This document shows positions 1 through 64,000 of a stretch of 64,000 nucleotides of DNA, one piece after another. The DNA lies in contig NEEC01000013.1 in NCBI GenBank assembly GCA_002189035.1, positions 3,100,001 through 3,164,000 of the forward strand. The letters run 5' to 3'. Position numbers and translations under genes: made by a program. The notes beneath the pieces are model-generated. The model saw only the letters and a program-made list of their open reading frames with translations. It ran no database searches and had not been told where the DNA came from. Each line of letters starts with the position of its first letter. Position 1 is the stretch's first letter. This stretch comes from Utricularia gibba (lineage: Eukaryota > Streptophyta > Magnoliopsida > Lamiales > Lentibulariaceae).

Positions 1-658
1 AACTACATCAGCATCCATTACTTTTTTATTTTCAACGGAAAATCTATTCAAAAGTCGCCCACCCTTAATTAACTACCATTTACGGAAGATTCAGAATACC
101 GAACGAGCGCCAACGAAACCGAAGCGGCGCGTGAATGCCACGCTACCGGTGAGTGGTGTGGGCCATTCAAGTTCTCTGTGCTGAGTTTTCTTCCTTTGAA
201 GACCCTGCGGTAAACCCAAGGAGAGTGATTCGCCGGTAAACCTGAAAAAAACAAGGTTACCTTCCTTCTGCATTTACGTAGAAACCCTAGATTTCAATCG
301 CTGGTCTAGTTTTTATTTTATTTTATTTTATAAAAAAAGTCAAATTCCGAAACGACCCACGAGGTGTGGTAACAGTAAAAGTAAAAAATGAAAAGCTCAG
401 GAGCTCGCAGTAAATTCGAATTACAGTGGGTTACTTATATTAAAGAAAATAAGAAATATTTCTCCAATAGAAAAGAATTCTGCGCCACGACGGCGATGAG
501 ATGGCGGTCCACGGGTGGGATATTGGATTCTTAAGGTGACGTGGATTTCAACCAACCAATCACAGACCCCCTGCTTATCCTCTTCAGATGATACCCTCTA
601 TACAAATCTCTCCTCTCCGACGCTTCTCTGAGGACGCACCTATCGAATATTTCCCGAC
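1..658. other. Intergenic, upstream of LHCA2
   Basis: No supported gene. The stretch is AT-rich with short A/T runs near 310-330. The last 120 bases before the LHCA2 start hold an ACGT-core element (TGACGTGG near 536-543) and a GATAAG I-box on the minus strand near 574-579. Both motif types are common in light-regulated plant promoters. Assigning a function to them here is inference. Confidence 0.5.
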
Positions 659-1693
659 ATGGCCGCCTCCGCCTCTGCCTGCGCTTCATCGGCCGTCGTA
701 TTCGCCTCCCCAAGGCAAGTTTCCCGGATCGCGTGTTGATTCGCCTCCAATTTCTGACTCCATTCCAACATATTGCATTGCAGTTCCAACGCAGGGGCGG
801 CCAAGGCTTCCTTCTTCGGAACAAGAAAGCTCAGAGTCGGAAAGTTTGCGACAGAATCTACCGCAAGATCGGTCGCTGTTCGCGCCGCCGCTGATCCAGG
901 TAGACCTATTTGGTTCCCCGGCAGCACTCCGCCGGCGTGGCTCGACGGCAGCCTTCCGGCCGATTTCGGCTTCGATCCTCTCGGGCTAGGTACAGAGAAT
1001 TTTAAGAGCCTTCGAGACCTAAATTTTTTTCCTTTTCAAATGACAAGGAACCTGGAATTGTTGCAGGATCCGATCCAGATAGCTTGAAATGGAACCAGCA
1101 AGCGGAGTTGGTTCACTGCAGGTGGGCAATGCTGGGTGCCGCCGGAATCTTCATCCCCGAATTTCTTACAAAGATCGGAGTCCTCAGCACCCCGTCTTGG
1201 TACACCGCCGGGGAACAAGAGTACTTTGCGGACACAACCACGCTGTTCATCGTCGAGCTCGTTCTCATAGGATGGGCTGAGGGTCGGAGATGGGCTGATA
1301 TCATCAAGCCCGGCAGCGTGAACACCGACCCGGTTTTTCCCAACAATAAGCTCACCGGGACCGACGTTGGATACCCGGGCGGGCTCTGGTTCGATCCGCT
1401 GGGATGGGGATCTGGCTCGCCGGAAAAGGTGAAGGAGTTGAGAACGAAAGAGATCAAGAACGGTAGATTAGCGATGCTGGCGGTGATGGGTGCGTGGTTC
1501 CAGCACGTGTACACCGGAACTGGGCCAATTGATAATCTGTTCGCTCATCTCGCGGATCCTGGTCACGCCACCATCTTCTCTGTGAGTACAACTCATTTGG
1601 AATGATACACATAAATGAGAACAAAAGCAGGGAATTTTGGGTGCTGAAACTCTTCCCTGGATTGAAATTTTGCAGGCTCTGAGTCCTAAATGA
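659..1693 (+). CDS. LHCA2: Photosystem I chlorophyll a/b-binding antenna protein LHCA2 (4 exons)
   Basis: This nuclear-encoded thylakoid protein binds chlorophyll a/b and forms part of the LHCI antenna of photosystem I. After a plastid transit peptide the mature part starts near [16 protein letters not shown]. Helix-1 motif [20 protein letters not shown], middle helix [20 protein letters not shown] and helix-3 motif [19 protein letters not shown] are all present and match LHCA2 almost residue for residue. Exons read as 659-732 or 659-714, 784-989, 1067-1581 and 1676-1693. The last exon encodes only the final five residues ALSPK. The first intron is ambiguous: a 51-base GT-AG intron (donor 733) gives 270 aa, and a 69-base GC-AG intron (donor 715, AAG|GCAAGT) gives 264 aa. 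Both keep the frame. Family identity is essentially certain; only the end of exon 1 is open. Confidence 0.96.
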
Positions 1694-2920
1694 GAGACGC
1701 GGCTGCCAGGCGGCGGTGGAGCGTTCGCTTCTAGTTCTCCGTGGATCAAATTCATAATGCAAATGATTCTTGAAACTAGCTGTTAATGCATTTGTACAAG
1801 TGCCTTCTAACTCCATACAATGATTTCAAGAATCTGCAAAATACCCAGAAACAATGTGGAATCACAGAAAAAAAAAAAAAAAAGTTCAGAAAACTTGTCT
1901 AAAATAGATACCGAGTCCCCGAAGTCCTGACGCAGCTCAAGAAAGGGAAAGCATCTTCTCCTCAAAACTGTGATTCAAGATCATGGACACCTGCACACAA
2001 TGGACTTCACTTCAGTATTGTGTGACAGGCATCAATGATCAGAATACCTCCCCAAAAATGAATCTTGCGAGGCTCTGTCAACTGAAAGAAATCGTGGGAG
2101 TGGACGCCATCTTAGCATTGCGGGAGCAGATCTTAATGAAACTTTAAACATCCAAATCACCTACAATATTACGGTGTGGAGCCTTCAGCGCCATGTCAGT
2201 CCCTACATGAACAAAATTCTCAGCCTTCGTTGAGATAAACGAATCCTCTATAAAAGTCATACAGTGCATTACGATTCACTGAAGAATGCGATCCTCTATA
2301 TATTCTCCTGTTCCACCAATTTTTGCCTGGTTTGCCCGTGGCTGTTAAGGGAATGATTTATGCTAAATTTCCAGGGTGCTCTATCTCCATTTTCTGTGTT
2401 GTGTAGCTCTTTGTAGGTATACACATATCCGGATTGTCATAGATCGCTCATTAACAGCAAAATCGCCCAGGGACACCATCCTGTTTTTTTTTTTTTTTTT
2501 TTTAATTACTGGAGCAGAGCAAAATATAGATGCAGGGCTTTGATCATAAATCATGAAACTCATGCATGTATATGCATGCTTGCCATCAAATGGATTTTAC
2601 GCTCAGTGGTATAAATAGCGCATAACTAGAAAGGGATTTTGGGGTTTAGGAATGTATATCTCATACGAGAAAAACCAGAATTGCAGGTGAAGCAGACCAA
2701 TGACACAGGAAAAAAATAAGCAAGCATTCAGGCATAGCAGCACACCGGTACAGAAAACCAAGTAAGTGGGTAGTCACAGCCCACTGAAGACACACGTAGA
2801 AGCTGAAGCAACAACGAGTTTTCACATAACACATAATAAAAACACTTGATCATCATCACTCATACCATTAGAGCAATATCCTGAATCTTCTGAGGACCTT
2901 GATCTTGAATGCTTGTTATC
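1694..2920. other. Intergenic between LHCA2 and the receptor kinase
   Basis: No coding region recognised. It should contain the 3' untranslated regions of the two convergent flanking genes. There is a poly-A run near 1868-1883 and a poly-T run near 2485-2502. Confidence 0.5.
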
Positions 2921-5900
2921 TTATCTAGCCTTTGGCCCCAGAATATCACTAGCTCCGCCGATGCTTAAACTTATGCCTTGGCTGCTTTCAGCACACTGTG
3001 CCATCGCGGACTTGAGATTTTTCACGATATCTTCCATGCTTGGTCTCATGGAGAGGTCGCGAGATATGCATATGAGGGCCATTTCCACGATGACCCAAGC
3101 CATAATTTCATTGTAATTTCCATCAAGGCGGGGATCAATAATAGCGTGAATATTTCCTCTCTCGATATTCTCTTTCACCCAGTGAGACAAGTGCCTTCTT
3201 TCTGGCAAAATGGGACGTCTCCCTGTCACTACTACCAGTAAAACCACTCCAAAGCTGTAAATATCCAACTTCTCAAACGCCTCCTCATGACGCCTGCAAA
3301 GAGTATAGTGCTCTATATCATATGAATCATGACTCATTCACATACATTCTGCTAATAGGTACTCACAAGGGGTCGAGGTATCCAAGAGTGCCAACTATGG
3401 TACTTGCCATGTATTGACTAGTGAAGAGTCTTGAGAGACCAAAATCTGCTAATTTGGGTTCGAAGTCCTCCGTGAGGAGTATATTTGCAGGTTTGATGTC
3501 TCGATGGATTATAGGTGGCCTACATCCATGGTGCAGATACTCCAAACCTGCATTCATCACCTTAGCAATCCTAGTGTTACTTATCTATAACTGGATGTCT
3601 CTGAAGTACCTTGTGCTGCACCAATAATTATGCTGGCCCTCTTCTCCCAACTCAACACAGGATTCTCAGCTGAGGAAGTTGTGAAATCATTTCACAAATG
3701 TAAATAATAGTTGTTTCATGATAAGGAAAGATCATATGCGAGTTTTTTCACCTGACAAATGGTGTTCCAAGGTGCGGTTTTCCACGAATTCCATCACAAC
3801 TGCCCTTGTAGTCTTGCCGTTGCAATATCCAATAATTCTTGTCAAGTTTTTGTGATACACGGTTGCAAGAATTTGTACCTGAATTGATTGGGAGGGGTTA
3901 TATGCATGGACGGCAGACGCTCATGTTTCACATAGACTTGAGAATGTGGGCATTGAGACCCTTACCTCAGACTTAAACTGTCTAGCGCTTTGCTCACTGC
4001 ATCCATCGAGTATCTTCACAGCGACGTAACTCCCATCCATGAGGCAAAGGTAGACGGTACCAAATCCGCCTTTACCAAGAACTCTTTTATCATGTATGAG
4101 ATCATTCACCTCAGATGGCTTAAATCTTCTTAACTTTGAGGATATGATGGAACTTCCTATCCTTTCCGTAGACTTGGGAGATTCTGTTCCAAAAAAATGA
4201 GGTGGGATAATGTATTTACTTACTGATAAGCACTCACTGTATTAAGCTGATTTTTTTTTTTTAACCTCGGGGAGGATACTTATATTTGGACTTGAGAACG
4301 AAGAAGACGACCAGAGAAAGGCAAATCAAGGCCCCCAAGATTGATATCGATATTGCGATAATGACTCCAATATTCCTATGAGCCCTGAAGGAGATTACTG
4401 TTAGGAATGAAATGTTTGTTATGCTTGCCTCAAATATAGAAAGCATACCTTGAAACTTTCCCCTGAGTTCTATCAACCCGTTTTTCTGTTTCTCGAGCAG
4501 AGCAGATGGCCACGACCCTGTCATCTTGTTACCTTCAAATGATCTACAGTCAGTCACACATGATTAGTAGAATGTTAACTCATCATATTCCACTTTTGAA
4601 CAACAGAGTTACAGTTTTTCCAACTCACATGAAGGTCAGGTTTTGAAGATGCAATAAAAAACCGGGAACGGTTCCACTTAGATTGTTGAAGGATAAGTCC
4701 CTTGAGAAGAGAACAAAATTGGGATGTACCACGGGTGTTAGAATGATCGAGATGATGCAATAGGACCACATTGTACTTACATTCTTTCTAGCATCGTAAA
4801 ATTGGCTATTGCCTGAGGTATGGCCCCGCTCAGTCCACAGGATGACAAGTTTCTGGGGATATGACAGCTTAGCTTTATCTGTATGTGAGCGACAGAGAAA
4901 CTAACTGAAACATTACTCACAGTTGCGTGACCCTTGGAGGTTCACTTGCATTGTAAGCGCAGGTGATGCCAGTCCACGTCTGGTTTTGAGGTAAGCAGGG
5001 GTCTGCTATCCATTGCCAACCCTTGGCTTTAATGGCGTCTCTGAAGTAATTCTTTATGGCAGTAATGGCGACGACTGATAGAAGATGAGATTATCATCAA
5101 AATGCAAGCCATTCATTCATTCATAAGGAAGTAACACATGGTAGTATGGTTTGGTGCATCGGCACTCACCATCACCCTCGTTTGTTTCAGCCAGCTCAAA
5201 GGGTATGATTCGGTATACCTCATATGCATTGAGCGAGGGTGGTGGGGCACCACTGTCTTGTACCCAGATGTTGAGATTCAGGCGGCTTGCATCTTGTGTT
5301 ACTGTGAACATGATGGGATATGTGGAAGCCTGGAGATAACTGGGTGCCGATATCCCCACTTCACCCTGACACTGAGCTGTAACTCTCAATGCCGGGGTGC
5401 AGAGCGTCACGTTCATGGGTCTTTGAACGCCCTGCACGAGCTCTGCAAAATGCAACAGCACGTAGAATGTTGTGTTCCTTGGTTGGTTGTTGTTGAAACC
5501 AATGGTGATCATAGAAATGTTGTTGATGGGTGTAAATGCCCTCCTGAGGACCTTCCATGGGGGGCAGTACTCGTCATTAACGTTCAGGTTGGGGGCACCG
5601 CTTCTGAAGTGTTGACTCCATAGATGCCAGTAACTGCTGGCGGCATACGTTGCACATCCCAGATCCGATCGAACCTATCGTCGGGAAACCTAAACCAGAG
5701 AATGCGTCTTGGTGTGCTATTTATTTTGTACGGCCGAGTGTAAAATTTATCAAATTATAAATCCCATTTTAAACACGCACCTAATACTTTGTGTAATATC
5801 AGCAAATGAATAGCGAGAACGTTCACCGGTGCCCTGCTGCAGCGATCCCATGCTGGTGGCGTTATATATGTTTCCTGAAAAGGTCCTGAGCTCGAGGTAA

Positions 5901-6522
5901 TTTATGAAAGGATCTCCGTGGCCCGTATCCACAAAGCACAAGTGTATATGATTTGAGGTTGCAGCGAGAATGATCTCCGCATACTGCCAACCACCAGTGG
6001 ATGAGTTCACCGTCGTCCAGTAATTAACTCCCAGATGCAGATCGAAGGCTGTCTCCCCAGGACTGCTGACGTCAAAGTAGAAGTAGGCTCTCAGCAGAAA
6101 CCTTACCCCTTTGGTTATGTTGAAGCTGTAGCAACCTGTGCTTCCATCTTCATGTCGAAAACGTCTTCTGGTCCTCATTAGGCTGGGGATATATGAGTCG
6201 TATGGTGGATTACCAGTAACTTCAACTCCTTCCTTTATCCCATTTTCCACGAAATCATCGTCTGCCTGGTACGCTACAAGTGTATCGGTTGAGTAGCTGG
6301 CGCTAGTTGTGGACTCATTCAGGCCACAGTCCAGATTGATCCAACCTTCATATTCGTTCATTCATTCATTCATGCATGCATTCATTCCATTCCGGTGGGA
6401 GTGCTAGATTAGTGAGACAGACACGCACCTGGTGGCGTTTGAATTGTGACCTGGGCACTCACATGGAAAAAACCAAGCAGAAGCCGTAAGAGAAGGAAGC
6501 AGCTCATGCTTCTCAACCCCAT
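2921..6522 (-). CDS. Malectin-like/LRR receptor-like kinase, frameshifted
   Basis: Plasma-membrane receptor kinase of the LRR-I (malectin-like) class, related to the Arabidopsis At1g05700/At1g51810 group. Exon 1 (6522-6429) encodes a signal peptide beginning [19 protein letters not shown]. Exon 2 (6345-5781) starts GWINLDCGL, the usual malectin-like opening. Further exons encode the rest of the malectin domain, the pre-LRR segment ([22 protein letters not shown]), LRRs ([26 protein letters not shown]), a transmembrane helix (about 4370-4270) and a kinase domain with glycine loop [13 protein letters not shown] lysine, HRDIKPAN and DFG. Two oddities: in exon 3 (5689-5170) the frame must change near 5645-5655 (one base short) to join DRIWDVQ to the downstream malectin sequence, and the usual YLDPEY activation-segment motif reads YLDPLRHEE. 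It may be a decaying gene, or a base may be missing from the sequence. The family call is firm; functionality is doubtful. Confidence 0.85.
6361..6390. repeat. ATTC/ATGC tetranucleotide tract
   Basis: A short run of (ATTC)n passing into ATGC units lies in the first intron of the receptor kinase gene, just upstream of its second exon on the minus strand. It is simple-sequence DNA with no further signal. Confidence 0.7.
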
Positions 6523-6910
6523 CTTTTTGATTCCTTGATTGGTTCAGGCATGCTGCACCCAGCTGTATATATAATATATTATTACATGCATGTATTGCGC
6601 TAGGGGCAAGAAGAAAAATAAATTAAATTCTGGCAAACATTATTATTAACTTCTTTGTTATTGCAGTCACGAGACTCAACCTCAATCAATCCCTTCTGCT
6701 TCACCCATTAGTATTATTCTCTTTTCTAATGGTTCAGAATTGCTTACAAATCTGACCACAAAAACTGATTATTGTTGGTCTTTGAGTCTTTGGAGCATTG
6801 ACTTGCATTTAATGGTCAATGGCCATAGCAACTTATTGGATCCAAAAGATGCGTCAGTTGTGGCCCCCCAAAAGCAGACGACGGTTCAACAAACTAAACA
6901 TAGGACGAGC
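6523..6910. other. Intergenic upstream of the receptor kinase
   Basis: AT-rich. It contains a tatatataatatatta tract near 6570-6585, within 70 bases of the receptor-kinase start codon on the minus strand and plausible as its core promoter. No gene recognised. Confidence 0.4.
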
Positions 6911-7036
6911 AAGTGGATGAAGAGGGAGGAAAGAGGAAGAAATCATTGAAAGAGAGACAAAGCCTGCACAAATTGGCTTTTAATGCTTGAGTGTGAACGT
7001 TTTATAAGCTGATGTAATTTACAGAGCAAGAATCCT
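6911..7036. repeat. Left copy of imperfect direct repeat (LTR remnant?)
   Basis: The segment with gaagaaatcattgaaagagag, then attggctttt and ending acagagcaagaa recurs in the same order and orientation at about 9295-9480. The two copies flank a Copia reverse-transcriptase relic. They are diverged and the right copy has about 60 extra bases in the middle. A pair of direct repeats around a Copia relic suggests old LTR or internal duplication remnants. The exact ends cannot be set by eye. Confidence 0.45.
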
Positions 7037-8198
7037 AAAAATTCAATCCCTTCTTTACATTGATCCCTTAATTTGTTTCTTGATTTATGATGCTGGCATG
7101 ACTTACCAATTTGCGGAGAAATCATCTCTATGGAAGCTTGCCCTGCTTATTGACACGATCTTAAGCAATGTAACCCAAGACTGCACTACCTCTAATCAAC
7201 AGAACAACCAACTTGCGAGTAACCAAGTTTGAAGATCAAAGAACGAAACAAGACGAATTTCAACGAGGAAATCCTTGCGGGAGAAAACCTCAGATGCTCC
7301 AGACTAGGCTGAAAAATCCACTATCAACGATGTGAATGATCGGTTCAATAACAGTTTCAAAACAGGTTTTAGAACCAAACAATCACAGCAAGATTCTGCC
7401 TAATCCTCACACAGGGGTTTTCTACAGAGCAAAACAGGAACACAGGCTTAAAGCCTTTCTGCTCAATCATTCACTGGATCGTTTTCTTGTAGAGATCCTC
7501 TTTTGGTTCTTTCAGATATTCTGAGACTCACGCGGATGTCTCCCCCTGCCCCCTAGGGGATTCTTAACGGTTAGCCGTTATTCATAGTGGGCTTTTCGTG
7601 GGCCTGGTATGAGACGGCCCACCACATTTATCACACCTCATACATTACCAAGTTTATATCTTTTGTTTTATTGCTCCGATCACAGTATCTGTTTACTTCC
7701 ACTCAACCGAAGCCGAGTCCAAGCTTTGTAACAGAGATTGCTCTTTCTTTCCATTTGTTGTGTCATGTTCTTTATATGGGTAAGGGTGCATCTGTCTTCT
7801 TAGATATTGGAGTCTTTTTCTGTCCACATTCTTTTTTTGAATAGATCGGCAATCTGATACGTTGTGGAGATGTGATGAGTGATCAAGTATCTAACTCGAT
7901 ATGCTTGCTACAAGCATGATAGATTGGCTTGATGGTGAGAGAGAGAGCAGTGAGGTTTTTCATAGTAGAGGCATGGCATTTCTTTGAATCAGACATTGAG
8001 ATCTCAAACAAGTAGTAGTCAGTCACATCACTTCAGCAGCTACATGCAGCATGGAATGATACTTGGCCCCTGTACTAGATCATCTTAAGATTATATGTTG
8101 CTTCTTTGAGTTCCACTTGGAGTTGCTTTTCGAGGTAAATTAGGCAGCATGTCCCACCATACCACCATCAGTTACTGGAAGAGTCTACGTCATGCTTG
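7037..8198. other. Probable degenerate transposon-derived DNA
   Basis: No intact gene. The stretch lies between the left direct repeat and the Copia relic and may be decayed element sequence or unrelated intergenic DNA. Open frames here are short and unrecognised. Confidence 0.35.
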
Positions 8199-8980
8199 TT
8201 AGAAATTGAGATCCTTAATGCAGTGAAAAGCAGTTGCCTTGATGTAGTGAAAAGTTCGCATTGCTAGTTGTTGATGATACATTGTTGGTTGCTGCATGAA
8301 CTGAGACATATAATTTGCACCGAACACGATATCATGTTTCGTGAAGTGAAGGTACTGAAGTGGTCTAACCAGTGAGCATAAGTCAGTTGAATTGGATTGT
8401 TCAGCATCAAATCTGTGGCTTGCAGTTTGATCTTTGAGGGTTCTGGAGTCACTACCGGTCGACATTCTTTCATACTGAACATGTCCAAAATAGATAAAGC
8501 AATGTGAATTTCATTCAGTTAGACGTAATCCGTTACTTGTGTCCTTCACCTGAATGCCTAAAAAATGGTGTAACTCTTGTAGATCCTTCCTTCATCGCAA
8601 ATTCTTCTATCAATGACTGGAGGAGGGAAGCCAAGCGATCATGAGTACTTGCTACATAAAGTAACAAAATCAGTATTCCATGAGTAGCATGCAAGATAAA
8701 TAGAGAAGGATCTACAAAACTACATTTACAACCTTTGTGGAGTAGAACACGATTGAACCAACACAACACACGAAAGTCAGTCCTGCTTTAACCCGCGCAA
8801 CAGCACATGCACATGCTTGGGAGAATAGGAATCTGACAGGAACATACTTTCACTAATATTTCCATGCAACACCACGTTTTTTGCATCAAAGAGACACTGA
8901 TTACTAATCTTACTGTGTGTTGGTGAGAGATGGCCATCAATTTGATCATAGACAAGTGAATTGATGGCGTAATGCAAATT
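8199..8980 (-). pseudogene. Ty1/Copia retrotransposon reverse-transcriptase relic
   Basis: Three minus-strand fragments in different frames line up in order with the Copia Pol reverse transcriptase. At 8980-8777 AKNVVLHGNISES resembles the DVKNAFLHG block. At 8769-8533 SLFILHATHGILILLLYV and FAMKEG resemble the YVDD-region neighbourhood, but the catalytic DD is replaced. At 8490-8199 LVRPLQYLHFTKHDIVFGANYMSQFMQ matches the GALQYLTFTRPDI block leading to RNase H. Frameshifts and the lost YVDD show it is dead. It runs opposite to the lipid-transfer gene that follows. Confidence 0.82.
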
Positions 8981-9294
8981 CCCGTTCCTGTGAGTCTTAT
9001 TTTTCAGTGCTTCCTATATGCCATGTGCTATGCCATCACACTCCAACCCAATACAAAGGTTACAAGATTCTTCTGACATTATGCCCATTTGGAAATCCAA
9101 CCTCTGATGCATTGGTTCTCTTGTGTTGCTGATGCATTTCTAGCATTGGTGGTGCTGCTGTCTCTCCGATCATGAGTTCATGGCTTTCGACTACGTGGAT
9201 AGTTGCAAGACAATAAGCCGGATGTGACAAAGTTGTAGATATTGAGGGAAAAAGTGTTGCTCATCGTTGCCAAGCCAGCGTGTCTCTACGAAGC
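8981..9294. other. Degenerate sequence right of the Copia relic
   Basis: No recognisable coding match. By position it may be decayed upstream Pol or Gag sequence of the same element. Confidence 0.3.
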
Positions 9295-9480
9295 AGTAGA
9301 AGTCGATGCGCAAGAGGAGGAAGAAGAAATCATTGAGAGAGAGAGACTAATGCTAACAGGTGACGATGAAATGAAAGGGGCAGTAGGGAGAAGAGAGAGA
9401 AAGGCTACACATATTGGCTTCTAGTATTCGAGTGGAAACGTTTACAAACGCCTGGAACTTATAGAGCAAGAAAAACAAAA
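9295..9480. repeat. Right copy of imperfect direct repeat (LTR remnant?)
   Basis: This copy shares gaagaaatcattgagagagag, an attggcttctag segment and tatagagcaagaa with 6911-7036 in the same order and orientation, with extra bases between the first two blocks. Confidence 0.45.
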
Positions 9481-9687
9481 GAGTGGAGGTAATTTTGAAA
9501 CGTAGGCCACCTCGGGCTCATTTATAAAAGTGGTTACCAATCCACGTTAAAAAACTTACAGGATATTCAATTTTGTGTTACAGATCACCACCCTTATACA
9601 CACACTAACTTAAAAAAAAAAAAAGTGTTACACATCCCCTATTTTCTAAATCATCCGATCACGGGGAGCAGGAAGGCAGGCAGGCAG

Positions 9688-9701
9688 GCGCCACGTGGCG
9701 C
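9688..9701. promoter_or_regulatory. 14-bp perfect palindrome with G-box core
   Basis: The sequence GCGCCACGTGGCGC is a perfect palindrome built on CACGTG. It lies about 220 bases upstream of the lipid-transfer protein start. G-boxes are bound by plant bZIP and bHLH factors. Its role in controlling this gene is inferred from position. Confidence 0.6.
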
Positions 9702-9921
9702 ATCGGTGCATGTCATTAATGGGGCAGGCAGGGGGGAGTAGCAAACGGATAGCAGCTGAGCTGATCGGCGCCAGAAATGGGGTTGATTTCAATGCCCCAA
9801 CAGTGTGCTCCATTTCTCACCATTAATTCCTTCACTTTTTCTCTTTTGGTCCGCATAGTCATAGTTATAGTGCGCTTCTCTTCCTCACTCCCTTGTTTCA
9901 CGCAAAGCAAAAACCTCAAGG

Positions 9922-10460
9922 ATGGAGAAAGCAACTGGGTGCACGACTCTGTATCTGCGGCTCCTTTCCTTCTTCTTCGTCTTCAGCCACGTCGCCGCCG
10001 CGGACGACTCCCTGATGACGACCTGCGCGCCGGAGTTTCAGAAGGTGACGCTCTGTTTGCCGTTCGTAACGGAGAAATCCACGCTGCCCACCAAGGAATG
10101 CTGCGACACTGTCGTCGAGCTGAAGAACACGAAGCCTGTGTGCATGTGCTTTTTTGTACAGCAGATTCATAACGGGACCAACGAGGCAACTAAAAGCTTG
10201 GGTATTAAGGAATCGCAGCTCCTCCGCCTCCCCGCCGCCTGCAAGGTCGTCAACGCCACCGCCGCCAACTGTCCTCGTAAGCCACCGCCGCCAACAGTCC
10301 CCCTTTCCTAAAAAAGAACAAAAAAAAAAAGACTTGCATTCACTCACACTCAAGCTCATTCCATACCAACTTCGCAGGTTTGTTGAATTTGCCGGAGAAC
10401 TCCAGCGACGCCGCTATCTTCGCTGATCCTCCCCGAGTGGCGCAGCAGCAGCAACAGTAA
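9922..10460 (+). CDS. Non-specific lipid-transfer protein (LTPG/YLS3-like), 2 exons
   Basis: Secreted eight-cysteine-motif protein of the plant LTP/2S-albumin superfamily, expected to bind lipids in a hydrophobic cavity outside the cell. Exons 9922-10276 and 10378-10460 give 145 aa. Residues 1-26 form a signal peptide (LYLRLLSFFFVFSHVAAA). The motif is complete: C in TTCAPEF, C in TLCLPF, CC in KECCDT, C-x-C in VCMCFF, then C in AACKVV and C in AANCP. The second exon continues LLNLPENSSDAAIFADPP, as in the YLS3-like LTPG group. Unlike many members of that group it ends in a short glutamine run rather than a hydrophobic GPI-attachment tail, so it may be soluble. The intron boundaries are GT-AG and the frame is intact. 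Confidence 0.88.
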
Positions 10461-11096
10461 GCGGTTCTGGTACGGCGGCGAATGAAGCCTTTTGGGAAAA
10501 ACCTCAGGTTGTGTTTGTTGCGGGAATCAGTTTTTTAATCCAGTCGTTGGCCGCTACTCGTCCTGGAATGTATTTGTGAGGTGGTATTGTTTCATGGGCG
10601 TCTCTGTGGTTCGCTGAAACAATCCTTCTCTAGCTGCGAAATCTGCATTGCTTTTCTTTCCTTTTTTTTTTTTTTGTGCGTGTGATACGAGTGTACCAAT
10701 AACCCTGAGGCGCCTGCTTCTTCATTTGACAATGCATAAAAACAGATGGTTATTGAAATTTCCAGATTTACTGCATCTGTGCTCAATTCTACAAGGCATC
10801 AAAGCAAGGGGTTGGTGATCCGTTTGCTTCAAAAAACGACCCCAGAGTTGTCAGGAATCTACCACCCATTTGGACAGCGTGATAGAGAGAATTCACTGCG
10901 GGTGGTGATTCCCCTGTATTCAAATGCAGACAGTTAACTACTACCATCAACCCGAAGCGGCTAGAAGAATCACACTTTAGAGATAAATATTCCAATCTTG
11001 GTGGTGGTCCTCCTCGAAACAGACCAGGGAAATTGAAAATAGGTCTGAAATCATGTCTAAACTGTACCCAAAAATTTTGGAGGTTTTAAAACTAGC
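10461..11096. other. Convergent intergenic region
   Basis: No supported gene. It holds the 3' ends of the lipid-transfer and SPL genes, which converge here. A poly-T run lies near 10661-10675. Confidence 0.5.
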
Positions 11097-12794
11097 TTAG
11101 TAGAAGAAACCGAACTGGGAGCTGGTTTTATCAGTCATTTCGGGACCATTTTGGTAGAACCCAGGCTGCTCGGGCTTATGTGTTGCCCTCAGCACCTGGC
11201 TGCTGCTTTCCTGATCCTGAGCCTCCTGGGTGGAATGTGCTGATGAGTGATGATGCCCTGAAAGCAAAAAATCCGGCAAAGCTTCTTCGGCTAGTCCCAG
11301 TCCGAGACCATACATGGCGGGCACCCGCGGCTCAGCTGCGGGAGGGAGCATGATTCCTTGGCAGTGAACTGGAGCGGGTAGTCCGCATGAACCCCAAGAA
11401 TTGCTGCTGTTGTTTGTTGACAGAAGAGAGAGAGCACGACCGTACTCTGTAGCTGCTTCCATATGGGGAGGAGGAGGAGAAGCGATGAATGATTCCTTGC
11501 AACCTAATAACCACCAACCCAGTTATGGTACTAGACTTGTAACCACAAACGTTCATCATTTTCTGGAGCATGAGCAAAGGGGTAATACTAAGACTGACCC
11601 GAGTCCAGAAAACCAGGTGTGGATATCTTGGATGAGAAAAGGCCGGCGCTGGTGGGGATATGCATCGCATGGTTGTTGGAGAGCTCGATTACTGGGGCAT
11701 GCATAGGATCAGTGATACCTTCATCTCCTTCACACCTGATAGAATGGTCTCCGCTCAGGGTAAACTTGGTGGTGCTGCAGTGTCTAGTGCTGATGTGTGA
11801 ACCATTGGTCAGGAAAAAACCCAGTTGTTCCCTTCCTCCTGCAATTCCAAAGGGATTAGATAGAATGCACCATTAGCCTTCAGGTCTTCTGTGACAGTGG
11901 ATGACGAAAATGCATTTAGAAGTAGTTTAGTGCCATTCCTGTCCTAGACAAGAATAAAAATTCCCCAACCACACCCAGGTGCAGTAACTCGATTCATAGT
12001 GCTAGACGTACCGTAGAAAGGTGACGAGGGGGCAGCAGAACTGAACAACATGCTTTCTTGCTGCGGCTTCCTACGACGAGCATTGTGATCAAAGAGCCTC
12101 CTCCTACAGCTGCGCTTCTTATCATCGAATTCCGACAGGTTATGGAACCTTCATCATACAGAATGAAGAGTGCTAACATCCATGAAAGAGAGTGACATGT
12201 GCGCGGTATGACATATTCTTACCTGCTGCACTGTTGGCAAAACCGGCGTTCAACACCGCCAACTATGACCTTGGAGCTTTTCGAATGATTGTCGCAAACT
12301 TTATGTTTCCGATGGTATTCCTTAGCAGTGGAGAGGTCGAGAGCACAGCCCTCAACAATGCAACGTGGGATGGGGCTACTCCTGTACGCTGATTTACTTC
12401 TGTTAGACGTACTCAGTTTTCCAGAGGAGGATGACGCCTTGTCATTTCCCACCGGACCGGCATTCTCAAAGTAGGTCCTCTTTCCCAGCTTCAGGCCGAT
12501 CAGGGGCTCCACCTCACCGAGTCCACATACCTCCGCTTCCTTCATCGAGTGTCTTGCAGAGTCTTTCGAAATCATGAGCTTGAAGGTCGGGTTCCGAGTC
12601 TCATCTCTTGTAGAAGATTCAGCAGAGGCATGGTGCCCGTCGGAGACGGACGAGAGATTGAAGGGCGAAGTGGTGTCAATTTCTCCATCCATCAGAAACA
12701 CGTCTCCCAACCCCAGCTTCCTTGGACCATATGTTGCTTTTGAACCAAAGGAAACAAGATTATCCCAATCCCATTTGCCATTCCAGTCCATCAC
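11097..12794 (-). CDS. SQUAMOSA promoter-binding-like (SPL) transcription factor
   Basis: SBP-box DNA-binding regulator of phase change and shoot or flower development. Four exons (12794-12223, 12148-12012, 11838-11599, 11503-11097) total 1,356 nt and encode 451 aa with every junction in frame. The N-terminus is [13 protein letters not shown], as in the SPL13/16 group. The SBP domain begins near [13 protein letters not shown] and has the expected zinc ligands: C, C and H in CIVEGC...[11 protein letters not shown], and CQQC. The split [19 protein letters not shown] crosses the usual SBP-box intron and carries the bipartite nuclear-localisation signal. The last exon holds a miR156 target site. 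The exact SPL number cannot be assigned safely. Confidence 0.95.
11418..11437 (-). promoter_or_regulatory. miR156/157 target site in SPL coding sequence
   Basis: Read on the minus strand this is GTGCTCTCTCTCTTCTGTCA, the canonical miR156-responsive element of plant SPL genes. In frame it encodes the conserved ALSLLS peptide of the last exon. It predicts post-transcriptional repression of this SPL gene by miR156 in juvenile tissue. Confidence 0.95.
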
Positions 12795-15144
12795 AACTCT
12801 GGTTGCTCCTCCTCGGGATCTCAGGGCTTCAGTATCCTGTCAGCAACAAACACCCATCCTGAACAAAGACCTTGTTCTGTTGTTGATCCACAGAATCAGC
12901 GAAAACAAAAAGAAATGACACACATGGCCGAAAGCAAACGCTATGAAACTGCAACCTATATTTCCAATCTGCAAGCGTTCAACCACGCCATCTCGAAGTA
13001 GCATTACCCTGTTTTCAGAAGCTGCATAAAACCAAAAGGCCATGAGAAGAAATCAGCCCCATCTCAAGAAAGCGTCACCAGATCAGGGAAGAGCCGTACT
13101 TGTCGTTTCAGCAAATGAAACTTTCGCTTCCCTACGCACCCCCTCTCATGCGTGGACCAGAGTGAAGAAATCTCCCACAATCTTCACCTATTTAATCACT
13201 TTACAGGGTACGATCAAAACTCTCCTTATCTTCTCTTTTTCCTTTTCTCCCTGTGAAAAAATGGGATTTCAGTACTACCCCACGCCGGAAAAGAGAAGTG
13301 CGGCCAAGCATGATTAGAGGCGCATAGAGACAAGCAAAAGATGTCCTTTATGTTCATGAATAATCTTAAAAGGAACCCGATACAAGATACTCCTCCTGCC
13401 TTCATTACCTTTCCAACATGACTTCACTGGCCCCCAAAAGCCAAAGCCAAAAAGGAAAATTACTACTTGGAAAAAAAAAAGAGAGAAAAGCATGACTTAG
13501 ATTCAGTGTATTGGGACCTGGTCAAAATCAAGGCTGGGTTGGACAGAACTGTGGGTTTAGACACCCTGCACTTCTTACAAGCCATACACAAAATCAACAG
13601 CAGTGTTCTTAAAAGCGGTGGCCATTGGTCGAAACCGCACCCACCGACAGTGTAGCTTGGCCACAGTCAAACCGACTCAACACTTGGTGAAGGCACCCAC
13701 GAATTAAAAAGCCGTTTGGAAGGGCAAAAATTGATCTTGGGTACACACACCTTTATCTCTTAAAGTGAGCAATAATATTTCGTTCGACAACATTTCCCTT
13801 GTTTCAGGCTGCCGGAGAACTTGGAAAAACAAAATGCACGTACTTTGATACAAACATAACATAGCAGTTCATTTATGAGAAGGCAACTGGAAAAAAAAAT
13901 GGTAAGAATCTGATGTACTGTACGGATAAAGGAGAATGAGTTCCCAATTGAATACCCACTGGGAAACAACAAAAAATTTCTCAACGCAACTCCCAAAGCT
14001 TGTTTTGTTTCTGCAAAAATAGAAATTACCACAAGGAAAACCATATGATTTTCACTTTCACCATCGTCATCGTCTTCCCATTTGAAAGCGTGTAATCATT
14101 TGAAGCGAAAGATAAGTTCGTTATCCTCTGAGAATCTATGTTTGGTTAAAGGGCGTAAAAAACCAAGGATGGGTGAAAAAAGAAACAAGTTACCTCGGTG
14201 AGTACAGAAGATAAGAGCAAGAAACGAGCTTGGATAACAGGGAGGGAAAAAAAACGAAAAATAAAAAGAGAAAGAGAAACGGGTAGCTGGGAATTGAAGA
14301 TAATGTCGAGAAAAGGCGAAGAAGGAATTGGAATTGGAGTTGGAGTTCCGATTACTGGACAAGAGAAAAGATGGAGGGAGCTGGCTGCGGAGCAGGCAGG
14401 GTATGGGCCTGCGTTAAGCTTTAATGGCGATTCGAGGTCGGAATAGGGTGCGGCCGAGTCCACAGAGGATCCACTAAACCAACGGCCCCGATTCGGCGAT
14501 GCCGAAAGGCGTGATCTGGTGGCGTCGGATCGGGTAGTCATTACTGATACCAGGATGGGGGTAACGAGACACTGAGGCCCACAACGGCCTCCACTGGCCC
14601 GCTTTATTAAATGATGTCTGGTTTATACAATATTCCACAATGACAAAAATGCACAGTCAATTTTCGTGCTTGAAAATTAATTTTATTGAAGCCAAGAATG
14701 GTGGGCTTGGGCCGCGGGAAGCACGTTACTTCTATTGGGCTTTGGGCCCACTAGGCCCATTCCACGATGATTTTGTCCAGGCAACTGCGCATTGTAATGA
14801 ACCTGGCCTTTGTCTCCTATTACACCAAAACAAAGGAAAAGGAAATAGAAAGACTGCTTTTACAAAATTTCTGGTGTAAAAACGTTTGCAGGTGCGGGGG
14901 AAGGATTTATATTTGCAGTCGGCTCCAGGTGACGTGTACGAATCTGAGTGGTTGAATGCCTCTCGCTCCCCTCCCCTTCCCTCCCCTCGGCTCTTGTTTT
15001 TATTTAACAAAATGCACACGCGCTTTCAATCGCGTGTCTGTGTGTTCATCCTTGTAGCTTAGCAACGACTGGGAAAAGTTTGGGCTGCACCTGGGAATAA
15101 GGGAGCAAGCATTGAGGAGGACTGCCTCGCAAATGGAGTGACTG
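12795..15144. other. Intergenic between divergent SPL and F-box genes
   Basis: No gene I can support. It holds the 5' regions of both divergent genes. An unrecognised low-complexity minus-strand ORF lies at 14146-14541 and a short plus-strand ORF at 14198-14446 overlaps it; neither resembles a family I know. A CT-rich tract near 14960-14998 precedes the F-box gene and looks like a plant leader or promoter Y-patch. Confidence 0.5.
15133..15141 (+). promoter_or_regulatory. Two-codon upstream ORF before the F-box start
   Basis: The sequence ATG GAG TGA ends three bases before the main ATG at 15145. If transcription starts upstream, ribosomes would meet this minimal uORF first. A regulatory effect is inference. 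Confidence 0.5.
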
Positions 15145-17181
15145 ATGGAGGAAGGGTTGCTCTTGAGGCAGCGTATGGGCGGATTGGAAGAGGGTTTGGA
15201 GGTTTATGGTTCTCCGGCTGCGCCATCTTTCGATTCTTTTAATGAGTTTCAAGCTCAAAGGCAGCTCGCATCTGGGAAACGGTCCGCCAGGTTTATACTT
15301 CGTTTCTTTGATTTCGATGCTGTTTTTTATTCCCGCCACGTTTAGTTTGACCTTTCGATGGGGTAAAAAATGCGATTCTTGTTCTTGTTTTGTGCTTTGA
15401 CCAGGACTCAACACAACTTTGCTTGGTTTTTCATTCTAGGGATTTTTTGTTGCTCGTTTCATCGGGTTACTGAGTTATTTGAGACTTGTTAAGATCGACT
15501 GTTTTCCTATTTGCAAAAAGTTCACTATTATGAATCGATTGTCGGAAAGCTGGGTTTTTTTTGCTCTTGTTTAACGACTTAATCGGCAGGGGCATGGTCT
15601 CTGTGAGCTTAATCAGCATGCCATTATTATTTTCTGTTTTCCCACTCCATATGTTTTTCTTGTCTTCTGAAAGTGATAGTTATCTTTGGATCATATTGTT
15701 TCTGTCTGGATTCATTCCACACATCTAGCCGCTTCTTCAGATCATGCATCCCTGGCTTGCAGCATTTGTGCTGGGAACTTTATGGAATCGATTCATCTGG
15801 TTTTGATTATTTCAATGAGCCTCTGTTTTTTTTTTTCCCACGACCCTGATTTTACAATGTGATTCCTCTTATGACATTTAGTTTCATTGTATGGTTTCCT
15901 GTTCATACCCGAACTCTTGGAATGTTAAGATTTTGACTATTTTGCAGGTGGGGAGTCTGCGATTCAGGAGCTAGCTCATTTAAATACGGCTGCCAAAATC
16001 CTTTAATGACAATAGGAAACTCTGAAAATATGAGAATTCTGGAACCCAGAAATCCTCCTAAGAAGGCTCGAAATGAGTGTAGCCCTGAAAACAAAATTGT
16101 GTCTGGAATCTCATCTGAAGTGATGGATGAGAATATCTGGAAGAAGTTTCCTGAAGACCTGTTTGAAGCCGTAATAGCAAGACTTCCTGTAGATGCATTT
16201 TTTCGGTTCCGATTAGTCTGCCGCAAATGGAACATGTTACTGAATTCTCCAAGTTTTTCCCAACAGTGTGCTCAAAAGAAGCAAGCTCAAACTTGGTTCT
16301 ACACTATGAGTCACACAAATAGAAGCATGGGGTCAATTTACGATCCTGCCTCGAAGAGGTGGTTCCATCCAACCCCACGGCTCCTTCCAAAAAAAAGAGT
16401 TCTGCCTGTGGCTTCAGAAGGCGGGCTTATCTGCTTCCTTGAAACCGGGGAGCGAAATCTCTACATTTGCAACCCTCTAACTCGGTCGTGCAAGCAGCTG
16501 TCTCCTATGTCTATTGGAGTCATGTCACGAGTGTCTGTTGGGATGACTCTTAACGGGCTCTCTACTCAGTCAGGTTACAAGATTGTACTGGTTTTTCATG
16601 GTGGGGAATATGGGATTTATGACTCCATCAGCAACTCTTGGATTCGCCCTGGAAACTTACCATCTGCTTGTCTTCCACTCACGCTCAACCGCAGGTCCCA
16701 TGCGGTTTGTATTGACAAAACTCTTTATTTTATGCGTCATAATCCTGATGGAATTTTGTCCTATGATGTGGAAAATGGGGTTTGGGAACAGCTTGCCATT
16801 CCTGCACCTCAACGTCTAAGTGATCAGATCCTTGCCGTGTGGGGCAGCAGGATCATGCTCGTAGGGTTGCTGACAAAAAATGCGGCTACCTGCATCTGCA
16901 TATGGGAGCTGCAGAAGATGACTTTGCTGTGGAAGGAGGTTGACAGAATGCCAAACTTATGGTGCTTGGATATTTACGGAAAGCACGTTAGAATGACTTG
17001 CCTTGGAAACAAAAGCTTGCTCTTGCTTTCCCTGCGATCACGGCAGATGAACTGGCTCATCATTTACGATGCAAGGACTCGTGAATGGGTCAAGGTCCCT
17101 AGCTTCGTCCGGCCGGAGGCTAAGAGGAGGCAACTCCTTTATGCCACTGGGTTTGAGCCTTGCTTGACTGCACTGCCTTGA
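15145..17181 (+). CDS. F-box protein (At5g15710/HWS-like), 2 exons
   Basis: Substrate-recognition subunit of an SCF ubiquitin ligase. Exon 1 (15145-15290) begins MEEGLLLRQRMGGLEE and splices in frame through a 657-base intron to exon 2 (15948-17181), giving 459 aa. The F-box spans about residues 105-150 (WKKFPEDLFEAVIARLPVDAFFRFRLVCRKWNMLL is the visible core, here split across the description). The remainder has kelch/beta-propeller-like repeats with motifs such as SEGGLICFLE, NRRSHAVCIDKTLYF and a terminal ATGFEPCLTALP, resembling the At5g15710 and HAWAIIAN SKIRT groups. An ATG at 16006 would give a shorter protein, but the upstream exon keeps an open frame with consensus splice sites and fits the family length. 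The target is unknown. Confidence 0.9.
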
Positions 17182-17615
17182 CTGTCTGCTTTTGCTGTGT
17201 TTTTTCATTTTTTTTTCTTTTTGATCTGAATATCTCTTCTTCTGTATACTAAGTTTTTCTTTCAAGTACTGGGCCTTTTATGTTTTGGTTATGTTTTCGC
17301 TAACCCATGCCAAGCTTTCCAAGGATTACTTGGCTTATAAAGTTTTCCCTTTTATTTCATGACAGTGCACATTGCATTTGAAAAAACAGAATGAGAATCA
17401 GAATCTGGATTAGAAACAAGAAACTTAGTAATACAAAGTAGCTGACGCAACGTGTTCCAACATAGAGTGGGAGGGGGGCACAGAAGTCTCACAGAAGTTC
17501 GGGATAGCATGAAAAAACAAAGACCATCTTTATGAATATAATTGCACACAGAAGTTGGAGATGATTCAACTGGGAATCAAGAGATGAACTGGTCTGGTTC
17601 CATCCGGAGGAGAAA
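17182..17615. other. Convergent 3' region of F-box and SEP genes
   Basis: No gene recognised. The interval is expected to contain the 3' untranslated regions of both neighbours. Confidence 0.5.
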
Positions 17616-20600
17616 TCACAGCATCCAGCTTGCCATGTAGTTTGCGTTAACACTTGGACCGGCTCCTCCGGCAGCTGCAGCTGATAGGTGATCTGGCTGG
17701 TAGCTGAGCACGAGAAGAGTGAAACATCAGACAGAATAGGCTGAAGTCTGTGGAAGAACAAGGGAGATTGCATGTTGTGTTACCCGATTTGCAGTGTTGG
17801 CTCACAGTCGAGAGGATGAAAGAAAACATCTGGCTGGGTCTGGTGATGAGGTTGCCTTCCATAAGCAGCATCGGAAGCACTTGCATTCCACTGCAGGCTT
17901 ATCTGGCTTCCTTCCATCAACTGTAACAACACGGACAAACCTTCTTTCAAGCAATGATAGGAAAGTGTGGAGGATTCAAACAAACACCAAAGACAAATAT
18001 GATTACCCTCTGCTTCAAGTTCTTGTTAGCTTCATTGAGAGCGTGCTCCTGACCATGAAAACAACATAAAAGACCAGTGATACTTGGATTAAAGCAACTT
18101 ATTGATGTATTTTGAGAGCGCCAACATGAAACCATGGCGGATTTGGATACCTTTCTCTGAAGGTCTGTGAGCGTGTCTAGCATTGCTTGAGTCTGAATAA
18201 AAAAGTGTTGTCATGAAAAAGTTGAAGCATTGGAGTAACTCCGACCCATAACCACAGCAAAAATTCACATTCTCAGGAATGAAACAGGATACTAAGCTAC
18301 AAACCCGAGTTGATCGGATCAGCTTGAGTGACGAATCAAGTTGCCTCTCCAGCGATTCAAGTTCTTTGCTGTTCAAGGGGCCAAGATCCTCACCAAGAAG
18401 ATTCCTGGGCATAGAGTAAAAACACCAGCAGTAATCACTAGCGAATGCTTCCTGGTTACTTTAACAAGATGGCCCTCTGATCTATAAGTTCATGCTCTAA
18501 GTCGTGTAAAATATGCTACTTAACAACTGAACGCAGAAATTCTGCAGTGGAGAATTGCAACACTCAATGAAGCTCCAAACCTTTGGGTTCGCTGCAGAGC
18601 TTCATATCGTGCTTTAAGCTTCAAATACTCCTGCTGGCTACTCAGTTCCTGAATCAATATTTTCCGTTGAGAATTTGGTAGTCATGAAATCCACATAGAA
18701 TAAATCCGCATGTAATAATAAAACGAAGAGGAACAGAAGAAATCTCCTCCCAAAAATCCAGGAATTCTGCTACATAACAAGTAGGAAAGGTCTTATCTTT
18801 TGGAGGTTGACGAAATTTATTTGCAAAAGTTGCAACGACATTGCATTTCAGAAATATTCCCAAAATTCGGCGTAAAAGCAAATGGAAACAGCTGATAACA
18901 AAAAAAATGCAGCAAATTCTACTATCACAAGTTTCAATTCTAGACAACTAAAAATCATGAGTGTTAAATCTTGTACGACTCGGAGAATTTGGGCAGAAAA
19001 TTAAGCCCCAGAAAGAAAAAAGTGCTAAAATCTATAGTGAATAAGACAAGAACAGATTTAGGACAAAAGGTGAGATTTGAGAGAATCTTGTAAGAAAACG
19101 GCTGTAATATTGTTACCTTGTTTACATCTCTATACATATTCTATTTGTTCTTATTTAAGGCAAACTCAAGGTCTACGGTCTGAAGAATTACTGTCACCAC
19201 GAGTTTTTCTAACTAATTTTCCCTTCAAAGGAAGGATACCCCTTACACATGCAAGACCAATATCGCTGATTGACGTATTTGTCTCCAATAATCTCTCCTG
19301 ATTCATGAAAAATGTTCTATTTAGTACAACTGCAATTTTCTAACTTCACCTTTTAAGCAACGGCAAGTTATTTACCAGAGGTTTCTGATTTACCACTGTG
19401 TGACATTTGATGAAAACCCCACTCTACTAGTCTTTCCAGTCTTCATTACCCGGTAAGGCTCTTCTTCACATCTTTTTTTTTTTTATCACATAGTAGCTTG
19501 CAAGATCTGTAAGACTAGCCTTTCCAAAGGGTCTACCTTTCGTTTCTATTCAACACAAAAAATAAGTCTGACCATAAAAAATGCCAACTTTTCTAACAAA
19601 TGAACTGCGTGCTTCATTTTTCAGATTGCACTATTGGTAAAGGACGTCAAGCATGACTACCACAAAGAGCTCGAGGGTTGAAAGGTTTAAGGGAGTTGTC
19701 CCACAACAAAATGGACACTGGGGAGCGCAGATATACACGAACCATCAAAGAATATGGCTTGGTACATTTAAATCAGAGGTTGATGCAGCCATGGCTTATG
19801 ATAGTGCGGCCATCAAGCTAAGAAGTGAAGATTCGCAAAGGAACTTCCCTTGGACGAGTATAACTGCCCAAGAACCTAGTTTTCAGAGTCTTTTAACCAA
19901 AGATGCAGTTCTGAACATGATCAAAGATGGTTCATTCTCGTCCAGGTTCGCTGATTTCCTGAGGAGTCGACAAGGTGGAGCAATTGATGAAGGCTCGAAA
20001 GGCTTATCCCTCCATAGAAATGATGATTTCTTGTGCACTTTGCTCTTCCAGAAGGAGTTAACACCAAGTGACGTTGGGAAGCTTAATAGACTAGTGATCC
20101 CTAAGAGATATGCTATCAAACATTTCCCGAATGTTCCCGAATCTAGTGAAGCTATCAATACAGACTCGGAAGTAGGCAATGGAGTACAGCTTGAGTTTTT
20201 TGATAGCCAGATGAATTTATGGAAATTCCGGTATTCATACTGGAAGAGCAGTCAAAGTTTCGTCTTCACAAGAGGCTGGAGCCAGTTTGTGAAGGAGAAG
20301 AGATTGCGACAACAAGACATCATTGCTTTCTACTTGTATGAAAGCAGAAATGGAGGTTGTTGGAGACAGCCATTTTTTATGATTGATGTTGCCAGGAAAA
20401 ATGATTCAGAAAACAACGAAACAAAGAGGGAAAAGGACGTTTCACTGGAGCATCCAAGTACCGGTGAGGAGGAGAAAGGTTTCCGGCTTTTTGGTGTTCA
20501 GATTAACTGACCTGAGCTTGCTCCAGCTTCACTGTGAATCCTACTTTCTATTGCCTTCATCCATAATTTGGTAATTCTTAATTTATTATCTCAAAGTTGA

Positions 20601-22425
20601 TCATTGTAAGTATTCCTTTTGCATTTCCAATGCAAGAGGTAGGAAACTACTTGACTTCCCTTTCGTTCCTTTTAAGTGATAAGCAAGTGTTTTGATAATT
20701 TGACTAAACCCAAATTTCACACCTTGCACTTAGTAAATTTTAAGCATGAACCACATAAAGACACTTCATCAGGACCTTATGGTTATTCACTTATTGTTAG
20801 ACAATAAAACATCAACAACCTGAAACAAAATATAGCAATAACAGGATACGTAGTAGTTACCAGTGCCTCCCGGGTAGAAACATTTGTCTCTGGTGCTCCA
20901 TAGTTGGATTTCTGGTATCTCTCCAGTGTCTTGAGCATGCTGCTAAATACCCAGGAAAAAGCAATAAAACAAAAGTTATATTTCAAAAACATTCATTAGG
21001 ATCTTTTCTGAAGCAGAAAGCAACTGTCCAATCACCCGTTTGGACAGAAAAAAAAAACTGCCTGAACAGATAACATGTGTGTAAAGGAGAGAACTTTCTC
21101 AATTTCCGTGAGATAAATCGAGGAATCTTCTTACAGTTCATGCATTCGCACATGAAATCAAGTTCCTGAACGTAGCCCAACGGTAAGTTGCAGATTGTCA
21201 GGATTACATAAATAATTGTTTGCAGCTTTTAAAGATCTTTGAGATGAGGCTAATCTGAAGACCCCGTGATTAAAAAAATATTTTTTAAAACAAGGAATCG
21301 CACAGTTCACGGGATTCTATTGAGAAGAGAAGTAAATTTCCCAAACCAAACCCTAGGGCAAAATTCCCAAATCCGGCTTCCTCCTCACAAAGTTTTAGTT
21401 AGGAGTATCCCAGGAACCCATGAAAAAAAGTTTTAATAAGTGAAACTTTGTGCAGTAATTAAAGACATGCGAGAGTGCGGGACAGATTCATATCTTTGAA
21501 CTTTCAACACCAAGCCCTAATTGCAAAGGCAAAATTCCCAAATCCAATGCAATACAACAAAATGAAAGGAAGAAAAGCTCAGAGAGAGGGGACCGGCGGG
21601 ATAAGCTAAAACTGAGGGTTTGAAGAAAAATTCTCGGGAAAAGAAAAGCTTTAAAGAAGGGGCATCTCCATTGACCCTGGGGGTTCTGCCATGAAGGGAA
21701 GATCATGGGAAAAACCCTAGTAACCGCGTTTTGTCCAAAGAAAAAAAAAAAAAACCATGTATATGTATACGTATCTATCGCACTGTGAGATCTTTCTGGA
21801 GCCTAAGAAAAGGTTGAATGAAGCTTTCTGGGCTTGTGCTCTCTCTCCACTGAACCAGAGACAAGCAAAGGATCAACGGAGAAGAGTTAGGTATTTGCTC
21901 GGAAGACATGGATCTTGTATCTTCAAAAACATAGATCACCATTGAAGAGACAAAGGAAAGAAAAAAGAGAGGTAACGTTGAAGGTAGAAGAAGTAAGTGA
22001 TGGTTTTTGGAGTTGCAGATCTAGGCAAACCCACAAGCGCAGAGCCCCATAACAATCACAGAAACGGCAAAAAGAGAGAAAAATGCTTTTCTCTTTTTCC
22101 ATCAAGATTGAATTTTGGGACCAAACAAAGCCACAAATCTATGAAAACCAGAATCTTTCGGACTAAAAATTGGAGAGTAGAGAAAGAAAAGGAAAAGAGC
22201 CGTGGTTGCGGCTGGTTGATGTCTGGGGTGGTTTTGATACCTAGAGCTACTGCAGAACTCGTACAGCTTTCCCCTATTGGAGAAGATAATGAGTGCAACC
22301 TCGGCGTCGCAAAGAACGGAAAGCTCGTAAGCTTTCTTCAAAAGCCCATTCCTCCGTTTGGCAAAAGTCACCTGCCTGTTGATCTTGTTCTCTATTCTCT
22401 TGAGCTCAACCCTCCCTCTCCCCAT
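17616..22425 (-). CDS. SEPALLATA-like MIKC MADS-box transcription factor, 8 exons
   Basis: Floral E-class homeotic regulator that forms tetramers with other MADS proteins to specify floral organs. Exons 22425-22241, 20939-20861, 18648-18581, 18404-18305, 18192-18151, 18048-18007, 17920-17784 and 17703-17616 total 741 nt and encode 246 aa, all in frame. Exon sizes (185, 79, 68, 100, 42, 42) are the classic MIKC pattern. The MADS domain (1-60) starts [18 protein letters not shown] and ends near [12 protein letters not shown]. The K domain holds [20 protein letters not shown]. The C-terminus has the SEP motifs, [13 protein letters not shown] and a final [10 protein letters not shown]. An in-frame open stretch continues upstream of the ATG but is probably untranslated leader. 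Intron 2 (20860-18649) contains a separate gene on the other strand. Whether it belongs to the AGL2 (SEP1/2/4) or SEP3 clade is unresolved; the tail favours AGL2. Confidence 0.97.
19653..20510 (+). CDS. AP2/B3 (RAV-like) repressor nested in SEP intron 2
   Basis: Transcription factor with two DNA-binding domains, encoded by one intronless frame of 285 aa. The AP2 domain spans about residues 10-65 ([18 protein letters not shown], then [18 protein letters not shown]). The B3 domain starts near residue 128 ([20 protein letters not shown]) and runs through [20 protein letters not shown] to about residue 245. The C-terminus carries RLFGV, the RAV-type repression motif. The sequence resembles At1g51120/At1g50680 more than RAV1 or TEM1, and has only about nine residues before AP2. 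It lies wholly inside the 2.2-kb second intron of the SEPALLATA-like gene, on the opposite strand. The reading frame is undamaged, so it is probably functional. Confidence 0.95.
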   Translation: MTTTKSSRVERFKGVVPQQNGHWGAQIYTNHQRIWLGTFKSEVDAAMAYDSAAIKLRSEDSQRNFPWTSITAQEPSFQSLLTKDAVLNMIKDGSFSSRFADFLRSRQGGAIDEGSKGLSLHRNDDFLCTLLFQKELTPSDVGKLNRLVIPKRYAIKHFPNVPESSEAINTDSEVGNGVQLEFFDSQMNLWKFRYSYWKSSQSFVFTRGWSQFVKEKRLRQQDIIAFYLYESRNGGCWRQPFFMIDVARKNDSENNETKREKDVSLEHPSTGEEEKGFRLFGVQIN

Positions 22426-23699
22426 CTCTCTCTTTCTCTCAACAGAGACAACAACGGCGAGTTGCTTCTCTTTCTTTCTTGTACAGCCATCCTTCTTTAT
22501 ACACTGTCTTTTCGTACGTGTAGGTGCGTGGGCGCGCGTGTGTGCGTGTATACATACATACATACATATGCGCACAAGCATCACCATTCTCACGTATGCG
22601 TACTACGTCTCTGAAGGCCAGGGTGGCACACCCACACATTCTCAAAGCTTCATCATCCCCGGGCGGTGAGTGATGGCCCATCGGAAATTAATTTGTGTGG
22701 TTCCGCAAAACACTCCACTCGGCTCGGCTCCGGGTGTACGTAGCAGTAGTATCGTAGAGAGGGAAATGAATGAAGGGTGTTGTTACGTGTTACCATCATC
22801 ATCATCCGGCCCTCCTGGTCCCCAAGGAGATGAGGATGCGTGACCTGACCTTGCTCATTTTCTTGATGCCAAGCAATCCATTACCGCCCGCCCTAACCCC
22901 GCAACTTCTTTTCATTTGATTCACGGGCATGGGCATCCCGCATCCATCTAGAAATGGTCTCTGTTCTTAACCCGGGAGGGGGAGGGGGAGGGGGGCAAAA
23001 GCGTCAGAATGATGAGGCGCGCGCAGGTCGCGTCAGACTTGTTAGCCTGAAACGAGGAAACACCCTCTCCTTCGCCTCCCCATAATTCAAAGCCCACTCC
23101 CTTTTGGGAAACTCCTCTTTAAACTAACTTGTTACGTCCATCTGGGGCCCACCCCCCTCCCATCCACCTCTCTGGTTTGGGCCCGGGTGCGATGCAGCAA
23201 CATTTTCATTTGTTGCGGATGGATGGATGGATGGCCCGCCCAGCAGGCATTGGGCTGGAAGGTCTCGTGTGAAGAGCAGCCAGCCTCCCTCCCCTGTCTC
23301 ACTACCACTATTTATTTTAACTGTTGTCATCAAAAAATGGAGCCGCCATTGTCCCAACAGACCTCAGAAGCTGGGGATTCAGGCCTTGGAGTAAGTTGTC
23401 AGACGTAGGCAGATTGGCTCCTTGTGGGCCTGGAGACCATGGGTACAGAAGTGCTCCAGTTACCACGTACACAATGGGGGCTGGCAGCGGCTATTAAGAG
23501 AACTAATCTAGGCCTATCACCACAATAAAAGACAACCAGTCCTTTTACATGATTGGTCGGTCGTGTACATTGTTATATAAGCAACTTTTTAGCGCACGAA
23601 TTTGGGAGGGTGAAAAAATGCTTACAGCAAGCAACCTTTTGACCTCATATGCCAGTCGTCAAGTTCCCTTGGAACTAGTCTGCAGTAAAATGTAAATCA
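22426..23699. other. Intergenic upstream of the SEP gene
   Basis: This is the presumed promoter and leader of the SEP-like gene on the minus strand, plus the 3' end of the primase gene. It includes a (CATA)n/TACA microsatellite near 22548-22567, a CT-rich stretch next to the SEP start (22405-22445), an ATC repeat near 22794-22807, a G-rich tract at 22974-22996 and an ATGG repeat near 23218-23233. No additional coding gene recognised. Confidence 0.5.
22974..22996 (+). repeat. G-quadruplex-type tract upstream of SEP
   Basis: Four or more runs of at least three G separated by single A bases form a textbook intramolecular G-quadruplex motif on the plus strand. It lies about 550 bases upstream of the SEP start codon. 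Folding in vivo is not shown. Confidence 0.7.
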
Positions 23700-26600
23700 C
23701 TAATATTCAAGCCACATATCACCAGTAACAGATAATGCACATGCGACAGCAACTGATATGATTACCCGTGATTCCAGTATCTTTTTGCTCTCGCTGTAAT
23801 ACTGATTTGGATGATTAATTCCCTCATCACAGGATGCACCATGAAGAGCTTCAAATGTCAGCGTGCAAGCCAACTGCAAAAAAAAAAAAAAAGAAGAATT
23901 GAACTTAGACTTTTAGTCCATACAATAATAATTCTAAAAAGGCATAACCTGATAGTGTCGATTCCGAGCTTTTCCCAGAATGTCCTCAGATGCACGGTTG
24001 CCAACTCCCACATTGCTTAGGGCAGCTCTCAAATTCTCTTCACTGCACATGCGACGCCGAAAAGCATCATCAATACGGCATACATGCCCAAAAAACGCCA
24101 AAAAAGTGCACCATGCTTAACAAATACATTTTAGATAGATATAATCAGCCCCTTCATAAAAACCAAGGCCAAAGAAAATGGTATCTAGTGATAGGCGACT
24201 ACACGAAATCTGAAAATATTTCAATTGTAAGATGATGCATAGCATAGAAATGACCTGAATTGACGAAATGGGCAGCCATGATGTTCTCCCACGCCTGGAG
24301 TCGAAGATATGACCTTATGGCATGAATAAGGGAGTAATCCTGCATTGTTAATGAATTTAATCAGCTCAAGTGCTGAAGACGCCATCGACGTTGCCTCTGA
24401 AACCCAAAAATGGGGCCGCACTGAGAAGTATCTTTTTGAATATTACAGACTTAGCAAGGAATCCTGAAAACCCAAACACGAGGAAAAATGGTGAACATGG
24501 GAAAAGTACATTACCGCCCTTTTCCCTTCTTTCCCATACGAGTGCCGTATGCTGTAAGCATATTCCTTGTCAAACCTTTCAGCAGAAACCTACGCAGTAC
24601 ACGTATGCTTTTACTGAGGATACACATTTCCAAAAGCAAAAATTAAGACAAAGATAATTGCGCTTTTCAGTTCCCTCTCAGATTATGTCCAAAATAACTA
24701 TGCGTGATTAAAACCGTACAAAGCAGGATGAGATGATTCATCATACACGATAAATGTATTCTTTCTGTGGCGTTATTCATGTTTCATTAAATTGGATACC
24801 AGAACGTATCATCACCTTCCTGGTGAATTCTGATTTCCAGAAAGCAAGAGCATCATCCAGTTTGAGTCCAATTCCCTAAGAATGAAGTGGAAAGAAAATC
24901 AGCCTTTTGAAAAGGAATGAAGCATCTTCAAATTTCAACTTTTACTACATAAACCAGTGCATAAAGGAACAATAGAAACAAAATCTAAGCTTCAGAAAGG
25001 AGATATCGCTTCAAAATCACTACAACTGGCCTTCGGCATGGAAGTATGTGCACCTTAAAAAAGAGTCCTAGTTGCATACGGCCTCCATACTTCAAGTGAT
25101 GATCATCTCTAAGCTGCACGAATAATTACAAAAGAATAAGTGATTGCGCTTGGCAGAAAAAACCACTGGACTGGAAAGTAATAACAGACTTGATACCTTA
25201 TAAAATAAGTGGCGCATACATAGAGGGAATGAGCTTTTAGCAACTCGATCAATATCCGTCAGTGATAACTCCACAAACTCTTTAGGCTAAAGTGGCATTC
25301 GTGGATTAACATACGTTTCGAGGAACTGAAATAGCAAGGACGGATATAAACTTCCTCACGAACCTGGCTATAGTCAGGACCTAAGTAGCTTGTGGGCAGG
25401 GCTTCAATGATCTGCGCAATGCAAACAGTTAGATTTTTCTTGACATAAATGGGCATAAAACGCACAACTTTTTCTGATGCATACAGGCGTCAGCCGGTCT
25501 TTCTCTTGCTCTTTGATCATAGATGTCCATTTTCTAAAAAATAATGACTTTCCATTAGTTACATAATGCTAAACAGAAAAATAAGTCTTTTTGACTAATA
25601 AACCTCTAATGTGAATGAATATAAAATAAAAGAGTCAAAACGTGATAAGGTCATTAGAATCCTTTTTCTAAAAACAAATGGATGACCAGTACATAACGGA
25701 AACGTTTCATACCGGTTAGTAAGTACTAGGGCTTTTGAGAGATGGCTCCGGTATTGTGTCATCAGGAGGTGAACCACCTGCAGAAGGCCAGGACTCAACA
25801 ATGATATGGTGGAGTTTATCTTACACATACATCTTTTATGGCCAAAGTAAATAACCTGATTCATTGCAACATATGCATAACCCTTGTGAATGAACACCTT
25901 GCGATCTCCGACTAGATTAGGAACTTCTTCAAATGGCACCTTTATTAAACATTGTATCAACAGTTGTACGAAACTAGTGAAAAGACCAGTAAATCTAAAA
26001 TGTTTGCAATTCATTTAACAGGGTTACTCCGACTGGCAAAGAGAAAGTTAGAATGAACAGGAAGGTTACCTTGTAGAACATTGAGTCAGCTGTGAGGGTT
26101 CAGAGAAGAAAAAAACACAAATCAACAACCACAGAATCCTTCCGTCTCAACCAATGCAAATTTGTCAGGAAAATGTAGTACATACCACTGGATAAAGATT
26201 GGCCTACAGAACGAACCACCTGATTCAGTTTGTCCTTGACAGCCTGAAACAAGAAGACTCGTTGTCATTCCATTTAGTATAACCGTATGAAGGAATGTCC
26301 AATAAAATGCAGTACAAAGGCTTTGCTGTTTCATGCAATGACGCCTCTTAAAGGCAGGATGAAAGAATTCCTGACCTCGTATTCTGAAGAGCTAACAGCT
26401 TTATACGGAAGGTCAAACTCCCCCAATAATGCTCTCTAACAAGAAGCCGAATGAGCAAGATTAGCCATCAATACAGCCCCACAAGCACTGCAGTAGTAGA
26501 ACAGCTTTTTAAGTTTGATCGGTGCGTACCTGCGCCTCGGGGGTTTCTAGCAGAAAACGATACTGGAACAAAGCAGTCTCCATGGAAAGAAACCTCCTCC

Positions 26601-27236
26601 GTAATTCCTCCCTATATTGACATAAAGTTCACACAAACACACGTGAGCTTGAGCGCGGAGTTTCATTTTACAAAGTGCTAGTGGACCAACAAGGAAAGAA
26701 AATGAAGAAGAAACTCACTCTCTGCAGAAGACAAGCCGCAAAACAAAATGAGAAATGATATCCTTGTTGACAGCATGAGCCTCATCTGGATGACTCATGT
26801 TTTCCTTCCATAATTTTTTTACCTACATCACGGACACTCAGATGAAAACATGAAGGAACGCAATAAAAGCATCCAACAGCTAAATCATTATCCCTTAGAA
26901 TCAGATATGGCAGTACCGTACCAAATCTTCCATCTCACTGGGTTTCTTTCCACGAGAAAGTGCATCTGAAATCCCTTTGTGAACTGCCAATTGAATAAAT
27001 GTTAGTGGAATGCTAATTGAAGTTCTGAATTCCTGTTTCCTATAATGTTTGCACGGGGCAGGGCGCCCCACTTTTCGGGAAGTCAGAAAATAACCTCGAA
27101 GGCGATGAACAGCATACAGCTCGAAGTCTTCCAACCGAACCTCGAGTTCCGGAGCCTCCCGGTACAAGGGAAATGTCGAAACGACACCGTCTGCGGAGGA
27201 GAGCGATGATCTCCGCCGGGGCCCAACAATTTCCAT
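23700..27236 (-). CDS. DNA primase large subunit (PRIM2), many exons, one frameshift
   Basis: Regulatory iron-sulfur subunit of the DNA polymerase alpha-primase complex, which makes RNA primers for nuclear DNA replication. The start at 27236 gives MEIVGPRRRSSLSSADG followed by LEVRLEDFELYAVHRLR, then KGISDALSRGKKPSEMEDL in exon 2. About 15 further exons follow in order, including LTDIDRVAKSSFPLCMRHLF, HHLKYGGRMQLGLFFK, DALAFWKSEFTRK, ERFDKEYAYSIRHSYGKEGK, VISSTPGVGEHHGCPF, LACTLTFEALHG and INHPNQYYSESKKIL. The Fe-S cluster cysteines are all recognisable: PLCMR, PYSCHK, HGCPF and LACTL. At the start of the PYSC exon (near 24330-24343 in plus coordinates) the frame is one base short relative to the preceding exon. 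The 3' end is uncertain; reading on from ESR gives a stop at 23700. An in-frame ATG at 27365 would add 43 residues but is less likely. Confidence 0.88.
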
Positions 27237-27657
27237 GAGCAAATCCAAAGGCCAATAAAAAACTACCGGAGGAGCCAAACAAAAGGTACAACGGCGAACA
27301 GTAGGAGGGAATACTGAAGACGATCTGAAAGTGCGCGGGAAAGTAACCGTTCGCGCCGCTTCCACGGAGCAGGGCCGAACTGAAATCGAAATAGCCCATT
27401 TAAATGCAACAGAGCCAACCCTTGCTAAAATGGGCCAGAGGGCATGGCCTAGAGCCCATGGACGTGATTATGAAACCCACTTTTAAGCGTTGCTGTTCAG
27501 ATTTACTTTCAAACGGTATCAACTGAAATTAAAAACCAAAAACGGGGAGACTCCAGTTTCTAACCTGCTTTAACGAGGACGACTCTAAGGAAACTGATCG
27601 ACGTCCGTCTCCTCTACCTCCGAAATCATAGCAACGCAAGTGGGGGAAACTAAAACT
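27237..27657. other. Spacer between DUF1664 and primase genes
   Basis: Both flanking genes run on the minus strand with only about 420 bases between stop and start codons. This interval must hold the 3' end of one and the promoter of the other. No other gene seen. Confidence 0.5.
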
Positions 27658-30122
27658 CTACAATTCGGGGAATAAGAATAGCGGCTGCCCCTTCCCCCTC
27701 GCAAAAATATTGCTCTGCAAATACGAATCTTTGTCTGTTTGTAAAATGCCACGTAACGCCGACCATAAACCCCAGGAGTTTCTGCCCAACACTGCTGGAG
27801 CAGCTTGGTCGGGCGACTCGGTGAGGGGTGGACGTTGCTCGTCGCTCTCTGTAGCTTCATATATTCCTGCGAGCCCCTATAAAATCACACCTCAGGGATG
27901 CAACTCGAGCAGAGATGAATGATACTGGGAGGTACTTACTACCTTCAAGCCCCATCCAAGGGCGGCACTCTGGCTCTTTTGACGTCCATTCGCATGACCT
28001 GGGGATGGTGGCTCCACTGATGGGCTAGCGGGCAAAAATAGAGCCTGCAAAGTGGAAAGCGCAACCGCAGTCTTTAATAGCTTGATCCCTCAATTCACAG
28101 AGGGTGTGTATCTATGGACATACCCTTAGAGGAGTTGCTTCTGAACATTCAATGGCCGACATGGAAGTGATTGAGCTAGTACCCTACAAGATCCATTCTC
28201 AGAATTATATCAAGCATGACAACGGCGACATAAAATCAAATGAATATTATCCTTGCCCTTGCCTCAATCTGCACGGTGCTTCGATCACTTTTAATATTCC
28301 TTGCAATAGAAACCAAATTCTTCAATCCATCAAGCGTCTCATCCTGCACAAATTACACGATGCAAGAGGCTATAAATGCTAGAAACCAACACCGGTCACC
28401 ATCTAAGAGTCTAGGAACCTGTAATGCAGCTGCTGAAGTGATACCTGCTGATCCTCTATGCTGCTAATTGTAGTATTCTGCAGCAAAAAAGGCGCGGTAT
28501 CACGGACCACAGTTCTGTAAAACCCATCTAGGAAAGTAGATTCATGGAAAGAACATCATTCACCAGAGATTGAACTTTTTTGTGAATAAACTGCACATCT
28601 GCCCCAATTTGGTTTAGATCAACACGAAGAAGAGGAACCTGCAGAGATTCAATGAGCGACGGTCTCAGTGAAAAACACGCACCCAAACTCTAAAAATCAG
28701 CAAGGATGCCTCACATCTTCTTTAATGGAAGAAGTATTCGCCAAACATTCATCAACTTTGGAATTGACTGTATTAATTCTTGCAGACAAATTCTTCCTTG
28801 TAGCCTAGAAAAGCATAACAAAAAAATGAAAAATTATTAGTCAACACCTTTTTCCTTTATATCAAATAAAATGAGTTTCATGCATGCCCCATAAGAAGTA
28901 TACGGCTTACATTGCCTAATCACACAAAGTGAAAAAAAAAAAAAAAAACTAAAGAAATATCATTCACATTTGGAAAAGAAAACTTGCCGCAACCGAGGAA
29001 TAAACAGTTTCAAGCTGCTTAGCAACAGAAGCGCATGCATCATTTAATCCACCCCTCGTTGCGAGCATCATGTCCGGTATTTTAATACCCTAGTTGCAGA
29101 TACTGCTAAGCGTATGACCCTTGAAAATTTATGTAGCTAATGAAGAAAAAAGCCAATTACCTTCCACCAAATGTAGCCAGATCCAACAACTACTACAAGA
29201 ACTACAAGACCAAGCTTACGAGAACCTAATTAACATACGGCAGGTCAACAAGAGCTCTGCTCTAAGATCACACAATCAACATACACATGCAAATTAAAGG
29301 AATAAAAACCAAGGCCCAGAACCACAAAAAAAAAGCAGATACTTGAAGAGTCGAGGAGAAACATATGGATTACACCTTCAGAGCACTAGCACTAAAGATG
29401 CTATGTGCCCAACAGTGAATGAACAAATAATGTGTAAGCGGTTTGTAATTTTCTCAAACGATAAATTAGGGCATATCAGAACTTGGCAGAAACCTGATCG
29501 ATTTTCCGTGACAATGGTTAAGCATCCGCTTGAGGATGCAAGGATTTGCAGCTCCCTTCGCAAGCTATTAATCTGCAGAAATGTAATATTCAACTAAATT
29601 CAGCCAGTTGAGTTGAATAGTAAATGCCATTGCTACAACATGCAATATTACAAGCCACGCGTGCTGTTTGCTGATCAGGAAAAATCAAAGGGAACCCACA
29701 AGAGAACCAACAGCAACCTGTTGCATCAAAACTTCATTCTTGGGATTTGAACCCGAAAAGGACGAATCATCTCGCCCAAGTGGATTTAAGACAGTCTGCT
29801 TGTAGAAAGACACGTCATAAGTAATTTGTTAAGCTGAAAAATTGTTAGACATCTCGAGATGACGCCATGGAGAACCACCCCTACTGAAAACTTATAAAAC
29901 TACCTTAATCGCACCAGAAAGAATATCAGCTAACCGCCCTTCTTTAGCAAGAACTGTCCCCAGATAGCCTACGAATGTTTTTATGATTATCACAACATTG
30001 GGGACGAGAAACGCCGGCACGAGAACCATAGTGCCCAAAAACTTTATTAAATACCCCGATCAAATGATAGAGCACTAACCGGCACCGAGGAGGAACGTAA
30101 ACTTGGCGAGAGGAAGCGCCAT
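27658..30122 (-). CDS. DUF1664 membrane/coiled-coil protein
   Basis: Plant-specific DUF1664 family, related to Arabidopsis At1g04960/At1g27000; the molecular function is unknown. Exon 1 (30122-30080) encodes MALPLAKFTFLLGA and joins GYLGTVLAKEGRLADILSG, the conserved opening. Later exons give EVLMQQ|INSLRRELQILASS, a hydrophobic helix KLGLVVLVVVVGSGYIWWK (about 29215-29165) followed by GIKIPDMMLATRGGLNDAC, and a helical coiled-coil region RKNLSARINTVNSKVDECL. The final exon ends at 27658. One intron (28987-28805) has a GC donor, GTTGCG|GCAAGT; no GT donor keeps the conserved SSVAATRKN frame. Middle exons between about 28770 and 28060 were not placed precisely. Neighbouring genes give no hint of its job. 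Confidence 0.87.
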
Positions 30123-30677
30123 TCGCTCCGATTAAAAATCGATGTACCCAGATGATGTTATCAAGCGACTAAGAAGACATCCGAGGCATTCTAAGATAAC
30201 ATTCAAGTGAAACAATGTGCGAGCGACGGCTACAGGGAGTTGATGAATCAGAAGACCTCCACGACGTACTCGACCTGCTGCCCATGTTTTCACCGCAGAA
30301 TTTTTCAACGGTTCCTATATGGGCGGGCCAGCAGCGGACTATTGGAGGCGCGTGAAGCCCCTATAACCTAAGATGGATCGTGTAATTAAAAGTTATGCTG
30401 TGGGGCCTAGAATATTGTATCGGCCCGAGCCCAGTAATAGCACAAAGTACGGAGATGCCCTAATTGGACATTTGATGAGTTGGGTTGGAATTTTGAAACA
30501 ACGGCTGTCGTATTTATGCCACGGCTGGGCTGGCTGCATGAAATGAATGCAGCCGTTCCCCTCCGTGCATGGGATGCTAATGAAAACGAGAGTTGGGGAA
30601 TTTCGTTACAAGGATCGCTGCTTTCATTTCTTTGCAAGATGAACGCAACCTGGAACGATACAAAAAAAAAAAAAGAG
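30123..30677. other. Intergenic between ROXY and DUF1664 genes
   Basis: No gene supported. It contains the DUF1664 promoter and the 3' region of the glutaredoxin gene. A poly-A run lies at 30662-30674. Confidence 0.5.
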
Positions 30678-31061
30678 TCAAAGCCAGAGAGCTCCGGCTT
30701 CCTTGAGCAGGGGAACCAGAGTGCCGCCGATATGGGAAGCCATGACTCTGTCTACCGCGCCGACCAGCTTACCGCCGACGAAGACCACCGGCACGGAGGA
30801 GGCAGCGCCGCCGAGAAGCAGAGACAGCGTTCTCTGGATCTCCTTTCCTCTGGGATGTTGGTCGAGCTCGTAGACCGTGGGATTGACTCCCATTCCGCAG
30901 AAGAGGCGTTTGACGGCGTGGCACATGCAGCAGCCGCTCAAACTGAATACTACGACGGCGCCCCCGGAGGCCATGCGCACTACCCTTTCCAAAGCGTCCA
31001 TCGTGGGATACACGCCGCGGAAGGAAGGCGCGTAGTAGCATCGCTCAGCTTGGTATTGCAT
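30678..31061 (-). CDS. CC-type glutaredoxin, ROXY1/2-like
   Basis: Land-plant-specific class III glutaredoxin that acts with TGA bZIP factors; ROXY1/2 of Arabidopsis control petal and anther development. The single exon encodes 127 aa. MQYQAE matches the family N-terminus (MQYKTE in ROXY1), which fixes the start at 31061 although the frame is open further upstream. The active site is CCMC within [20 protein letters not shown]. The glutathione-binding region reads [19 protein letters not shown]. The C-terminal ALWL motif, needed for TGA binding and in planta function, is present. A TATATA stretch on the minus strand near 31161-31170 lies about 100 bases upstream. No defects seen. Confidence 0.95.
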
Positions 31062-32854
31062 ATTTTGTTCAGCAGCCCAGTAACAAACCACACCTGTCGT
31101 GCTCTGCTCTGAGACGCAAGAATGGTAGAGGAATGTGTGTGCCTGTGCGGCTGTGCGTGTACACATATATAGATAGCTGCAAGCTGGTGTAGACTTGAAT
31201 TGACTAGGGTAGCTCTGCTCCGAGTGCCCTCTATTAATGGCAGGGCGCACGCATTTTTAAATATCCTTTTATAGCTCCAACTCTCTCCCAATGTGTGTTG
31301 AAAGAAAGGAGGAATAGAGAAAAAGGAGGGCCGGATGTCTGTCTGTCGGTCTGTCTCCCCATTTGAGAATGCTGGTTGCGGTTTTGGACATTCAAACTAT
31401 GGCAGGCATTGATTTCAGGGAATGAAAAAATTTATGAGGTTTGCATAAGGTGGTGGCGTCGGCGTCCGATCCAGAAGCAGCTCCCCTCCATTTATATTTA
31501 CTAATACTACTACTTTTTTCTTGCAAGTTGTGGGTACAAAATACAAATCGAGAAGCGGGCGAGGCTTGGTGGGGTAGGCTGGAGGAGCTTCATTTGGAGT
31601 TTTGGCCGACTGACAGACAGTCGGTTTATAGTTGTGGTTGCTTGTCCCCGGCCGGGCCCCCACCCGGCCTCCGGCTCGGCCCCCATCCCCATTGATTAGA
31701 GCACCCACCCCACCTTCCGGGACGGGAATGCTTCGGCCTACCCACAGGCTTTCAAAATTTGAATGGTGTTATGAATTACAGACCCAAACCCAGACCCTGC
31801 CTGCCGGGGTACCATACCATACCATACTATCACCCATTAATATCATTCCATTTCCCGCCCATTTCGGAGGCTTTGAAATCATAATAATAAAACAAATAAA
31901 ATTGCATTTTGGGCTTTCCGAGGTCCAAGAAAGTTTCCCGTGGGCCCACACCTGCGCCGCCTATTTTGGGTTGGTTATTTGGGGTAACCGAGAACCAGTC
32001 AGTTAAATTTGATGGGATGGGCCTGGGGGGTGTCTCCATAATCTCTATCTCATTCTCGGCAATGAGACAGCCGAACCGAACCACAAGGCTTTTCTTGTCC
32101 GAGATTGGAATGCGCATTGGATTGTTGGGATGGATCGTGATGTCATTAACTCAAAACTTCCAACCGGATATTGTTGCAATCAACACTTCATCGCCACGCT
32201 TCTTCCTGGTAGATTTCTAGATAGTGAAACCCATTGAAAAGCTTCAGTCTTTTTCACCTACCTTCGCCTTACTTCCATTCATCTGCACAAGCCTCCAACT
32301 TTATTCGGCTCAAGACTCTTCTTGGTTCTTGCGTCAGGATTGGATGCAGGAAAGCGTGATTCTTTACAGGGGGTTGGGCGAAACTTGAGCTCATTTTTAC
32401 CCAGCAAGTGGATTTGGTGTCGGAGGAGAGAGAGACATGGGATGCTGATGTATCCGCTCGTATAAACCGCGTACGGGTATGATAGTAAAAACCACAAAAC
32501 GGAAGGCTACAAATTTATGCAGACCGCGAACTTGTGAGTTCCCCCCAAGTGTCAAAAGATTTCTTTCTCTCCAGCTGAATTATAGCGGAGGTGCCTTATT
32601 TGCTGTTTTCTTGTACTGAATACTTTTTTTGTTCTTACTTGCTCTTCTCCTTTTTTCGCGTTTCCTTTTTTTCATGGTGCTGCCTCAACCGCTGAGGCAC
32701 GGCTGGATGGATTGTGTTGGGTTTTAGGACCAACCATAGTTTCTTCTGAGCACTGATTGTGGGTTTTTTTTTTTTCAAGAGACTAAATGTTACTGACTCT
32801 GTATTGTTCATCGAGAAGAAGGGATACTAACACATTTGATTACTGATCGAGGAA
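31062..32854. other. Divergent intergenic region, ROXY and RLCK genes
   Basis: About 1.8 kb with no gene recognised. It holds the promoters of the minus-strand glutaredoxin and plus-strand kinase genes. The ORFs present are short and overlap each other on both strands without family resemblance. A cttttttc/ttttc-rich leader lies near 32620-32670 and a poly-T run near 32765-32775. Confidence 0.5.
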
Positions 32855-34873
32855 ATGGGTTGTTTTCCTTGTTTCGAATCGAGGGGAGAGGACAAACTCA
32901 ACCTAAAGAAAAGTAGAGATGGTGAGATAGAAGTTCACCCGATTACTCCCTCAAATATATCCTTGTTATCATCTGGTTAGCGTTATTTTCTGTGCCACAG
33001 TTTCCTGATTGCGTTTCCTTTTTGATCTTATTGAAAAGTGGATGATCTATTGATCACAAATATGATCGGATTCTCCTGATCTATTTGATTTGTCGATTTA
33101 GACCTAGTTTATCTCATACTTTGGCGTAAGAGCTGTTACTCTGGATTTAGGAAGTTCTTCTTCGTATCTTTAATTTTATCCTTATGATCGATCGATATTG
33201 GCTGGTGCTGTTACTAATAGGAGGAGACAGGCTAAAATCCAGGAGCGGACTGGGTGTAAAAAAGGAGTCGTTAGAGCAAAAAAACGCCCCTGATGGTCAG
33301 ATTGCAGCACAAACCTTCACATTCCGCGAGCTTGCCAATGCTACAAACAACTTCAGACAGGAAAGCTTCTTAGGCGAGGGTGGTTTCGGGCGTGTTTATA
33401 AGGGAAGGCTTCCCAATGGCCAGGTGGAATTGATGCTGTTAATCAGCCATGAGTTTTGAGTTTTCGTTACTGAAATTTTTTCAAACGCGTTGCTAGCATT
33501 CAAGATGATGGAGCAAAGGCATATGCTCTTGGTTTTTTATTCATGACTACGTATTAAGTCATGACAACTTCTGCAGGTTGTAGCGGTCAAGCAGTTGGAT
33601 AAGGATGGGCTGCAGGGTAACCGAGAATTTCTGGTTGAAGTTCTAATGCTTAGCTTGCTTCATCATCCCAACTTGGTGAATTTGATTGGTTATTGTGCCG
33701 ATGGAGATCAGAGGCTGTTAGTGTATGAGTTCATGCCCTTGGGATCACTAGAAGATCACCTTCATGGTAAATGCTGTTGTGCTGCTTATCTAATACTTTC
33801 TGCTTTATGCCGAAGTCTAGCCCCAAAAGTAGGTTGAGTTGAAACGCCACCGGAACTTCATTCCTTCCATACAAACAAGCTATTGCTGCCTCAAAAGTCT
33901 TTTCCTGGAATGCTGAAATCTCTAGACTTGGAGACTGGAAGTGAATTTGATCTTGATGTCTCATTGATTTTTTATCTAGATCTTCCACCTGGGAAGGAAG
34001 CGCTTGATTGGAACACAAGAATGAAGGTAGCAGCTGGTGCAGCCAAGGGACTGGAATATCTTCATGATAAAGCTAAACCCCCCGTCATATACAGAGATTT
34101 CAAATCTTCCAACATATTGCTGGGGGAAGGCTACTCCCCGAAACTTTCAGATTTTGGACTTGCAAAGCTGGGTCCAACTGGAGACAAATCGCATGTATCA
34201 ACCAGAGTGATGGGCACTTACGGCTATTGCGCCCCGAGTACGCAATGACAGGGCAATTGACAGTAAAGTCGGATGTCTACAGTTTTGGAGTTGTGCTCTT
34301 GGAGCTCATCACTGGTCGTAAGGCCATTGATAGCACACAACCACAAGGCCAGCAAAACCTTGTTGCATGGGTAAGTTAAATACCTACTCAAACCTGTACT
34401 GTTTCTTTGTGAGCTGCTGCTGCATTCTGTTCATATGTATATGACAGGCACGTCCGATGTTCGGTGACAAGAGGAAGTTCGCGAAGCTTGCTGATCCGAA
34501 GTTGCAAGGGAGGTTTCCAATTCGAGGGCTGCATCAAGCTCTAGCTGTGGCTTTAATGTGCACTCAAGAACAGGCTGCTGCTCGTCCCCTGATCGGAGAC
34601 GTTGTGACCGCGCTTTCATATCTCGCAAATCACGCCTATGATCCCAACAGAGCTTCCAGCGACGAGCGAGTTGGGAAACTAGTGAAGAATGAAGAGGGTG
34701 GCGGTTCAGGAAGGAAAGGGGATACGGAGGGGTATGAGAAGGACGATTCTCCCAGGGAAACTACTGGGAGGACTTCCAACCGGGACTTGGACCGCGAACG
34801 AGCTGTGGCGGAAGCAAAAATGTGGGGAGAAAATTGGCGAGGAAAAAGGAGAGATCCCAGTAGCAAGTTTTGA
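32855..34873 (+). CDS. RLCK-VII (PBS1/PBL27-like) kinase, 5 exons, one frameshift
   Basis: Cytoplasmic receptor-like kinase of subfamily VII, typically relaying immune-receptor signals at the plasma membrane. MGCFPCFES has the Gly2 N-myristoylation and Cys3/Cys6 palmitoylation pattern. Exons are 32855-32975, 33221-33423, 33577-33766, 33980-34370 and 34448-34873. The kinase domain shows [42 protein letters not shown] and [21 protein letters not shown]. In the activation segment [16 protein letters not shown], the sequence GCCCCGAG at 34231-34238 lacks one base, shifting the frame and giving an early stop at 34247. The sum of exons is 1,331 nt, exactly one short of 444 codons. Everything before and after is intact, so a missing C in the CCCC run is the simplest reading. 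The C-terminal tail is charged and low-complexity. Confidence 0.93.
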
Positions 34874-37378
34874 TGAATAACGTGCAGTGTGGTGAATTAC
34901 ATCATAATATCTACTTTCTGTGGCCGTGGTGACAAGTTTTTAACGTGATGGCGAGAAGCTGAGTGAGCATGTATCTGAGTGCTGTGTATATTCCCGGGAA
35001 GAAGATGCTTCTGAAATCTCTTCATTGCAATCTTGGACCGCTCAACTGATACTTCCACAGGTCCATTTCAGACCAACCAACTGATCAAGAGAAGCCTTAA
35101 ATCGCTGGTGATCAGTGTGTGCTATTCAAAATCTTAAATTGAGGTTTGACAAGTGAAAACGATGACTGTAAACGGATGGTGAGATCCCCAGATGCCAACC
35201 GGAAACTACCCACCAATCCTGATAGAATGTTATCTCGAGAGAAAGGGGAGAGGGGGGCCGGAGATGATCCCCCCTTCGACTGACTCTCCTCCACTACCAC
35301 ACGAATCCCATGTATAATGTGACATAGGAAGGCCTGTGGAGTTCGTTCCCTGTGGCCACATGAAACCAGGAATCCTTCCAACTGTCGAAGTTGGAGCTCT
35401 TCCCGTTGTTTCCTGCTCCACTCTGTTTCATCCAACAAGCAACATCCAGCTACGATTTGTTCTACAACTTTTTCTTTTCTCTCCACTCCAGAACAATCTC
35501 GTATGAATAACAAAAGGCGAGATGGGGCCAAGTGGAAATCACACTAGCGATGCGTGAGCATGATTCCTCTCTTCCCCCTTTTTCGGGGAACTCCCTCTTC
35601 CTTCAACAAGTACCTGTCCCTTGTCTTTTCCCCGACGAAAACTTTTACTTTTCACGGGTGCATTGTTCCGGACACCTTCCAATTCCTGTTTTGAGGTGTC
35701 CTCACCACTAGCAGATGGCTCATGAATTCCTCCTCGAGGTAGGAAATAATATTAGCATGGGATGGATGACCCATGAAGCAACAACATTGTACACCCATGA
35801 TGTGGATGGTGCATCAAAATATATTACTTAACGGCGAATTTCCTGGATTCCTAGAGCTTTATCATAAAGATTCATCTAAGCATCCACTAAAATCTTTTGA
35901 CCATTCTGAATTCCAAGTGCGCGCGCATCCCCCTCTTCCTCCGTACGAGTATCCTCGTTCCTGTAAAAGGGTGGCTGTACAGGGAAACTTGGCTGGATTG
36001 CATTTGCGTACCCGAAACTTGGAAGGCCAGGCAGGAGGAGTTTCAGGAATCCAGAAGCCCCAGATTCCATCTATCCTTCACAAATTAGGCATTCCCCCGG
36101 GGTGAGCTTGCCCATTGAAATGGCGAAAAAGGGCAGCATAGTCATTTCATCACGTCTCTGGTTCCGGTGTGCGGTCCACAGTATCGATGATTTTACTGAT
36201 CCAATCCCCGAGCTCCCCTCATCCTCGGGGACTCCGACGTGGAAGACAGTCGTTACGACTCGGGGCAGCCGCCGGTCCCACTGCCGATGCGCAGGCAGGC
36301 GAACTTTTCGCCATGACTAATTTGCCCAGTCTCTCTTTCATACGACTCGGCTCGGGATTGATTTTTTGTTTGTTCACTGTTTAGCCTAAAGCATGTGTAT
36401 TAAAGAGCATTTGTGTTGGGCAAGCACACTTGCTGGATTAGTGCAAGGAAATGCAGGGCAGGGGAATCCCATCTTGTCAAGCATCTGCACTCTTAATAGG
36501 GCCCCGTTGCTTTTCGCTATGCTCATCAGTGGCGTGTGGGGGTCTGTAGTGTGATCAATATCGGGCACTTGGGTTGCTTGCTTCTGTAGCATCCTTGTCT
36601 GCTACTGATACCACTGCATCTTGGAATCAATCTCCCAGGAAATCAATGCCTTTCAAGAAAACTCTCCTCTCCATCTACAAGAAATGAAATGCTTTCTCAA
36701 GCTTTTGGCGATATGTTTTTGCTACGAACCTACCCACTTTCTCATGAACAAGGGGAACCTACCCAATGGAAAAAGTGTGTAAGAACAAGCTAAATGATCT
36801 GTAGCTACGGTAAGCATGACACGCGGTGACTTCATCTCGAAATTTCTGTGCAAAGCCTATGCGCACACTCAATTGTCGGAATTGCCCTCCTCTGTCGACA
36901 GTATGCATGCTCGCCACTCCCCTGTCTTCTCCGATCCTACTTGACCCTCGGAGAGGCGATTTCTCAAAACTTTGCAATCGGAAATTCATTCATTTCTCCC
37001 ATGGCAAAAGTTTTTTCCCGGAAAATGACAACAGACGTACGCACAGGTACAGACCAATTAGATGAGATGCTTGAGAAAGTTCAAGGGGGATTGAGTCTGC
37101 TTCACGCTAACATGTTCCCTTAGCCTTCATTGACCCTACTTGTTTACGTATGATAAAGCAGAAGAATACGACCAGTATACATGCATACCCCCGTTTTACT
37201 ATATAAGAGGTGGACCGCTGGGTGTTCTTGTTCAGCACTATCCTGCAACAAATTAAACCTAAATCCCCCTTTCTGCTGCGTATAAAAATTTTATCTTTTC
37301 GCTGTTGTGGTGGGGCGTGAGTTGCTACTGAAACTTAGCTTAAAGGGATCATCTTTTTGTTGTGGGAGAAGAGGGGAG
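34874..37378. other. Intergenic between RLCK and NAC genes
   Basis: No gene I can support. The longest open frame is a 139-aa minus-strand ORF at 35112-35531 with no recognised domain; it could be chance. The remainder is ordinary intergenic sequence, ending in the NAC promoter. Confidence 0.45.
37199..37207 (+). promoter_or_regulatory. TATA box of the NAC gene
   Basis: CTATATAAG lies 172-180 bases upstream of the NAC start codon, a normal distance when the leader is about 150 bases. Assignment is by motif and position only. Confidence 0.6.
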
Positions 37379-38277
37379 ATGGAGAGAATGATGAAAAATG
37401 GGGTGATGAGATTGCCTCCTGGATTTCGATTTCACCCCACCGATGAAGAGCTTGTTGTTCAGTATCTGAAGAGGAAGGTATTCTCTTATCCATTGCCTTC
37501 CACAGTTATCTCCGAGTTTGAGGTTTGCAGAGAAGACCCATGGGATTTTCCTGGTACAGATTTGATTCGCGATTGCAGCGGAGCCTAAATCCTGTCTTCT
37601 TGTTCTTCATCTAAGTGCTTCTTTTTTTTTTTTTGGTTCGTTTTCTTGTTCCAGGTAATTGGGAACATGAGAGATACTTTTTCACCACGCGTGAGGTGAA
37701 ATACTCAAAGGGCAACCGATCAAATCGGTCTACCGCCTCTGGTTACTGGAAGGCGACGGGTTTGGACAAACAGGTTGTGAGTACGAGGAGCAATCATGTA
37801 GTCGGAATGAAGAAAACGCTGGTGTTCTATCGCGGGAAGCCGCGAAAAGGGTGTAAAACGGATTGGATTATGCACGAATATCGTCTCCAGAATCCCCAGA
37901 GTTCAGCTAAGGTAAGAATTCCGGCGCGGCGGATTTGTGAAAATTTACCCTGAAATGAAATCATGCCCTGACTTTGGGTCCTGGTTCTCTTGCAGGTAAA
38001 CTGGGTCCTTTGCAGAGTATTCTTGAAGAAAAAGGGCAGCAGAAATGGAAACGATGAACGGTTCCCAACTCAAACTCCGGCGGCGGAGTCGCCGGTTTTC
38101 TACGATTTCATGGCGAAAGATGTGAATGTGCGGCCGGCGAACTCATCCTCGGGCTCCAGCGACGTGACGGCGATTTCACCTAGAAATGAAGCAGTGGATC
38201 ATGGAGACGACAGCAGCAGCTGCTGCAACAGCTTCATCGCGTGTGCCGGAAGCAATCAACGCCCCTCGTGTAATTGA
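37379..38277 (+). CDS. NAC transcription factor, NAC083/VNI2-like, 3 exons
   Basis: Plant NAC regulator. VNI2 (NAC083) of Arabidopsis represses xylem vessel genes and links salt stress to leaf ageing. Exons 37379-37553, 37655-37911 and 37996-38277 total 714 nt, 237 aa, all in frame. NAC subdomains are complete: [19 protein letters not shown] (A), [10 protein letters not shown] (B), [20 protein letters not shown] and [13 protein letters not shown] (C), [17 protein letters not shown] and [10 protein letters not shown] (D), [11 protein letters not shown] (E). The tail keeps two short blocks typical of NAC083: FYDFMAKD and SSCCNSF. Orthology to VNI2 is inferred from these blocks; activator or repressor status is not visible. 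Confidence 0.94.
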
Positions 38278-40969
38278 TACTAGGCTTCGGAGAAGAGCGA
38301 AAGAGCTCCCTCACTTGTTCCTTGAATCATCCCGTCCAATCCAATTACATCTTTTTTTTCCAGAAGTGAAATTGAATGCTAATTTGATAAGGGATCTCCG
38401 TACGGACATCGGACTTCAGGTTAGGGGTGGGGGGTCCCCATCCCAATCTCAAAAGGTCAATGCTTGGGACTCCCGGTGAAAAGGTCACCGGACAAAATTA
38501 GGCCATGGCCTTTTGGAGGAAGTGGCGGGTGAGAAGAGAGATCTGCTTGCTTCTTTACAAACTTTGGTCCCTCGTGGAAAAGGATTGATCAGTTGTTTAA
38601 TCTGTTCCTACGCCTGCACCACAAAACCTTTGATGACGCCTCATTGAATTCAGTACTTGGATGATGCCGTGCAAAAATTGGAGAGTGCGACCCACCAGGG
38701 TAGCTCGAGAATCCTCCTCCAACTCCTCCGTGTGTTTCAAGCAGGTGGCGGGGGTGGACACGATGATCGGAGGGGAGCTATCATTATGCTACTCGAATAC
38801 CATACTAAAACACAAAGCTGGCCTTGGTGAAGTTGTGCACGTTACAGCTTATCCATACGCGCCGCGCCGCGCCGCGCCGCTCTAATTAATAATGATGCTT
38901 CTTACTGGGATTGGAGAGCAAGAAATTATGGAGTCCGAGAGTGAGGGAAGAAGAGGATCAAGAAGTTCGTTCTTGGGGTAAGGAGCAATGGAGAATGGGG
39001 TTTGTTGGGTCATCCGGTCTCATGAAAGCCATTTAAGCAAGGCTGGCCCAACAACCAGCCCAGCCCAGCCATCATCATACATTCATACTCATGGCCTCGC
39101 CTGCAGTGCATTTGCTGATAGTTCAAAGTGCAACCACCTTCACCTTTTTCCTCTTAAAAAAATGATTTTGAATCTAATACAAAGGGGAAGAAGGCCATGC
39201 CTTTCACAAATGCAGAAAGTAACTAGAGTGGCGATTGCGGGGGCAGGCAATAATGAGTTTGGTGAACAGGTGTGGGCCGGACATGATCACATGTGCGCCG
39301 AGTAGGACCTCCACCTCCACCCCTCTCCTCTGAATCTGATCTCATCCGATATCTGGGCGCTTGGCTACCGGCTAGCCCCGCCCTGGTGTCATCATGTATG
39401 CACACCGCGGAGGAAATTCATTTCAACCCAACAATGGGAGGATGAATTCCCCAGTGTTTTCCTGCATCTTTCATTCCAAGCCCACAAAGCATGGGATAAT
39501 TTGTGTGTATGATGGAATCTGAATAGATGCACTGCTCTGTGTGTGTGTGTTGTTATGGTCCTGGTTTGCGAGAGACACCAAACAAGGGGCGGGGCCGGAC
39601 GCACGCCGTTCCGCACCCAAAGGGGGAGGACGACCCCGCAGGGACATGTGCTGTCTGCTGGCTTTTCAACCCCATGGCCATGGCATGGACTACTACAATT
39701 TTTAAAAGTTGGTTAGTGGCGAAATCGGAAGGTTGGGGATGTTAATGAAGAGAGGGACCTGGAGCTGGACCTGCCGCCATCCAGATCCGGCTCATGAGTT
39801 CTGATATTAGTTAATTAATAGCATGGCGTTCTTCCCAAATTAGATTACCCACTCCGGTCCATAATTGTCATTAGGCAATCAAATAATGCGAATCTACCGT
39901 CTTCACATTGTAGCTTACCACATTGAACCCAATTACTTACTACTCGACGCTTCCTTCCTAGCTTGGTACAGGAACAAGAAGAAGAAGGCATGCTGCACAA
40001 GCAAGGCGCTCCCTGATCTCGACTGCCAACTGCATCCTCGTCCTTGTCCCAACTCCGAACCGCTCTGCCCTTGTGCTCTTGTGTCCGTATCTCACAGCCT
40101 CCCTATTTAATTTGCACGTGCATTCAGTTGACGTGTTGAGGAAGTGGAGCTCGCCGTCCTCCCTCCTCGTGAGCGAAGAAGAAGCACAGGGATTCAGGAG
40201 ACTCGCTTCATTCGTGCGCTCCAAAGAGTGGATGATACTACATCATGCTGTCTACGTGCAGCGTTTGAACAGCAACAGCAACGATGACATGAAGACAGAG
40301 AGAAAGAAAAACGGGATCGCGCCGAGGAGCTTATTTGCACGCCACTAATACCTAAATTTCTTCTCCTTTTTTGCCTAATCCTTTTCTGGCATTTTATTCC
40401 GTTTACTCGTCTCTTGGATTCTTACCGGCTTCCTTCTCTCTCCATTTTCCGCTCTTTCTGGCTTTTCTATGCCTTTTTAAGCTTCCTCTGGGCGGGCGCC
40501 CATCGCCTTTTGCTCCTTCTCTTCGTGGTTTTTGGTTCCGGGACAACGGTTTGATACCGCATGGTGGCTGCTTATTCAGAGAGGTGAGTTTGCCCCTGAA
40601 TCTTTTCACGTTGTCCAAGTTTCGGACACCCTGACTTTACGCTGAATTTCTTGTCTAAATTCTCTGAGTTATACAGCCTCGTGGTTTGCTCGATTACAAA
40701 AGTTTGTACCTTGTGAGAGGGAGGTTGTGTAAGCAAAATAGACGGGATGAACTGTTTGACGGTTGCGCCTGCACGGAGGTTGTGTTTTTTCCATAAGAAA
40801 AAATTCTACATTATTCAATGAGCTCATCGATCCGTTTAGAAAGTTTGGCTCAGTTAAGGCAAGTCAAAGTGCAGTACTTCGTCATGAATAGTGTTTAAAT
40901 TTCTGCAGTTGAGAAAATCTTTTATAAGAGATTCTCTCTCAGGTATGAAATCAGATGCAATGTTAAAGG
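38278..40969. other. Intergenic between NAC and Mei2-like genes
   Basis: About 2.7 kb without a supported gene. It contains a GCGCC pentanucleotide repeat near 38860-38880 and a short (TG)n tract near 39537-39550. The CT-rich stretch 40360-40450 and the following exon-like segment up to a possible donor near 40583 (GAGAG|GTGAG) may be the non-coding first exon of the Mei2-like gene. Confidence 0.45.
38860..38880 (+). repeat. GCGCC pentanucleotide microsatellite
   Basis: Four tandem GCGCC-type units form a short, very GC-rich island in otherwise AT-balanced DNA. Confidence 0.75.
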
Positions 40970-43900
40970 ATGGATGGCACTGTTTCGTCTCCGTACACAA
41001 GTAGAATAACTCTGCTGGATCAAAAGATGGTCAAGGATCTTCTTCTCTCTGACAGTCATTTACTTCATGGTCGAAACGTTAATCGGCCATTCGGAGAAAA
41101 TTGCGTTGAAGCCGAAATTGTGGCCGACAGTACCTTGTGGGGCGCGGGTGATCAGGATTTGGAGTCTCGATCCAAACAACATGCAGAGTCTGCTTCTCTC
41201 TTTTTTGGAGGTAAAAGGAATCTTGCAGGTGTTCATTTTGCTTCCGACTTCTTTTCAACTTCGTTGTCTCATTTGTATATTAGGAATTGTGATGTGTACT
41301 CGTTTATCTAAATCACTACTCTTCCGCATTCAGATCATTCAGTTGCTGCGAAAGATGTGGTTACTTCCAGTTATGAGGAATTCTTTGAGTCCCTTGCAGA
41401 ACTTGAGGCTAAAACTATCGGCAATCTTCTCCCTGATGATGATGATCTGCTGTCTGGTGTAACTGATGGTTTTGCTCATCATACTAACGGAGAAGAAACA
41501 GAAGAGTTAGACTTGTTTAGTAATGTTGGGGGGCTCGAACTTGGAGAAGATGGCTCCCTGCAAAGAAGCATTGAGCTATCTGAGGCTAGGCGGGTAAAGT
41601 CTCATGGTACCTTCGGTGAGCTTTCCATGGTCGAGCACCCATCCAGAACACTTTTTGTGAGGAATACAGATAGTAATGTCGATGACTCTGATTTAACTGA
41701 GCTTTTTGAGGTAATCTCTTTGCCGTATGCCATTTTTGTTGTGGTGAGTAGCAATCATGTTGCCTGACCTTTTTTTTTTCCGGTGGGGTAAATCTTGTTA
41801 CTGCAGCAATATGGCGACATTAGCACCCTGTATACTGCATGCAAACATAGGGGTTTTATTATGATCTCATACTATGATATAAGAGCAGCTTGTAATGCAA
41901 TGAAGGCTCTCCGGAGTAAAGCATTAAGGTCTAGGAAACTTGACATACATTTTTCTGTTCCCAAGGTGGCATTCCTCTCCCTTCACGCTTCCTATCTACC
42001 CACAATGTTTATACAAAACCGTGACTTCTTAACCTGTACATATCATTGTTTTTCGCTCTACATACTCTTCAGGAGAGTCCCTTAGGTGAAGATATCAATC
42101 AGGGAATTCTTGCAATCCATGTTGGTTCTTCTGTTTCAAATGATGAACTTCACGAATCTTTTAGTTTGTATGGTGAAGTGATGGAGGTGAGCTGAATTAT
42201 CTCATGAATGTTGGGGTCACATTCGGACGGACCTTTCTATCCATCACATACCTCCTTTTCAGATTCGTGATACACCCGTTGGATCATCTCATCACAAGTT
42301 TGTTGAGTTTTATGATGTTAGAGCTGCAGCATCTGCCCTCCGTAATTTTGGTAGTGAAATAGGTGGAAAGAAGATAAAGCTGGAACCCGTTGGACCAGCT
42401 GATTGTAAAAGGTGAATCACCTCCAGCTTTTTGACCCCATCCCTTCATCTGCGTTTAAGCCTTTCCACCTATCTCTCTTTTTTTTTTTTCTTAAACTGCA
42501 TCGAGTATTGGTTTCCTGGGTGGGAAAGTTAACATCTGAATCTGTAGATTGATGCAGCTTCATTATTCCCAGCAAGAGACTGGAGAATCTGATAGTATGC
42601 TACCGCAGCACAGTCCACTTAGTAACTTGACTGCTGCATTTTCTGGTAATTCTATTATGTTTGTTATCCTTTGGTTAGCTAATGGGGAATTGACCTATTT
42701 AAAATTCTACAACAGGATCACTTTTACTTGGCAGCATTTCATCTTGTACAGAGATCGGGACAATGTTAAGCCTGCAGTCTACGGAAGGAGGATCTGTTAG
42801 TCATCTTGTTGATGATGGAGCAACATCATGTGTATCGATCAGCTCGCCATTATGTCCTAGGACTGAGCCCCGAAAGCATTCCAGTATGTCTGATTATGGC
42901 CACATAAGAAACCACTCAACATGTGAGATCCAGGGGCCGACTAATTTTCAAGCTCATTCTTTCCCTGATTACGATCATTCTTTATCAAATGGTCTTTGGT
43001 TGGGATCTCCTGGTAATTTTAGTTCCTGGCCATCTGAGATCATCTATGGCCAGCAACTCAACAGTTTTGTTCTGGATGCGCAGCCGGTGGAGTCAAGGAA
43101 AGGTGATACAAGTGATATGCCCTTCTTTGATGCTTGGGGATCCCCTTTGTGAGTCTGACCGCAAGTTTCCTTTCTACAGCTTTTGGTTTCTCTGCAAGTG
43201 GAAGCTGTCGTCCTCCCCTGCATCACATGTGGAACCATTTGCATGGGCCTCGGCCTATTTGTCCTAGTTCACCATCGTTCATCTGTGGAATTAGTGCAAT
43301 CTCTCTTCGACAGATGCATGGACCGCCTGGATCTCCACTTATTCTCGATTCTGGTTTACCTCTTCGTAACATTCATGTGGGATCAGCACCATCTTTCAAC
43401 GGATCCGCCTGGGACCAACATCATGCCTATTCCAGGGAGTCTCCTGATGCTAATGTGTTTCATCCAGGTTCACTTGGTTCTGGTAATTCACCACGTCCAA
43501 ATGAATTTGTTCCTCGCAACAGCCTTCCTCGTGCTGGTGCGAATCGTATGGATATGTCAACCCCTACCAAAAATTTTGGGATGCATCCCCATCATCATTT
43601 TCCTCCAAGAAACCAAACATTTCCCATCTTTAGTGCGCATGAGTCTCTGAATGAAAGAACTAGAAGTCGAAGAAATGAAGCCAACTTGAGCCAGGCTGAC
43701 AAGAAACAATTTGAGCTTGACATAGACCGAATTATGCAAGGAGAAGACAGGCGGACTACTCTTATGATAAAGAACATCCCTAACAAGTATGTTGAAGTTG
43801 AAATGTGCATGCAGATAATTTTTTTGCTGCGTAATCTTTGGTTAACCTGACCCAATTTTTGACATGATTTGTTTCGGAATGCTGATAGGTACACCTCAAA

Positions 43901-44622
43901 GATGCTTTTGGCTACTATTGATGAGCGGCATAAAGGGACTTACGATTTCATCTACTTACCCATTGACTTCAAGGCAAGTTATCGTTCTCATTGGAGTTGG
44001 GGGCATCTTGTTTTCCTGACCTGGGGTTCCCTCATTGCCTTCTCCTTTGTTTCAGAACAAATGCAACGTGGGGTATGCCTTTATAAACATGACTGAACCT
44101 TCTCTGATAGTCCCATTCCACAAGGTACCTATCTAGTCCGTACCCTTATCATTTGCCTGCTCCTGCTTTCCTAGTAACTGGTTTGATTTCCTGTCATAGA
44201 CGTTCCATGGGAAGAAGTGGGAAAAATTTAACAGTGAAAAGGTTGCATCCTTGGCATATGCTCGAATACAGGGAAAACCTGCCCTGATTGCACATTTCCA
44301 GAACTCGAGCCTGATGAACGAAGACAAGAGATGTCGTCCTATACTCTTCCATACAGATGGTCCTAACGCTGGAGATCAAGTAAGAACTCCTCCCCCTATT
44401 CCCTTGGCCCCAGAGAGGGCCGTGCCTTGTTGTTGTTGTTGTTGTTGATTTGGATTAACTCAACAGGTTCCGTTCCCGGTGGGTCCTAACATTCGGGCGA
44501 GACCTGGAAAACATGTTCGAACGGAGGAAAACGGTAAAGAAGAAAGGGCGGCCTGTGTTGTTGGGGATGAGTTTTGTAGTGGAGATTCATCATCGTCTGG
44601 TTCAGGCAGAGATTCAGACTAG
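40970..44622 (+). CDS. Mei2-like RNA-binding protein (AML family)
   Basis: RNA-binding protein with three RRMs; plant AML proteins promote meiosis and influence shoot development. The chosen start gives MDGTVSSPYTSRITLLDQ; earlier ATGs run quickly into stops. RRM1 covers RTLFVRNTDSNVDDSDLTELFE then YGDISTLYTACKHRGFIMI. RRM2 covers AIHVGSSVSNDELHESF to HHKFVEFYDVRAAASAL. The C-terminal Mei2-type RRM3 covers RRTTLMIKNIPNKYTSKMLL, DFIYLPIDFK, NKCNVGYAFINM and ARIQGKPALIAHFQNSS. Early exons include 40970-41210, 41334-41710 and 41807-41966. A late intron (43974-44055) has a GC donor, TTCAAG|GCAAGT, forced by the conserved FK|NKCNVG frame. An apparent stop after DAWGSP (43150) disappears on splicing GTGAGT to AAG|TGGAAGC. 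Middle exons are approximate. Confidence 0.94.
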
Positions 44623-45008
44623 CCCTGCCCCTGCCCCTGCATTTTGTAGAGAGGGAAAACGTAACGTTGTTTAATTCAAGTGTATAGAGAGAGGTTGGTT
44701 TCTATTACGTGATGGAGAAAACAGATCAACAGAACGCGCACAGCTCAGGCCCATCCTACGACCAAAGCTTATCATTCTATTTTCCGTGAGCTGGACGGCC
44801 CTTCCTCTTCCTGTGTGGAAGCTGCGCTGGACGCAGTGAGTGAGCCCGTCGGAGTAAATGTCTACTGGGCTGGCCTTATCAACGGTTTGAATTAATACTA
44901 ATAAATCTGGCCCATCGGAGCCATTATAAATCCAAAAGTGACGGTCCGATCCCTAGGGTTTCGAGCTGCCCCGAATCGTCTGCGTTCCGCCGTGGTTGTG
45001 AATCGAAG
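44623..45008. promoter_or_regulatory. RPS27 promoter with site II and telo-box motifs
   Basis: This 386-base spacer between Mei2-like and RPS27 genes has TGGGCT at 44866-44871, GGCCCA (TGGGCC on the minus strand) at 44748-44753 and 44909-44914, and AGGGTTT (telo-box AAACCCT) at 44955-44961. The combination of site II elements and a telo-box near the start is characteristic of plant ribosomal-protein promoters. Confidence 0.75.
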
Positions 45009-45527
<519 letters not shown>

Positions 45528-46836
45528 TACCCGGTTGATTTTTTGGCCTGCTCTCTAGTTGATGAACTGCCTGAAATCAAGTTTGCTCATGTTTTCTGTG
45601 TTTTAGCTATGGATGTCTCTTCTGTTGTGTTGGCATTTGGTTCCTTATTCTTATCACAGCGTGGTATTTCTGGCTCCTCCACATGTAGCGACTTTTGGTC
45701 TGAATATCCCAATTTCGCGACGGAATAGATACATTTCTTTGCAATATCGTGGGAGTCGCCAAGTTGAAGCCTTTTCATTTCTAGTTGGTTCACCCGTTGA
45801 GTGTGAAAGTTAAAATGAGGGAGAAGTGCATCTCGATCCCGTGTAGCAATATATCGATGAAGGGTTTGTTCACAGTATTATGAAAAATACTAGTTTATGT
45901 GTCACAGGTAGTCAGTCACCTAGTAGTTACGTACTGGTTAATGCAAGCATGTAAAGATGATGCTGGGACAAAATTCCGGAATACTCTTCCACGTGCTGTG
46001 GTATGTTGTTGTGGGCTGAATTCCGCCAACTCAGTGAGTGAATTTGTTCCACAGTTAAATTTCTGTGTCGCTGCCCAGTCAGTCGGCAGTGGCCGGTTCT
46101 GCGTTAAAACGTTTGACCGGCCAACCCAAAAAATACTAACCACGGGTTGGGTCAGTGGAAGGGGTTATGATGCTTGAAATCTGCAGCAGCCGGAGGAGAC
46201 CTGCGTGGCATTAAATTCAGTCAAAGGAGGTGAGGTGTCTGTCTGGCATTGGGTGGGTGGATGAAGAAGATAAGATATGACTGCAAATCCGAAGAGGCCA
46301 CCCCCCACCCCACCCCACCCGCCACAGGTTGTCTTCCAACTTTTGCCATGGCATTTCCCAAGTTCCATTTTCAACCCGCCACAAGTTCTCGATCAATCAT
46401 TTTGGTCGGCACGCTATTTTTCTTTTGAAGTGGAGCGAATGAAGGATTGCGCCTCTGCCCTGCCCTGCCTTTGCTCTCACACCTGCCCAACGCCTCTGCT
46501 TTACTTTACTACAGCTGCTTTTTTGAATTTGAAATGGTGTCCGCTGACCACATCTGCTTTCTTGTCATAAAACTCCAAAAAAGCGTGGGATTTAGTGATG
46601 AAGGCGGGATTGGATTAGGATGGAAACCGGACAAACAAAGACTTGTGTAAATGGCTGGCTGGCTACTGTTCTGAACGAATTTTCTGTAATATTGTTGGCT
46701 GGTTTGTAAGGGATGCACTTGGAATGGAATGTGTGTGTGATCCACCGGTGGACTTGCTCTCCATTTTTTGTCCTGGTGTTTTATACTACAGACAGACAGA
46801 CAGACATACATACATCCAAGCGCACCCAAACAACAA
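45528..46836. other. Intergenic between RPS27 and DUF4228 genes
   Basis: No coding gene seen. It includes a G-quadruplex-type C-rich tract at 46301-46320 and a (CAGA)n-(CATA)n microsatellite near 46791-46812. The two flanking genes converge here. Confidence 0.5.
46301..46320 (-). repeat. G-quadruplex-type tract (G-rich on minus strand)
   Basis: On the minus strand this reads as four runs of three or more G separated by single T bases, the most stable type of predicted G-quadruplex. It lies in the region between convergent genes RPS27 and DUF4228. No function is shown. Confidence 0.7.
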
Positions 46837-47499
46837 CTAATCGTCTTGCCGCCTCCGTCTCCCGGTAGTGGTCTCCGCAATAGTGTCGAGTTTGGGTCTC
46901 CAGGGGCGGCGCCGCCCCACAAGCTGGTCGTATTCCCGCCGTAATTTTGGAGTCGTGCAGACTCTCGTGTTCGAAGATTCCTCCTCCTGGTTCTGGTGCG
47001 GGTGGCGAGTAGTATCGTTGGTCTCCTTGATCCGTAGTTTCCCAGAAGGCGTCATCTCCACCTGGAAGTCGGGCATACACCGGATGAAAGTAATGAAGGA
47101 GACGGCGGATTGGGAGAATACGGCCGGCAGGAGAAAGTAGCATTCCCCCTTCTGAAGACGGTGGTCTCCGGATAGAGCGGGGGCCTTTTGGCCGATGAAA
47201 AAGCAATCCGAGCGGCAGACCATGTGCTTGGGGAACTCCTCCATCACCTCCCTAACCTTCACCGCTCGCTCGTACTGTATAACCCCGCCGTCGCATTTTA
47301 TGAGCCGGATAACCTCACCGCCGGTGTCAGCCTCCGGCGAGGGGAGATGTATGCAAGCGATGCGGTGGAACAGGCGGCGGGGGAAAAGCGCCATCCCCAT
47401 CACCAGCTTCTTCTGCTTGCTCCGGTGGAACTGTTGTTGCTGTAGTCGGAGAAGACAGGCGAACGCACGAATACCGATGTTGAGGCAGAAGAGATTCAT
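46837..47499 (-). CDS. DUF4228 (PADRE) domain protein
   Basis: Plant-specific protein of the DUF4228/PADRE family; members are often induced by pathogens or stress and their biochemistry is unknown. The single exon encodes 220 aa. The domain spans about residues 60-140: EVIRLIKCDGGVIQYERAVK, EVMEEFPKHMVCRSDCFFIG, then LQKGECYFLLPAVFSQ. The C-terminal half is basic and disordered (RRRPWRPKL, TTGRRRRQDD). The N-terminus before MGMALFPRR is unusually hydrophobic (MNLFCLNIGIRAFACLLRL), so translation might begin at either methionine; I kept the longer frame. No introns are needed. Confidence 0.82.
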   Translation of the reverse strand: MNLFCLNIGIRAFACLLRLQQQQFHRSKQKKLVMGMALFPRRLFHRIACIHLPSPEADTGGEVIRLIKCDGGVIQYERAVKVREVMEEFPKHMVCRSDCFFIGQKAPALSGDHRLQKGECYFLLPAVFSQSAVSFITFIRCMPDFQVEMTPSGKLRIKETNDTTRHPHQNQEEESSNTRVCTTPKLRREYDQLVGRRRPWRPKLDTIAETTTGRRRRQDD

Positions 47500-49055
47500 C
47501 TAGTGGCAGAGCACGGTCGGGGTCGGCTCACGTATATATACATAGACACATGGATGCGTATGCGCAGCGGTGAAGGCATGGCAGACAAAAGATTGCAAGG
47601 CATGGTGATGGAACGGGACGAGAGAGATGATTCAAAAAAATGGGTCAGTGAATTTAAAAGTTCAAAAATTGGTCAAATGAAAAAGAAGAAAAAGAAGCAA
47701 TAATCCATACACTTTTATTGTGGTTTTTAATAAATTCAATAAAAGTGGCTGCCTTTTACTTTGACTGGGCAGCAGCGTCGGAACGTGGACGACGCAGGCC
47801 CGGGCCCACGCCGTGCGACTGCTGCTGACTGCCCTTTCCGTTTGTTTGGGTTGCAGCTCTGGGCCCTGGCCCCGCCCACTATTTCTATATTGCCCACTTG
47901 ATTTTCCCGCCACCGGCTTCACTCGCTCGTCGTCCTTCGGAAATCGGACGATGATCTGAAAAGTACGGTGCGGTCCGACATCGGCCAGTCGGTCAGTAAT
48001 GATGTCTTTATTTCATTTTACTGACAAAACAAAAGTATGTCTGTTCGGGTAATCGTGAAAACGAGAAGAATGGCATACGGTGGTTGTTACTGTTGGGTTC
48101 ATTCTGTAAATCACATTAACCAGGTTGCTTGGGGATGGATATTTCAACTAATTCATGTTTCCCTTCTGGAAAAAGGAGCACTGTGGTTTGGTTCTGCAAC
48201 TTGTGCTGGCTTTTGTTTTTATTCTGATGGATTCAGGGGGGTGGGATTACACCAGGCCAAACTATTTTTTCTTTTTTTTTTGGTGGGGAATTTGAAAGCC
48301 TGGAATGAGAAAAAAAAAAAAAAAAACGGACAGCTGGAAGAGATGTGTGTGACTAAAAAGGTCATGTGCGGGCATTTGAAGGTGTTTAGTGTTGGGTGGG
48401 CAACTGCACATGCAGCATAAAACCCCAGACTTCTAATTATTCGTATCACTACACGGCCTTATTCGCTTTTGTTTTGTTAGTTTCCTGTCAAACTCTCAAC
48501 ATGATGTGGTTCCTTCCCCCCTGTGGCAAGATTGTGAATCAATCTGTGGTGCCGACTTGCCCAACCCCATTTTCTAATCCTGCTTCCGTAACTAACAGAT
48601 ATTGCTTAGTTTGCTTGAGTACTTTGGAATGGCCTTTCTTTTTTACCTGAGCAGTCTGGAGATGCATATATAAGACATGAACATGTGTGTCTGAGTGTAA
48701 AGGTAGGCACAAGAAACATATTTCATGGTTTTCCTTGTCTGTCATTTAGTCTATCTGTTTGACAGTTTGACTCCCCAAGCCCAGCTGACTGCCTAGCTGA
48801 AAAGTTAAAAAGGAAAACTCCTCATCCCAGAAACATTTGCACATGAATGTAGATGTGCGTTAGTGTCTCTGGGTCCCAAGGGCGGAGACGTGTATATGCA
48901 AATGGGTCATAGCCCTTGTTGCTATGGGAACTTCAGGCCCACTTCCCTTTCTGAAAAAGTTTTGCATCCCCTCTCTATATAAGGTTGATTTCATCAGCTG
49001 TTGCTCATCTCATTCGCTGAAAGGGGAGTTCCAACGTTCTAATTTTGCGCTTAGG
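47500..49055. other. Intergenic upstream of XTH and DUF4228
   Basis: No gene recognised. The left part is the promoter of the minus-strand DUF4228 gene and the right part the promoter and leader of the XTH gene. A poly-A run lies near 48310-48326. Confidence 0.5.
48976..48982 (+). promoter_or_regulatory. TATA box of the XTH gene
   Basis: TATATAA within CTCTATATAAGG sits 74-80 bases upstream of the XTH start codon, which would leave a leader of about 45 bases. Assigned by motif and position. Confidence 0.65.
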
Positions 49056-50188
49056 ATGCGCTCCCAACTTTTATGTGGCATAGTTCTTGGCTTGTTTGTT
49101 CTCGTCAATGTGGCTTCTGGTGCTGCACCAAGAAGGCCAGTGGATGTGCCTTTTGGCAGGAACTACATCCCAACTTGGGCCTTTGATCACATCAAGTATT
49201 ACAATGGTGGGTCAGAGATTCATCTCTCTCTTGATAAGTCTACAGGTGAGGAAACACATGTTTACCTTGAAAGAAATCAACCATTTAGTTGAATATGTAT
49301 GTAGTAGCCTTGATGATGCTTTTTTGCGTTCAGGGACTGGTTTTCAGTCCAAGGGTTCCTATCTTTTTGGCCACTTCAGTATGCACATCAAGATGGTTCC
49401 AGGAGATTCTGCTGGCACCGTCACTGCTTTTTATGTGAGAATAAAATGACATCATGTTGTATTTTGCTTCCTTTTGAGAGTCCACGTTCATTATTCTCTT
49501 GTCGGTTGCAATGCAATTCACAGTTATCTTCCCAAAACTTGGAGCATGATGAAATAGACTTCGAATTCTTGGGGAACAGAAGCGGGCAGCCGTACATCCT
49601 CCAGACAAATGTATACACGGGTGGCAAAGGAGACAGAGAACAAAGGATATATCTCTGGTTTGATCCCACGAGAGAGTTCCATACCTACTCTGTCCTTTGG
49701 AATCTTTACCAGATAGTGTGAGTTTCAAGATGTTAAAGCCTGTTTGTGTTGTTTCTTATGATGTGATTCATGGAACGCGGTAAAGCAGGTTCTTTGTGGA
49801 TGATGTACCCATCCGAGTATTCAAAAACTGCAAGGACCTGGGGGTGAGATTCCCATTCAGCCAGCCGATGAAGATATACTCGAGCCTATGGAACGCCGAC
49901 GACTGGGCGACGAGGGGCGGCCTGGAGAAGACGGATTGGAGCAAAGCCCCCTTTGTGGCCTCCTACAAGGGCTTCCACGTCGATGGATGCGAGGCCTCCG
50001 TAGCAGCCAAGTTCTGCAACACTCAGGGGATGCGATGGTGGGACAAGAGAGAGTTCCAAGACCTTGACGCATACCAATGGCGCCGGCATCAATGGGTCCG
50101 GGCCAAGTACACCATCTATAACTACTGTCATGACCGCGTACGGTACCCAGCGGTGCCTGCTGAATGCAGGAGGGATAGAGACATATGA
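49056..50188 (+). CDS. Xyloglucan endotransglucosylase/hydrolase, XTH6/7-like
   Basis: Secreted GH16 enzyme that cuts and religates xyloglucan chains in growing cell walls. Exons 49056-49245, 49334-49434, 49524-49717 and 49789-50188 total 885 nt, 294 aa, all in frame. Residues 1-23 are a signal peptide ([18 protein letters not shown]). The catalytic motif [10 protein letters not shown] is complete with nucleophile and acid/base glutamates and is followed by the conserved N-glycosylation site NRS. The XET_C region has [17 protein letters not shown] and the four C-terminal cysteines (DGCEAS, KFCNTQ, NYCHDR, AECRRD). [19 protein letters not shown] and the final ECRRDRDI resemble XTH6/XTH7. Hydrolase versus transferase preference cannot be read safely. 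Confidence 0.96.
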
Positions 50189-51169
50189 GGGATGAATACA
50201 CAACACTGACAGACGACAAAATTTACCATTCATCCACTCCGTCGTATCTGTTGCTCCTTGTTCTGTCTGCAGTGCGTATCTGCGAATGCTCGGTTTGTTT
50301 TTTTTACTAAATAAATCCCCTTGCAAACAGAAGTGGATAAAAAGAGTAGGGTGCAGTCCTCTGAATTGATCACGGAGGAGTCTCCCACCCTAACGTGATC
50401 CCTCTGGGCTCGGAGATGCTCAGTGGACAGCTTTTGCCGGATTCCGATGACGGAAAACTGCAGAACCGTTGACAAGCCAGTCAGTGAAGAAAGAAACAGA
50501 CGACATGCACATGGATGTCAACCGCACAGCACATTACAATTGTGTGCTGCTGCTACGTCTATACAAAAAGCAAAGAACAAGACATCAAGTGGTCACCTGG
50601 CAGTCTTTCAATTTTAAAATGAATCCATGAGAATTATTGAGGGGCCCTTCGCTCACATGTCCGCAAAAAGCAGAACACAACAAAACCACTGGTTTTGGAG
50701 CGAAAAAAAAAAGAAGAAAGATAGGAGCAGCGACTACCAAAGTTCCAAGCCACCGAAAGAAGAACCTTGATTTGACTGAAAGACCATTGCATCAGGATTG
50801 ATTTCATGATGAAAACTGTTCACTAGAGCTGGAATTTCTTCATTCACTAGAATATAAATGGATTGTTTCAGCAGCAGGGGTTGCACACAGGAAACTTATC
50901 TCTTTCGGAAGTGGATGAGTGGGAGCCAGCGGAGGAGTATATCAAGAATTCGTTGTCTGTCACTCATATTCGGCGATTCGACTAAAACAATTTACTTTCT
51001 TGTCCTCCGCAGAAAATTTGTAATCTTGATGCCTAGACAGACGCATGTAAAGAAAAGCGGGTTGTATGCCTGCCCCTGCTGGTCAACTAAAAAGTTGTTC
51101 TTCACAGATAAAGCTCCCTTTTCACGGGTTGGTCTGGAAACGCATTTCCAATGCAAACGACTCTCCATC
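50189..51169. other. Intergenic between XTH and NPH3 genes
   Basis: No gene supported. The in-frame open stretch upstream of the NPH3 start (from about 50858) does not resemble the family and is probably leader or chance. Confidence 0.5.
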
Positions 51170-53166
51170 ATGTCAGAAATGTGCAATCTGCAGATATACA
51201 TCAATGGCCAACAAGTATTCTTCGTCTCTGAGGTAAGCCCATGGTTGCATACACCTTATTTACTGACTATCAATGTAAAATGCATCATACTACGTGATAA
51301 ATCCTTTACTTTTGGTTACTGGAATCCAGAGGATTATGTCCAAGTATTGTGGGAAGTTGAGAAAGATAATCAAGCAAGAGAAACGAAGAACTCAGATCAG
51401 CGGGTCAGAGATTGAGATTGATGATTTTCCAGGTGGGGCTGATGGGTTTGAGCAGATTGCCAGATTCTGCTATAACAATGGAAGCATTGATATTAGTGTT
51501 TCCAATGTTTCCCTTCTCTACTGCTCTGCAGTGTTTCTTGACATGTCTGATAGGGCGTCCACAAATCTTTTGCATCAGGCTGAGGTGTTTCTAGAAGGGA
51601 TTTTCTACTGGTCCTGGTACGAAATTCTTACAGGTCTCAGAAACTGCGAACCATTTATTTCCTTGGCACAGTCCTGTGGCCTCATTCAGAAGCTATTATC
51701 TGCTCTCGTTTCCAAGATTGCGCACAAATCTGATGCCGCGCATTTTCCATCCGTCTCTTCTTCTTCTTCAACTTCTTCCCCTGAAACGAGTCTCAGTTCT
51801 ACCTCCCCTTCTCTGTTCAAAAGCTGCTCATCAAGAAAAGCAGCTTGCAGTTGGTGGTATCATGATATGACCACCTTAAGCCCAAGGATCATCGAGGAGT
51901 TCCTAGGAGTCTTGGGCTCTTATGGAAGTGAAAATAGGAATTTGATGGTGACAAAATTTCTGCTGCATTATCTGAAAAACGCTCATCGCTCTGATGGCAA
52001 AAGCTCATGCACGGAATATGCAGGTTTAGCAGCCACTGCAGTCCATGGAGTAGTTTTAACGGGAAAGGCTACCTTTTCATGCAGATCACTCTTTTGGGTG
52101 CTGAAGATTACTTCCGGTTTCGGGGTTAGCCCTGAGCTCCGCGCTCAACTGGAGAAGCTGATTGGAGGAATGCTGGATCAGGCAACACTAGACGATTTGT
52201 TAGTATCTGGAGAAGGCAATAGTGGTGTTTATGATGTGAATCTTGTCCTTAGACTGGTCAAGTTATTTACTCAGCACCAACAAAAGCCTTCCTTGGAGAA
52301 AATGAAGAGAGTTGGGTATCTCATTGATAAGTACCTAATTGAGATAGGACCTGATCCCAACCTCAAGGCCTCCAAGTTTCTTGGAGTTGCGGAGAGCTTG
52401 CCCGATCACGCAAGGGATTCTTTTGATCAAGTTTACAGAGCAGTTGACATCTATCTCGAGGTGATCCTGTCTACTCACTTTCATCTGCATTTACACACCT
52501 GAAATAGCCAGTTCATACCCACGAGAATGCCCTATCTCTATCAAGTAGTCAATAAATTTTACTTGCTCCCTTAACAAGCTTTGCTAACTCTGGCTGCAAA
52601 AGGGGGAATAAGCAGATTCTTCTAAGTTGGGGCAAAAAAAAAAAAAAAAAAGACATTGCCATTCTATACTTTCTGTAACTTGTGGCTTTTCATAGGGGAG
52701 CATAAACTGGAATCTTTTTTTGGTGTCTTCTAGTCTCACCCATCGCTTTTTGAGGTGGAGAGATCAAGACTGTGCAGATGTTTAAACTACGAAAAGCTTA
52801 GCCTGGAGGCTTGCAAAGACCTAGCAAAGAGCCCTCGGATACCTCCGAGAATTGCTGTGCAAGCTCTGGCTTCCCAGCATCGAGCTTTGCAGTTAAGACG
52901 GTTTGTGCACCTTAACTATCAACAATGCATATGCATACATTCATCAGGCCTTGAGAGAAGGTAACTCCAACGATATCATCTGTATTAACAGTCCCCTGTC
53001 AATCGTAAATAGATTGGAGACACAGAGCTCCGGCAGTGAAGATAAGGAAGATGCAACACTAAACCTGGACAAGATGCAATTGAGAGTGAAGGAAGTAGAG
53101 AGACTTCTGAGCCGAAGAGTGAAACTTGGCCCGCAGCTTAGCAAAACCGTCCCCAGGATGTGCTGA
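51170..53166 (+). CDS. BTB/POZ-NPH3 domain protein (At3g22104-like)
   Basis: NPH3/RPT2-family adaptor, expected to work with CUL3 ubiquitin ligases in signalling at the plasma membrane. Exons 51170-51232, 51330-52460, 52734-52900 and 52992-53166 total 1,536 nt, 511 aa. The BTB part begins [20 protein letters not shown] and continues [13 protein letters not shown] and [20 protein letters not shown]. The NPH3 domain includes [57 protein letters not shown] and [20 protein letters not shown]. The last exon ends in a short coiled coil ([19 protein letters not shown]). It resembles the At3g22104 branch. A seeming frameshift near 52900 is resolved by a normal 91-base intron (52901-52991). Confidence 0.94.
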
Positions 53167-53507
53167 TTGAAGACCAAATCCAGTCTCCATCCATTCTCTA
53201 GAGTCGACTGGTGGATGTACTTTTCAACTTCTATGTAAATGTTTGTCCATGTGAACATATGTGCCATGCAATCTGATTTATTCAAACAAAACAACATTGT
53301 TTCTGTGTAATATCTGATATTCACTTTCCTTCAAGAGGCATGCCCCTAGTCGTGGATAATGGCTAAAAGATTAGCAGGAAGAATTTTCAATGCCAGGATG
53401 TTGTTGGAAAAAAAGAGGAGCTGGAAGAGTCCTAAAGAACCACGGAACTCTGCGGCGGCTGTACTTTTGCTTCTACTAGGCTTAGGTGATCAGATAAGAC
53501 CATTTTC
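53167..53507. other. Spacer between NPH3 and MBL-fold genes
   Basis: Short interval holding the NPH3 3' end and the start of the MBL-fold transcript. Nothing else recognised. Confidence 0.4.
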
Positions 53508-55415
53508 ATGGCGGCAGCGGTGGCGATCACGTCGGCGCTTTTCCGTATCGGAGCGTCGAGGAACAGCGTGTCGTCGTCGGCAATCAAGAGAAATATTAGA
53601 CGCCCGGAGAATGTTGACGGTGACTTGTTTGTTGGTACTTTCTTTCTCCTGCATTCCCTTCCCTGTCCTTTTGTCAGCTATGAAGCAATTGAACAGAAGA
53701 CGATTGAAGCGTGATTGCTGCTGAAATATAAACCAAAAACCGAAATCGAACTACCCCCTTAGCTCAGCTTGTATACCCGGATTCCTAAGATTTATCAACT
53801 GTTGTTACCTCCTCTGCAGACAACACCTGCATAGATTGTGACACATGTCGATGGATGGCTCCAGTAACTCTTCCTTCCATCCGCTCGGCTCCTCTTTATG
53901 AACCAGCGACTGTGAATAATATGTCTAAGCTTACTCTCTTCAGGAAATATTCAACAGACAAGGTGGTCAGTCGGCCGTGTTCAAGCAACCGTCCTCTCAT
54001 GAAGAGAGAGTCAGAGCCCTTCAGGTTAGAGTAGGTTAGGGATACCTCCCTGTGTCATTCCAGTCCAAGGCTCCCGCTCCCGAAATTCATGCTGCTATTT
54101 CTTTCAAGGCGTTACTTTGTTGCCCTACAAACTCCATCCGCACAGAAAGATTACCTCAGGATATTCCGGATGTTCAGCGGACGTTTCCCATCCCGGTGGA
54201 CGACCACAGAATTCAGGCAGGCATCCTTCTGCTCTAGCAAATATAAATTTAAAAGTGAAGGCAGGCTCATGCAACATCTCTGTTCTGCTCCGCAGGGAGT
54301 ATACCACTGTGGCTACCATTCTGAAAAATCATACGGGGCAGCGTCCTATGTCATTACTCACCCAAACGGCAATATACTCATAGACAGGTACAACCTCCAC
54401 TCCCTCACAGTAAGTAGGTGTAAGTTTTAACTCGGGGAACAGTTGAGCTTCCCAGGCTGATACATTTTTTTGGTAACTTGCAGCCCTAGATATTCGGCGC
54501 CGTTGGCAGACAGGATTCGGAAGATGGGAGGAATCCGCTACATGTTCCTCAGCCACAGGTGTTAAACGTTATACGTTGTCTCTCATCTATTACCGCCTTT
54601 TGCTTATCTTTGTCGGTCGCTTCATGGCAACACTGACTTGTGACTGAGTGCAGGGATGATGTTGCTGATCATGAGAGGTGGTCAAAAGAGTTCGGCTGTC
54701 AAAGGATTCTTCATTCCGAAGAGGTAAACATACATTGCCTGGAAGCCACTTTCAGAAAAAAGATCACACATTAGACGTGATTTACCAGGTTGGTCCGGCT
54801 ACAGCGGATGTCGAGATGAAGCTAGAAGGAAGCGGGCCATGGACGCTCGATGATGATCTTACACTGATATTCACCCCTGGCCATACACAAGTTAGTTCGT
54901 CCTCACATTTTTCCCCCGGACTTCTGCTCCATGATTCTTAGGTTCTACTGTTCGACAAATCTTAGGGAAGTGTGTGCCTACTTGACAAAAAGAGGAAGGT
55001 GCTTTTCACAGGGGACCATCTTTCCATGGGGGAGGGAGAATCCGGGTTGCTCATTTCAGAGGAACACAACTGGTTTTCAGGTTCTGTTCTTGAGTTTTTA
55101 GTCTATTCCATTTTCGTGCTGATCTTCGATTCAAGAATATCACATTCTCTGAACTCCCTGCAGTTCCCTTGCAACTGAAGAGCGTGGAGAAATTGCTTGA
55201 CTGGGATTTTGAATGGATACTTCCAGGCGAGTATAAATTTTCCAGCTCGCTCTATTGTATCCCTCTGCTGATCAAACCTTACTAGTCTGGGAATGACACC
55301 CAGAGATGGACATAACGATCATGACTTTTCAGGGCATGGGAGGAGAGCTAGTTTTCAGAGCATGGAGGAAAAGAACCAGGCTGTGAAGTCTCTGTTGGCT
55401 GCATATGGGAAGTAA
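53508..55415 (+). CDS. Metallo-beta-lactamase-fold protein with CxxCxxC motif, 11 exons
   Basis: Plant metallo-hydrolase-like protein, related to the Arabidopsis At4g33540 type; its substrate is unknown. Eleven exons (53508-53634, 53820-53863, 53944-54024, 54109-54216, 54296-54387, 54484-54558, 54654-54723, 54789-54890, 54966-55080, 55164-55226, 55333-55415) total 960 nt, 319 aa, all in frame. An N-terminal leader rich in A, S and R (AVAITSALFRIGASRNSVSS) suggests organelle import. A ferredoxin-like CIDCDTCRWMAP segment follows. The MBL fold shows YMFLSHRDDVADH in place of the usual HxHxDH, TPGHTQGSVCL, FTGDHLSM and WILPGHGRR. Two introns have GC donors: 54217-54295 (CAG|GCAGGC) and 55227-55332 (CAG|GCGAGT); no nearby GT keeps the frame. 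Confidence 0.92.
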
Positions 55416-55575
55416 GAACCCAGTTCAGGAATGTTTCCGTTTACTTTTTTCTAGGAAAAAAGGAACCGAAATCCGGGCCTTATCAGAGTACATGCAATCA
55501 GAATACTTGTTCTTTGGATACTAACTTATCACGAACACCATTGATGGTCAAATAAAAAAGAAAGACGAGATCATT

Positions 55576-58500
55576 TCATGGCAACCCCAGCAGCTCCAAG
55601 TTCCCTTGGCTTATATTCCAGTCTCCTCTCTCAATCTCTGCGAATAGTTGCTCCCATGCCCAGCCAGAATATCCCAAAAAGAACCTGAAGTCATCAAGTG
55701 AGCGGTCGCCAATTCTGATTTCTTCGATTACACCGAGAATGGCAAATTGATCAATGAAGTGGATGTTTGGCAAAACCTCGACGGATATGTCTTGTATTGA
55801 ATTGTTTGTTAGAGCAACAAGAGGCATCCCACGAGTCACGACAGGACCACCAAAAAATAAGGCGGCTTCTTTGAGCAGCATAAGATCCTGCCCAAGTTCA
55901 ACAGAATCCCAGGTGATAGGTTTGTTGGTAATCAGACCCTGAAATCCCGAGATTTCATCTGCTTTAACTAACAGGATTCTGGATTCGTCAAATGGGTGAA
56001 TACCGAGAAGCTTCCCAGTAGCTATCAAAACGCAGCCAACAGGGAGATGGCTTCTTTCGTGTGAAGCGAAAGGGGGCTTGGCCACAATCTGGTCATGTTC
56101 AGGCAATGCATTATGCGATCCATCTTTAAGAATGACTTCATGGTGGAAGCTCCGGCTCCTAGGAGCCCGTTTAAATGCTTTGAGGCCATGCAGGACACCT
56201 AAAGGAAGAAAAATAAATCATAGCAACACCAGAATGATAAGTAACAGAAGTATGGATCACACACTTTTTAAACGGAAAACCCAACGTGATGCAAACGCCA
56301 ATGGATTACATAAAAAGGTAATCGTAGAATAAAAACTCACTTTTATCAATGATAACATCTCTTACATCGCTACCATGGACTGCAAGAAAATTGAGAATAC
56401 CACATACTGAAGCATCTCCTTCATAAGATATTGTATTGTTCTTCTTTCCTGCAGGGAATAGCAGAAGACGTGGATATATTTCCCTCTGCAAATTCAAGTG
56501 CATCAGACATTAGTATATATAATGATAAGAGTTGCAATTGTAAAAAAGACCAAAGTATAAGGCATCTATAGTGGGATAAAAATATTGAATAATTTGATAC
56601 AACAAAAGTCGAGTACTTCAAGTGCCATGACCTGCAATTGTTGTTGTGTAATAAAGCTGCAGTCGTTTACGGTGCAATCCATCTTATAAATGAGCGGCAA
56701 CTTTGATGGCATTTCTTCAGCATAATCTACCATAATCAATAATGCAAAACGTTGCTATTATAAGTTGCTATCCATGTTCAAGCTCTAGAATGCCTTTCCC
56801 GATAATTATGGCATTCACAGAAAGTCAGTCCACTACCGAATGCTACTGGCTACTCTAGAATAAAATGAGTGGAAAGAAAAAAAACAAGATTTAGAAATTG
56901 CCATCTTCAAAAAGAACACATTTTTAAGGATACTCCATCTCAGTTGTTAAGTAGAACATGGAAGGCTAAGAAGTTCAAGAAGAATAAAGATGAAAAATCA
57001 CAAGTGAATCTTTGAAATCACGACAATGTTGACAAAATGACCTTACTCGTCCATTTCCCTTCTCTTGAGGTACTACTCCTCATCGCATGTTTATAGACCT
57101 TAACTGCATGTTGGACTTCCCGTACAGCAAGTTCCATCCTTTGGCAAAATCCACACCAAATATTGCTGAAAAGGACTAATACGTTCTTGTTCCATGAATT
57201 ATTAGAATTCTTAGGGTCAGAAGTGTTACCATAAACCAACTCAGCAAAAGTCCGGCTGGTAACCACTGGAATAGACCCTTTCTCATGAAAATCAAGATTA
57301 ACAAACGGTGGATTTTGTTCAGCTCTCAAGGCAGGAACTGAGACGCCTGATTGAATAAAAGGTAGAAGGTGTCCAGCGACAAAGTCCTTCACAAATGTAG
57401 ATAGTGAAGAGCGATTTACCAGATCCTCATGCAAGACGTAGTGTTTATGCGAACTTGGATCAATTATAACAACTGAGGGAACCTTCAATCCTCCAGTAAG
57501 AGTTTCTAGCAATGTGTAGTGTCCATCAATAAAATAAAAAAAGAAAGAATAGAATTCTTCTTGGCCTTCATTTATTTCTGAGAATCTGGTCTCTGTGGCT
57601 TCTCTTTCCTTGGCTCCCCCTTCCGCTTCAGAATCCAAAGAATTATTTTCCACCAAATCATCTTTGTCCTCAATAACAATAGGCTCAATATAGGATGGAT
57701 TATTTAGCTCTGCATGCTGTATACTGGCATCAGTAATCAATGTCTGCTTCTCATTGCTTTCAGAACTTTCAGATTCAGCAGGTGTTTCCTTAAACAGTTG
57801 ATTAACTTGACCGCCACTTTTTGATGGTAAACCATCAACAAGTTCAATGTTAAAATCCTGAGACAGCAGTTGAAACCCTGCACTCTTTGCAATTGAACTC
57901 AGTTTAAGTTCATTACTCTTCAGTGCATAATTTAAGATCTCCTGCACCGAGCTACCTTGCATATTTGGGGCGAGGTTTTCCAAGGTAACTTGTTTTCCAT
58001 CTTTCATGATCATTACAGACATCCTATCTGTAAGTACTATCTTTTGTGACAAAGGGAAAGAGTTCAACCTTGGATGTCTGAATCTATTAAGTGATGCTCT
58101 GTTACTTTTGCTAGTAGTACTGTCAGGCCTCAAACTTCGAGGTTTCTGCATGCCATTAAACATCCTTGTCTCCTGTACGAAATCTCTAAAATAATTGAGT
58201 GCCCTTTGGCTTTCTCTTCTCACTTTCGTACTCTCGGATGACCTGTCGACAAAAAGAAGTATTGTAGGCCCTTCTGCATGCAAGGCAGCCTCAACTCCAT
58301 GACTGGCATCGTCTAACTGCATAATGAAACGTTATACGCGTCGTAAGTATAGAAAAATCCCAGTAACAATTATTAACTAGAAATTAAAATGGAATTGCAG
58401 TTTATTCGAACAAAAAACGCACAGCCCCATGTGAGAAAAAGAACGTCGATTCAGTGGTGTCATGCTTCTGGAAATAAAAAACGAAAATGATTAGACGGAG

Positions 58501-60048
58501 TAACTTACCTCTAAAACAGGTGACACCTGAGCTTGCAGGATAGTATGCAGATTCTCAGTTTGCTTGACAAGCTTATAACAATTGGGAAAACCAGCCAAAT
58601 GGATAGCCATCAACCATGGATGCGGCTCCTCAATATTTAGCAGAGGTAGAAGTGACTTCTCATAAACCACAGCAAATTTGTGCCGCTCAGGAGGCAACAA
58701 GAACTGTCTAGAAAGTACTACAAAATTCTTCAGAAATACTTCGAAATTTTTGAATTCGTATTCAGTACAGTAGCCTCCATAATCAGTTGTAGCATTCCAA
58801 AAAGTAAGCATAGGCAACTTGTTTGGCTCATTAAACCCACTATCCATACCGCAAACTAGGCTGTCGTCATCAGTAACCTATCCACATGGAAGAAGATTAG
58901 GAATCACATTTTCTTAAATGCAATCAATAAGAAATGTGATACAAAGAATCAAGAGACTACCGTCAACCTTCTTGTTATCGTTTTCTTGAAAATTAAAGCC
59001 CACATTGTCCATTCCATTAAAGTCTTCCCCGAGATATTTCATCCCTGAATGAGCTTTACATTGTAATCATCAGATGAAATCAAGCATATACCTTGGGTAT
59101 TCTCAAATGTTAAAAGCATACAATAAAGGGCAAAAAATTCACTGCAAATTATGAAAGCTTTACTGCTTACATACATGGTTTATTTTTTGAATGAATATGT
59201 TTGGCAAGTAATCTCTGTGTCCATCCACAAAATTCCAAGAGAAGTACAAGTTTGTCACTTGATTGAAGAAACTGATGCAGTTCATCAGGGGTGTTCAAAG
59301 ATCTAAAAGGAAGGTCATCAGGTGAAAGAGACATAGCATGGTGGATGGAGGACAAAATATTTTGCAAGCGAAGCCTCCCCGAATATTTATAAGAAAGTGA
59401 ATGGCGGTGATAAAAGAATGTTATTCCATCATTAGCTCCAAGTGCATCAGCCAGCATCTTTTCCTCATGTTTGTTTAGGAACATAAGCTTCAGTTCACCG
59501 AGCCTATGTTCATCACTTGCAACAGCTTGAGCCAATTCCCTCATTAGAGACCTTGACTCACCGCACCCTAAAAAAAGATAAAAATATGAGATACAATTAC
59601 TGAATGAGGGGCACGGCCATCAAGACTAGTTTTTTCGATGTTCAAGATCGGGTCATCAAAAAAGCATGAAGACTTCATTATTGAAGCTTCTCCCCTAGCA
59701 TTAATCTAGGGCAAAAAAAAAAAGCGGCAGATTCAAAGTTAACTCGCACCGTGGAATGAAGGTCAGGCCTTTAAAGTTTTAAGCGCTGAATTTTCGCGCA
59801 GGACTACTCAGGTTTATGATCAACATCACGCGGATACAACCATAAAGCAGAAGGGTGAAGGTATTTACAGGGCACGGACACAAGGAGAAGCAGATGGTCA
59901 TGCAGTCGAATCTGATAAGTGTAGTTTAACTTGGTGAGCATCTGCCATTGCACTTCCCTCCAGGCCCGTCGCAATTCACTGGAAAAAGAAATAAAACGGC
60001 GAACGCCGCCAGGGCCAGAAGCCCTCCGTCGCGGCAATAATTAAGCAT
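55576..60048 (-). CDS. Multi-thioredoxin protein with C-terminal AlgH/UPF0301 domain
   Basis: Large secretory-pathway protein like Arabidopsis At3g19780: thioredoxin-like modules fused to an AlgH (DUF179) domain. The start at 60048 gives MLNYCRDGG and a signal-peptide core LLALAAFAVLFLF. Thioredoxin-like segments follow: PWCGESRSLMREL (single Cys), LLLEFCGWTQRLL and LVLFSNIWCGFCQRMELAV, where only the last has a CxxC redox pair. Long acidic and serine-rich linkers lie between. The last exon (to 55576) holds the AlgH domain: LPVGCVLIATGKL, FQGLITNKPITW, ALFFGGPVVTRGMPL and FRFFLGYSGWAWEQL. Between the signal peptide and VQWQMLTKLNYTYQI (near 59950-59962) the frame is one base short. A different first exon spliced at TTTTTCCAG is the alternative. 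Redox or folding function in the ER is inference. Confidence 0.88.
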
Positions 60049-60562
60049 ATGCCTATTATCTTGACGAAATCGGGCAGATTCTTTGACGCCTGCGAGATAT
60101 CTGGAATGGCGCTGCGGGAAAGGGCAGAAGAAAGATGGACGCGACTAACTAAAACAAGCGTCCGATACAAATTGGGTTGATAAAATAGGCAAGGCAAAGC
60201 AAAGCAGAGGGGTGGTCCTCCTGCGGCGCATTTTATTTATTTATTTATTCATAACAGTACGCTCCTTTTATTTGATTTGATTACCATGCCCTACACTTTT
60301 TTTAAACGAGAAAATGGTGTGGGTTTTTGTTGTGCACATGGCTCTTGTAGCTCCTGGATTTTCTGCCTCCTTAGGGTAAAAAAGAAATGCAGCCCGTTGC
60401 AACTTTCAAAGCAGCTCATTATGCGAATTAAGTTTCCAGGATGACTATCGTATGTCCAAGGACACTCTACTTGTCAACTTCGGCGTCGCATCACACTCTA
60501 ACCTGTGCTTATAAATACACATTCTAAAGACACCGGCAACAAACATTAATTTCTAAGCAAAG
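60049..60562. promoter_or_regulatory. Divergent promoter region, thioredoxin-AlgH and SCPL genes
   Basis: Only 514 bases separate the start codons of two genes reading away from each other, so both promoters must fit here. It contains a TTTA tetranucleotide run near 60234-60250 and, for the plus-strand gene, TATAAAT at 60510-60516, 47-53 bases before its start codon. Confidence 0.6.
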
Positions 60563-62722
<2,160 letters not shown>

Positions 62723-62879
62723 TGGTTATTGATTATTGGTGGTGTTTATTGCAAAATCCAAAAAGTCAAGATTTGAACACCAAGGCTATTACCCACTTCC
62801 CGCGACTAGAAATAAAAAAATAATCAATGTGAGGGAAGGCGTCTTCCCTCCCATTGGCCTGCAAACAAATGCAACTTCT

Positions 62880-62890
62880 TGTATATAATA
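62880..62890 (+). promoter_or_regulatory. TATA box of the second SCPL gene
   Basis: TGTATATAATA lies about 45 bases upstream of the start at 62932. The short spacer after copy 1 means the promoter must be compact. Assigned by motif and position. Confidence 0.5.
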
Positions 62891-62931
62891 ACACGGCCAA
62901 ACCCGTCGTGCCAACATAGAGGTGGCCAAAA

Positions 62932-64000
<1,069 letters not shown>

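Follow-up and report, generated by a model that had tools for sequence, protein, structure and literature searches.

Gene content of the locus

The window, the whole stretch of 64,000 nucleotides of Utricularia gibba DNA that was analysed (contig NEEC01000013.1, positions 3,100,001 to 3,164,000), contains a SEP3/AGL9-type MADS-box gene that houses, within its second intron and on the opposite strand, an intronless AP2/B3 gene of the RAV type (Table 1). Eight intact SEP exons had been proposed by a sequence-only reading of the locus, and all eight were found; the seven introns are all bounded by GT...AG, and splicing yields a single open frame of 246 aa. The predicted host protein carries MADS (SRF-TF) and K-box domains, both above their Pfam cut-offs, and is 89% identical to the top-scoring relative among the matches listed, over 100% of its length. 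With MADS and K domains, eight exons and a SEP3-like protein, the host belongs among the SEP3-type MADS genes. Assignment to the SEP3/AGL9 type, which refines the earlier description of a SEP-like host, is by the names of the best matches; the same names replaced an initial SEP1-like identity. One degenerate CArG-box match occurs in intron 2 (19150) and one strict match at 24404, while no RNA family reached its gathering score within 15–28 kb of the window.

Table 1. Features of the SEP3/RAV locus (window positions unless a contig is named)
Feature	Position	Strand	Remarks
Final coding exon of the adjacent 'F-box only protein 6'-like gene	15937..17181	plus	tail to tail with SEP3
Host MADS-box gene, SEP3/AGL9 type	17616..22425	minus	8 coding exons, 246 aa
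Host SEP3 exons E1–E4	22425-22241, 20939-20861, 18648-18581, 18404-18305	minus	
Host SEP3 exons E5–E8	18192-18151, 18048-18007, 17920-17784, 17703-17616	minus	
SEP3 intron 2	18649..20860	minus	2,212 nt; houses the nested gene
Intron sequence common to C412 SEP3, exon-3 side	18649..18904	minus	in pieces
Likely promoter and leader of nested gene	18905..19652	plus	putative, from position only
Leader (5') and initial 8 codons of RAV, with C412 counterpart	19575..19676	plus	probable relic at C412:79400-79502
Nested intronless AP2/B3 gene, RAV type, At1g51120/At1g50680-like	19653..20510	plus	285 codons and stop, open frame
Likely 3' region of nested gene	20511..20734	plus	putative role; AATAAA at 20803, before SEP3 exon 2 (20861 on)
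Intron sequence common to C412 SEP3, exon-2 side	20735..20860	minus	

The F-box gene serves as the anchor of a conserved block; an initial At5g15710-like identity gave way to the names of its best matches.

The nested AP2/B3 gene

The claim that a complete, antisense, 285-codon AP2/B3 gene lies in a second SEP intron of about 2.2 kb holds on both counts, in that the frame is open from end to end and the measured intron is of the expected size. Since the entire coding sequence lies in one host intron and both frames are intact, the two genes constitute a nested pair. In the nested protein an AP2 domain precedes a B3 domain, the order expected of RAV factors; the B3 domain scores above its Pfam cut-off, whereas the AP2 domain is detected below it (28.2 vs 33.3 bits). 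Both regions match structures of TEM1 domains, namely 7et4 at aa 9-103 (E 4e-19) and 7et6 at aa 130-227 (E 3e-30). The protein ends in RLFGVQIN and thus has the R/KLFGV repression motif, as the sequence-only reading had noted; LFGV is present in 102 and RLFGV in 71 of the 120 best relatives listed. The top-scoring relative among the matches listed is from Genlisea aurea (67% identity, query coverage 100%), and the best matches carry the names At1g51120-like or At1g50680-like. Named relatives in the match list are mostly annotated as AP2/ERF and B3 factors, which argues that the frame is not a product of chance. From its AP2 domain, B3 domain and RLFGV motif, the nested gene is expected to encode a DNA-binding repressor of the ordinary kind.

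As to how the gene reached the intron, a transposon origin was considered and rejected, as neither terminal repeats nor a target duplication could be convincingly identified at the gene, where the repeats listed were short and chance-like, and its flanks have no other match in the genome (18880-19660 found no second match there). A test for a retrocopy found no clear flanking repeat, and the nested frame and that of a second RAV copy on contig C414 are both intronless and too divergent from each other to tell.

For the 25 species present in both match lists (the best 120 relatives of the RAV protein and of the F-box protein), co-location was counted by hand from equal sizes of the source contigs and from locus numbers in those lists, rather than from maps. 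By this measure the RAV and F-box genes are apparently on the same contig in 7 species, and in the other 18 the listed matches do not fall on a contig of equal size. The gap between RAV and F-box locus numbers is 17 in Tetracentron and 14 in Stephania, while in Cinchona, also one of the seven, the numbers are >1000 apart. In Andrographis, the SEP3, F-box and RAV matches all come with the same contig size, 5,011,175 bases. The co-occurrence in 7 of 25 species makes it likely that RAV entered the intron through a short-range move. It also adds a rider to the statement that RAV-family genes are ordinarily independent loci, as this subgroup apparently accompanies the F-box neighbour of SEP3 in those species.

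Duplicate SEP3 loci and a probable RAV scrap on C412

Four F-box-linked copies of SEP3 are found in this one small genome, on C375 (the copy in the window), C412, C2 and C451, and intron 2 measures 2,212, 594, 375 and ~125 nt in them, respectively. The nested gene was not found in the short introns of C2 and C451, and intron 2 of C412 likewise contains no RAV gene. The duplicate block on C412 is collinear with the window to either side of the nested gene, and the Ks between the two is about 0.4 (0.386 for the F-box gene and 0.435 for SEP3).

The bare C412 intron was at first read as evidence of a recent insertion into C375 only, a reading that was dropped once a scrap of 103 bp was found in it, collinear with the nested gene and aligned to RAV from its leader through codon 8. 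The alignment scores 55, with 71 of 108 columns identical; none of 1000 dinucleotide shuffles reached that score (maximum 51), and the maxima were 42 in 180 genomic windows and 40 in 52 windows taken elsewhere in the analysed stretch. The scrap stands out only as one stretch spanning the ATG and not in pieces: when tested piecewise against 200 shuffles, 16 were as good for the part upstream of RAV, 100 for the coding part and 38 for the part downstream. Its start reads MISATKSCR and that of the C414 RAV copy MVSFPKRSR.

These findings indicate that the scrap is a probable RAV-derived relic. Therefore, the nesting is probably older than the C375/C412 duplication, and C412 probably lost its RAV gene afterwards. 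The main competing account holds that RAV entered after the duplication and that the scrap is plain SEP3 intron, from which the incoming gene happened to acquire its leader and initial codons. In its favor, the alignment ends directly after codon 8, no further RAV coding match was found in the C412 intron, and the scrap matches the C414 RAV start alone just weakly (19 of 31 bases, a match that was at least equalled by 10 of 2000 shuffles and by 16 of 756 windows). However, codons 5-8 of the nested gene read KSSR, resembling the KRSR at the corresponding place in 9 of the 28 relatives compared (Lamiales by name where named), and so probably came with RAV; moreover, the scrap has K..R in the same frame and with the same codon count as the C414 copy. 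Late entry is judged unlikely, although it fares best among the alternatives.

An assembly join, with RAV and SEP3 lying apart in the real genome, had been named by the sequence-only reading as a way to be refuted. Nothing was found in its favor and it is very improbable, because the intron flanks on both sides match C412, which itself has the probable RAV relic at the same place.

Apparent maintenance of the two genes

Contig C414 carries a second intact RAV copy (at ~512 kb) with 71% identity to the nested protein. Between the two, Ka is 0.186 and synonymous sites are saturated, and the nested gene is one codon shorter from the aligned Met to the AP2 domain. In a tree of both own copies and 44 of the 120 listed relatives, the branch of the nested gene is longer (0.61 vs 0.42). 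The C414 copy was considered as another nested pair and rejected, as no MADS box is listed near C414:512 kb and tblastn of C414:504-523 kb found no SEP3 exon; an SPL gene beside it, considered as a sign of a shared block, matched at just 53-64% in two short stretches and was not counted as such.

The nested gene could be silent or decaying, its frame open by luck and its function covered by the C414 copy. The existence of that intact copy, the longer nested branch and the loss of the C412 copy would all agree with this, but the frame is intact, 95 of 98 conserved columns and the RLFGV end are retained, and neutral frames rarely survive in simulations without indels (0.2-2.2%; at d = 0.19, with substitutions only, the frame stayed open in 0.2% of 5000 runs). 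A silent copy is considered improbable, and the nested gene looks maintained, with signs of selection. The same can be said of the host. Its SEP3 deviates at 1 of 135 conserved columns, as opposed to 14, 8 and 5 in the three other copies, and Ka/Ks over exons 3-8 is 0.11 against C412, 0.064 against C2 and 0.031 against C451.

A further possibility is that the pair has been kept as a regulatory unit, in which SEP3 is held down in cis by the RAV protein or by transcription of RAV antisense to it. TEM1 and TEM2, of the RAV family, are described in PMC3892441 as repressors of flowering, and the copy that kept RAV also kept the canonical SEP3 protein while the one that lost it diverged. However, a single duplicate pair cannot show cause, and SEP3 remained on C412 despite the loss of RAV, so that a regulatory unit is improbable to much the same degree as a silent copy. 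It is a speculative and likewise improbable suggestion that RAV tunes SEP3 in cis, through antisense transcription or by binding locally, and that following the genome doubling the RAV-keeping copy alone kept the canonical SEP3 role, the other having drifted to a changed MADS domain.

A proposed history of the pair

The explanation that we favor with considerable confidence is that of a true nested pair, in which RAV entered one SEP3 lineage before the duplication and C412 later lost it except for the scrap. The At1g51120/At1g50680-type RAV gene had probably long lain near the SEP3/F-box block on the chromosome, and its entry into intron 2 of that lineage, antisense to SEP3, would precede the most recent genome duplication in evidence; the window copy would then have retained both genes, and C412 its SEP3 together with the scrap of the RAV start. 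RAV would be transcribed from a promoter of its own, located between its ATG and SEP3 exon 3, its transcript would end before SEP3 exon 2, and the SEP3 pre-mRNA would be spliced across the RAV gene. Consequently, the mature SEP3 and RAV mRNAs would not overlap, and any interaction would take place during transcription or through the intron.

Relation to known systems

Nested genes are of a known kind, to which the SEP3/RAV pair is a notable addition, and the history read from the C412 scrap is new. Among the titles and abstract openings listed in a search of the open-access literature, none reports a SEP intron that harbours another gene, and the 'nested gene' passages of two papers deal with a nested core collection and with primers for nested amplification. 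Much like the nested protein-coding genes covered in PMC3488318 and PMC8467205, the RAV gene is a separate, intronless gene in a host intron, with no exon overlap predicted and without convincing terminal repeats. Unlike the animal examples in those sources, this is a plant pair in which both partners are developmental transcription factors, and in which a scrap that can be dated remains from the nested member, probably lost from one copy once the genome had doubled.

At1g51120 and At1g50680 belong to RAV group B in the grouping of PMC4836749. By the names of its best matches, the nested gene is a candidate member of this group as opposed to the RAV1/TEM proteins. It resembles the group B factors in its AP2-then-B3 order, intronless frame and LFGV-type motif, and differs from them in being nested in another gene.

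The four SEP3 copies (one with a nested RAV, one that probably lost it and two with short introns) form a natural comparison set, which could show how a nested antisense gene affects the way in which a floral homeotic host is spliced, is expressed and evolves. The pair also suggests that extreme genome compaction can place neighbours inside one another with neither being harmed.

Finally, the host shares a MIKC exon pattern and a SEP3-type protein with the SEP3/AGL9 genes and the SEP3-FLC tandem, as outlined in PMC9656651. It differs from that arrangement in that the stop codons of the window's SEP3 and F-box genes are ~0.4 kb apart and RAV lies in intron 2. On C2 and C451, a second MADS box, presumably FLC-like, follows SEP3, much as in the tandem.

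The nested gene pair

The sequence-only reading had claimed a SEP gene with eight intact exons and, antisense within its second intron, a complete AP2/B3 gene, and both parts of the claim were borne out (see the table). The host consists of eight minus-strand exons with seven of seven introns bounded by GT...AG and a single 246-aa frame, in which MADS and K-box domains were detected; it is called SEP3-type because of the names of its matches, which, among those listed, are mostly AGL9 homolog, MADS4 or SEP3. The nested protein scores above the Pfam cut-off for B3 and below it for AP2, and its two halves match solved TEM1 structures of the AP2 and B3 domains. Among the matches listed, the best-named relatives carry the label AP2/ERF and B3 domain factor, At1g51120-like or At1g50680-like, and an assignment to RAV group B, in which PMC4836749 places At1g51120 and At1g50680, would rest on these names. 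The top-scoring relative listed is from Genlisea aurea, with the next named ones from Lamiales, and in a tree of 46 rows the nested gene and a second intact copy, on contig C414 of the same genome, group with Genlisea (support 98/96).

Features of the window (bare numbers) and of other contigs of the same genome
Feature	Position	Strand	Remark
SEP3/AGL9-type host gene	22425-17616	minus	
SEP3 intron 2	18649-20860	minus	site of the nested gene
Nested RAV frame	19653-20510	plus	open, 285 codons
Stretch upstream of SEP3	22430-27700		about 5.3 kb, versus about 0.75 kb in C412 between the same conserved stretches
F-box gene, last exon	15937-17181		tail to tail with SEP3; 'F-box only protein 6'-like by matches
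Presumed miR394 site, F-box gene	16935-16954	plus	one mismatch from what we take to be the target in LCR-type F-box genes
SPL (SBP-box) gene	11097-12839		separated from SEP3 by the F-box gene
Presumed miR156 site, SPL gene	11418-11437	minus	perfect match to what we take to be the target site
SEP3 of the duplicate block	C412:77759-80715 (L068:4759-7715)		no RAV inside; frame intact
Probable RAV relic	C412:79400-79502		103 bp
Second RAV copy	C414:512328-513164		
Gene adjoining the second RAV copy	C414:510790-511173		protein without Pfam match, hydrophobic by eye
tRNA-Ser between SEP3 and F-box	C2:4747950-4748032 (L069:7950-8032)		
tRNA-Ser between SEP3 and F-box	C451:671313-671397 (L070:6313-6397)		82 bp identical between the two copies

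In the assembly of this genome (516 contigs, 100,091,633 bases), the copy most similar to the nested gene is that on C414, at 71% identity, and the next match reaches 43% over part of the protein and contains a stop. Between the two intact copies, synonymous sites are saturated (pS 0.77) and Ka is 0.186; 98 columns are conserved to at least 95% in the 120 relatives listed, and of these the nested protein has kept 95 and the C414 copy 97. With substitutions only, a neutral simulation left the frame open in 2.2% of 5000 runs at 0.10 changes per site, in 0.4% at 0.15 and in 0.2% at 0.19, the last distance being half of the younger Ks and our own choice. On the simple reading, the nested gene would be under selection.

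Duplicate blocks and the state of the host

Four SEP3-F-box blocks were found in the genome: that of the window (C375), its duplicate (C412) and two further ones (C2 and C451). Synonymous divergence is 0.386 (F-box) and 0.435 (SEP3) for C375/C412, 0.441 and 0.431, respectively, for C2/C451, and about 1.0-1.3 between the two pairs. The younger value is read as the last genome doubling. Utricularia gibba has, according to PMC8333044, a genome size of about 100 Mb and a history of two recent doublings, and according to PMC10663240 at least three doublings in its past.

At 135 columns conserved to at least 97% in the 120 relatives listed for SEP3, the window's copy deviates once, C412 14 times, C2 eight times and C451 five times. 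For host exons 3-8, which SEP3 transcription reaches after passing the nested gene, Ka/Ks is 0.11 against C412, 0.064 against C2 and 0.031 against C451. The single deviation and these low ratios show that no erosion of the host is in progress. Eight of the 14 departures in C412 SEP3 lie in its MADS domain, making it a candidate for altered DNA binding.

A probable relic in the duplicate intron

Intron 2 of the C412 SEP3 is 594 bp long and matches the window as far as 20735 on the exon-2 side and, piecewise, from 18904 on the exon-3 side. Its probable relic aligns with window 19575-19676, which takes in the leader of RAV and its first eight codons, collinearly and on the same strand (71 of 108 columns identical). 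The score of 55 compares with maxima of 51 in 1000 dinucleotide shuffles, 42 in 180 genomic windows and 40 in 52 windows cut from other parts of the window. When the relic was cut at the ATG, shuffles did as well in 16 of 200 cases upstream, 100 of 200 for the coding part and 38 of 200 downstream, no part standing out alone.

On the RAV strand the relic reads MISATKSCR, and the C414 copy, in the same register, MVSFPKRSR. The best ungapped match of the C414 start on that strand of the C412 intron falls exactly at the relic, a match weak by itself (19 of 31 bases; as good in 10 of 2000 shuffles and 16 of 756 windows). At this place, 9 of 28 listed relatives have KRSR and others KRxR, and across all 115 scored relatives the residues here vary. 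These motifs argue that the codons are probably RAV's own and not donated by the intron. RAV nesting thus probably predates the C375/C412 split, with RAV lost later from C412. No RAV trace was found in intron 2 of C2 (375 bp) or C451 (about 125 bp), but at the divergence of these two copies from the window a relic would hardly be recognisable.

Origin of the nested gene

RAV and F-box rows occur on equal-sized contigs in 7 of the 25 species named in both lists of 120 relatives (Andrographis, Ilex, Tetracentron, Stephania, Telopea, Actinidia eriantha and Cinchona) and not in the other 18, as counted by hand, with co-location judged from contig sizes and locus numbers in the match lists. The locus-number gap is 17 in Tetracentron, 14 in Stephania and over a thousand in Cinchona; in Andrographis a SEP3 row is also on an equal-sized contig (5,011,175 bases). 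Copies of the gene adjoining the C414 RAV sit between SEP3 and F-box at C2:4746842 and C451:670245, and a further copy lies at C3:4486388. Taken together, the co-located rows and these copies make it probable that RAV was a long-standing neighbour of the SEP3/F-box block. With the adjoining gene as the guide to orientation, RAV and SEP3 would already have faced in opposite directions, as they do now, before RAV moved, whether by DNA copy or by retroposition. No MADS box was listed near the C414 RAV copy, and the stretch examined around it yielded no SEP3 exon.

The stretch of C414 that carries RAV has a duplicate on C3 (C414:508-511 kb and C3:4.453-4.487 Mb; zinc-finger gene 92% identical, neighbouring gene 64%), and the match list for RAV shows nothing between C3:4.45 and 4.49 Mb.

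Possible working of the pair

Genes within introns of other genes are a known kind. Among the top-ranked literature matches, a scope outside which most subscription papers fall, no gene nested in a SEP intron was found. The present pair is of more interest than usual, its host being one of the floral homeotic genes and its duplicates providing a built-in comparison. In animals, nested genes are gained faster than they are lost, as cited in PMC3488318, and PMC8467205 describes transcriptional interference for Drosophila and no expression divergence for mammals.

The RAV promoter would lie between SEP3 exon 3 and the RAV ATG, and its transcript would end near the AATAAA at 20803. SEP3 pre-mRNA splicing would then span the whole nested gene, leaving no overlap between the two mature mRNAs. 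The RAV protein is predicted to bind DNA and to repress via RLFGV, a motif whose role is described in PMC4836749, and interference between RAV and SEP3 is possible. The public RNA used by PMC10663240 covers bladder, leaf, stem, rhizoid, shoot, trap and pooled vegetative tissue.
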